Of a stretch of 44,869 nucleotides of DNA, positions 1 to 44,869 are shown one piece after another. The stretch's first letter is position 1. Each line of letters starts with the position of its first letter. The stretch comes from Syntrophomonadaceae bacterium (GTDB lineage Bacteria > Bacillota > DSM-12270 > Thermacetogeniales > Thermacetogeniaceae): the NCBI GenBank assembly GCA_012839645.1, contig DUMY01000086.1, positions 1 to 44,869 on the forward strand. The letters run 5' to 3'. Under the pieces are notes generated by a model that saw only the letters and a program-made list of their open reading frames with translations, made no database searches and was not told where the DNA came from. Made by a program: the position numbers and the translations under genes.

Positions 1-136
1 AGAGTATCTCTTGATCATGATAATAACCGGACTTTAAAACGACATCACCAAAGGGTGTTGCTATCATCAACTCTTTTTCCTTTTTCAAAAGGCCGGGGTC
101 ATAAAAACCTGTACCCCCGATGATTCCCGCTTTCAT
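1..136 (-). CDS. S-methyl-5'-thioadenosine/purine nucleoside phosphorylase family, N-terminal part (runs off the window start)
   Basis: Reverse translation from ATG at 136: MKAGIIGGTGFYDPGLLKKEKELMIATPFGDVVLKSGYYHDQEIL; GIIGGTGFYD is typical of MTAP/MTIP N-termini. Start overlaps the ftsY stop (ATGA). Absent from the ORF track because it is truncated. Confidence 0.82.
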   Translation of the reverse strand, partial: MKAGIIGGTGFYDPGLLKKEKELMIATPFGDVVLKSGYYHDQEIL

Positions 137-1059
137 CGCTCATCCTCCTCAGCAAAGAGTGCTCTCACAAACTCATGGCTATCAAAACCCCTGAGATCCC
201 CTATGCCCTCTCCTGTTCCTACGAGTTTGACCGGAATACCCAATTCCTCGAAGATAGCCAGCACAATTCCTCCCTTTGCTGTGCCATCGAGTTTGGTCAA
301 GGCAATCCCGGTTACCTTTGTGGCCTCCTTGAATAATTCAGCCTGTCGCATGGCATCCTGGCCGGTAGCAGCATCGATTACCAGCAGAACCTCGTGAGGT
401 GCTTCCGGAATCTCCCTGGTGATCACTCGCTGAATTTTCCGCAGCTCCTCCATAAGATTTGTTTTTGTATGGAGACGACCGGCCGTATCGATGATCATTA
501 CATCAATACCCCGTTTTTTTGCTGCCTGAAGTGCATCAAAAACCACTGCAGCCGGGTCTGAACCTGCCATATGCTTGATCATCTCAGAATCCGTTCTTTC
601 ACTCCAAATTTCTAACTGCTCAACAGCTGCAGCACGGAAGGTATCTGCAGCAACCAGGAGCACCTCTTTTCCATGTTGACGCATCCGGTAGGCCAGTTTT
701 CCGATGGTCGTGGTTTTTCCCACACCATTGACACCAACAACCAGGATCACAGTTGGCGGAGTGGTGTTTATCTCCAAGGAAGCCTGTTCGCCCAACAATT
801 CCTTCATTTTTTCCTGAAGCAGTTCACGGACTTCCGCTGTTTCACCGATCTTGCGCTGTTTAACTTCGTGGCGTATCTCATCTACCAGGCGGCAGGTAGC
901 AGCAACCCCCACATCAGCCTGCAGCAGGATACCCTCCAGCTCCTCATAAAACTCTTCATCGATTTTTTTATGCACTGAAACCAGCTGTGTCACTTTGGAA
1001 ACAAAATTTTGACGCGTTTTTTTCAGGGAATCCTTTAGTTTAGAAAAAAAAGCAGCCAT
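133..1059 (-). CDS. ftsY: Signal recognition particle receptor FtsY
   Basis: 308 aa; NG-domain GTPase motifs GVNGVGKTTTIGKLA, DTFRAAA, DTAGRLH, TKLDGTAKGG. Confidence 0.97.
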   Translation of the reverse strand: MAAFFSKLKDSLKKTRQNFVSKVTQLVSVHKKIDEEFYEELEGILLQADVGVAATCRLVDEIRHEVKQRKIGETAEVRELLQEKMKELLGEQASLEINTTPPTVILVVGVNGVGKTTTIGKLAYRMRQHGKEVLLVAADTFRAAAVEQLEIWSERTDSEMIKHMAGSDPAAVVFDALQAAKKRGIDVMIIDTAGRLHTKTNLMEELRKIQRVITREIPEAPHEVLLVIDAATGQDAMRQAELFKEATKVTGIALTKLDGTAKGGIVLAIFEELGIPVKLVGTGEGIGDLRGFDSHEFVRALFAEEDER

Positions 1060-1136
1060 CTCATCACAATCCTTTGAACATAATGGTCAAATTCATGCCC
1101 TATTTTATCACAAGAAGAGTGGATGGTTCACTCCAC

Positions 1137-4100
1137 TCATGAAATATATTGCTGTTCATCATTTTCGGGGTTGTATTCACCAAGCTGAACGGTAACCAGT
1201 TTGGAAATCCCGGGCTCCTCCATAGTAACTCCATAGAGGTGATCAGCGATCTCCATCGTCTGGTAGCGGTGTGAAATTAATATTAACTGGCAGTCAGCAC
1301 TCCAACCTCGCAAAAAGTTAGCAAAGCGAACCAGATTGGCCTCATCGAGAAATGCCTCAACCTCATCCAATAAATAGAAAGGACTGGGGTTTGACTGCAG
1401 CATGGCAAAAAGAAAGGCAATCCCCGTCAAAGACTTCTCTCCCCCTGAAAGCAGGGAAAGATGACGCGGCTTTTTTCCACGAGGAACAACACAGATATCA
1501 ACCCCCGTCTCCAGAAGATCATCCTCCTCTGTAAGCAGCAGGTCTGCCCTCCCACCCTCACTGAGCAGGGAAAATATTTCCTGAAAATCTGCCCTTATTT
1601 TCCGGAAGGTTTTCTGAAACCTTACTTCAGCAATCCGATCCAGTTCATCGATCATCTGGGTAAGAGAGCGTTTTCCATCTTCCAAATCTTCAATTTGCTG
1701 TTCCAGGTAAGCGATCCTGTCTTGGACTTCCTGGTACTCTCCAGGTGCAGCAAAGTTAATCTCCCCGAGTGCCTCCATTTCCTGCTTGACTGCAGCAATT
1801 TCTTTTTTTAGGGCAAGTTCCTCCCGGCGACTGAATGTCTTGACATCATCTCCCAGATCCAGTTTCAAATTATTTTCATTCGCCTGGCTGAGGATCTGTT
1901 CCTTTAGATCATTTAAGTGCTGTAATTTGATGCTGTTGTTTTGCAACCGCTGCTGTGACTTAAGGGTGACCTCTTTAAGTTTGATGTATCTCTTTTCTTT
2001 AGCATTTACATACCTTTCTCTGGCAACCACCTGCTTTTTCATGGAAGCAATGGCTTGATTAAGCTTCTCTTTTAACCTAATCCAGGCATCCAGGTCTCCT
2101 CGCAGAGACTTCTCTTGTTTTTGATTAATTTCCTTTTCAACATGGAGTGCAGCCTGATCCTTCTCCATTTTCAAAAACTCCTGACTGCGCATCTCTAGCA
2201 GCTGCTGCAGCTGTTTGCGCTTCTGTTCTTGGTGTTTCAAATCCTGGGACAATGTGCTGTAAGAAACCTGTGCTGCAGAAAGTCTGGACATCAGTTCCTG
2301 GGTTTTATCCTCTGAGTGGCGGCGAGCTTTTTCCAACTTCGCCCTTATACCTTCAGCTTCTCGTTCCCTGGCAGCAATTGATTCCAATTTCCGCTCTAGC
2401 ATACTGATTTGCTCATCGAAATCTTGTTGATGATAGAGTAGCTCCTCCCCTTCCAGCCGGTAGGTCTCGGTAGAATCAGCTAGGTGCTTTAACTCCTGTC
2501 TCCAGGTGCTTAATCTCTGCGCTCCATTCCTCCTGGCCTCTTCTATCTGTTTAATCTTTTCTCTGAGATCATGAATCCTATTTCTTGCTTGTTCAAGCTC
2601 TAACTTCAACTCCTGAGCTCGCTCCTTGCAAGAAACAAACTTCTGGCGCTCTTTTATAATCTGTGTCTCCAGTTCTTTTATTTCCTGTTTGCGCCGGCGT
2701 GTTGATGGATAACGGGAACGCACTCTGCCTCCTGTAAACAAGCCTCCTGCTTGGATCAGCTCCCCATCCATAGTAACAACCCGATACCTGTAATTATTTT
2801 TCTCTGCAAACGAACTTGCATGCTGAATATTATCAGCAAGATATGTCCTTCCCAGCAGATATTCCGCCAGCTTTTTATAACGCTCTTCACAGATCACTAA
2901 ATCAGAGAGCCGTCCGATCACACCCTCGACCATAACAACATTATCCCTTTTATTAAATGTTCTATGGTCAAGTGCCTGCAGCGGAAAGAAGCTCGCTCTT
3001 CCTCCCTTTTCCCTTTTTAACAAAGCAATGGCTTCCTGGGCAGCCTTTGGAGTTTTGCAAATAAAATGATGAGCAGCACGCCCCAGAGCAGTATCTAAAG
3101 CAGTTCCATAGGGGGAGGGAATGCTCATCAGTTCCTCCACAAGGTGAAGTGTATCCCCATCAAACTTGACACCTTTAGCCAGCGCCTGAAGAACTCTTTT
3201 TACCCCATACTGGTAGCCTTCTTGATTTTCCTCTGCATCTTTGAGAACCTGAAAGCGTACCTGAAGCCTATCAGTCTTCTGTGAAAGAGATTGTAGTTTT
3301 GAAGAATATTCCTCTTGCTCCCTGGTCAACGACTGTGCAAGGCTTTCCTCTTTTTCTAGTTTGACCTTATAGGCTTCTTGAGATGCTTCGTATTCTTTAC
3401 ACAGCTCCTGAACCTCACGGATCTTTGCTTCCAGTTCCGTACAGTGGGTTTTCCCTTTATTGGTCTTTTGGCCAAGGGCCTCCCGCTGGCGTGCCAATAC
3501 CTCTTTTTTATTCTTCTGCACCTGAAGTTCACTAACCAAGGCTGTTTTTTGATGGAGCACCTCAAAAATCTCCTGATCAACACTCTCCCAGGTCCTGTTT
3601 GCTTCCTTTTTTTGTTCTTCCCAGTCTTTTTTCTCTGCTAAAAGATCTTCAACATCCCTCTCTGCCTGGGACTGCAGATCTTTCAATTTTTTGCACACAG
3701 CTATTGCCTCAGCCAGTTCTTGTTCAGTTTCCGCCTTTCTTTGTACAATTACCGCAATTCTGGCCTCCAGTTCAGCCCTCCTGTCATCAACAGCACCTAC
3801 CTTCTCCTCCAGTCGAGCAAGATCAGAATGGGACTCCTGAAGAAGCCTTTGTACCTCACTTAAATCCTCTTCTTTTTGCTCGATAGTATTAAGCCTCAAA
3901 GACATTCCTTCCCGGAATTCTGCAAGCTGTTTTTCCAGTATTGTAATAGTCTCCTGTATTCGTCCTAAAAAAGACTCCAGTTGATGGGAATTCTTGTATA
4001 TATCGTCTTCTTTCTTCTTAGCCCCGACCAGTTGGCCTTCCAACAAGCGCAACTCTGTTTCCCGATGATCTTGAGCAAATCTTCGATATTGCTCTGCAAC

Positions 4101-4730
4101 CTCTGCCTGTTTCTGTAAAGGAAGCCGCCTTTTATTCATCTCTATCAGAAGATCCTCTAAACGGGCCAGAGAGCCATCTGTTTCCCGCAGCCTTTTTATG
4201 GTATCGGATTTGCGCTGGCGATAACTGCTCACACCAGCAATTTCTTCGATAAAAACCCTTCTTTCTTGAGGGCGCACCAATGTAAACTCGTCAATCTTAC
4301 CCTGGGAAGTAATAGAAAAAGCCGCTCGGCTGATACCACACTGAGCAAAAAGCTCTCGGATATCACGCAGGCGGCATAATTGTTTATTGATAAAATATTC
4401 CCCTTCCCCTGACCTATAAACACGCCTGGTGATGCTTATTTCCTCATAGGGCAGGGATAGAACTCGTCTCCTGTTATCGAATGTTAGCGATACTTCAGCC
4501 ATCCCATGGGGGCGTCGTCTGGAAGTTCCTGAAAAAATGACATCATCCATTCTGTACCCCCTTAGAGACCGGGCACTCTGCTCCCCTAATACCCACTGGA
4601 CGGCGTCTGTTATATTGCTCTTCCCACAACCATTGGGTCCAACAATAACTGTAATGCCCTTTTCAAACTCAATATTAACCCGTTCCGCAAAAGACTTAAA
4701 ACCCTGAATTTCTAAACGTTTGAGATACAT
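1137..4730 (-). CDS. smc: Chromosome segregation protein SMC
   Basis: 1197 aa; Walker A GPNGCGKSNI, hinge, long coiled coils, LSGGEKSLTGIAFLFA signature, DEVEAFLD Walker B. Confidence 0.97.
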   Translation of the reverse strand: MYLKRLEIQGFKSFAERVNIEFEKGITVIVGPNGCGKSNITDAVQWVLGEQSARSLRGYRMDDVIFSGTSRRRPHGMAEVSLTFDNRRRVLSLPYEEISITRRVYRSGEGEYFINKQLCRLRDIRELFAQCGISRAAFSITSQGKIDEFTLVRPQERRVFIEEIAGVSSYRQRKSDTIKRLRETDGSLARLEDLLIEMNKRRLPLQKQAEVAEQYRRFAQDHRETELRLLEGQLVGAKKKEDDIYKNSHQLESFLGRIQETITILEKQLAEFREGMSLRLNTIEQKEEDLSEVQRLLQESHSDLARLEEKVGAVDDRRAELEARIAVIVQRKAETEQELAEAIAVCKKLKDLQSQAERDVEDLLAEKKDWEEQKKEANRTWESVDQEIFEVLHQKTALVSELQVQKNKKEVLARQREALGQKTNKGKTHCTELEAKIREVQELCKEYEASQEAYKVKLEKEESLAQSLTREQEEYSSKLQSLSQKTDRLQVRFQVLKDAEENQEGYQYGVKRVLQALAKGVKFDGDTLHLVEELMSIPSPYGTALDTALGRAAHHFICKTPKAAQEAIALLKREKGGRASFFPLQALDHRTFNKRDNVVMVEGVIGRLSDLVICEERYKKLAEYLLGRTYLADNIQHASSFAEKNNYRYRVVTMDGELIQAGGLFTGGRVRSRYPSTRRRKQEIKELETQIIKERQKFVSCKERAQELKLELEQARNRIHDLREKIKQIEEARRNGAQRLSTWRQELKHLADSTETYRLEGEELLYHQQDFDEQISMLERKLESIAAREREAEGIRAKLEKARRHSEDKTQELMSRLSAAQVSYSTLSQDLKHQEQKRKQLQQLLEMRSQEFLKMEKDQAALHVEKEINQKQEKSLRGDLDAWIRLKEKLNQAIASMKKQVVARERYVNAKEKRYIKLKEVTLKSQQRLQNNSIKLQHLNDLKEQILSQANENNLKLDLGDDVKTFSRREELALKKEIAAVKQEMEALGEINFAAPGEYQEVQDRIAYLEQQIEDLEDGKRSLTQMIDELDRIAEVRFQKTFRKIRADFQEIFSLLSEGGRADLLLTEEDDLLETGVDICVVPRGKKPRHLSLLSGGEKSLTGIAFLFAMLQSNPSPFYLLDEVEAFLDEANLVRFANFLRGWSADCQLILISHRYQTMEIADHLYGVTMEEPGISKLVTVQLGEYNPENDEQQYIS

Positions 4731-4747
4731 AATTAAATAACAACGCC

Positions 4748-5008
4748 CTATCTAGGCTCAACAATAAATTTAATTGCTGTCCGCTCTTCGCCATCAATGG
4801 TAATCTCTGCAAAAGCAGGTATTGCTATTAAATCAATCCCATTAGACGCTATAAAACCACGAGCAATAGCAATTGCTTTCACTGTCTGGTTAACAGCCCC
4901 CGCACCAACAGCTTGTAGTTCAGCAGCTCCTTGTTCTCTCAACATTGCAGTAAGAGCACCGGCTACTGATTTAGGATTTGATTTAGCTGCAACTTTAAGC
5001 ATTTCCAC
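4748..5008 (-). CDS. spoVS: Stage V sporulation protein S
   Basis: 86 aa; MEMLKVAAKSNPKSVAGALTAMLREQG...QTVKAIAIARGFIASNGIDL matches SpoVS. Confidence 0.95.
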   Translation of the reverse strand: MEMLKVAAKSNPKSVAGALTAMLREQGAAELQAVGAGAVNQTVKAIAIARGFIASNGIDLIAIPAFAEITIDGEERTAIKFIVEPR

Positions 5009-5065
5009 CAGGTTATCCCCCTTTTAATTTTGCATCGTTTTATATATGGCTTGATATGGTTATAT

Positions 5066-5092
5066 CTTCGACCCAGGATGCAAAATTCCTGC
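5066..5092 (-). promoter_or_regulatory. Sigma-H-like promoter upstream of spoVS
   Basis: Minus strand GCAGGAATT (5092-5084) - 11 nt - GTCGAAG (5072-5066); fits RnAGGAwWW-N11/12-RnnGAAT with one mismatch. Confidence 0.5.
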
Positions 5093-5102
5093 CAGCAGGG
5101 GT

Positions 5103-5789
5103 TTACCAGGTGCATTTTTCCATAGCTTCCTTAGCTGCTTGTTGTTCAGACTCCTTCTTAGATTTTCCAGTGCCCGAACCCAGCAATCGGTTATTCAGAT
5201 AGACACCCGATGTAAAGAGTTTGTCATGATCAGGACCCATTTCCGACAGAAGACGATAGGTCAAGTGGTCATTGCCCCTTCGCTGGATTGTTTCCTGTAG
5301 CAAGGTCTTAAAATCACTGGATACACCTTGCACGGTTTTTTCAATCTTCTCTTGAAGAATGGACCACAAAAAACTACAGACCTTTTGCCAGCCCTGGTCC
5401 AGGAAAACTGCCGCTGTTAAGGCCTCAAAGGCATCTGCCAGGATCGATGCCCGATCTTTTCCTCCGGAAAGGGCTTCCCCGCGGCCTAGGCATATATAAT
5501 CGCCTAAGTCCAATTCCCGCGCAATACTGGCCAGGGAAGACTCACAGACAACTGCTGCTCTTACTTTAGTCAGCTCTCCCTCTGAAGACTGCGGGTAATG
5601 TTGATAAAGAAAATACGCTACTGCAGATCCTAAAACTGCATCACCTAAAAATTCCAACCGCTGGTTGTGCTTTTTTACTTCTGGGTGCTCTGCCAAATAA
5701 GAGGGGTGAATCATAGCTAAGTTCAGCAATTCCGGTCGTTTAAAATTAACATCGACCTTCTTTTGTAATTGATCAAGTTTGGGCTCCAC
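5103..5789 (-). CDS. rnc: Ribonuclease III
   Basis: 228 aa; RLEFLGDAVLGSAVA signature and C-terminal dsRBD (GSGTGKSKKESEQQAAKEAM). Confidence 0.97.
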   Translation of the reverse strand: MEPKLDQLQKKVDVNFKRPELLNLAMIHPSYLAEHPEVKKHNQRLEFLGDAVLGSAVAYFLYQHYPQSSEGELTKVRAAVVCESSLASIARELDLGDYICLGRGEALSGGKDRASILADAFEALTAAVFLDQGWQKVCSFLWSILQEKIEKTVQGVSSDFKTLLQETIQRRGNDHLTYRLLSEMGPDHDKLFTSGVYLNNRLLGSGTGKSKKESEQQAAKEAMEKCTW

Positions 5790-5850
5790 TTCTATTGCCT
5801 CCCGGCGACTCTTGAATTTTTGAGTCCCGGAGCAGGGCCCGGGACTCTAT

Positions 5851-6120
5851 CTATTGGCAATCTTTAATATAATCTACAACCTCTCCCACAGTTCGAATTT
5901 TTTCCACATCTTCATCGGGAATCTCGAGATCAAATTCCTCTTCGAACGCCATAATCAGTTCAACAATATCCAAAGAGTCGGCATCCAGTTCTTCGAAGGA
6001 TGTTGTAGGGGTTAATTCTTCTCCTTCGACACCGAGCTGTTCTATGATAATGGATTTCACCTTATCGAAAATCCCGTTTCCGTTCAAACCGCTCACTCCC
6101 TCACCTCCTCTGGGTATCAC
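5851..6120 (-). CDS. acpP: Acyl carrier protein (GTG start at ~6096 is more likely, after GGAGGTGAGGGA)
   Basis: [30 protein letters not shown]; phosphopantetheine DSL site. Confidence 0.95.
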
Positions 6121-6140
6121 CGCTTGATCACCGCTTATCG

Positions 6141-6167
6141 TAAAACGATTTAACTAAAATCATTTTA
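6141..6167. promoter_or_regulatory. 27-bp imperfect palindrome, operator candidate overlapping the acpP -10
   Basis: taaaacgattt-aacta-aaatcatttta: 10/11 arm positions pair around a 5-nt centre. Confidence 0.4.
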
Positions 6168-6189
6168 AACAGCAATAATAAATTGTCAA
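6162..6189 (-). promoter_or_regulatory. Sigma-A promoter of acpP-rnc
   Basis: Minus strand TTGACA (6189-6184) - 16 nt - TAAAAT (6167-6162). Confidence 0.65.
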
Positions 6190-6213
6190 GTCTTTTCAAA
6201 CTTTCCAAGTGTA

Positions 6214-7212
6214 TTACTTATCTATTAGTCCCCTTCTCATCACATCCAATAAATCACTTTGCGCTGCTTGGTAGGCGTAGTGAATAGCATTTTTAACCGC
6301 CCGTGCCCGGGATGTACCGTGGCAGATAATACTGATTCCCTCAACCCCTAATAATGGAGCACCTCCATACTCACTGTAGTCCACCTTTTTTGTCAACTCT
6401 TTTAACCCGGGTTTTACTAAAAAACCGCCACATACACGCAGAGGATTCTTGGTCAGCTCTTCTTTAATCATGCTCATTAAAGCTGTTGCAATACCCTCCA
6501 CAGCCTTTAATGTTATATTGCCCACAAAACCGTCACAAACAACAATATCAGCATCTGCTGTCATCAACTCACGGCTTTCCACATTACCAACAAAATTAAG
6601 ATCTCCTGCTTTTTTCAAAAGATGATGAGCTTCCACTACCAACTCATTGCCTTTGCTGGGCTCACTCCCCACACTAAGGAGCGCTACACGTGGGTTTTCT
6701 ATTCGCAGGACACTTTCGGCAAATACACTCCCTAGGTAAGCAAACTGTAACAAGTGCCGCGCTTTGGCATCGGCATTGGCTCCGGAATCGATCAACACCC
6801 GGGGCAGTCCGTCAGGACAAGGCAGAACTGTGGCAATGCCCGGGCGCTCAATACCTGGGATGCGTCCCAGCTCAAATAGCGATGCTGCCATCTGGGCACC
6901 CGTATTTCCGGCAGACACCAAGGCAGCAGCCTGTCCGTTCTTTACCAACCTGGCTGCCACAACAAGTGATGCATCCTTTTTCCTTCGCACAGCCTTAGCC
7001 GGGTGTTCATCCATACCGATACTCTCACTGGCATGCACCACCGAGATCAGCCCACTAGGATAGCTGTATTTTTTTAATTCTTCCTGTACCGCCTTTTCTG
7101 AACCAACCAGGATGACTTTGATGCCGTCGCTTATTACAGCATCGACCGCTCCTTTGACAATTTCCTCCGGCGCATAATCGCCTCCCATGGCATCTACAGC
7201 AATCATCCTCAT
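6214..7212 (-). CDS. plsX: Phosphate acyltransferase PlsX
   Basis: 332 aa; MRMIAVDAMGGDYAPEEIVKGAV start and full-length PlsX pattern. Confidence 0.96.
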   Translation of the reverse strand: MRMIAVDAMGGDYAPEEIVKGAVDAVISDGIKVILVGSEKAVQEELKKYSYPSGLISVVHASESIGMDEHPAKAVRRKKDASLVVAARLVKNGQAAALVSAGNTGAQMAASLFELGRIPGIERPGIATVLPCPDGLPRVLIDSGANADAKARHLLQFAYLGSVFAESVLRIENPRVALLSVGSEPSKGNELVVEAHHLLKKAGDLNFVGNVESRELMTADADIVVCDGFVGNITLKAVEGIATALMSMIKEELTKNPLRVCGGFLVKPGLKELTKKVDYSEYGGAPLLGVEGISIICHGTSRARAVKNAIHYAYQAAQSDLLDVMRRGLIDK

Positions 7213-7233
7213 TTAATCACCTCTCATAGAAAA

Positions 7234-7264
7234 AAAGACAAGCAGGATTCTACCACTTGTCTTT
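7234..7264 (-). terminator. Intrinsic terminator/attenuator between rpmF and plsX
   Basis: Minus strand AAAGACAAG-...-CTTGTCTTTTTTT, 9-bp stem followed by a T run, ending ~20 nt before the plsX start. Confidence 0.7.
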
Positions 7265-7281
7265 ACTCACAGCTGCGTTAT

Positions 7282-7473
7282 TTATGATTTTTTTACAACT
7301 TCTTTTTCCCGGTAGTAACCACATTCATCACAGACAAAGTGTGCTCTTTTAGGTTCATGGCATTGTGGACACAGCACAACAGTAGGTTTACTATGCTTAA
7401 TTGCCGCCCTTCGCTTATTTTTCCGGGCTCTAGATCTTCTTCTTTTTGGAACAGCCATTTGGATTACCCCCAT
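7282..7473 (-). CDS. rpmF: 50S ribosomal protein L32, Zn-binding form (true start probably 7458)
   Basis: MAVPKRRRSRARKNKRR...CPQCHEPKRAHFVCDECGYY. Confidence 0.96.
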   Translation of the reverse strand: MGVIQMAVPKRRRSRARKNKRRAAIKHSKPTVVLCPQCHEPKRAHFVCDECGYYREKEVVKKS

Positions 7474-7476
7474 GTT

Positions 7477-8022
7477 TTATTTAGATTTTTTATTTTGATC
7501 CTTAATAAGTTGACCCAACACAGCCAGCCGCGGATCGATCTCTTCTTTTTTACAGCTGCACTGCTGGGTATTGCGGTCACAACCACACTGGGGACATAAC
7601 CCCCTACACTCAGGTCTGCAAACCGGTTTCATGGGCAACACTAACTGCAGTGCCTCACTGATAGTACCTGACATATCAATTTCATCACCACAATAAGTCC
7701 TTACTGATTCCTCCATCTCACCAGGAAGATCCTCTCCCTCACGATAAAAGTTTTCCGCAAATTGTGTTTCTAAGTTAAGGGAAAAGTTTTTTAAGCAAAG
7801 GCTGCAGATAAGATCCACTTCTCCTGTAATCTTACCCTGAACATAGATCCCCTCTCCTGTATTCATTGCCTCACAATCAACAGTGAGGTCCCTAAAGGTG
7901 GTTTTTTGGCCGGAAATATCAAGAGAAAAATCCGGCACACTGCCCAGGAACTCTTCGGTACGACCTTTTGCTTTTCTGAGTTCACTAATATCAATTCTCA
8001 CAGCAGTCACTCCTAATAACAC
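7477..8022 (-). CDS. DUF177/YceD family protein
   Basis: Position upstream of rpmF; CSLCLKNF and CRPECRGLCPQCGCDRN cysteine motifs. Confidence 0.92.
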   Translation of the reverse strand: MLLGVTAVRIDISELRKAKGRTEEFLGSVPDFSLDISGQKTTFRDLTVDCEAMNTGEGIYVQGKITGEVDLICSLCLKNFSLNLETQFAENFYREGEDLPGEMEESVRTYCGDEIDMSGTISEALQLVLPMKPVCRPECRGLCPQCGCDRNTQQCSCKKEEIDPRLAVLGQLIKDQNKKSK

Positions 8023-8060
8023 TCCAAATTATAACGATGACCTGGGACAATGTCAATAAA

Positions 8061-8092
8061 AAAGGGGAAGGTAGCTACCCTTCCCCCTTTTA
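8061..8092 (-). terminator. Intrinsic terminator downstream of ackA
   Basis: Minus strand AAAAGGGGGAAGGGTAGCTACCTTCCCCTTTTTTATT. Confidence 0.85.
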
Positions 8093-8105
8093 ATCTTGAT
8101 TTAAC

Positions 8106-9446
8106 TCAGCCCGGGATCTTAGCTACAGCCTTGGCCTTTTCCGGTTTCTTCTCCAGTTCCTTTTCAAATTCTTTATCCCGCATAGCGTTCCGATAACCAG
8201 GTTCCTGGAATGAATATGTAAAGTTGGTGTGTTCATCATAACGGTTTTCTAACAGGGCGACAACATCCTCCACAAACACTAATTCTTCATCTGTGGGGAT
8301 GACAAATGTTTTGACCTTAGAGTCTGCTGCAGAAATATCGGACTCAGAGTTTCTGGTCATAGCCACCTTGTTCTTTTCAGGATCAATCTTGATTCCCATA
8401 AACTCTAAGCCTTCCATTGACCGAGCCCTAATATCCGGAGCCATCTCTCCGACCCCGGCGGTCCAAACAACAGCATCAACACCACCCAAAGCGGCAGCAT
8501 AAGCACCAATATATTTCTTGAGACGGTAGCATTCTACTTCAAAAGCCAATTCCGCTCTCTTATCCCCGTCAGCCATGGCTTCGAGGACATCGCGGCGATC
8601 TGTATATTGGCCAGTAATCCCTAGCAAACCGCTCTCCTTATTGATAATAGTTTCCATATCTTTCGGAGATTGATTCAACTTCTGCATCATATAGAAACCT
8701 ACGGCAGCATCAAAGTCCCCGGCACGGGTACCCATAACCAGCCCTTCCTGAGGTGTGAAGCCCATGCTGGTGTCATAGGAAATCCCTTTCTTAACCGCAT
8801 TGGCACTGACACCATTACCCACATGGAGCAAGATCAGGTTAATATCAAAGGGATCTTTCCCGAGAAGAACCGCAGCCCTTTTAGCAACATAAAGCAGCGA
8901 TGTCCCGTGGAAACCATAGCGGCGCACTTTATTCTTTTCATACCAATCATACGGTAAAGCATAAATAAACTGTGACGGTTTCATGGTCTGATGCCAAGCA
9001 GTATCCATCACTGCCATGTGCGGCACATCAGGTAAAATGCTCACAGCTGCCTCAATTCCCAGAATATTTGCCGGGTTGTGCAGAGGTGCCAGGTCCTGGA
9101 TCTCTTTAAATGCCTTGATCACTTCATCATCGATAATTACAGACTTGGCAAACCTTTCTCCCCCATGAACAACTCTGTGTCCCACAGCATCGATCTCTTT
9201 AACATCTTTTAAAACCCCGTGTTCCGGGCTTACCAGGAGCTCCAGAATCAGCTCAACAGCTTCAGTGTGGGTGGGGCATTCCCTTTCTATTTTGACCTTA
9301 TCGCGCCCGGTAGCCTCATGCTCGCAAAAAGAACCTCCAATGGTCACCCGCTCTACAATTCCCTTACACATGATGTCTTTAGCGTCCCAATCATAGACCA
9401 TGTATTTAGCAGAAGAACTCCCGCAGTTTAAAACGAGAATTTTCAT
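8106..9446 (-). CDS. ackA: Acetate kinase (divergent, C-terminal extension)
   Basis: 446 aa; MKILVLNCGSSSAKY, VGHRVVHGGERF, DTSMGFTPQEGLVMGTRAGD. Confidence 0.93.
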   Translation of the reverse strand: MKILVLNCGSSSAKYMVYDWDAKDIMCKGIVERVTIGGSFCEHEATGRDKVKIERECPTHTEAVELILELLVSPEHGVLKDVKEIDAVGHRVVHGGERFAKSVIIDDEVIKAFKEIQDLAPLHNPANILGIEAAVSILPDVPHMAVMDTAWHQTMKPSQFIYALPYDWYEKNKVRRYGFHGTSLLYVAKRAAVLLGKDPFDINLILLHVGNGVSANAVKKGISYDTSMGFTPQEGLVMGTRAGDFDAAVGFYMMQKLNQSPKDMETIINKESGLLGITGQYTDRRDVLEAMADGDKRAELAFEVECYRLKKYIGAYAAALGGVDAVVWTAGVGEMAPDIRARSMEGLEFMGIKIDPEKNKVAMTRNSESDISAADSKVKTFVIPTDEELVFVEDVVALLENRYDEHTNFTYSFQEPGYRNAMRDKEFEKELEKKPEKAKAVAKIPG

Positions 9447-9471
9447 GGTTTTTCCCCCTTCCCTGATCTTA

Positions 9472-10527
9472 TTAATCTCTTTTGCCGTAAGGCACCATTG
9501 CCTTTACAGCTACAATGGCCGACACATTGACAATATCTTCAGCCGAAGCACCACGAGAAAGGTCATTAATCGGTTTATCCAGTCCCTGGAGCAGCGGTCC
9601 ATAGGCCTCAGCCTTTGCCAAGTACTGTGTAAGTTTGTAGTTGAGATTTCCGCAGTCTAGGTCCGGGAAGATAAGGCAGTTGGCTCTTCCTGCCACAGTA
9701 CTGCCAGGTGCCTTTTTCTCACCAACTCGCTGTACAAGAGCAGTATCCCCTTGTAATTCACCATCAATGGCCAGATCAGGCCTCTTCTCATTAGCAATCT
9801 TTGTTGCGTTGATTACTTTATCCACACGTGGATGGCTAGCACTGCCCTTAGTGGAAAAGGAAAGCATAGCACCATAAGCTTTCTTTGCATTGAAGATGTT
9901 TTCTATGGTTTCACATGTAGTAATAGCAATATCTGCAAGTTCTTCTGCAGACGGGTCAGGTATTCCGCCAGAGTCTGCATATAGGAAGAATCCTTTTTCT
10001 TCTTCAGGTGCGAGATCAGGATATTGACAATCCGGGACAAGCATAGCAAAATATGCCGAGACAAGAGAAATTCCCGGTGCTGTTTTGATGATCTGAAAGG
10101 CAGGTCTCAAAACATCTGGTGTTGTATGCGTAGCTCCGGCAACCATACCATCAGCATCATCAACCTTAACCATCATCGTTCCAAAATAAAGGTTGTCTTC
10201 AACAATTTTTCTGGCGTCATCAATTGAAGCCACTTTCCCTTTTCTGAGCTCAAAAAATTTTTCAGCGTATTCATCAAACTTATCAGCCTTTATGGGGTCA
10301 ATAATTTCAATATTGTCGATGCTTGCTCCCGCTTCTTTAGCCATTTGATTTAGTTTGTCTTTGTCCCCCAAAAGGACCACTGTGCCAAGATCAGCTTTTT
10401 CGATCATCTCAGCAGCAACCAATGTTCGTTCATCATCTGCTTCGGGCAAAACAATTCTTTTTTGGCCCTCTCGTGCCTTTGCCCAGACACCTTCCATAAT
10501 TGGATTTTTCGGTGCCACTACAGCCAT
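9472..10527 (-). CDS. pta: Phosphate acetyltransferase
   Basis: 351 aa; RIVLPEADDERTLVAAE, GEKKAPGSTVAGRANCLIFPDLDCGN. Confidence 0.95.
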   Translation of the reverse strand: MAVVAPKNPIMEGVWAKAREGQKRIVLPEADDERTLVAAEMIEKADLGTVVLLGDKDKLNQMAKEAGASIDNIEIIDPIKADKFDEYAEKFFELRKGKVASIDDARKIVEDNLYFGTMMVKVDDADGMVAGATHTTPDVLRPAFQIIKTAPGISLVSAYFAMLVPDCQYPDLAPEEEKGFFLYADSGGIPDPSAEELADIAITTCETIENIFNAKKAYGAMLSFSTKGSASHPRVDKVINATKIANEKRPDLAIDGELQGDTALVQRVGEKKAPGSTVAGRANCLIFPDLDCGNLNYKLTQYLAKAEAYGPLLQGLDKPINDLSRGASAEDIVNVSAIVAVKAMVPYGKRD

Positions 10528-10566
10528 TTAATTTCCCTCCCGTAATACTTTTTTTAATAATTACCA

Positions 10567-10590
10567 CCGGTACCCCAAGAGAGGTACCGG
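10567..10590. promoter_or_regulatory. Perfect 8-bp inverted repeat in the pta leader
   Basis: ccggtacc-ccaagaga-ggtaccgg. Confidence 0.5.
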
Positions 10591-10726
10591 ATGCCCCCGC
10601 ATAAATAAGCATTTCCCCTGATTTGTATTTTATTCCATCCAACCATTATTATTATCGTGCATCTCTACATTATCTCTCTAGCACTGATTATTTAACCTGT
10701 GATGCTCTCAATTTGGAAGGAACAAC

Positions 10727-10750
10727 GAGTACCTAAATGAGTACCTAAAG
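10727..10750. repeat. 12-bp tandem direct repeat (11/12 identical)
   Basis: gagtacctaaat / gagtacctaaag. Confidence 0.7.
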
Positions 10751-10793
10751 GTGCGGTATCAGGGGACAACTGAATACTATAACTTTTTCTAAG

Positions 10794-10822
10794 GCATATT
10801 TTCTACATCCGGCTTGTATAAT
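10794..10822 (+). promoter_or_regulatory. Possible promoter of ylbJ (sigma-E-like -35 GCATATT, TATAAT 16 nt downstream)
   Basis: gcatatt-16 nt-tataat upstream of ylbJ; the -10 fits sigma-E poorly. Confidence 0.3.
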
Positions 10823-10865
10823 CCTTCCGGGACAAACTTTTTTCTATAAAAAAGGAGTATTTATC

Positions 10866-12086
10866 ATGAGTCGGAAAACTTATTTCCTAAATAATAACCA
10901 TAAAATAATAGCTGCTCCTAGCTTCTTTACAGCTATATGTCTCCTCTGTGCCTTTGGGGTGATCTGTTATCCACAAGCATCTTTTCAGGCGGCGCAACGA
11001 GGATTACAAACATGGTGGGAAATCGTCTTCCCCAGTCTGCTCCCCTTCTTTATTATTGCTGAACTCCTAATGAATCTCGGATTCGTAGCATTTCTGGGCA
11101 CACTTCTGGAACCTGCCATGAGGCCTCTTTTTAACCTCCCTGGCTGCAGCGGTTTTATTATAGCTGTCAGCTATCTTTCCGGTTTTCCACTCTGTGCCAT
11201 CCTGTCTAATCAACTCCGCCGCTCAGGTCTGTGTACCAAAAATGAGGGTGAGCGTCTGCTTTCCTTTACTAGCAATGCCAGCCCTCTATTTATGCTGGGA
11301 GCAGTGAGCATCGGTATGTACAGCAACCCAACCTTGGGCCCTTTAATAGCAGGTATCCATTATCTTTCCAACTTGCTGTGTGGACTGGTTCTTAAAGCTT
11401 TTTCCCCTTTGCATACATCTGCTGTAACAAAAAAAAACAAACTATTTCGAGGTGCATTAAAAGCTTTTGCGAATTCATCCCAAATTAAAACAAAAAGCTT
11501 TGGGCAGCTGCTAGGTGAAACAATACGCAACACCAGCCTGACCATGCTGACCATTGGCGGTTTTATTACTTTTTTCTCAGTACTGGTCGGGATACTTCAG
11601 GCAGCAGGAATCTTTAATTTACTACTAAAGCTTTTCTATCCATTGACGGTTCTTTTCAACATTGATACATGCCTGCTACAAGGCATCTTCTTCGGTTTCT
11701 TTGAAATTACCATTGGTATTAATGAAATAAGCCAAAGTTCATCTAGCCTGCTTGCTCAACTACTGGCAATCGAAGTTCTATTAGCTTGGAACGGATTGGC
11801 CATCCAGGCACAGATAACCGGCATGATGATGGATAGCGATCTTAAAGCCACCAAGTACTTTCTAACAAGGCTCCTACAGATACCGATAGCAATGCTAATC
11901 ACTCTTCTTGTTTTTCTACTGCCACTGGAGGAAAAACTAGCCGTAACAACCACATCCGGTGCCGGCATTTCCCCACTGGTCTGGGGAGGAACACTGGCAC
12001 TATTAAGCATCATCTTTCTGCTGGGATTTAGTTTGAGTCGCTGTTTTCTGAATATAACTCGCAAAAAAATTATCATCATTCGCTAA
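10866..12086 (+). CDS. ylbJ: Sporulation integral membrane protein YlbJ
   Basis: 406 aa polytopic protein; WWEIVFPSLLPFFIIAELLMNLG, SYLSGFPLCAILSNQL, FTSNASPLFMLGAVSIGM. Confidence 0.92.
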   Translation: MSRKTYFLNNNHKIIAAPSFFTAICLLCAFGVICYPQASFQAAQRGLQTWWEIVFPSLLPFFIIAELLMNLGFVAFLGTLLEPAMRPLFNLPGCSGFIIAVSYLSGFPLCAILSNQLRRSGLCTKNEGERLLSFTSNASPLFMLGAVSIGMYSNPTLGPLIAGIHYLSNLLCGLVLKAFSPLHTSAVTKKNKLFRGALKAFANSSQIKTKSFGQLLGETIRNTSLTMLTIGGFITFFSVLVGILQAAGIFNLLLKLFYPLTVLFNIDTCLLQGIFFGFFEITIGINEISQSSSSLLAQLLAIEVLLAWNGLAIQAQITGMMMDSDLKATKYFLTRLLQIPIAMLITLLVFLLPLEEKLAVTTTSGAGISPLVWGGTLALLSIIFLLGFSLSRCFLNITRKKIIIIR

Positions 12087-12089
12087 ATA

Positions 12090-12536
12090 CTACTTCATCT
12101 GGTTTAGCTCATCTCTTGCCTGGCTGATTACTGTCAAACTTTGACTGATATTATTCTCCAGCCTGTTCAGAATGTCATCAGCATAATCTGCTGCACCGCT
12201 TTTAATCTCCATAGACAAACGCTTTGCCTGAGCGATGATCTCCTCTGCAGATTCCTGGGCAAGTCTAGCAACTTCGCTTTCGTCAGACATACGCTTGACC
12301 TCTTCTTGCGTTTCAGCTAGAATTCGCTCAGACTCTTGGTGAGCATCTTGTAGGAGACGCTCCCTCTCCTTGCTCAACCATTTGGCCTGATGGATCTCTT
12401 CAGGAAGAAGCGTTCTGATCTTGTCGATATATTCCAACAATGCCTCTTCATTGATAAGAACCTTTCCCAGCACCCTTTTGCTGTTATCGATCATATCCTC
12501 CAGTTCATCCAATACATTGAAGATATTCAGGTCCAT
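12090..12536 (-). CDS. Coiled-coil ATPase-b-subunit-like protein of unknown function, next to coaD
   Basis: 148 aa, heptad-rich (ERLLQDAHQESERILAETQEEVKRM); typical coaD neighbour in Clostridia. Confidence 0.8.
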   Translation of the reverse strand: MDLNIFNVLDELEDMIDNSKRVLGKVLINEEALLEYIDKIRTLLPEEIHQAKWLSKERERLLQDAHQESERILAETQEEVKRMSDESEVARLAQESAEEIIAQAKRLSMEIKSGAADYADDILNRLENNISQSLTVISQARDELNQMK

Positions 12537-12547
12537 TCCTTCACACC

Positions 12548-13036
12548 TCAGGTTTTTTTATTTGTGTATTTGATACGCAGCTGTTCTGCAACCCCCTTGG
12601 ATACAAAACCACTGATATCTCCTCCAAGACCAGCAATTTCCTTGACAATGCTGGAACTTAAAAATGAGTACATAGGTTGTGCAACAAAAAAAATAGTTTC
12701 CAACTCCGGACTTAGATTGCGATTTGTCAGAGCCATTTGGAACTCATACTCAAAATCGGAAACAGCACGAAGCCCACGCACAATAGCTTGGGCATTTTTT
12801 TCTTTAACAAAGTCCACTAACAATCCATGAAAATATCCAACTTCGACATTTTCTAAATGACAGCATTCCCTGGTAATCATCGCTACCCGTTCCTCAATTG
12901 TAAACAGAGGCTTCTTCCCACTGTTTACACTGACTGCTACAATAACCTTGTCAAATATTTTTGCAGCTCGAGAGATAATGTCCAAGTGACCATGTGTAAA
13001 AGGATCAAAGCTGCCTGGGTAGACTACGATTCCCAT
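12548..13036 (-). CDS. coaD: Phosphopantetheine adenylyltransferase
   Basis: 162 aa; [18 protein letters not shown] and SSSIVKEIA. Confidence 0.97.
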
Positions 13037-13060
13037 CTCACCCCCACCCTTTCCGAAAAA

Positions 13061-13618
13061 TTAACTTTCACTGCCAGAGAAAAACATTAATATACTATCA
13101 CCATACTTTTCTTTCCTGATAGGATATTTTTGAACTTTAATTACTTCTTTCTTAGCACTGCGGGTAATGATCAACCCTCCTGGAATCACAAGATCAAACT
13201 CCCAGATTTTCTCCAGAGTAGGTTCTATTAAACCATGCCTAAAGGGGGGATCCACAAAAACCAGATGAAACTGGTAATGTTTACGCCTTAATAAATTAAG
13301 AGCCCTAGCAACATCACAGGTATATACTTCAGCTTGTTCTTTAAAACCTGTTATTGCAAGGTTTTCCCTGATTAAAGCAGCATTAAGAGGATCCTTTTCT
13401 ACAAAGCAGGCTTTTGCCGCTCCCCTGCTCAATGCTTCAATTCCAATATTACCGCTGCCGGCAAAAAGATCTAAAAAAAAACTCCCTGGCACCTGGTGTT
13501 GCATAATATTAAACAATGCTTCCTTTACATAATCTGTTGCCGGGCGAAGATGTTTTACTTTTCTAGTTTTTAAGCGCTTACCTTTGGCAATTCCGCCAAT
13601 TACCCGCAAACCTGACAT
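13061..13618 (-). CDS. rsmD: 16S rRNA (guanine966-N2)-methyltransferase RsmD
   Basis: 185 aa; LRVIGGIAKGKRLK, DLFAGSGNIGIEALSRGA, VDPPF. Confidence 0.96.
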   Translation of the reverse strand: MSGLRVIGGIAKGKRLKTRKVKHLRPATDYVKEALFNIMQHQVPGSFFLDLFAGSGNIGIEALSRGAAKACFVEKDPLNAALIRENLAITGFKEQAEVYTCDVARALNLLRRKHYQFHLVFVDPPFRHGLIEPTLEKIWEFDLVIPGGLIITRSAKKEVIKVQKYPIRKEKYGDSILMFFSGSES

Positions 13619-13650
13619 TCTCTCACCTTAAATCATTGACATTTAACAAA

Positions 13651-13679
13651 ATTATACCCTTCCTGCCCATCTTTTACAA
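13651..13679 (-). promoter_or_regulatory. Sigma-A promoter of rsmD-coaD
   Basis: Minus strand TTGTAA-17 nt-TATAAT. Confidence 0.6.
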
Positions 13680-13734
13680 TTAAAGATTCTCATAAAACGA
13701 TTATGGTATAAAATACCTGCATTATAATGAATAA

Positions 13735-13965
13735 AAAGTTTATATTGGGCAAAAATAGAACTGGCTAAGGGTCTTCATGGGGAGAGCAGTCGAAACATGA
13801 AGTCGCAGCTAACAAGCAGCACAAACTCTAGTAGGCTCTCTACCCATGAGCTCTTCCTCCAGTTTCTCCTCTCCCACGCCATTGAGTTCGTTACTTTAGG
13901 GTATACGTTCTCAATGGCGAGCAAATTAGAGCCGTAAGTTATCAAACTTGCGGCTTTAACTTTTC
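13735..13965 (+). ncRNA. Candidate structured noncoding RNA, family unknown; strand tentative
   Basis: Nested stems: aactgg 13759-13764/ccagtt 13859-13864; cttcatg 13773-13779/catgaag 13796-13802; cgccattgag 13877-13886/ctcaatggcg 13910-13919; gccgtaagtt 13931-13940/aacttgcggc 13945-13954 followed by a T-rich tract. TATAAT at 13723-13728 upstream. Confidence 0.4.
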
Positions 13966-14005
13966 CCTTCCAGCTTCCAATCTCTAAATTCCGACTTCCG
14001 GTCAT
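13962..14005. repeat. Degenerate dispersed intergenic repeat, GTCGGA family
   Basis: Minus strand GGATGACCGGAAGTCGGAATTTAGAGATTGGAAGCTGGAAGGGAAAA. Confidence 0.4.
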
Positions 14006-14043
14006 CCAAACTTAAGACCTCAGGCAATCACCGATAGGCAAAT

Positions 14044-14080
14044 TCTTTTTTCCAACAACTAACCCAACCATAACCACCAC
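14044..14080 (-). repeat. Degenerate dispersed intergenic repeat, GTTAGT...GTTGGAAAAA family
   Basis: Minus strand GTGGTGGTTATGGTTGGGTTAGTTGTTGGAAAAAAGA. Confidence 0.45.
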
Positions 14081-14103
14081 TTTAGATCTCCTGCATTCAA
14101 CAT

Positions 14104-14142
14104 CTTCTCCGACCTCTAACTTCCTGCCTCCGACATCTATTG
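14104..14142 (-). repeat. GTCGGA-family repeat at the 3' end of the UDG gene
   Basis: Minus strand ACAATAGATGTCGGAGGCAGGAAGTTAGAGGTCGGAGAAG; contains the TAG stop. Confidence 0.5.
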
Positions 14143-14721
14143 TAGGTATAGTTTTCTAATTTTCTTAAAATCTCGCCATACTGGTTTTTTTCTACTGGCA
14201 TCATGTAACAGTGCAGCCGGGTGATAGGTAGGGACGATTTTAATCCCACCCTTTGTAAAAAGACTCCCTCTTACTGCACTCACTGAAGCCTCCCTATGCA
14301 CCAGATATCGAGTTGCCAACAACCCCAAGCAGACAATTAGGCGTGGTTGTATGAACTCAATTTGTCGAGCTAGATATACAAAACAGCAATCTGCCTCCTC
14401 CTTTGTTGGATTACGATTTCCTGGGGGTCGGCATTTGACGACATTGGTTATATAGACTTCCTCTCGTCGGAAACCGCTGGCAGTCAGAATTTTGTTAAGC
14501 AGCTTTCCGGCATTCCCAACAAACGGGCGACCTTGCTGTTCCTCTTCAGCTCCTGGGGCTTCACCAACCAGCATCAATTTGGCTGCTGAATCACCCTCAC
14601 CAAAAACAACTCGAGAGGAAGTATTCCGCAGTTTACAGCGCCGGCACTGAAGACAGTATCGCTCTAATTCATCCAGATTGTTTAAGTAGTCCAGCTGGAG
14701 CAGCCACTCCATAAATAACAC
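14137..14721 (-). CDS. Uracil-DNA glycosylase, family 4 (Fe-S type)
   Basis: 194 aa; LMLVGEAPGAEEEQQGRPFVGNAGKLL, ITNVVKCRPPGNRNP, YHPAALL, N-terminal cysteines. Confidence 0.94.
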   Translation of the reverse strand: MLFMEWLLQLDYLNNLDELERYCLQCRRCKLRNTSSRVVFGEGDSAAKLMLVGEAPGAEEEQQGRPFVGNAGKLLNKILTASGFRREEVYITNVVKCRPPGNRNPTKEEADCCFVYLARQIEFIQPRLIVCLGLLATRYLVHREASVSAVRGSLFTKGGIKIVPTYHPAALLHDASRKKPVWRDFKKIRKLYLQ

Positions 14722-14786
14722 CTCTTAGTAAATATTCGACAATTTTATTCAAAAACCATTTTTTATATTATGTTTTATGGAAAAGA

Positions 14787-14816
14787 GTATAAATACATCC
14801 TAATTGGAGAACATTA
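14787..14816 (+). promoter_or_regulatory. Sigma-F/G-like promoter of gpr
   Basis: GTATA-15 nt-GAGAACATTA, close to the forespore consensus GywTA-N15/16-GgnnAnAHTA. Confidence 0.45.
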
Positions 14817-14852
14817 AAGGAAAGCAATATAGGTAATAAGAGGGGAGTTAAT

Positions 14853-15806
14853 TTGAACAATTTTGATCTTTCAGGTTATCATCTTCATACTGATCTCGCT
14901 TTGGAGGCCCGGGACCTGGTTCGCGGAGCAACCGGAAGAGAAATTTCCGGGGTAATTGAAGAACAACAAACCTTTCCTCACGGTTCCGTAACCATTATAA
15001 AAATCATGGACGAGAATGCGGAAAAGGTGATGGGTAAACCCCGTGGCACATACATCACCATTGAAGCTCCTGAACTCAAGTTTAAATCTCCGGATGTTCA
15101 ACAGAGTGTAGCAGACATATTGGCTCAGCATCTTAAAAATCTCTTAAAACTAACTGGACAGGAGACTGTTCTGGTTATTGGATTAGGCAATTGGCAGGCA
15201 ACACCCGATGCCCTGGGGCCTTCGGTTGTTCAAAACACACTCATAACACGTCATCTTTTTCAACATATGCCTGAAGCAGTGGAGAACTATCAATCAGTTT
15301 GTGCACTTGCCCCTGGGGTCTTGGGAATAACAGGCATCGAAACTGCAGAAATTATACGGGGAGTTGTAGAGAAAGTTCAACCAAATGTAATTATTGCTAT
15401 TGATGCTTTAGCAGCTGCAAATATATCCCGTTTGGGAACAACTATCCAAATCGGAGATAGCGGCATTACCCCTGGATCCGGTGTTAATAACAAACGAGCT
15501 GAAATTAGTCACCAAACAATGGGTATTCCTGTTATTGCCATTGGCATACCAACAGTGGTAAATGCAGCACTTATTGCTAAAACTGCTCTTGAAAGATATT
15601 TTACGAAATTCTTACAAGGGAAACAACATCCGGTGTATATTCAAGAAACTATTACTGATGTATTACAACCTTTTCATGGATCATTAATTGTCACTCCTCG
15701 CGAAATAGATGATCTTATTCAAAATGCAGGACAGACAATAAATAGGGGGATTACAATGGCTGTACATCAACGAATACCTCAAGAGGAATTACAAATGCTT
15801 ATATAA
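14853..15806 (+). CDS. gpr: Germination protease GPR (TTG start)
   Basis: 317 aa; DLALEARDLVRG, VIGLGNWQATPDALGPSVV, IAIDALAAANISRLGTTIQI. Confidence 0.96.
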   Translation: MNNFDLSGYHLHTDLALEARDLVRGATGREISGVIEEQQTFPHGSVTIIKIMDENAEKVMGKPRGTYITIEAPELKFKSPDVQQSVADILAQHLKNLLKLTGQETVLVIGLGNWQATPDALGPSVVQNTLITRHLFQHMPEAVENYQSVCALAPGVLGITGIETAEIIRGVVEKVQPNVIIAIDALAAANISRLGTTIQIGDSGITPGSGVNNKRAEISHQTMGIPVIAIGIPTVVNAALIAKTALERYFTKFLQGKQHPVYIQETITDVLQPFHGSLIVTPREIDDLIQNAGQTINRGITMAVHQRIPQEELQMLI

Positions 15807-15810
15807 AAAA

Positions 15811-15844
15811 ATACCAAGCGGACGTTTTATTGTCCGCCTGGTAT
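15811..15844 (-). terminator. Hairpin terminator shared by the convergent SASP (-) and gpr (+) transcripts
   Basis: Minus strand ATACCAGGCGGAC-AATAAAAC-GTCCGCTTGGTATTTTTTT. Confidence 0.85.
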
Positions 15845-15857
15845 CACCCTCTTCATT

Positions 15858-16097
15858 TTATTGGATTGTGGTCTGGGGCTGCTGTTGGTTGGCAAGACCT
15901 TGCTGATACTGCTGTATCATGCGCCTTACCATAGCACCCCCGACCGCTCCACAATCCCTTGAAGAAATGTGTCCCCAATAATCACCCTGAATTTGGTTTG
16001 CGATACCTACTTCATTGGCCATTTCATATTTGAACTGGTACATTGCCTTATTGGCTTCCGGTACAAGCAGCGTATTCCTCTTTTGTCCCTGTCCCAT
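15858..16097 (-). CDS. Small acid-soluble spore protein, alpha/beta type
   Basis: 79 aa; NTLLVPEANKAMYQFKYEMANEVGI...SSRDCGAVGGAMVRRMI. Confidence 0.94.
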   Translation of the reverse strand: MGQGQKRNTLLVPEANKAMYQFKYEMANEVGIANQIQGDYWGHISSRDCGAVGGAMVRRMIQQYQQGLANQQQPQTTIQ

Positions 16098-16118
16098 AAA
16101 AATTCCTCCTTTTATTTT

Positions 16119-16394
16119 TTATTGAATAGTTTCGGTTCCTTGTGTTTGATTGGTTGCCGCAATTGTCTGTGCAGGATTCCCCTGCTGTGCGATTTGCTGT
16201 TCAACAGTGTGAATCATTTGTCGAACCATACCGCCGCCTACTGCACCACAGTCCCTGGAGGATACGTGTCCCCAATAATCATTCTGAATCTGATTTTCGA
16301 CACCCACTTCCCGGGCCAATTCGTATTTGAATTGGTGCATCGCCTGACTGGCTTCGGGAACAAGAAGTTTGTTTCGTTTTTGGCCAGAACCCAT
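16119..16394 (-). CDS. Small acid-soluble spore protein, alpha/beta type
   Basis: 91 aa; NKLLVPEASQAMHQFKYELAREVGV...SSRDCGAVGGGMVRQMI. Confidence 0.94.
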   Translation of the reverse strand: MGSGQKRNKLLVPEASQAMHQFKYELAREVGVENQIQNDYWGHVSSRDCGAVGGGMVRQMIHTVEQQIAQQGNPAQTIAATNQTQGTETIQ

Positions 16395-16451
16395 CTTTAT
16401 CCCTCCTTTCTTTTGATGTTAGTATTTACGGCTTAAAGTTTTTTATCCTAG

Positions 16452-16482
16452 AAGTATTTCCCGAAAGGCACTTGTTTTATAC
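16452..16482 (-). promoter_or_regulatory. Sigma-F/G-like promoter of the SASP pair
   Basis: Minus strand GTATA (16482-16478)-16 nt-GGAAATACTT (16461-16452). Confidence 0.4.
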
Positions 16483-16553
16483 AAGGTTTTTGGTTATTTT
16501 CTATTATTAGTGTGATCAAAAAACAATTTTCGCATACAAGTAAGATCAAACCA

Positions 16554-16588
16554 AAAAAACCTCAGAAAGGATTGTCTGAGGTTTTTTG
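16554..16588. terminator. Bidirectional intrinsic terminator downstream of recG
   Basis: aaaaaacctcagaaaggattgtctgaggttttttg; A/T tracts on both sides. Confidence 0.88.
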
Positions 16589-16608
16589 TTTTTTATATTT
16601 TTTTTATA

Positions 16609-18684
16609 TTAAATTTTTAAACCATATGATAACGATGGGAAACGAAAATAAATCTCTTCCCACAACTCATTATCATTTTGCAATGGTTGTGTTTTTTTAA
16701 CAATATTTTTTATTTTTAAAAATTGTGAAGCATCTCTAAAAACATCAACTACACGAAAATCTGAATAACCATGCTGCTTTGTTCCTAACATCTTACCGGG
16801 TCCTCTTAAAGCAAGGTCTTTTTCAGCAACCTGGAAGCCATCATGATTTTGGATAAGTATTTTGATTCGTTCCCTCGCTTCTTCTGTCTTGGGATTGCCG
16901 ATTAAAACACAGTAGCTTTCCTGGTTTCCCCTTCCTACACGCCCTCTCAATTGATGCTGCTGGGCTAGACCAAACCGTTCTGCTCCCTCAATAATAATTA
17001 TGCTTGCATTGGGGACATCAATCCCCACCTCAATAACCGAAGTGGCTACTAATAGGTCAATAATTCCTTTCCTAAAAGCATTCATTACTCTTTCTTTTTC
17101 ATCAAGTTTCAGCCTTCCATGGATCAGAGAAACATTAAAATCTGAAAATTCCTGGCTCAGCTCCTTATAGCGCATTGCTGCTGCCTCTACATCTAGGTGA
17201 TCTGATTCATCGATCAAAGGGCAAATCACATACGCTTGGCGACCAGCTTCTAATTCTTTTTTGACAAAACGATAAACCCTGTTTTTTTTGGAAGAGGGCA
17301 TAAAATAAGTTTTTACTCGCTTTCTTCCCGGGGGGAGTTCATCGATCACTGACAGATCCAGATCACCATAAACAGTCAGTGTTAGGCTGCGCGGAATGGG
17401 AGTTGCGGTCATGATTAAAACATCCGGGGAGGTGGCTTTAGACAGCAGCAGATGGCGCTGTTGAACCCCAAACCTGTGTTGTTCATCGATCACCACTAAT
17501 CCGAGGTTGGCAAAAGCAACTTCCTCTTCAAGCAGGGCATGAGTACCAATAATAATATCTGTTGTGCCTTTTTGCAGGTATTCCAAACACTGTTCCCTTT
17601 CCTTTTTCCCCAGAGAGCCTGTAAGGAAATCCACACGGACACCTAACTGTGCTACAAGCCTGTTGATACCTAAAAAGTGTTGTTCCGCAAGGACCTCTGT
17701 CGGAGCCATGAGAACACCCTGGTAACCCGCTGCAACAGCATATAAAAGAGCGTAAAGCGCTACAACTGTTTTACCACATCCTACATCCCCCTGCAGGAGG
17801 CGGTACATCCTTCGTGCACTGGAAAGATCCCTTTTAATTTCGGTAACCGCCTGCTGCTGTGCCCGGGTAAGGGTGTACGGCAGTGAAGCAACAAAATCCT
17901 CCGGCAGACTGCTTTTAGGAAGGCGTACCACCCCATCCTTTCTGATATGCTGCTGAATATTTGATAAACCTGTTTCAAAAAGAAACAGTTCTTCAAAAAC
18001 CAGGCGGTCCCGGGCCAATTTTAGGCTATCAAAATCCACAGGAAAATGGATCTGTTTTAACGCCTGGGAAAGGGGAATCAACCTCAACTCACTTCTCAGT
18101 TCCGGAGGTAGAAGATCCTTGACTCTGTTAGCATAGGAACTGATACACCGATACATAATGCGCCTCAAAGAACGTTGGCTCAAATTCTCGGTAGTCCCAT
18201 AAATGGGTGCAATACACCCTACATGAACCGGGTTTTTGAAATTACCCACCGCATAATCAATAACTGAAACCTCATACCCGTAAAGGTTTCGCTCCACCTT
18301 TCCAGTAACAGTAATAGGCAGCCCCTTGCGTAAAGACCTTTTCATAAACGGCTGGTTGAACCAAAGAGCTGTACAGCTTCCAAAATTACCGCACACTGAG
18401 ACCCTCAGCAGTGTTAGATTACGCCGTGGTTTAATCTCCTCAATATTTTCTATTCTACCTTGTACAGTAACCACATCACCTGATTCCACATCATCAAGGG
18501 TTCCTCTGACGCGGCGGTCCTCATAGCGTTTTGGAAGATAGTATAATAGATCAAATAGATTAAAAATCCCTATCTTATGAAAAAGCCGAGCTCTTTTCTC
18601 ACCTATTCTCGGCAGAGCAGTTATTTTTATCTCTGCCAGTTGTTTCCCGGTTAACAGCATCTTTCCGCTGATTATTCCGTTCAC
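16609..18684 (-). CDS. recG: ATP-dependent DNA helicase RecG
   Basis: 691 aa; LLQGDVGCGKTVVALYA, VIDEQHRFGVQQR, ATPIPRSL, QLRGRVGRG. Confidence 0.97.
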   Translation of the reverse strand: MNGIISGKMLLTGKQLAEIKITALPRIGEKRARLFHKIGIFNLFDLLYYLPKRYEDRRVRGTLDDVESGDVVTVQGRIENIEEIKPRRNLTLLRVSVCGNFGSCTALWFNQPFMKRSLRKGLPITVTGKVERNLYGYEVSVIDYAVGNFKNPVHVGCIAPIYGTTENLSQRSLRRIMYRCISSYANRVKDLLPPELRSELRLIPLSQALKQIHFPVDFDSLKLARDRLVFEELFLFETGLSNIQQHIRKDGVVRLPKSSLPEDFVASLPYTLTRAQQQAVTEIKRDLSSARRMYRLLQGDVGCGKTVVALYALLYAVAAGYQGVLMAPTEVLAEQHFLGINRLVAQLGVRVDFLTGSLGKKEREQCLEYLQKGTTDIIIGTHALLEEEVAFANLGLVVIDEQHRFGVQQRHLLLSKATSPDVLIMTATPIPRSLTLTVYGDLDLSVIDELPPGRKRVKTYFMPSSKKNRVYRFVKKELEAGRQAYVICPLIDESDHLDVEAAAMRYKELSQEFSDFNVSLIHGRLKLDEKERVMNAFRKGIIDLLVATSVIEVGIDVPNASIIIIEGAERFGLAQQHQLRGRVGRGNQESYCVLIGNPKTEEARERIKILIQNHDGFQVAEKDLALRGPGKMLGTKQHGYSDFRVVDVFRDASQFLKIKNIVKKTQPLQNDNELWEEIYFRFPSLSYGLKI

Positions 18685-18686
18685 TC

Positions 18687-20312
18687 CTATTCCACACTGA
18701 TCAGGAAATAATAAACAGGTTGGTCGCCCGGGTGGGTATCCACCTCTAGCTCTGGATAAGTAACCTTTATTTGTTTAAGGATTCCTTCCACTGTTTCCGA
18801 TGTGACACCCTCACCCGAATAAATGGTTACCAATTCGTCCTCATCATCCACCATCTTCTCCAGCAGAGCAAGTACAACATCCTGTTGTGATGAACCAGTT
18901 GCTGCAATTTCCCCTTGGTATATTCCGATTAATTCATTTTCTTTGATCTCTTGATCGCCCAACACAGCGTCCCGTACAGCATAGGTTACTTCCCCTGCCT
19001 TTATCTCCTCTAACTGTTGACACATTCTTTCACTGTTTTCTTCAAGTGTCATTGAATCATTAAAAACTAAAAGGGCACTGATCCCTGCAGGGATATTTTT
19101 GGAGGGAATCACCTCTATAGGACGGTCTACAAGCTGTTGGGCCTGTTTGGCTGCAAGAATTAAATTTTTATTGTTAGGCAAGAACAGTATCTGTCGGGCA
19201 GGCGTCTCTTCGATGGCTCGTATGAACTCCTCCACCGGGGGATTCATTGTTTGACCGCCTTCGATCACTTGACTGGCACCCAAATTGTAAAATAACTGTT
19301 TAATACCCTCCCCTGCTCCAACTGTTACTATACCGATCTCTTCTGTCTTACCAGTTTCATCAACAGTATCGACAGTAACGTCAGCTGTATCCCGTTGGTC
19401 ATGCATGTTGTCGATCTTGATATCATGGAGAGTACCATGCTGCTGACAGTACTCTAAAACCATACCTGGTTTGTTGGTATGAATATGAATTTTCATAAAA
19501 GTGCCGGCATTACCTGTTACTATACTTCCTCCAAGATCATTTAAGTGTTCCTTAATATCTGTTTCCAAATAGGAATCAGCATTGAGAAGGAATTCTGTAC
19601 AGTACATATAAGTCAAATCTTGTTCCAGGCTGTCCTCCGGTAATGATGTAATTCCTATAGAAGGCTGTAATGCTGGTGTCTGTACTGTATAAGCGCCGTT
19701 GCTTAGAGCATTCAGCCCTCCCTCAAGAATAACCAGAAGACCTTTCCCCCCGGCATCAACAACCCCTGCTTTTTTTAAAACCGGAAGCATCTCCGGGGTC
19801 TGTTCTAAGGTTTCATAGCCCTTGTATATGGCTTGCTCCAGTACCTTTTCGAGGTTAGAGTTTAGAGAAGCTGCTTCCTTTATTTCACGGGCAAGGCTCT
19901 TCGCTACAGTCAACATGGTGCCTTCAACAGGTTTAATAACTGCACGGTAAGCACTGGCTACGGCAGTATGCCAGGCACCGGCAAAATCTTGCACAGTTAC
20001 ATTCTCTTTCCCTTTCAGGCCATCTGTAAGGCCTCGAATCAACTGTGACAAAATCACACCCGAATTACCCCGGGCACCCATTAGAGAACCACGGGCAACG
20101 GCATCTCCTACATCCTCAACGTTAGGAGAGGTTGTTTTTTCCAATTCTTTGACTGCAGCAGCCATTGTTAGGTACATATTCCGGCCTGTATCACCATCGG
20201 GAACAGGAAAAACATTGAGCATATCTATCTCCTGCTGGCGTTCTTCAATGGCTTCCAATCCACCAAAGAAAAGGCACCTTACCTGCTCCCCGGTTACAAT
20301 ACACTGCTCCAA
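18687..20312 (-). CDS. DAK2/DegV domain protein (fatty acid kinase FakA/YloV family)
   Basis: 541 aa; LNVFPVPDGDTGRNMYLTM, GSLMGARGNSGVILSQLIRG. Confidence 0.94.
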   Translation of the reverse strand: MEQCIVTGEQVRCLFFGGLEAIEERQQEIDMLNVFPVPDGDTGRNMYLTMAAAVKELEKTTSPNVEDVGDAVARGSLMGARGNSGVILSQLIRGLTDGLKGKENVTVQDFAGAWHTAVASAYRAVIKPVEGTMLTVAKSLAREIKEAASLNSNLEKVLEQAIYKGYETLEQTPEMLPVLKKAGVVDAGGKGLLVILEGGLNALSNGAYTVQTPALQPSIGITSLPEDSLEQDLTYMYCTEFLLNADSYLETDIKEHLNDLGGSIVTGNAGTFMKIHIHTNKPGMVLEYCQQHGTLHDIKIDNMHDQRDTADVTVDTVDETGKTEEIGIVTVGAGEGIKQLFYNLGASQVIEGGQTMNPPVEEFIRAIEETPARQILFLPNNKNLILAAKQAQQLVDRPIEVIPSKNIPAGISALLVFNDSMTLEENSERMCQQLEEIKAGEVTYAVRDAVLGDQEIKENELIGIYQGEIAATGSSQQDVVLALLEKMVDDEDELVTIYSGEGVTSETVEGILKQIKVTYPELEVDTHPGDQPVYYFLISVE

Positions 20313-20331
20313 TCCAGCTCCCCCTCATCAT

Positions 20332-20706
20332 TTACTTAAAAACTCGTACACCCATAACGTTAACATTTACTTCTACAGCACGAAGTCCTGTCATATTTGC
20401 GATTTCGTAACTGACAGTTTCCATAACATTATGGGCAACCTGTGCAATATTAACTCCATAACACATCACAACCCAGAGATCAATTTTAACATCTGACCCC
20501 TCCTGATTTACCTCCACTCCTCTACTTAAAGCATCCCCTCCTAGAATTTCTGAGACACCCTGGCGCAGTCCGCGGGGTACCATCCCCACAATGCCAAAAC
20601 AGCGAACTGCCGCTGCACCGGCGATAGTTGCCAGCGCCTCAGGGGTGATCTCAATCTTACCGTAATCCGTCTGACGGCTGTCACTCATGGTATCTACCCC
20701 TTGCAT
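20332..20706 (-). CDS. Asp23/Gls24 family protein (start probably 20688)
   Basis: GKIEITPEALATIAGAAAVRCFGIVGM; adjacent to the DAK gene as in many Firmicutes. Confidence 0.92.
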   Translation of the reverse strand: MQGVDTMSDSRQTDYGKIEITPEALATIAGAAAVRCFGIVGMVPRGLRQGVSEILGGDALSRGVEVNQEGSDVKIDLWVVMCYGVNIAQVAHNVMETVSYEIANMTGLRAVEVNVNVMGVRVFK

Positions 20707-20745
20707 ACCCTTACGGGTACTGTTATTGCGACCAAATTACATTAT

Positions 20746-20774
20746 ACTATATGTTGCTACTTTGCGTGTGTCAA
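20746..20774 (-). promoter_or_regulatory. Sigma-A promoter of asp23-fakA-recG
   Basis: Minus strand TTGACA-17 nt-TATAGT. Confidence 0.65.
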
Positions 20775-20804
20775 TTCTCATTAAAGCAAGCCTAGCAACA
20801 GCAC

Positions 20805-20833
20805 TTGTCACAGATGTACTATTTTGTTAGAAT
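20805..20833 (+). promoter_or_regulatory. Sigma-A promoter of rpmB
   Basis: ttgtca-17 nt-tagaat, divergent from the asp23 promoter. Confidence 0.65.
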
Positions 20834-20860
20834 AGGTTCTGTGAGAAAGGAGGATGCACG

Positions 20861-21049
20861 ATGGCAAAGTGCGCAGTTTGCGGTAAGGGAAACCACGTTG
20901 GCAGGCAAGTAAGCCACTCCCATGTCCGCACCAAAAAAGTTTGGGCACCCAATCTACAGCGTGTAAAAACAATAGTCGACGGGAAACCCGTACGCATGTA
21001 TGTTTGCACCCGCTGCCTCAAGGCAGGTAAAGTGGAGCGTGCCTTGTAA
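20861..21049 (+). CDS. rpmB: 50S ribosomal protein L28, Zn-binding form
   Basis: 62 aa; [21 protein letters not shown]...[10 protein letters not shown]. Confidence 0.97.
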
Positions 21050-21123
21050 AAACAGTTAACCCAGCTAAACGCAGTCTGGCAATGCCACAAATAAATATCC
21101 CCACATGTGTTTGATTGAAAGTC

Positions 21124-21160
21124 ACCTGTGCCTGTACAAATAAAACATGCACAGGTTTCT
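21124..21160. terminator. Hairpin between convergent rpmB and ribH
   Basis: acctgtgc-17 nt-gcacaggt followed by ttctattt. Confidence 0.5.
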
Positions 21161-21162
21161 AT

Positions 21163-21630
21163 TTACCCTTCTAATTCCGTGAAAAGGTTTATCATTTCCA
21201 AAGCAGATAATGCTGCATCAGCACCCTTATTTCCCGCCTTTGTTCCAGCCCGCTCAATGGCCTGCTCCAGAGTATCTGCAGTGATCACACCAAAAATAAC
21301 CGGTATTCCCGCTGCAAGACCAACCTGAGCAATTCCCTTGGCAACCTCACTGGCTACATAATCAAAATGAGGGGTAGCTCCCCGGATCACCGCCCCAAGA
21401 CAGATAACACCGTCATATCCACGCCCAACCATTTTTTGAGCTGTTAATGGAATCTCAAAAGCCCCGGGAACCCAGGCCACATCAACTGCATCTTCACTGA
21501 CACCATGCCGCACAAGCATATCCAGGGCACCACCTAAAAGCTTATTGGTGATAAATTCATTGAACCTGGCTACTACGATACCAAAGCGCAGTCCCTCACC
21601 TTGTAATTTTCCCTCAAAATAATTCGGCAA
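21163..21630 (-). CDS. ribH: 6,7-dimethyl-8-ribityllumazine synthase
   Basis: 155 aa; [43 protein letters not shown]. Confidence 0.97.
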
Positions 21631-21645
21631 TTTTTAAACTCCTTT

Positions 21646-22881
21646 CTATTTATTAAGGGCAAGAAAATGCCCCATCTTTTCCTTTTTTGTCTTTAAATAA
21701 TATTGGTTTTCAGCCCGCGGAGGCATTTCAATGGGTACTCTCTCCACAACATCGAGTCCGTACCCCTGTAAGCCTGCAATTTTACGGGGATTATTGGTGA
21801 GCAGCCGAATTTTTCTTACACCTAAATCCACCAGGATCTGTGCCCCGAACCCGTAGTCTCGCAGGTCTGCGGGAAATCCAAGGATTTCATTGGCTTCAAC
21901 TGTATCCTTTCCTTCATCCTGGAGTCTGTAGGCACGAACTTTATTTAATAGACCGATTCCCCTACCCTCCTGCCGCATATATAACAGAACTCCTCTTCCC
22001 TCAGCAGAAATCATCTGAAGCGCTTGTGCCAGTTGTTCCCCGCAGTCACAACGCAGGGAACCGAAAACATCACCCGTCAGGCACTCGGAGTGTACTCTGG
22101 TTAGAACAGGTTCCCCATCCTTTATATCTCCCTTAACAAGAGCGATGTGGCAGTTGTGGTCAAGGATCGTTTCGTAAGCTACAGCTGTAAACTCCCCGTA
22201 CTTTGTTGGCAGGTGAACTGTAGTTACTTGACGGATCAGTTTTTCTGTATGGCGGCGATACTTGATCAGATCAGCCACAGTAATAATCTTTAAATTGTGC
22301 TTCCTTGCAAACTGGAAAAGCTCAGGGGTACGAGCCATTGTCCCATCATCATTCATGATCTCACAGCAAACACCGGCTGGATAAAGCCCAGCCAAACGAG
22401 CCAGGTCAACAGTAGCCTCAGTATGGCCCGCTCTACGCAGTACCCCACCCTCTTTCGCCCGCAAGGGAAAGATATGACCAGGTCGCCTAAGATCTTGGGG
22501 CCTGGTTTTGGGATCAACCAATGCCATAACTGTTGCAGCACGTTCAAAAGCAGAGATGCCTGTTGTTGTAGAAGAGGCATCAACAGATACTGTAAAGGCT
22601 GTTTCCATGCTGTCCGTATTGTGAGCAACCATCTGCTCTAGCTCCAACTCATCCAGACGCTCTCCAGTCAAGGGGGCACAGATAAGACCGCGAGCATAAG
22701 TTGCCATGAAATTGATGTCCTCAGGTGTCACCTTCTCTACAGCGATGATCAGATCGCCTTCATTTTCCCGATCCTCATCATCAACTACAACAACCATCCG
22801 ACCCGCAGCTATCTCGGCTATGGCTTCTTCAATGGTGTTAAACTGTTCCTGCTCCTGCATTGATTTGGCTCCTTTCATCAT
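21646..22881 (-). CDS. ribBA: Bifunctional DHBP synthase/GTP cyclohydrolase II
   Basis: 411 aa; [45 protein letters not shown]. Confidence 0.96.
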
Positions 22882-23522
22882 TAGATAAATCCATGTTCAG
22901 CCAAAAACTCCATAGAAACCCCTTCACCACCATCCTTTTTCTCCAGAAGATAACTAACATATTTACCCAAGATATCGGCTTCAATATTTATCAAATCACC
23001 CGCCTTTTTCAACCCCAGCGTTGTTTCCTCCAGGGTATGCGGGATCAGGCTCACCTTCAAGGAACTGCTCTGCAGGTCAGCAACAGTAAGACTGGCACCA
23101 TCAAGAGTTATCGATCCTTGAGGGATCAGGTATGGCTCAAGATCAGGTGGTGTCTCTATCCACATCTCAGTAGCAATTCCCCGCTGCTGAACCTTAGTGA
23201 TCTTCCCTACCGCATCCACATGCCCGGTGACAAAATGACCACCAACCCTGCCTCCTACTTTTAATGACCTTTCCAGATTGACCTGGTCCCCTTCAGTCAA
23301 AAACCCCAAATTTGTTTTATCAAGAGTTTCTGCCATTACATCCGCAGAGAATGTTCTGTTATTGCAGCCAGTCACTGTGAGGCAAACCCCATTAATCGCC
23401 ACACTCTCCCCCAGTTCTAATTCCCTGCAAAACCCAGACTCAATGGTTAAGACAGCAGACACAGGCCCCTTCCTGATACCCAATATAATTCCCTTTTCTT
23501 CTACAAGTCCTGTAAACAACAA
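22881..23522 (-). CDS. ribE: Riboflavin synthase alpha subunit
   Basis: 213 aa; [11 protein letters not shown]; two lumazine-binding repeats; [22 protein letters not shown]. Confidence 0.96.
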
Positions 23523-23563
23523 AACTCACCTCCAAGCAGTGGACAGAGATCACGGGGACGATT

Positions 23564-23596
23564 CGGCCTCCGTCTTCCGGCCTCCGACCTCTATTC
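23564..23596 (-). repeat. GTCGGA-family repeat at the 3' end of ribD
   Basis: Minus strand GGAATAGAGGTCGGAGGCCGGAAGACGGAGGCCGAAT; contains the ribD TAG stop. Confidence 0.5.
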
Positions 23597-24688
23597 CACG
23601 TAGGCGGTAATCATTAGATCTTCCCCTATTTTTTTAACAGATGACCATGCAAAGCGCAGGCAGTCACACAATCGCTCACACCCCATACCACCGAAAACCC
23701 CCGGTGACCCTTGCCCTCCGATAATTAACGGGGCTTGAAAGAAAACAAACTTATCGATGATCCCGGCTTCCAGTGCGGACGCGTTTAAAGTGGATCCCCC
23801 TTCTAGAAGCAGGCTGGTTATCTCTCTTTTGCCCAACTCCTTCACCAACTTCACCAGGTCGACTCTTCCGTTTACAGCTGGCAGATCCCAGATTTTCAGA
23901 CCCATTCTTTCCAGTTGAGCCCTCTTTGCTTCACTGTATCTCCCCTGTACAGCAGCCACAACAGTTGGTACTTCTGAGGTTGTCTTGACTAGTCGTGAGG
24001 CTTCGGGAATTCGCAGAGAGCTGTCAACAATAACTCTAAGGGGTTGTTTATATTCACCCTCCAGCCTCACTGTCAGGAGAGGGTCATCTGCCAGAACCGT
24101 GCCGATCCCTACCATAATGGCGTCATTTGCCGCTCTCATCTGGTGAACCAACAATCTTGCCTCTTCACCTGTAATCCATCTCGAATCACCAGTCCTGGTA
24201 GCAACCTTCCCATCCAATGAGATAGCTGCTTTCAGGGTAATAAAAGGGCTTTTCGTACCTATATACTTGACAAATGACTCGTTTTGTAAGCGGGCCTCCC
24301 TTTCTAGGACGCCCACAATGACCCGGATCCCAGCATCCTTTAATGCCTTAATACCTTTGCCGGAAACCAGGGGATTAGGGTCAGCCATCCCCACCACCAC
24401 CTCATGGATCCCGGCTTCAATAATCGATTTTGTGCACGGCGGGGTTCGCCCATGGTGACAGCAGGGCTCCAGTGTTACATACATTACTGCCCCACAAGCC
24501 TTCTCACCTGCATCCCTAAGAGCATGAATCTCCGCATGAGGAGTACCCACCCTCTGATGATACCCCTCTCCGATTATCCTGCCATTCCGGACTATAACAG
24601 CACCTACCAGGGGATTAGGGCTTGTCTTGCCCCGTCCCAACTCTGCCAGCTGCAGTGCTCTAGCCATAAATCCTTCATGCTTCTTCAT
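23591..24688 (-). CDS. ribD: Bifunctional riboflavin deaminase/reductase RibD
   Basis: 365 aa; TPHAEIHALRDAGEKACGAVMYVTLEPCCHHGRTPPC; C-terminal reductase. Confidence 0.96.
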   Translation of the reverse strand: MKKHEGFMARALQLAELGRGKTSPNPLVGAVIVRNGRIIGEGYHQRVGTPHAEIHALRDAGEKACGAVMYVTLEPCCHHGRTPPCTKSIIEAGIHEVVVGMADPNPLVSGKGIKALKDAGIRVIVGVLEREARLQNESFVKYIGTKSPFITLKAAISLDGKVATRTGDSRWITGEEARLLVHQMRAANDAIMVGIGTVLADDPLLTVRLEGEYKQPLRVIVDSSLRIPEASRLVKTTSEVPTVVAAVQGRYSEAKRAQLERMGLKIWDLPAVNGRVDLVKLVKELGKREITSLLLEGGSTLNASALEAGIIDKFVFFQAPLIIGGQGSPGVFGGMGCERLCDCLRFAWSSVKKIGEDLMITAYVE

Positions 24689-24722
24689 AGACGCGCCTCC
24701 GCTGAACTATATAAATAAATAC

Positions 24723-24751
24723 AAAAACCCGGCAGGAAAGCATCCGGGTTT
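24723..24751 (-). terminator. Expression-platform terminator of the FMN riboswitch
   Basis: Minus strand AAACCCGGATGCTTTCCTGCCGGGTTTTTG. Confidence 0.85.
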
Positions 24752-24779
24752 AATTAAACTCAATAGTTAATGTAGAAGA

Positions 24780-24919
24780 ATTCCCTTCTCTCCTCCAGAC
24801 TTTCACTGTCGGCTCCGGATTTTCACCAGATCAACCATGACACTTACAAATAGTATAAATGCTAGGTTCGCGGGCTTTTACCGCCGGTGTGGATTTTCAC
24901 CATCCCCCGAAGGACCCTC
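24780..24919 (-). ncRNA. FMN riboswitch (RFN element) upstream of ribD
   Basis: Minus strand AGGGTCCTTCGGGGGATGGTGAAAATCCACACCGGCGGTAAAAGCCCGCGA...GGTGAAAATCCGGAGCCGACAGTGAAAGTCTGGA. Confidence 0.96.
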
Positions 24920-24994
24920 CTGACCATATCAAATTATCCAGTAAATTTATTGTACACCTTAAAACCAAACCACGTCAACACCAACGACGTGATC

Positions 24995-25687
24995 CTACTT
25001 TACTTTATGCCACCAACTCCCGGCTGCTGCTTCCGCAGCTACAGCGCGGTAATCTTCCAAAGCTTTAGTCAGATCCTTCTCCTTTAACAGAGCGGAACCG
25101 ATGACAAGGGAATTTGCACCACAATCCACAGCTGCTTTTATGGTTGTGGTATTGATTCCACCATCTACCTGAAGGTCCGCATTCGACCCTGCATTGAGAA
25201 GCATCTTTCTTAACTCCTGAATCTTCCCGCATACAGCCGGGATAAATTCCTGACCACCCCAACCAGGATTGACTGTCATTAGCAAAACAACATCCAAATC
25301 CTGTACAATATACTCCAGAACACCCAGCGGGGTTGCCGGGTTCAAAGCCACCCCTGCTTTTAGCCCCATATCCTTGATTAACTGAACGGAGCGATGCAGA
25401 TGCGTACAGGTCTCGGAGTGAATGGTCAAACTCTTCACACCGGCTTCGGCAAAAGCTTTAAAATAATGTTCTGGGTTTTCTACCATCAGGTGAACATCAA
25501 GGGGAAGAGAAGTAATCTTGCGCAGTGAAGCCACAATCAATGGCCCAAATGTTAGATTTGGAACAAAATTCCCATCCATAATGTCCAGGTGGATGTCATC
25601 GGCCCCCCCACTTTCCAGTTTTTTAATCAGTGCTCCTAGATTGCTGAAATCTGCATTTAAAATAGAGGGGGCAATCTTAATGCTCAT
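24995..25687 (-). CDS. rpe: Ribulose-phosphate 3-epimerase
   Basis: 230 aa; KIAPSILNADFSNLG, HLDIMDGNFVPNLTFGP, VNPGWGGQEFIP. Confidence 0.97.
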   Translation of the reverse strand: MSIKIAPSILNADFSNLGALIKKLESGGADDIHLDIMDGNFVPNLTFGPLIVASLRKITSLPLDVHLMVENPEHYFKAFAEAGVKSLTIHSETCTHLHRSVQLIKDMGLKAGVALNPATPLGVLEYIVQDLDVVLLMTVNPGWGGQEFIPAVCGKIQELRKMLLNAGSNADLQVDGGINTTTIKAAVDCGANSLVIGSALLKEKDLTKALEDYRAVAAEAAAGSWWHKVK

Positions 25688-26556
25688 TAGTAAATTCGCT
25701 CCTTGCTGATAATCTCTTGTAGAAACTGCTTGTAGTCATTATAACGTGCACTGCTGATCAAGCCCTTGTCCAGAGCATTTTTCACTTCACAGTCAGGTTC
25801 TTCTAGGTGAATACAGTCATAAAAACGACATTGCGAGGCAAACTCATTTATTTCCGGAAAGCAACGGCTTAATTCCACCCTTTCCATTGAGGGCAGTTTT
25901 AAACTGCTGAAACCAGGTGTATCAGCGACGAATCCGTCACATAAGGGGATTAATTCCACATACCTGGTAGTATGTTTTCCTCTTTTCAGCTTCTTGCTTA
26001 TCTCCCCGGTTTCCAAAGACAGATTGGGATCCAGTGAGTTGAGCAGTGTAGACTTACCAACACCTGAGGGACCTGACAGAACCGATATCTTTCCAGCTAT
26101 AACCTGGCGTAATTTTTCCAGACCATATCCATAAAGAGCGGATGTGAAGATAGAATTGTAACCTGCCTTTCGATAAATATCCTCCAGATCTTTTGCCTGT
26201 TCTGGATCAAGCAAGTCTATTTTATTAAAACAGATAACAACACTTAGTTTCTCCAATTCGCATAATACCAAGGAACGGTTAAGAAGCTTGAGATCTGGAT
26301 CCGGATGGGCCAAGGAAACCACCGGAATTACCTGATCAACATTGGCTACAGGAGGGCGAGGTAGAGCGTTTTTTCGCTCTTTAATCTCTTCAATGACCCC
26401 CTCTCCTTTCTCAAGAGGTGTAAAAAGAACTCGGTCACCTGTTAATAGGTCCTGCGCCTGGCGCAGGCGACCACGCCCACGACAACACCAAGTTTCCACA
26501 CCTGACCTAACATAATAGAATCCCCCATAGCCCTTAATGATCAAACCTTCCCTCAC
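25687..26556 (-). CDS. rsgA: Ribosome small subunit-dependent GTPase A
   Basis: 289 aa; circularly permuted GTPase, CFNKIDLL, LSGPSGVGKSTLLNSL, DTPGFSS, Cys/His cluster. Confidence 0.96.
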   Translation of the reverse strand: MREGLIIKGYGGFYYVRSGVETWCCRGRGRLRQAQDLLTGDRVLFTPLEKGEGVIEEIKERKNALPRPPVANVDQVIPVVSLAHPDPDLKLLNRSLVLCELEKLSVVICFNKIDLLDPEQAKDLEDIYRKAGYNSIFTSALYGYGLEKLRQVIAGKISVLSGPSGVGKSTLLNSLDPNLSLETGEISKKLKRGKHTTRYVELIPLCDGFVADTPGFSSLKLPSMERVELSRCFPEINEFASQCRFYDCIHLEEPDCEVKNALDKGLISSARYNDYKQFLQEIISKERIY

Positions 26557-26578
26557 AAACAGCCTCCTTTATCTATCA

Positions 26579-28420
26579 TTAAAATGGAATTGTCTTGTTG
26601 AGCCGCCCTTGGAAAAAGACCTGAAACTCCCCGGGTGGATAAACCTCAAAACTCTTTTCTATTTCATCGTCACCTTCGTGTGTCCCTTTATAGACCTCCC
26701 TGGTTCCCTGCGCATCTTTGACAACCACCCTTATTTCACCGGCTTCATCATCTGGGACTTCAATCTTTAATTTTCTTTCCTGCGATTTTAAGCCACCACT
26801 GGAGTCATCACTGGAGCCGCTGCTGACAACAACATCAATACTTCGTCCTTTTTTAACAGATGTTCCAGGAGCTACGCCCTGTTTTATTATAATACCCTTT
26901 TCCGTGCTGCTTGGTTCCTCCTTGACATCACCCAAATTCAACTCCACCGAACTCAGTGCTGCTTTTGCCTGATCCAATGTTAATCCTACCAGAGAAGGAA
27001 CAACGACATCTTTGGCAACTGGGCCGCTGCTCACAACCAGGGTAATCTCACTGCCCTTAGCTTGTTTTTGATCCCCCTCAGGAGACTGCCGTATCACATG
27101 CCCCGCAGGCACACTCTCATGATTCTCCCTAACTATTTTGACTACAAACCCTCGTCCCTCCAGAGCAAGCCGCGCTTCCCTCTCAGAGACCCCGGTAAGA
27201 TCGGGCAGCCAGACACTGCTCTGACCTTTATTTACCCAAATACGCACCAGACGACCCTTTTTGACTTCCATCCCACCAACAGGATCCTGGCGCACCACAA
27301 CTTCAACTTGCTCACCCTGATCAAAGATGTCCTCTACTTCTACCCTGAAACCCGCACTTTTAAGCTTCTCTGAAGCCTCATCTTGCGGCAACCCAACCAC
27401 ATCAGGTACAGCGACAGTGCCTCCAAAATACCACTTGGACAAGCCATAAAGCGCACCCCCAATAAGAAGTAAGCCGCAGACAACTAGCGCCGCTATTGCT
27501 GCAGGATGCATCTTTCTTTTCCTTGGAGCTTTTTTCTCCGGTATTACTGGGATAGGAATAGACCTGGTACGCTCCTCTTCCTGGGAATCAGAAGACTCAA
27601 CAGAATAGCCTTCAGATAGTGCATTCTGCATTTCTTTTGCAGATTTAAAGCGCATTCCCTTGTCCTTAGCCATTGCCTTATAAATAATCTGCTCCAATTC
27701 ATAGGGAATTGAAGGATTTTCAATGCGTAAACCAGGGGGTTCTTCCTGTATGTGCTTGAGAGCAATAGAAATGGGATTATCCCCTTGATAAGGTACATGC
27801 CCGGAAACAGCTTCATATAAAACAACCCCAAGAGAATAGAGGTCCGACTGAGAATCAGCATCCTCTCCCTGGGCTTGTTCCGGAGAGAAATAATGCACCG
27901 AACCCATCACTGTATCGGACTGGGTCACCGTAATACTGGAAACTGATAGAAAGCGTGCCAAGCCGAAATCCGTTACCTTGACCCTCCCCCCGGGTGTAAC
28001 CAGTATATTATGGGGCTTGATATCTCGATGAATAATTCCTTTACTGTGTGCGTGATCAAGAGCAGCACACACCTGAATACCGATATTCACTGCTTCCGAT
28101 GGGGAAAGCGCGCCCTGGCGTCGGATGATCTCTTTGAGATTGTCCCCTTCCACATATTCCATGACCAGGTAGGGCAGGCCGTCCTCCTCCCCCACATCGT
28201 AGATACTCACAATGTTAGGGTGTGATAAAAGAGCTACTGCCTGTGCCTCCATCTGAAAGCGGCGGACAAATTCCTTATCTTCTGCTAGTTCCTCACGCAT
28301 AATCTTAACAGTGACAATACGGTTCAATACAGTACAGCGAGCACGATAAACGTGAGCCATACCACCGGAACCGATCCTGGCTTTTATTTCATACCTGTTA
28401 CCCAATAATTGGCCGATCAT
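26579..28420 (-). CDS. prkC: PASTA-domain Ser/Thr protein kinase (PrkC/PknB family)
   Basis: 613 aa; IGSGGMAHVYRA, GIIHRDIKPHNILV, DFGLAR; TM segment; three PASTA repeats plus a C-terminal extra domain. Confidence 0.96.
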   Translation of the reverse strand: MIGQLLGNRYEIKARIGSGGMAHVYRARCTVLNRIVTVKIMREELAEDKEFVRRFQMEAQAVALLSHPNIVSIYDVGEEDGLPYLVMEYVEGDNLKEIIRRQGALSPSEAVNIGIQVCAALDHAHSKGIIHRDIKPHNILVTPGGRVKVTDFGLARFLSVSSITVTQSDTVMGSVHYFSPEQAQGEDADSQSDLYSLGVVLYEAVSGHVPYQGDNPISIALKHIQEEPPGLRIENPSIPYELEQIIYKAMAKDKGMRFKSAKEMQNALSEGYSVESSDSQEEERTRSIPIPVIPEKKAPRKRKMHPAAIAALVVCGLLLIGGALYGLSKWYFGGTVAVPDVVGLPQDEASEKLKSAGFRVEVEDIFDQGEQVEVVVRQDPVGGMEVKKGRLVRIWVNKGQSSVWLPDLTGVSEREARLALEGRGFVVKIVRENHESVPAGHVIRQSPEGDQKQAKGSEITLVVSSGPVAKDVVVPSLVGLTLDQAKAALSSVELNLGDVKEEPSSTEKGIIIKQGVAPGTSVKKGRSIDVVVSSGSSDDSSGGLKSQERKLKIEVPDDEAGEIRVVVKDAQGTREVYKGTHEGDDEIEKSFEVYPPGEFQVFFQGRLNKTIPF

Positions 28421-28422
28421 TA

Positions 28423-29823
28423 TTAACCCTCCCGCAATAGGGCAAGCCTCAATAGTTCTTTGGCGATAGGTGCCGCAGTTGTGCCGCCCTGTCCGCCATG
28501 TTCCACAATAACACTAACCGCAGCCCGGGGCTGTTCAGCAGGTGCAGAAGCCACAAACCAGGCATGAGTAGGACCTGAAGGGTTCTCTGCCGAACCCGTC
28601 TTTCCGGCCACATTAATTCCCGGCAGAGAAGCAGCGCTACCCGTTCCCCCAGATCGCACAACTCCCATCATTGCTTCCTGAACCTGCCATGCAGCTTCAG
28701 GCTCTGCAACCAACCTCAGTATACGCGGTCCCTGTTTCCAGACCACCCGGTCTTCAGGTGAGCGGATATCCTGTACAAGGTAGGGAGTCATCATGACCCC
28801 TTGATTGCCAATGGATCCGGCTATCAAAGCCATAAACAAGGGGCTTACTAATATTTCCCCCTGCCCCATAGCAGATTCCGCAAGAGCATTAGGGCTCTGC
28901 AAGCTGTCTTTCTTCAAAGGACTCCTCTCCACCGAAAGATCAAAGGGGATTTTCTCTCCCCAACCAAAATCCTTCAGGCCATTAGTAAAGTCCTCACTTC
29001 CGATATCCATACCTAAGTTTGCAAAATAACAATTACATGATAATGCCATTGCACGCTTCAAGTCCACACTACCATGAACCCGTAAATCGTGCAGAACCCT
29101 ACCCTGAATAGTTATCTCTCCCTGGCAGTTAAAGTACTCATTTCCTAACTGAGGAAATTTATCCAGCCCAACAGCAGCAGTAACGATTTTCATAACGGAT
29201 CCTGGGGGATATAATCCCTGAGAAGACCTATTAAGCAATGGATGCCCACTGTTTTGCCGCAGCTGGTCCCAGTTTTTTTCCAAGCTATCGTTGTTAGGAT
29301 CAAAACTGGGGGTGCTTACCATGGCTAGTATTTCACCATTTCTGGGATCCAGCACAACCGCTGCACCCTTGTAAGGGGACATCAATTCCCAGGCTTTCAA
29401 CTGAAGCTCATGATCAATGGTGAGATAAATATTCTCACCCTCAGTCCTATCTATGCCCCAGCGTGCTTCCAGGTTCCTTTTTGAATGACCATGTTGCCCC
29501 AGCAGTTCTTTATCGTAGGCCCTTTCCAGCCCTGTTTTTCCCAGACGTCTGGAGTGGTAGCCTGTTAAGTGAGCATACGGCAGTGGATAATAGTACTTTC
29601 TTGTTATCTTATCCCCTTCGATAGTGCTATCTGTAATTTTTTCTCCATTACGCGCATAAATTCCTCCCCGTACAACACGATTTTCTATAATCCAAGGTCT
29701 TGGATTAGCACCATGCTTACTTAGAGCAGGCCCCCGTACCATCACAAGATGAATGAGGTATCCTGCATAGATTAGAAAACAGACAGTTATAAAAACAAGA
29801 AACTTTTTAACTGTATCCTGCAT
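28423..29823 (-). CDS. Penicillin-binding transpeptidase (PbpA/FtsI-like)
   Basis: 466 aa; YPPGSVMKIV (SxxK), ALSCNCYFA (SxN), VAGKTGSAENP (KTG). Confidence 0.94.
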   Translation of the reverse strand: MQDTVKKFLVFITVCFLIYAGYLIHLVMVRGPALSKHGANPRPWIIENRVVRGGIYARNGEKITDSTIEGDKITRKYYYPLPYAHLTGYHSRRLGKTGLERAYDKELLGQHGHSKRNLEARWGIDRTEGENIYLTIDHELQLKAWELMSPYKGAAVVLDPRNGEILAMVSTPSFDPNNDSLEKNWDQLRQNSGHPLLNRSSQGLYPPGSVMKIVTAAVGLDKFPQLGNEYFNCQGEITIQGRVLHDLRVHGSVDLKRAMALSCNCYFANLGMDIGSEDFTNGLKDFGWGEKIPFDLSVERSPLKKDSLQSPNALAESAMGQGEILVSPLFMALIAGSIGNQGVMMTPYLVQDIRSPEDRVVWKQGPRILRLVAEPEAAWQVQEAMMGVVRSGGTGSAASLPGINVAGKTGSAENPSGPTHAWFVASAPAEQPRAAVSVIVEHGGQGGTTAAPIAKELLRLALLREG

Positions 29824-29839
29824 TTTACGTTCCTCTTTT

Positions 29840-31537
29840 CTAGCGATCCATCATAACAGCCCTCATAGATGCTTCCTGCTCATCTATATCTCTCTCACTT
29901 TCCACACTGACTTTATAGAGAATTCCCATCAAAAAACAGTTGGAAACAAAAGAACTACCCCCATAACTCAAAAAGGGCAGGGGAATACCAGTAAGTGGTA
30001 TCACACTGATCACCCCGCCGATAATTATAAGTGTCTGTAAAGCCAGAATAGAACTAAACCCACATGCCAGAAGGGCACCAAAACCATCATGGGCATTAAG
30101 GGAAATCTGAAAGCCCTTCCAAATCAACAAATAGTATATCCCTAATATTCCCAGGACTCCCAACAGCCCCAACTCTTCTCCGATGAGAGAAAAGATAAAG
30201 TCGGTATGCACTGCAGGTATTAATTTTGGAAAACCGCTGCCCAACCCCTGTCCGAAAATGCCTCCACCGCTGATAGCAAACAGCGATTGAATAACCTGAT
30301 AACCTCCCCCGTCAAGCTGCTGCCAGGGATCCATATAGATAAGCATCCTGCTCTGAACATGGGGAAAAATATAGTACATTAAAACGGCACCCACTGAAAA
30401 GAGTCCTAATCCCAGCAAGAGAAAATAAGAGCGCTCTGTAGCAATATAGACCATCACAAGAAAAGTTGCAAAAAATAGGAGGGCCATCCCCAAATCCTTT
30501 TGAAAAACCAGGAGAAGCAAAGAAAAACCACAGATCACCAGTAGAGGTCCCAGATAAGGCCAATCCGGAAGATAAAAACGTCCAAACTTGAGGGTCCCTA
30601 CCCGGAGAATCTCCTTGTTTTCCTCTAAATAACCCGCCAGGAAGATCACCATAAAGATCTTAACAAACTCTGAAGCCTGAAAACGAAAAGAACCGAGAGA
30701 AAGCCACCTGTTTGCGCCTCCCGCTTCCACCCCGAAGACAATGGTAAAGACAAGAAAGACAATACTCAAAACCATAAAGATGTATTTATAATCAAGCAGG
30801 CGCCTGTATTCAGACAGAAATATCTGAATCAACCAAAAGAGGGAGTACCCTGCCATCACCCAGTAAACTTGGCGTGATCCATAATAGGGATCAACCCTGT
30901 AAATAAAAACCAAACCTAAAGCTGACAGCACCCCTACTAAATGTATAAGCAAGGGGGCACCTTTTTCCTTGTATTCAGCTATAAAAGAACTGACCACCAA
31001 TAACAGGGCAGCCACAGCCAATAGAGTGATATCCTGAACACCCAGCAGTTGTTCTCTGTACAACTCCAGGCTGCCTGCACCAAGGATCAAACCAGGAAAA
31101 AGTGGCAAAAGAAAAGACCTATCGGCTTTGCTCTGCTCCGGCAACTCAGCTTTTAATGTGAATCCCCCAATTTGAAGTTGTGACCCATTCCGAAGAATTT
31201 GCGGTGTTGTAAGGGGGTGATTTTCAAGAAGTGTTCCATTGGTGCTGCCCATATCAGTGACATAATATCTGTTATCTTGCAAAATAATACGGGCATGCCT
31301 ATTGGAAACATAGGGGTCCGGAAGACTTACTGCACACTCACTGCTTCTTCCCAGAACTACCCCTTTATCTATAACCCATCTCTTTCCCTCAGGTACTGCC
31401 GCTGACGCTGAACGAAGCACCAAAAGGGCAGCCTTATTTATTTTATCACCTGTTCTGCTGTTAACAAAAACAACCATAACAAAAAGACAGATAAGCAGCA
31501 GTATCAGGTACTTAAGAGCTATAACCACCCAAATCAC
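29840..31537 (-). CDS. N-terminal TM + FHA domain fused to FtsW/RodA/SpoVE SEDS glycosyltransferase
   Basis: 565 aa single ORF; FHA motif VLGRSSECAVSLPDPYVSNRHARI...MGSTNGTLLEN, then ANRWLSLGSFRFQASEFVK and PLTGIPLPFLSYGGSS. Confidence 0.93.
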   Translation of the reverse strand: MIWVVIALKYLILLLICLFVMVVFVNSRTGDKINKAALLVLRSASAAVPEGKRWVIDKGVVLGRSSECAVSLPDPYVSNRHARIILQDNRYYVTDMGSTNGTLLENHPLTTPQILRNGSQLQIGGFTLKAELPEQSKADRSFLLPLFPGLILGAGSLELYREQLLGVQDITLLAVAALLLVVSSFIAEYKEKGAPLLIHLVGVLSALGLVFIYRVDPYYGSRQVYWVMAGYSLFWLIQIFLSEYRRLLDYKYIFMVLSIVFLVFTIVFGVEAGGANRWLSLGSFRFQASEFVKIFMVIFLAGYLEENKEILRVGTLKFGRFYLPDWPYLGPLLVICGFSLLLLVFQKDLGMALLFFATFLVMVYIATERSYFLLLGLGLFSVGAVLMYYIFPHVQSRMLIYMDPWQQLDGGGYQVIQSLFAISGGGIFGQGLGSGFPKLIPAVHTDFIFSLIGEELGLLGVLGILGIYYLLIWKGFQISLNAHDGFGALLACGFSSILALQTLIIIGGVISVIPLTGIPLPFLSYGGSSFVSNCFLMGILYKVSVESERDIDEQEASMRAVMMDR

Positions 31538-31540
31538 GGT

Positions 31541-32281
31541 TTAACTCCCTTCAACTTTAAACAGATTCTCACCAATCAAGAATTGATCCCCGACCTCCAG
31601 TTCGCACTGTTCTATACGGATTCCATCAACATAAGTCCCATTCTTGCTCCCCATATCGATCAAGCTTAGAATATCGCCACGTTTTTCCAGCCTGACATGC
31701 TCCCGGGAGGCGTTGATATCTGAGAGCACCAGGTGGTTTGTGCTCTTGCGACCGATATAGTATGACTCTTCCCCCTGCAGCAAAATGCTCTTTCCTTGGT
31801 CGGGACCGCTCATGACAATTATAGAGTATTTTTTACCATCAAATCCGCTTTCCTTCTCCTTTTTATCAAAAATCATGGTTTGGTCCATTTTTACTGATTC
31901 TTTCTGAGGCAATGGCTCTTCAGAAGTAAAGGCGGACTTGATCGCAATCTCCCCAATTTCCAGAGACTCATCCTCCAAAAAGGCAACCTGCGGCCTTCCA
32001 ATCAGAGTGTATTCTTTTTCTACTGCTTTGTTTTTAATATACTCAGCCAGCTCCTGACTGAGCGCATCATGTAGTGGAGAACTCTTCTGGAAATCCGCAT
32101 TTCCCAGACTAATTGTAAAAATATTGGGGGTATAGACCCGGGAAACGCTCACCCGTCTCTGGACAACCATCTCCCTCACTAATGCCCTGGCCATTTCTAC
32201 CGGCTGAATTGGCCGCTTCCGCTTACGAAAAATACCCTCCCAAAATTTTGTTATCATGCTTTCCAGATCATCTAAATTCAC
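31541..32281 (-). CDS. FhaA-like protein: DUF3662 N-terminus + C-terminal FHA
   Basis: 246 aa; EMARALVREMVVQRRVSVSRVYTPNIFTI...; YYIGRKSTNHLVLSDINASREHVRLEKRG...DMGSKNGTYVDG. Confidence 0.9.
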   Translation of the reverse strand: MNLDDLESMITKFWEGIFRKRKRPIQPVEMARALVREMVVQRRVSVSRVYTPNIFTISLGNADFQKSSPLHDALSQELAEYIKNKAVEKEYTLIGRPQVAFLEDESLEIGEIAIKSAFTSEEPLPQKESVKMDQTMIFDKKEKESGFDGKKYSIIVMSGPDQGKSILLQGEESYYIGRKSTNHLVLSDINASREHVRLEKRGDILSLIDMGSKNGTYVDGIRIEQCELEVGDQFLIGENLFKVEGS

Positions 32282-32285
32282 GGTT

Positions 32286-33674
32286 TCACCTGCTCTCCTT
32301 GGTTTTTCTTAAACAAGCCAGGAAAAACCCATCAGTACCATGCTGATGTGGCAGCAACTGTAGAAAACCTTTTTTTACATCTATTTTATCACGACTATTA
32401 ACTAATGGAAACGGCAGTCTTAGTTCCTCACTTTTAAATCCAGTGTATTCCATTAAAAAAGAGTTCACAACCCCTATATTTTCCTCGGGCTCCGTAGAAC
32501 AGGTGCTGTAGAGTAATAGTCCTCCTGTCTTCAGACATTTACTCGCCTGTCCCAGGATCTCCATCTGTTGTACGGCATGTCGTGATAAGTCACCACGCTC
32601 CACCCGCCATCTCAGCTCGGGTCGCCTGCGGATCACACCCAGACCGGAACATGGCACATCAACCAAAATATAATCAGCTCTTTCACTTAATTTATTAGGT
32701 AGTTCTCTGGCATCCAGATGCCTTGTTTTAACAATGGTCATCCCTAACCTCCTGCAGGCACCATCAACCAGTTTCAGGCGGTGTTCGTGAACATCAAGAG
32801 CTAAAATCCTCCCCCTGTTCTTCATCAACTGGGCAAGGTGTGTTGTCTTGCCGCCCGGTCCACTGCAGGCATCAATAACAAATGCACCTGGAACAGGATT
32901 CAAAACAGAGGAGGCGATCATCGAACTCTCATCTTGCACAGCATAATACCCATCCCGAAAAGATTTCAATTCCGGCAGAAAAGATCTCTTCTCCACAATG
33001 ATTCCTTCAGGGACCAGAGCGCTAGGGCGAACCTTCAGACCCTCTTCTTTAAGCTTCTTCCGGAGATGACCCGGAGTAGTTTTTAAAGTATTGCAACGCA
33101 GCACAACAGGTGGTGGCTCATTATTGACGGCGCAAAGCGATGCGGTTTCTTCTTTTCCAAATCGCATCAACCAGCGTTCCACCAGCCATAAAGGATGTGA
33201 GTACTTTATGCTTAAATAGAGTGCGAGCTCTTTATCCGGATCCGGATAAGAAATACTGTCCTTACTACGACTGATACTGCGCAGCAAGGCATTTACAAAG
33301 CCCGACAATCCGTGAATTCCTCGGCTTTTTGCCAGTTCCACTGCTTCACTGCAAGCAGCCCTAGAAGGAACCCTGTCCAGATATAAAAGTTGATATACTC
33401 CCATCCGTATAATGGTGCGGATGGTATAATTCATCTTGGAAACAGGTACCGTGCTGTACTGCTCAATCACCCAATCCAAGGTACCCTGTCTGCGGAGAGT
33501 TCCGTATACTAACTCCGTTAACAGCGCCATATCGCTGTGCCCCAGTTTCAATGTTCTGGTAAGCTTCCGCAGCTCCAGGTTGGCATAAGCGCCATCCTTC
33601 TCTACAGCTAAGAGCACCCGCAGTGCTGCCTTCCTAGCCGGAGAAACCTTAGATCCACTCAATATTACAACCAC
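32286..33674 (-). CDS. rsmB: 16S rRNA (cytosine967-C5)-methyltransferase RsmB
   Basis: 462 aa; NusB-like N-terminus; DACSGPGGKTTHLAQ, VDVPCSGLGVIRRRPELRW. Confidence 0.96.
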   Translation of the reverse strand: MVVILSGSKVSPARKAALRVLLAVEKDGAYANLELRKLTRTLKLGHSDMALLTELVYGTLRRQGTLDWVIEQYSTVPVSKMNYTIRTIIRMGVYQLLYLDRVPSRAACSEAVELAKSRGIHGLSGFVNALLRSISRSKDSISYPDPDKELALYLSIKYSHPLWLVERWLMRFGKEETASLCAVNNEPPPVVLRCNTLKTTPGHLRKKLKEEGLKVRPSALVPEGIIVEKRSFLPELKSFRDGYYAVQDESSMIASSVLNPVPGAFVIDACSGPGGKTTHLAQLMKNRGRILALDVHEHRLKLVDGACRRLGMTIVKTRHLDARELPNKLSERADYILVDVPCSGLGVIRRRPELRWRVERGDLSRHAVQQMEILGQASKCLKTGGLLLYSTCSTEPEENIGVVNSFLMEYTGFKSEELRLPFPLVNSRDKIDVKKGFLQLLPHQHGTDGFFLACLRKTKESR

Positions 33675-33691
33675 CTTTACAGCAGTTCATC

Positions 33692-34624
33692 TCATCCCAA
33701 GGATAAACCCTGCGAAACTTTATTTCCCCGGAGAAAATCAGCCGCACTCATCCGGGCGCGGCCTGCAGGCTGTACTTCTGTCAAAAAAATCTGACCGTTC
33801 CCGGTCTGTACACAAAAACCGGCTTTGGGGTTGCTTTCTATAACTTGACCCGGTAAAAAGCCCGATATCTCGTCCTCATTTACCTGGGAGCGCCAAAGTT
33901 TTAATATTCTTCCTTTTAGCTCAGTATACGCCCCAGGTTTAGGATTCATACCCCTGATCTGGTTGTAAATCTCTTTTGCATCACATTTCCAGTCAATTTT
34001 CTCCTCTTCTCTACTCAGCGGCGGGGCGTAAGTTGCATTGTGGTGATCCTGGGGATTTCGCGGTGCAGTCCCCTGCTGAATCATGGTTAATGTCTTATCC
34101 ATTATAATAGCCCCTTGTTCTGCCATGGAAATTGCCATATCTCCAGTTGTAGCATCTTCGGGAATTTCTATTTCCTCCTGAAGGATGATATCTCCCGCAT
34201 CCATCTCTTTAGATAAATACATAGTTGTAATCCCGCTCATCTGCTCCCCATTCATAATCGCTCTCTGGATAGGTGCAGCACCACGGTATCTCGGGAGCAG
34301 TGAAGGATGAAGGTTGATACATCCCAGTTGTGGCAGATTAAGAATCTGTAAGGGCAACATCATCCCATAGGCAACAACGACAATCACATCTGGTTTTAGA
34401 TGGTATTTATTTATGATGTCTACCAATTCCTGAGGATTTGCCGGTTGGTAAACAGGCAGGGATCCTGAAAGGTATTCTTTAACAGGTGGTGAAGCGATCT
34501 TTCTGCCGCGGCCCCGGGGCCGGTCAGGTTGAGTTACAACCCCCAACAGTTCCCATCTATTTTCTATTAATTGCTCTAAGGTTGGCAGCGCAAACCGCGC
34601 TGTACCACAAAAAAGAATCTTCAA
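33692..34624 (-). CDS. fmt: Methionyl-tRNA formyltransferase
   Basis: 310 aa; FCGTARFALPTLEQL, TQPDRPRGRGRK, NLHPSLLPRYRGAAPIQRAI. Confidence 0.97.
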   Translation of the reverse strand: MKILFCGTARFALPTLEQLIENRWELLGVVTQPDRPRGRGRKIASPPVKEYLSGSLPVYQPANPQELVDIINKYHLKPDVIVVVAYGMMLPLQILNLPQLGCINLHPSLLPRYRGAAPIQRAIMNGEQMSGITTMYLSKEMDAGDIILQEEIEIPEDATTGDMAISMAEQGAIIMDKTLTMIQQGTAPRNPQDHHNATYAPPLSREEEKIDWKCDAKEIYNQIRGMNPKPGAYTELKGRILKLWRSQVNEDEISGFLPGQVIESNPKAGFCVQTGNGQIFLTEVQPAGRARMSAADFLRGNKVSQGLSLG

Positions 34625-34639
34625 GAAATCTTACCCTCC

Positions 34640-35101
34640 TCATGACTCCTGGCGTCCGATTTTAACCGCTCTATCAATAAAGAGAATGCCGTCCAGATGA
34701 TCAATCTCATGCTGCAAAGCACGGGCTCCTAAACCTTCAGCAGTAATTACCTGCTGCCGGCCTTGGCGGTCAAGCGCTCGCACCCTGACTCTGGCCGCTC
34801 TGTTGACCTCGCCTGCCACACCCGGGATACTTAAACACCCTTCAACCCCCATCTCTTCACCCTCTTGAAATACTATTTCCGGATTGATTAACTCCCAGAC
34901 ACCTTTTCCCACATCCACTACTACGATCCTTTTGGAAACTCCAACCTGAGGAGCGGCTAATCCTACACCATTGGATCGATACATGGTTTCTCTCATACCA
35001 TCGAGAAGTTTTTTAATTTTTTTATTTATTACTGTCACCTTGCGGCACTGCTGACGCAGCACAGGTTCTCCTAGTTCTACTATTTTAAGAGCAGCCATCA
35101 T
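34640..35101 (-). CDS. def: Peptide deformylase
   Basis: 153 aa; [27 protein letters not shown]. Confidence 0.97.
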
Positions 35102-35122
35102 ACTTGCCTCCTCACCACATTA

Positions 35123-37117
35123 TCAAAATCCAAAGGGATCTACTTCCACATTAATTATAACACTATTTTTTTGACGATAAACATCCAGACAACTGTGTAT
35201 CTTAGGGCGCACCCTACGACAGTTTCCTTTCAGCATAACTTGGTACCTGTAGTACCCCTTGACCTGTAAGACAGGCGCCGGTGCAGGCCCTAAAACAACA
35301 ACTTGATCTGACTCTAATGCGTGTTCCATATCCTTGGCAAGCTGATCAGCATAGTTTAATACCTCTTGTTCGTCCTTCCCACTCAAGCGCACCCTGATCA
35401 AATCACCAAAGGGTGGGTACCCTAAGAACTGTCTCCTATGAGCTTCTTCCCGGTAAAAAAATTGTTCACCGCCCAAACAGGCGGTTCTGATGCTGTAGTG
35501 ATCTGGGTTAAGTGTCTGTACCACAACCTCCCCGGGTGTCGCCCCACGTCCCGCCCGTCCGGATACCTGAGTCAGGATTTGAAAGGTGCGCTCAGCGGAC
35601 CTGAAATCTGGAAGGTTTAGTGACAGGTCTGCATTAAGAACCCCTACCAAAGTAACACCCGGAAAATCATGCCCCTTAGCCACCATCTGCGTTCCTAGAA
35701 GGATATCAGCCTCTCGCTTCGCAAAACCACCTAAAATCCGCTGAAAGGCCCCCTTTTTTCTGGTGGTATCAAAATCCAACCGTGCAACCCGTGCTTCCGG
35801 AAAAAGATTATCAATCTCCTTTTCCACCCGCTGGATTCCCACTCCCAAAAAGCGCAGTTTCTTTGTACTGCCACATGAAGGACAGGATCTGGGCAACCTG
35901 CTGACAGCATTACAGTAGTGACAGCGCAAGTCCCTGGTTTGCTTGTGATAAATAAGAGAAATAGAACAATTTTGACATTTTATAACATCCCCGCAAACAG
36001 AGCAGTAAACCAAGGGAGCAAATCCCCGTCTGTTTAAAAACAGAATAACCTGCTCCTTTCTCTCCAGGCGCAGCCTTATCTGCTCCACCAGATACTCACT
36101 TAAAAATGATAATCTCTCCTCTACATGCTCCTGACGAAGATCAATAACCCTAACAACAGGTAGGTTGCGCCCAGGAGGACGCTTTCTTATAGAAAGAACT
36201 TTCATCCTTCCCCAGGCTGCTGAGGCATAGCTCTCCAAGGAGGGAGTTGCACTCCCCAGTATTATTGCTGCTCGGTTATACCGTGCACGCCATAATGCCA
36301 CCTGACGGGCATGATAATAGGGCTTTTCCTGCTGTTTATAGGCCTGATCGTGTTCCTCATCGATGATGATCAATCCAAGCTCCGCAAACGGCGCAAAAAC
36401 AGCCGAACGGGGACCAATGAGCACCCGCAGTTCTCCTGTCCTGATCCCTTCCCAGGTGCGATATTTCTCTCTCCCGGCTAACCTGTGATGCCAAACAGCT
36501 ACTTGTTCACCAAACCTTTCCTGAAAGATTCGGTTAATCTGTGGCGTAAGCGCAATTTCCGGCACCAAATAAAGCACCTGGCAGCCAGCGGCTAGAGCAG
36601 ATTCCGCAGCTCTCAAGTATACTTCAGTTTTACCGCTCCCGGTTACACCGTACAGGAGAAACCTGCTGAATTCATGACAACTTAAAGCATTTTTTATCTT
36701 ATCCAAAGCTGCCTGCTGTTCAACAGTGAGCACGATTTCATCGGATTGCATCCGCGAAACAGCTGGTGATGAAACTTGAATTGACCTTTTGGGCTTGCGT
36801 GGAGGAGAGATTTTATCGAGAATCTCCCCCACAAAATGAAGATAATATCCGGCCATCCAGTGTGCCAGTTCCAGTAATTCTTCTGTAAAATCCGGTTCAA
36901 TATCTGTAATTCCTGCAATTTCCCGAAGAGTTATCTCGGGATCGGGTTCACTGTAACCAATAATCCAGCCTTCCACAATGCGTGGTCCTAACGGCACAGT
37001 TACCCTTGTCCCTAGGTGCGGTTTTCCCATTCCCTCAGGGATCCGATAGTAAAAAATACGGTTCAACCGCGGATGATTAACCCTTACAACAACCTCTGCA
37101 CATTCTTCCCCCATCAC
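35123..37117 (-). CDS. priA: Primosomal protein N' (PriA helicase)
   Basis: 664 aa; LLYGVTGSGKTEVYL, IDEEHDQAYKQ, Zn motifs CSVCGDVIKCQNC/CHYC...CPSCG. Confidence 0.96.
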   Translation of the reverse strand: MMGEECAEVVVRVNHPRLNRIFYYRIPEGMGKPHLGTRVTVPLGPRIVEGWIIGYSEPDPEITLREIAGITDIEPDFTEELLELAHWMAGYYLHFVGEILDKISPPRKPKRSIQVSSPAVSRMQSDEIVLTVEQQAALDKIKNALSCHEFSRFLLYGVTGSGKTEVYLRAAESALAAGCQVLYLVPEIALTPQINRIFQERFGEQVAVWHHRLAGREKYRTWEGIRTGELRVLIGPRSAVFAPFAELGLIIIDEEHDQAYKQQEKPYYHARQVALWRARYNRAAIILGSATPSLESYASAAWGRMKVLSIRKRPPGRNLPVVRVIDLRQEHVEERLSFLSEYLVEQIRLRLERKEQVILFLNRRGFAPLVYCSVCGDVIKCQNCSISLIYHKQTRDLRCHYCNAVSRLPRSCPSCGSTKKLRFLGVGIQRVEKEIDNLFPEARVARLDFDTTRKKGAFQRILGGFAKREADILLGTQMVAKGHDFPGVTLVGVLNADLSLNLPDFRSAERTFQILTQVSGRAGRGATPGEVVVQTLNPDHYSIRTACLGGEQFFYREEAHRRQFLGYPPFGDLIRVRLSGKDEQEVLNYADQLAKDMEHALESDQVVVLGPAPAPVLQVKGYYRYQVMLKGNCRRVRPKIHSCLDVYRQKNSVIINVEVDPFGF

Positions 37118-37168
37118 TCAACTCTCCATAATAGGATTGTTTGCCATCAACTAAGTGCCACCCTGACA

Positions 37169-37204
37169 ATGTATAAAATACAAAGCCAGTTATCTATAAC
37201 TGGC
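37169..37204 (-). terminator. Intrinsic terminator downstream of metK
   Basis: Minus strand GCCAGTTATAGATAACTGGCTTTGTATTTTAT. Confidence 0.75.
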
Positions 37205-37253
37205 CAAGATATCCAAGTCCTTGCATTTAGTCAACTTACAGCTTGACCGACAG

Positions 37254-38459
37254 CTAGCAGCGTCCTCCCAACGAGATCTTTTCCGCTTCTCTTCTGAGCA
37301 GTTCTGCACTGTCGGTTCTCTCCCATGAAAGGTCAAGATCCGGGCGCCCGAAGTGGCCATAATTAGAAGTTTGCCTGTAGATGGGCTTTCTGAGGTCAAG
37401 CTTTCTGATGATGGCCATAGGCTTAAAATCAAATATTTCTTTGATCAAGCCACAGATTTGCTCATCCGGAATCACTCCTGTACCAAAGGTATCCACATGA
37501 ACAGAAACTGGGTTTGCCACACCAATAGCATAGGCAACTTGAATTTCACATCTGTGAGCAAGTTTGGCTGCTACAATGTTCTTAGCAACATATCTGGCAA
37601 AGTAGGAAGCTGATCTGTCTACCTTTGTTGGGTCTTTTCCGGAAAAGGCACCACCACCGTGCCTAGCTACCCCTCCATAGGTATCGACGATAATTTTCCT
37701 CCCGGTGAGCCCTGTATCACACTGTGGTCCTCCCACCACAAAACGGCCTGTTGGGTTTACATAAAATCGCGTTCTCTCATCTATATACTCAGCGGGAACT
37801 ATATCTTTGATTACTGTTTCTATAATGTCGGCTCTGATCTGGTCCAGGGTAATATCAGGTCTGTGCTGTGCCGAAATAACAACAGCATCAACCCGCAGCG
37901 GGCGATCCCCTTCATATTCCACAGTTACCTGGCTTTTTCCGTCCGGACGCAGATAAGGGAGAATCTTTTTCTTGCGCACTTCAGCCAGACGGCGCGCCAG
38001 GTTATGTGCTAAATCTATGGACAGAGGCATTAGATGCGGGCTCTCATCTGTGGCATAGCCGAACATCATTCCCTGGTCTCCGGCTCCTAGTTCTTGTTCA
38101 TCTTCAATTTCTCCGGTTTTTACTTCAAAAGCCTGGTCTACCCCTAAAGCGATATCAGGAGACTGCTCCTCAAGGGAAGTAACTACAGCACAAGTGTCAC
38201 AGTCAAAGCCGAATTTAGCCCTGGTATAACCAATATCCCTGATTACAGAACGGGCAAGATGTGGAATATCCACATAACAGTTGGTGGTAACCTGCCCGGC
38301 AATAAATACCAGACCTGTAGCCACCATTGTTTCACAAGCAACCCTGGCCATCTTATCCTTTTCAATAATGGCATCCAGGATAGCATCGGAAACCTGATCT
38401 GCAACCTTATCAGGGTGCCCCTCTGTCACCGACTCCGAAGTAAAAAAACGTTGAGCCAT
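37254..38459 (-). CDS. metK: S-adenosylmethionine synthetase
   Basis: 401 aa; [46 protein letters not shown]. Confidence 0.97.
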
Positions 38460-38462
38460 TCC

Positions 38463-39668
38463 TCAGTCAGCCTCCTTTTGAACTTTAACCAATTTAACAA
38501 TCTCATCAAGTACCATACATGCTAGTTCTTTTTTTGTCATCTTGGGCAGTATTAAAGGAGTTCGGTCCTTAGAAATGATTGTTGCCACATTGGTATCAAC
38601 CTGAAAACCTGCTCCTTCAACAGTAAGATCGTTGGCAACTATCAGGTCAAGATTCTTGCGGGCTAGTTTCTCATGGGCGTGTTTCAAAACTTCTCCGGTC
38701 TCTGCAGCAAATCCTACCAGAATCTGATCACTTTTATGTTCTCCCAGATACCCTAAAATATCATCTGTTCTGTCCAGTTCTACAACAAGAACAGCCCGGT
38801 CCTTTTTGATCTTATCTATTACTTGCTGACGGGGTCGGAAATCAGCAACCGCCGCAGCCTTGATTACAATATCAACTAATGGAAATACAGCCTTAACAGC
38901 ATTGAACATCTCCTCAGCAGTTTCCACTTCAGTCACCACAACACCCTCCGGTGTATCAAGCGTTGTAGGCCCGCTAATCAGGGTCACCTGGGCACCTCTA
39001 TTCCTAGCCTCTTGTGCAAGAGCATAACCCATCTTTCCGGAGCTGTAATTTGATAAAAAACGCACCGGATCCAGGGGTTCCCGAGTAGGACCCGCGGTCA
39101 CCAGTACATGTTGCCCATCCAAGTCTTTTTGATGAGAGAAAAAGTGTTCAACAAAAGCAACTACCTTTTCCGGGGCGGGAAGCCTCCCTTTGCCTTTGGC
39201 ACCACAAGCCAGACGCCCCTCCTCAGGTTCGATAAAGATGTAGCCCATCCCTTTGAGAAAACTCATCCAATGCTGAAAAATCGGGTTTTCGTACATTCCG
39301 GTATTCATCGCCGGAGCAAAAACCACAGGCGCTTTGGTTGCCATAATAGTTGTAGTAAGAAGGTTGCCAGCAGTGCCACCGGCAACCAAACCGATAAGAT
39401 TTGCTGTGGCCGGGGCAACCAACACCAGATCTGCTCCCTGGGCAAGGCTGATATGCTCGATATCCCACTCTTTAGGATTGTTGAACATATCCACATGCAC
39501 CGGCTGCTGTGATATCGCCTGCATAGTCAAAGGTGTGATAAACTGGGTGGCAGCAGGGGTCATGATCACTTGAACACAATAACCTTTTTTTACTAGCAAG
39601 CTGGCAATTTCAGCTGCTTTGTATGCAGCAATGCTTCCCGTAACACCTAAAACTATATTCTTCTTCAT
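38463..39668 (-). CDS. coaBC: Phosphopantothenoylcysteine decarboxylase/PPC synthetase
   Basis: 401 aa; GVTGSIAAYKAAEI, PAMNTGMYENP, VTAGPTREPLDPVRFLSNYSSGKMGYALA. Confidence 0.96.
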   Translation of the reverse strand: MKKNIVLGVTGSIAAYKAAEIASLLVKKGYCVQVIMTPAATQFITPLTMQAISQQPVHVDMFNNPKEWDIEHISLAQGADLVLVAPATANLIGLVAGGTAGNLLTTTIMATKAPVVFAPAMNTGMYENPIFQHWMSFLKGMGYIFIEPEEGRLACGAKGKGRLPAPEKVVAFVEHFFSHQKDLDGQHVLVTAGPTREPLDPVRFLSNYSSGKMGYALAQEARNRGAQVTLISGPTTLDTPEGVVVTEVETAEEMFNAVKAVFPLVDIVIKAAAVADFRPRQQVIDKIKKDRAVLVVELDRTDDILGYLGEHKSDQILVGFAAETGEVLKHAHEKLARKNLDLIVANDLTVEGAGFQVDTNVATIISKDRTPLILPKMTKKELACMVLDEIVKLVKVQKEAD

Positions 39669-39880
39669 TTGAGCTTTTTTTGCTGCTGTGGTCGCTCAAT
39701 GAGCAGCTTCTCCCGGGCTATTTCCTCAAGGGCAACAGTAACCGGTTTCTGTGACTGAAGATCTTTATCTGCATTGCTATTTTCTGTTAGAACACGAGCT
39801 CTTTTAGCTGCCGCAACAACAAGCTCGTATTTGCTCTCCACCTTCTCCAGCAACCGATCAAAACTCTGTTCTTCTTTCAC
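39665..39880 (-). CDS. rpoZ: RNA polymerase omega subunit
   Basis: 71 aa; FDRLLEKVESKYELVVAAAKRAR...VTVALEEIAREKL. Confidence 0.93.
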   Translation of the reverse strand: MKEEQSFDRLLEKVESKYELVVAAAKRARVLTENSNADKDLQSQKPVTVALEEIAREKLLIERPQQQKKLK

Positions 39881-40472
39881 TGTTCATTCCCCCTTGACCT
39901 CTTCTACGAGCACTCTTTTCCCGCTCAATGATATTAAGCAGATCCGCAAAGGCCTGCTCCTTTATATTGTTATCGATAACATGATCATAACTCTTTGCTG
40001 CCTGTAATTCGTCAGGAGCACAGCTTAAACGCACATTAATAGCTGCCTTATCGTCTGTTCCTCTTTTAGTTATCCGGGCACTGAGTTCTTCCAATGAAGG
40101 CGGTCTGATAAAAATGAGCACTGCCTCGGGAAAGACCTGTTTTACCCTGCGGCCACCTTGAATATCCAGTTCCAGCAAAACATCTTTACCTCTTTGCAGT
40201 AGTGTCTTCACAGAGGAACACAAAGTGCCGTAGTAGTGTCCATATACTTCAGCCCATTCCAGAAACTCTCCGGCTTCAATCCGTTTTTGGAATTCTTCTT
40301 TGGACACAAAAAAATACTCTACCCCATTTTGTTCATCACCACGGGGAAGCCTTGTGGTAAGGGAAATAGAATATGACAATTCTGGTAAGGCTTCTCTGAG
40401 CATCTTACAGAGGGTTCCTTTACCGGAACCTGACGGTCCAGATACAACAACAAGCAGAGGTTGCGCTGGCAA
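39858..40472 (-). CDS. gmk: Guanylate kinase
   Basis: 204 aa; VVSGPSGSGKGTLCKML, SISLTTRLPRGDEQNGVEYFFV. Confidence 0.97.
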   Translation of the reverse strand: MPAQPLLVVVSGPSGSGKGTLCKMLREALPELSYSISLTTRLPRGDEQNGVEYFFVSKEEFQKRIEAGEFLEWAEVYGHYYGTLCSSVKTLLQRGKDVLLELDIQGGRRVKQVFPEAVLIFIRPPSLEELSARITKRGTDDKAAINVRLSCAPDELQAAKSYDHVIDNNIKEQAFADLLNIIEREKSARRRGQGGMNSERRTEF

Positions 40473-40496
40473 TGATATCCTCCTGTATCCAATAAA

Positions 40497-40763
40497 TTAT
40501 TCTTCCATAGCTGCAATCGGATCCTTTGCAGCTAAACGATTAGCCACCGTTTCAGGTTGAACTGCAGATAGGATAACGTGGTCACTGTCTGCAATAATTA
40601 CAGCTCTGGTTCTTCTTCCATAGGTAGCATCAATCAGTATGCCTCGATCCCGAGCCTCTGAAATAATCCGTTTAATTGGGGCGGATTCAGGACTCACAAT
40701 AGCCACTATCCGGTTGGCGGAAACAACATTACCAAAACCGATATTAATCAATTTGATATCCAT
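40497..40763 (-). CDS. remA: Extracellular matrix regulator RemA (DUF370)
   Basis: 88 aa; [29 protein letters not shown]. Confidence 0.95.
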
Positions 40764-40794
40764 GTCATACCTCCCTCAATAGTAGGTAACGTAT

Positions 40795-41673
40795 TTACTC
40801 AATATTTTGCGCCTGCTCCCGCATCTTTTCAATTTCACTCTTGACCTTCACAACCAAAGGTGAAATAACCCTATCAGATGCTTTTGAACCAATGGTATTG
40901 ATTTCCCTGTTCATTTCTTGTATAAGAAATTCAATACTCCTTCCTGCAGGCTCACCTGACTGCAGTATTTCTTCCAGTTGATCTAAATGGCTGGCCAGGC
41001 GCACTACCTCTTCAGTAATACTGCTGCGTTCGGCAAATAATATCACTTCATTGGCCAACAATGCCTCATCAATTTCATGTTCTTCCAGGAGTTGCTGCAG
41101 TTTGTTCTTCAGGCGGATTCTTAATTCCTCACTCAATTGAGGTTCGCGCTCCCTAATCTCCTCTAAAAAACTGCAAACGCTGTTTCTGCGAAACATCAAG
41201 TCTTCGTACAGTTTCGCGCCTTCCCGCGCACGCATCTCTAAAAGCTGCTCAACAGCCTCCCGGAGAGAAACCTGTACCACCTTCCAAACATCATCAACAT
41301 CCCCTTCTTTCTCCTCTACTACCAGCACATCTGGAAATCCGGAAAAGCAAGCTACATCCAATTCCAACTCAATATCAAGCATTTCCGCCATTTCCCTCAG
41401 ACTTTTATCATAGGCAAGAAGTAATTCCTTGTCAAGCTTAACATTACGCTTTTTTTCGCGGTGATCCTCAATCTTAACAAATATGTCCAGGTGCCCGCGG
41501 GCCACTTTCTCCTCTACTTGTTTTTTTATTTTCTCTTCCAGTGAAAGGTAAACCCGGGGGATCCGTACTGTTATCTCGCGAAAACGGTGGTTAACACTAC
41601 GGATCTCCACTGTAGCATGCACATCATTATCTCCATATTCACCCCGGCCGAAACCGGTCATACTGTTGACCAT
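40795..41673 (-). CDS. YicC family endoribonuclease-like protein
   Basis: 292 aa; NSMTGFGRGEY, EIRSVNHRF, FLIQEMNREINTIGSKA. Confidence 0.95.
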   Translation of the reverse strand: MVNSMTGFGRGEYGDNDVHATVEIRSVNHRFREITVRIPRVYLSLEEKIKKQVEEKVARGHLDIFVKIEDHREKKRNVKLDKELLLAYDKSLREMAEMLDIELELDVACFSGFPDVLVVEEKEGDVDDVWKVVQVSLREAVEQLLEMRAREGAKLYEDLMFRRNSVCSFLEEIREREPQLSEELRIRLKNKLQQLLEEHEIDEALLANEVILFAERSSITEEVVRLASHLDQLEEILQSGEPAGRSIEFLIQEMNREINTIGSKASDRVISPLVVKVKSEIEKMREQAQNIE

Positions 41674-41692
41674 AATAGGAGCAGCCCCTTTC

Positions 41693-41736
41693 GGTGACAG
41701 TCACCTGGGAGATACTGGTTAATGGTGACAGGCACC
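41693..41736. repeat. REP-like GGTGACAGTCACC palindrome plus GGTGACAGGCACC half-site
   Basis: ggtgacagtcacc at 41693-41705; ggtgacaggcacc at 41724-41736. Confidence 0.5.
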
Positions 41737-41787
41737 AAATTCCCGGAAGTGTTGCGGAACCGAAGCAAAGCAGTTTCCACAAACTTC

Positions 41788-41836
41788 CATCCTCTATTTC
41801 AGACATCCGATTTCCGGCTTCCGACATCTATTTCAA
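41788..41836 (-). repeat. GTCGGA-family repeat downstream of dapL
   Basis: Minus strand GAAATAGATGTCGGAAGCCGGAAATCGGATGTCTGAAATAGAGGATGG. Confidence 0.5.
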
Positions 41837-41848
41837 TTAGGATCCACA

Positions 41849-43018
41849 TTAAAAAAAGCTTCCAAAAGCTTTCTTTATCCTTGAAAATGCCTCATGCAGA
41901 CGCTCAGTGTCCAGTGTCAATGATATACGGAAATATCCCTCTCCATATTTACCATAACCTATCCCTGGGGTTATCACCACTGCAGCCTTTTCCAAAACCT
42001 GTTCCGCAAACTCAGTTGAACTAAAATCTGGAGGCACAGGAACCCACAGATAAATGGTTCCCTGAGGGAGAGAAATGTTCCATCCCAGATCCTTCAGTCC
42101 CTGAAGGGCAACCTGTCGTCTTTCTTCATAAATGCGTTTCACCTCTGTGACGCAATCCTGAGGGCCTTCTAGGGCTGCAATCCCAGCATACTGAACTGCC
42201 TGAAAAGCACCGGAATCTATATTTGATTTAATTGTTGTCAAGGCTTCAATCAGATCTTTATTCCCTGCAGCCCAACCCAAGCGCCATCCGGTCATATTAT
42301 ACGTCTTAGATAGGGAGTGAAATTCAATTCCCACATCCTTGGCACCGGGTATCTCCAGAAAACTGGGAGCACTATAATCATTAAAGGTGATCTCAGAGTA
42401 GGCTGCATCATGACAAACAATAATATCAAAACTCTTTGCAAATTCTACAACATTTTCAAAAAACGATTTATCACAGGTGCCCCCTGTAGGATTATTAGGG
42501 TAATTAAGAAACATCAATTTCGCATTTTTAGCAACATCAGTAGGGATATTTTTTAGATCCGGGAGAAAATCATTTTCTTCTTTGAGAGGCATTAAATAAT
42601 TTTCAGCACCCGCAAGGGCAGCGCCAATACCATAGACAGGATACCCGGGATCCGGAATTAATGCTGTGTCTCCATCCTGTAGATAACAAAAGGAAATATG
42701 TGCAAGCCCTTCTTTGGACCCAATCAGGGTTACAACCTCTGTAGAAGGATCAATCTCCACTTGAAATCGGCCTTGATACCAATCAGCAACAGAGCGGCGG
42801 AAAGCCATAAGACCTACTGAAGTAGGATACCGGTGGTTCTCCGGGTTTTGTACCTGCTCCTGTAGTACCTGTACAATATGTGGAGGTGTAGGCAGATCCG
42901 GGTCACCTATCCCCAAGCTGATCACATCAACATTATTTTCTTCCAACTCTTCTATCTTTTTCTCAATGCGGGCAAAAAGATAGGGCGGTAATGCCGCCAA
43001 GCGTTCAGCAACTTTCAT
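41849..43018 (-). CDS. dapL: PLP-dependent aminotransferase, LL-diaminopimelate aminotransferase (DapL)-like
   Basis: 389 aa; [42 protein letters not shown]; next to dapF. Confidence 0.85.
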
Positions 43019-43083
43019 GCTTTATCCTCCTTGTAACATTTTATATATGGCCAAGCACCTGTTACAGTGCAAGGTCCTATCTT

Positions 43084-43106
43084 TTTCCTTCCGACATCCA
43101 TTTATA
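43084..43106 (-). repeat. GTCGGA-family repeat between dapF and dapL
   Basis: Minus strand TATAAATGGATGTCGGAAGGAAAAAG. Confidence 0.4.
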
Positions 43107-43189
43107 CCAAACTTACATTATTGCTTTATTGCTCTATTCATCCTAATGGTCAGGAATTTTGTGACTATTTAAGGTAGTAGAACAATCAC

Positions 43190-43226
43190 GACTGACCACC
43201 AACCACTAACAACTAACCACTAATAC
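43190..43226 (-). repeat. GTTAGT-family repeat at the 3' end of dapF
   Basis: Minus strand GTATTAGTGGTTAGTTGTTAGTGGTTGGTGGTCAGTC; contains the dapF TAG stop. Confidence 0.5.
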
Positions 43227-44074
43227 ATTCGCCCTGAAAAAACCTCCTCAGCAGGACCTGTCATGTAAACATGGTTATCTTTGCCCCACTCCACGAACAA
43301 CCTGCCACCGGGCAGACTTACTTGTACATCTCGATCCAGGTGACCACTCAGTGAGCCCCCTACTGCTACAGCACAGGCACCGGTTCCACAAGCCAGGGTC
43401 TCCCCAACTCCTCTTTCCCAAACACGCACATTCACCTTATCGCGGCCTAAAACCTCAACAAACTCCACATTGGTTTTTGCAGGGAAGAGTTGATGGCACT
43501 CTAAACACGGTCCCACAGTATGTACTGGAAACTCATCAACCCCCCCATCGATGAACACCATGCAGTGTGGATTCCCCATAGAAACAGCAGTAATATTCAT
43601 CTTATGTCGGTCAACCTGAATCTCTTCATTAATTACCCTTGATCCCGTCTCTCCCCTAAAGGGAATCAACTCACTCTCTAAAATGGGTTCCCCCATGTCC
43701 ACCTTAACCGCGGTAACTTCCCCATCCTTGATTATTACTTCCGGGACTCTGATCCCTGCTTTCGTCTGGATGGGGAAGGTAGTCTCCTTCACTAATCCTT
43801 TAGTATAAACGTATTTGGCTACACAACGAATGGCATTTCCGCACATCTCCGGTTCTGAACCATCCGCATTAAAGATGCGCATATTAATGGCTTTATGACT
43901 ATTGCAATACACAAAAACAAGGCCATCCCCACCGATACCGAATTTTCGGTGACAGACCCTGCGCACAAAACCAGTCATTTCCCCTTGTGGAATATCATCA
44001 GGAGATAATTCCATTAATATAAAGTCGTTGCCTAAACCATGCCACTTGGTAAACTCCAACACAATCCACCTCAT
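43220..44074 (-). CDS. dapF: Diaminopimelate epimerase
   Basis: 284 aa; FTKWHGLGNDFILME, NADGSEPEMCGNAIRC, ERGVGETLACGTGACA. Confidence 0.97.
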   Translation of the reverse strand: MRWIVLEFTKWHGLGNDFILMELSPDDIPQGEMTGFVRRVCHRKFGIGGDGLVFVYCNSHKAINMRIFNADGSEPEMCGNAIRCVAKYVYTKGLVKETTFPIQTKAGIRVPEVIIKDGEVTAVKVDMGEPILESELIPFRGETGSRVINEEIQVDRHKMNITAVSMGNPHCMVFIDGGVDEFPVHTVGPCLECHQLFPAKTNVEFVEVLGRDKVNVRVWERGVGETLACGTGACAVAVGGSLSGHLDRDVQVSLPGGRLFVEWGKDNHVYMTGPAEEVFSGRMY

Positions 44075-44148
44075 GGTAATTCATTTAAACTCCAGAAAAC
44101 ACCTGTTAATAGATTAACTCAAATCAACAAAATCAGCAAGGGGCATAA

Positions 44149-44188
44149 TTAGTAGTTGGTCGTTAGTGGTCGGTCGTTGGAAAAAGAT
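44149..44188 (+). repeat. GTTAGT-family repeat upstream of rqcH/fbpA
   Basis: TTAGTAGTTGGTCGTTAGTGGTCGGTCGTTGGAAAAAGAT. Confidence 0.45.
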
Positions 44189-44324
44189 GTTTCAGGCGTG
44201 GGGTGTGTGAGGGGCGTAGCCGGGACCGCTTGCAAGGGCGGGACACTCCCCAGTGTCTCCCAGTGTTACCCATGTTCTAACTAAATCTGTTACCTGGTTC
44301 CAAACCTGTACGGGTCAAATAGAT

Positions 44325-44352
44325 TGCCACAAACTGCAGTGTGATACAATAA
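44325..44352 (+). promoter_or_regulatory. Weak sigma-A-like promoter of rqcH/fbpA
   Basis: attgcc-16 nt-tacaat upstream of an agaggag RBS. Confidence 0.35.
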
Positions 44353-44407
44353 GCATAGAAGATGTATAGAAATATCAACTAATCAACTAATAGAGGAGTA
44401 TAGATAG

Positions 44408-44775
44408 ATGTCACCAGATGGTATAACCTTACACCTGATCACCGGAGAATTGCGGGAAACCCTTCTTAAAGGAAGGGTGGAGCGTGTCTTCCAACCGGAG
44501 AGACAGGAGATAATATTAATAATCCGCAGTTCTGGACGAAGTTGGCGCCTGCTTCTCTCTGCTAAAGCAGAAAGTGCCAGTTTGCATCTTAGCACAAAGG
44601 AAAAGAAAAATCCACTATCCCCTCCTCAGTTCTGTATTGTCCTAAGGAAATACCTGGAGGGAAGCCGCTTGACTGATATCCAGCAAGTCGGCTTGGATCG
44701 TATTATACGCCTCACCTTTAATCGCATCGCAGAAAGTGGGGAGTTTCAAGATTTAGTCCTTATTGTGGAGATCAT
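44408..44775 (+). CDS. Rqc2/FbpA (NFACT) family protein, N-terminal part, cut by the terminal foldback
   Basis: MSPDGITLHLITGELRETLLKGRVERVFQPERQEIILIIRS...LTFNRIAESGEFQDLVLIVEI; NFACT-N pattern. Confidence 0.88.
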
Positions 44776-44869
44776 CGATTATCTGGTTTGATTCTGGGTT
44801 AACCAGGATGAGATTGCTGTGTTTGCCCATGATCTCCACAATAAGGACTAAATCTTGAAACTCCCCACT
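44735..44869. repeat. Perfect 41-bp terminal inverted repeat (44735-44775 / 44829-44869) around a 53-nt loop
   Basis: agtggggagtttcaagatttagtccttattgtggagatcat and its exact reverse complement ending at the last base of the window. Confidence 0.97.

Follow-up and report, generated by a model that had tools for sequence, protein, structure and literature searches.

A FhaB-type protein, with a transmembrane helix and an FHA domain, and a SEDS polymerase were found to be encoded as one protein within a PASTA kinase gene cluster from a Syntrophomonadaceae bacterium, in a stretch of DNA of 44,869 nucleotides (contig DUMY01000086.1, referred to here as the window; all coordinates are positions in it and all genes described from it lie on the (-) strand). 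The most informative fact about this fusion locus is that the cognate PP2C phosphatase gene has been lost, and the loss of stp and the fusion of its neighbours are linked both in position and in lineage. The parts and the locus are already known; for the covalent reader-polymerase arrangement and the matching phosphatase loss, no report was found in the open-access literature, to which the search was confined and in which the single match for FHA-FtsW/RodA fusions was a general review. The fusion bears on the way in which PASTA kinases direct wall-building SEDS polymerases: in pneumococcus, recruitment of FtsW and PBPs by the kinase juxtamembrane region has no known reader domain (PMC12077195). 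A natural and conserved reader-polymerase fusion names a pair of interest and predicts contact between FhaB and RodA where their genes are separate, and the matching phosphatase loss raises the question of how PASTA signalling proceeds without its usual eraser.

An FHA domain and a SEDS polymerase in one open reading frame

The fusion gene (29840-31537) is a single ORF of 565 amino acids with no internal stops, and it begins with a GTG codon 3 bp past the end of fhaA, with GGGAG a few bases upstream. The preliminary description of this DNA had read the ORF as a transmembrane segment, an FHA domain and a complete SEDS polymerase, and Pfam, AlphaFold2 and Foldseek all agree with that reading. 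The FHA domain (residues 60-124; 31166-31360) matches PF00498 with an E-value of 3.8e-19 (69.3 bits against a gathering score of 20.7), and the SEDS polymerase (residues 144-547; 29897-31108) matches FTSW_RODA_SPOVE (PF01098) over residues 200-547 (29897-30940; E-value 4.1e-81, 273 bits against 26.4). The AlphaFold2 model (pLDDT 74) has a helix at residues 11-31, FHA strands between 37 and 131 and then some 12 membrane helices, and with this model Foldseek returned RodA/FtsW structures (6pl5, 6pl6 and 8bh1) as well as the FHA proteins GarA (6i2p/7rj3) and FhaA (3poa/3oun). The first helix (annotated as residues 10-31; 31445-31510) is also visible in the sequence and corresponds, in alignments, to the first helix of FhaB proteins that have a gene of their own; because positive residues come after it, the FHA domain is predicted to lie on the cytoplasmic side, as is the SEDS N-terminus. 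For M. tuberculosis, 12 membrane helices are given for RodA and a single one for FhaB (PMC8093794), numbers that agree with the two having been joined directly, end to end. Judging from the gene order of relatives, the joint would be a short linker (residues 132-143; 31109-31144), placed where they carry stp and poorly predicted in the model, with low pLDDT at residues 134-139.

The polymerase half has the fold and catalytic Asp motif of RodA/FtsW SEDS proteins (6pl5, 8bh1, 8tj3), with D446, in an HTDF motif, aligning with D255 of T. thermophilus RodA, and both D446 and a SYGGSS motif are invariant in 13 of 13 aligned fusion-family sequences. Unlike those proteins it has a TM-FHA segment in front and falls below the curated equivalog cut-offs for FtsW (TIGR02614, 269.8 of 337.5 bits), RodA (TIGR02210, 240.8 of 336.7 bits) and SpoVE (TIGR02615, 241.3 of 448.8 bits). 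Separate FtsW/SpoVE and RodA genes that do pass the SpoVE/FtsW and RodA cut-offs are present in the source genome, and the fusion SEDS is the third, kinase-locus type of its three SEDS genes, being approximately 39-53% identical to the SEDS proteins of unfused Bacillota clusters. The N-terminal half has the helix followed by one FHA domain that is found in FhaB/FipA (NF049868, Rv0019c), to which the fusion adds SEDS, but it scores 75.1 bits (86.5 for the T. phaeum protein) where the cut-off is 125; its likeness to FhaB/FipA is one of architecture and synteny. The main functional study of mycobacterial FhaB/FipA, on FtsZ binding, has been retracted (PMC8870568).

The fusion family, f1, corresponds to Syntrophaceticus/Thermacetogenium and comprised 20 genomes; the closest named relatives of the source genome are Syntrophaceticus schinkii (87%) and Thermacetogenium MAGs (78%), together with other MAGs labelled Syntrophomonadaceae, Peptococcaceae or Clostridia. 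The preliminary description had allowed that a frameshift or an assembly join of two ORFs might explain the fusion. The same single ORF is present in 18 of the 20 genomes, including that of T. phaeum (G007), whose chromosome is closed (2,939,057 bp; PMC3551663), a ribosome-binding sequence precedes the start, and none of 12 aligned FHA-bearing fusions has a stop codon in the linker, so that a frameshift, misassembly or wrong start joining two genes can for practical purposes be dismissed. In G010 the two halves of the fusion lie at the ends of two contigs, while G006 encodes a SEDS protein with a FhaB-like N-terminal helix and no FHA domain. In this last genome (Thermoanaerobacterales bacterium 50_218; L042:9605-10939) the FhaB helix is joined straight to SEDS, a natural FHA deletion. 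G006 is the deepest branch of f1 (SH-aLRT 83 in a tree built from six genes of the neighbourhood, concatenated), and since the FhaB helix is retained, secondary loss of the FHA domain seems the simpler reading, which would make the reader dispensable in at least one lineage. The SEDS halves of the fusions form one clade (support 100/99; one outgroup row of this tree was a wrong ORF, MurD from L001, a fault that should leave the fused clade untouched), as would be expected if the fusion arose once, and no uninterrupted FHA-SEDS fusion outside f1 was among the matches listed for a sample of 399 Bacillota genomes.

The FHA profile match, the beta-sandwich and the GR...SxxH...NG contact residues are all present in the fusion. 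The phosphothreonine contact residues R64, S78 and N100 and the structural H81 align with the contact residues of GarA and are near-invariant across the FHA-bearing fusions, which speaks against the loss of binding residues that had been considered as a case against tethering. Pairwise dN/dS, estimated from four sequence pairs in one of which dS was high, was about 0.08-0.17 for the FHA segment and 0.06-0.15 for the SEDS segment, values that suggest purifying selection on the former. Binding by FHA domains can be independent of phosphate, and this together with the FHA-less protein of G006 could be taken to mean that the domain serves the polymerase as a structural or dimerising element, or as an intramolecular lock, irrespective of phosphorylation; for a structural role alone the four conserved residues would not be needed, and we consider this reading highly improbable. 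Given the fusion, its presence on a closed chromosome, the retained contact residues and the purifying selection, tethering of the polymerase to a phosphothreonine would therefore be the natural reading, with the ligand putative.

The kinase cluster and the loss of stp

The fusion locus has fhaA, fhaB, SEDS, pbpA and a PASTA kinase gene within one cluster, in the order of the known FhaA/FhaB/PstP/RodA/PbpA/PknB module. Upstream are rsmB (32286-33674, assigned by synteny) and fhaA (31541-32281), which encodes an FhaA_N domain (PF12401) and a second FHA domain (PF00498). This is the only other FHA domain of the source genome (a 2.19 Mb draft in 291 contigs, 95.5% complete), so that both FHA domains found in a genome-wide census lie within the fusion operon. 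Downstream are pbpA (28423-29823; Pfam Transpeptidase and PBP_dimer_2), a class B penicillin-binding protein gene whose product is the presumed partner of the SEDS polymerase, prkC (26579-28420), for the PASTA Ser/Thr kinase (NF033483, 594 bits against a cut-off of 450), and rsgA (25687-26556), the conserved downstream gene of the cluster by synteny in the f1 loci. PrkC has three PASTA repeats, retains by alignment the catalytic HRD/DFG motifs and the activation-loop Thr, and carries the juxtamembrane sequence EERTRSIP; kinases of the fusion family in general keep the catalytic and activation-loop residues in alignment, and each of the 61 genomes in the relatives set had a PASTA kinase. Five genomes (G005, G007, G008, G013 and G016) have, outside the cluster, a second PASTA-kinase-like kinase of 530-574 amino acids with weak PASTA-region scores.

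The gene set and order are shared with the actinobacterial cluster fhaA-fhaB-pstP-rodA-pbpA-pknA-pknB (M. tuberculosis Rv0020c-Rv0014c), including FhaA, the TM-FHA protein FhaB, a RodA-type SEDS, PbpA and a PASTA kinase. In f1, unlike the actinobacterial cluster, fhaB and SEDS are one ORF, the cluster has a single kinase gene, and pstP/stp is absent both at the locus and in almost every genome of the family. Mycobacterial FhaB and RodA had been described beforehand as separate neighbours, and they are indeed encoded by separate genes of the same cluster but are not adjacent, pstP lying in between (PMC6554272). The simplest source for the fusion is the arrangement of the unfused clusters in other Bacillota families (for example L043, L046-L048, L050, L055 and L056), in which the order is rlmN-fhaA-fhaB-stp-SEDS-pbpA-prkC-rsgA-rpe and fhaB, stp and SEDS are three genes. 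The f1 loci differ in that stp and rlmN are both missing; in the window, rlmN is absent from between rsmB and fhaA, where relatives have it (by synteny, and by the Pfam identity of RlmN in one relative). Genome-wide, RlmN, a 23S rRNA/tRNA methyltransferase, gave no match in 6 of 8 f1 genomes tested, a match below the cut-off in G006 and a full match elsewhere in G004.

No PP2C phosphatase of the PstP/Stp type was found in the fusion locus or in the source genome, where one weak PP2C match was considered as a possible Stp and rejected, being located in what its sequence indicates is a SpoIIE-like protein. In the relatives set, Stp (NF033484) had no match in 18 of the 20 f1 genomes and was present in all 41 genomes of other families, so that relocation of the gene can be rejected for those 18. 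The exceptions within f1 are G003, with fragments of Stp, and G008, with three copies, and the PP2C matches of these two genomes mostly share their contigs with other kinases (G003:C40 and C42; G008:C34 and C5). In the wider sample of 399 genomes Stp was missing from 14 of 15 f1 genomes compared to 6 of 384 others, several of these six being incomplete drafts. As loss and fusion amount to a single event, or to a small number of events on the same branch, the association between them counts once and not twenty times. The gene was lost from between fhaB and the SEDS gene and therefore the fusion sits where stp was.

Our preferred explanation, which we hold to be somewhat more probable than not, is that the fusion arose once, in the ancestor of f1, when stp was lost and the frames on either side of it, those of fhaB and of the RodA-type SEDS gene of the kinase locus, were joined, and that the FHA domain of the product anchors the SEDS-PbpA synthase to phosphothreonines made by the adjacent PrkC. 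The fusion product would combine in one chain a peptidoglycan polymerase and, on the cytoplasmic side, a reader of phosphothreonine; the docking mark might be in the juxtamembrane part of PrkC itself or on a different substrate, for example FhaA, docking would place or activate wall synthesis where PrkC senses wall precursors, and, going by the search for PP2C folds, no dedicated phosphatase would reverse the mark. The fusion, its conservation, the stp loss and the integrity of the reader, polymerase and kinase are observed, whereas what the ligand is, how the synthase is recruited and how its activity is affected are inferred. It is also conceivable, if rather unlikely, that the fusion is a neutral scar: a complex of FhaB and RodA would already have existed, and deletion of stp would have fused the two without a new function, the FHA domain acting as FhaB does elsewhere. 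The location of the fusion exactly at the lost stp agrees with this, as do the fusion of other neighbouring genes of the cluster elsewhere (SEDS with PBP, in several families) and the occurrence, in families f27, f31, f37, f65, f100 and f137, of fhaB immediately before the SEDS gene with no stp between them; against it, the fusion is kept in nearly all of f1, down to about 52% identity, with its FHA residues conserved. A neutral scar and docking on PrkC marks are not strictly contradictory.

Candidate ligands of the FHA domain

The candidate ligand on the kinase is the juxtamembrane Thr of EERTRSIP in the PrkC of the window and its equivalents in related kinases, T-x-x-L/I/M being an FHA-like ligand pattern. 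The motif was found in 28 of 32 genomes that have FHA proteins, where shuffled sequence would lead one to expect 17%, and in 6 of 11 that have none; the difference between the two sets gave P = 0.03, with the pattern chosen post hoc and descent uncorrected. Within f1 it is kept in 12 of the 14 kinases tested and absent from G008 and G013, both of which bear the fusion. Many PASTA kinases of Bacillota, some of them in FHA-less genomes, share a conserved juxtamembrane T-[RQ]-x-[LIM] pattern (residues about 284-293 in the PrkC of the window). The preliminary description had suggested that the fusion tethers the polymerase to phosphothreonine on the adjacent kinase or another client, and of this the phosphothreonine tether gains from the retained contact residues and purifying selection, but the juxtamembrane Thr is not upheld as a fusion-specific ligand, since FHA-less genomes have the motif and G008 and G013 do not. 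The motif is thus a candidate and a lead, not a result, and its absence from those two genomes, together with the FHA-less protein of G006, counts against the docking explanation.

In M. tuberculosis, the juxtamembrane domain of PknB recruits FhaA, according to Roumestand 2011 as cited in PMC6180346 and PMC12077195, and the FHA domain of FhaA binds phospho-CwlM and the phosphorylated pseudokinase domain of MurJ (PMC6180346). A phosphomimetic juxtamembrane domain of the pneumococcal kinase StkP recruits FtsW and PBPs, although FHA domains are absent from streptococci (PMC12077195). The recruitment of FhaA by PknB and that of FtsW and PBPs by StkP count in favour of docking on PrkC; FhaA, which is still present in the fusion cluster with an FHA domain of its own, could be the main reader of the kinase, and this counts against it. 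The FHA domain of the fusion may instead read a client other than the kinase, such as phosphorylated FhaA, PbpA, MurJ or a CwlM/IreB-like regulator, which would couple polymerisation to precursor supply rather than to the position of the kinase. The mycobacterial FhaA interactions and the two f1 members that retain the fusion without the juxtamembrane motif both favour such a client, which is putative here, while the motif is kept in 12 of 14 f1 kinases; we regard this alternative as doubtful. Returning to docking on marks written by PrkC, a bolder extension, which we advance tentatively as possible, is that f1 represents a writer and reader without an eraser, in which the kinase signal would be a stable docking mark and not a reversible switch, and that FhaB elsewhere, mycobacteria included, would by extension be a partner of RodA.

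Other arrangements of the cluster genes in Bacillota

Adjacent genes of the cluster are also joined in families f55, f117, f121 and f124, where SEDS and a class B PBP are encoded in one ORF of 837-912 amino acids at the kinase locus (L241:1523-4147, L242:1417-4155, L244:2625-5210, L252:2513-5035, L253:1637-4174, L254:974-3559 and L255:2623-5136). These fusions join the polymerase to a transpeptidase, whereas that of f1 joins it to a phospho-reader. One of these loci, L241, is from a genome outside f1 that is 99% complete (G296) and gave no Stp match; its kinase locus, which bears the SEDS-PBP fusion, likewise lacks fhaA and fhaB. At L243:1690-4128, in G219, a PP2C phosphatase and SEDS are in one ORF of 812 amino acids, the genes being separate in sibling genomes, so that either a fusion of local origin or a frameshift may account for it. 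A triple FHA-Stp-SEDS fusion was considered for this ORF and rejected, as no FHA domain was found in it and the N-terminal 141 residues seem to be translated from the wrong frame. An fhaB-SEDS-pbpA trio without an adjacent kinase or phosphatase gene was seen at L239 (G242), L238 (G212), L240 (G367), L054 (G045) and L058 (G055), and at L239 the trio sits between uvrA and uvrC.
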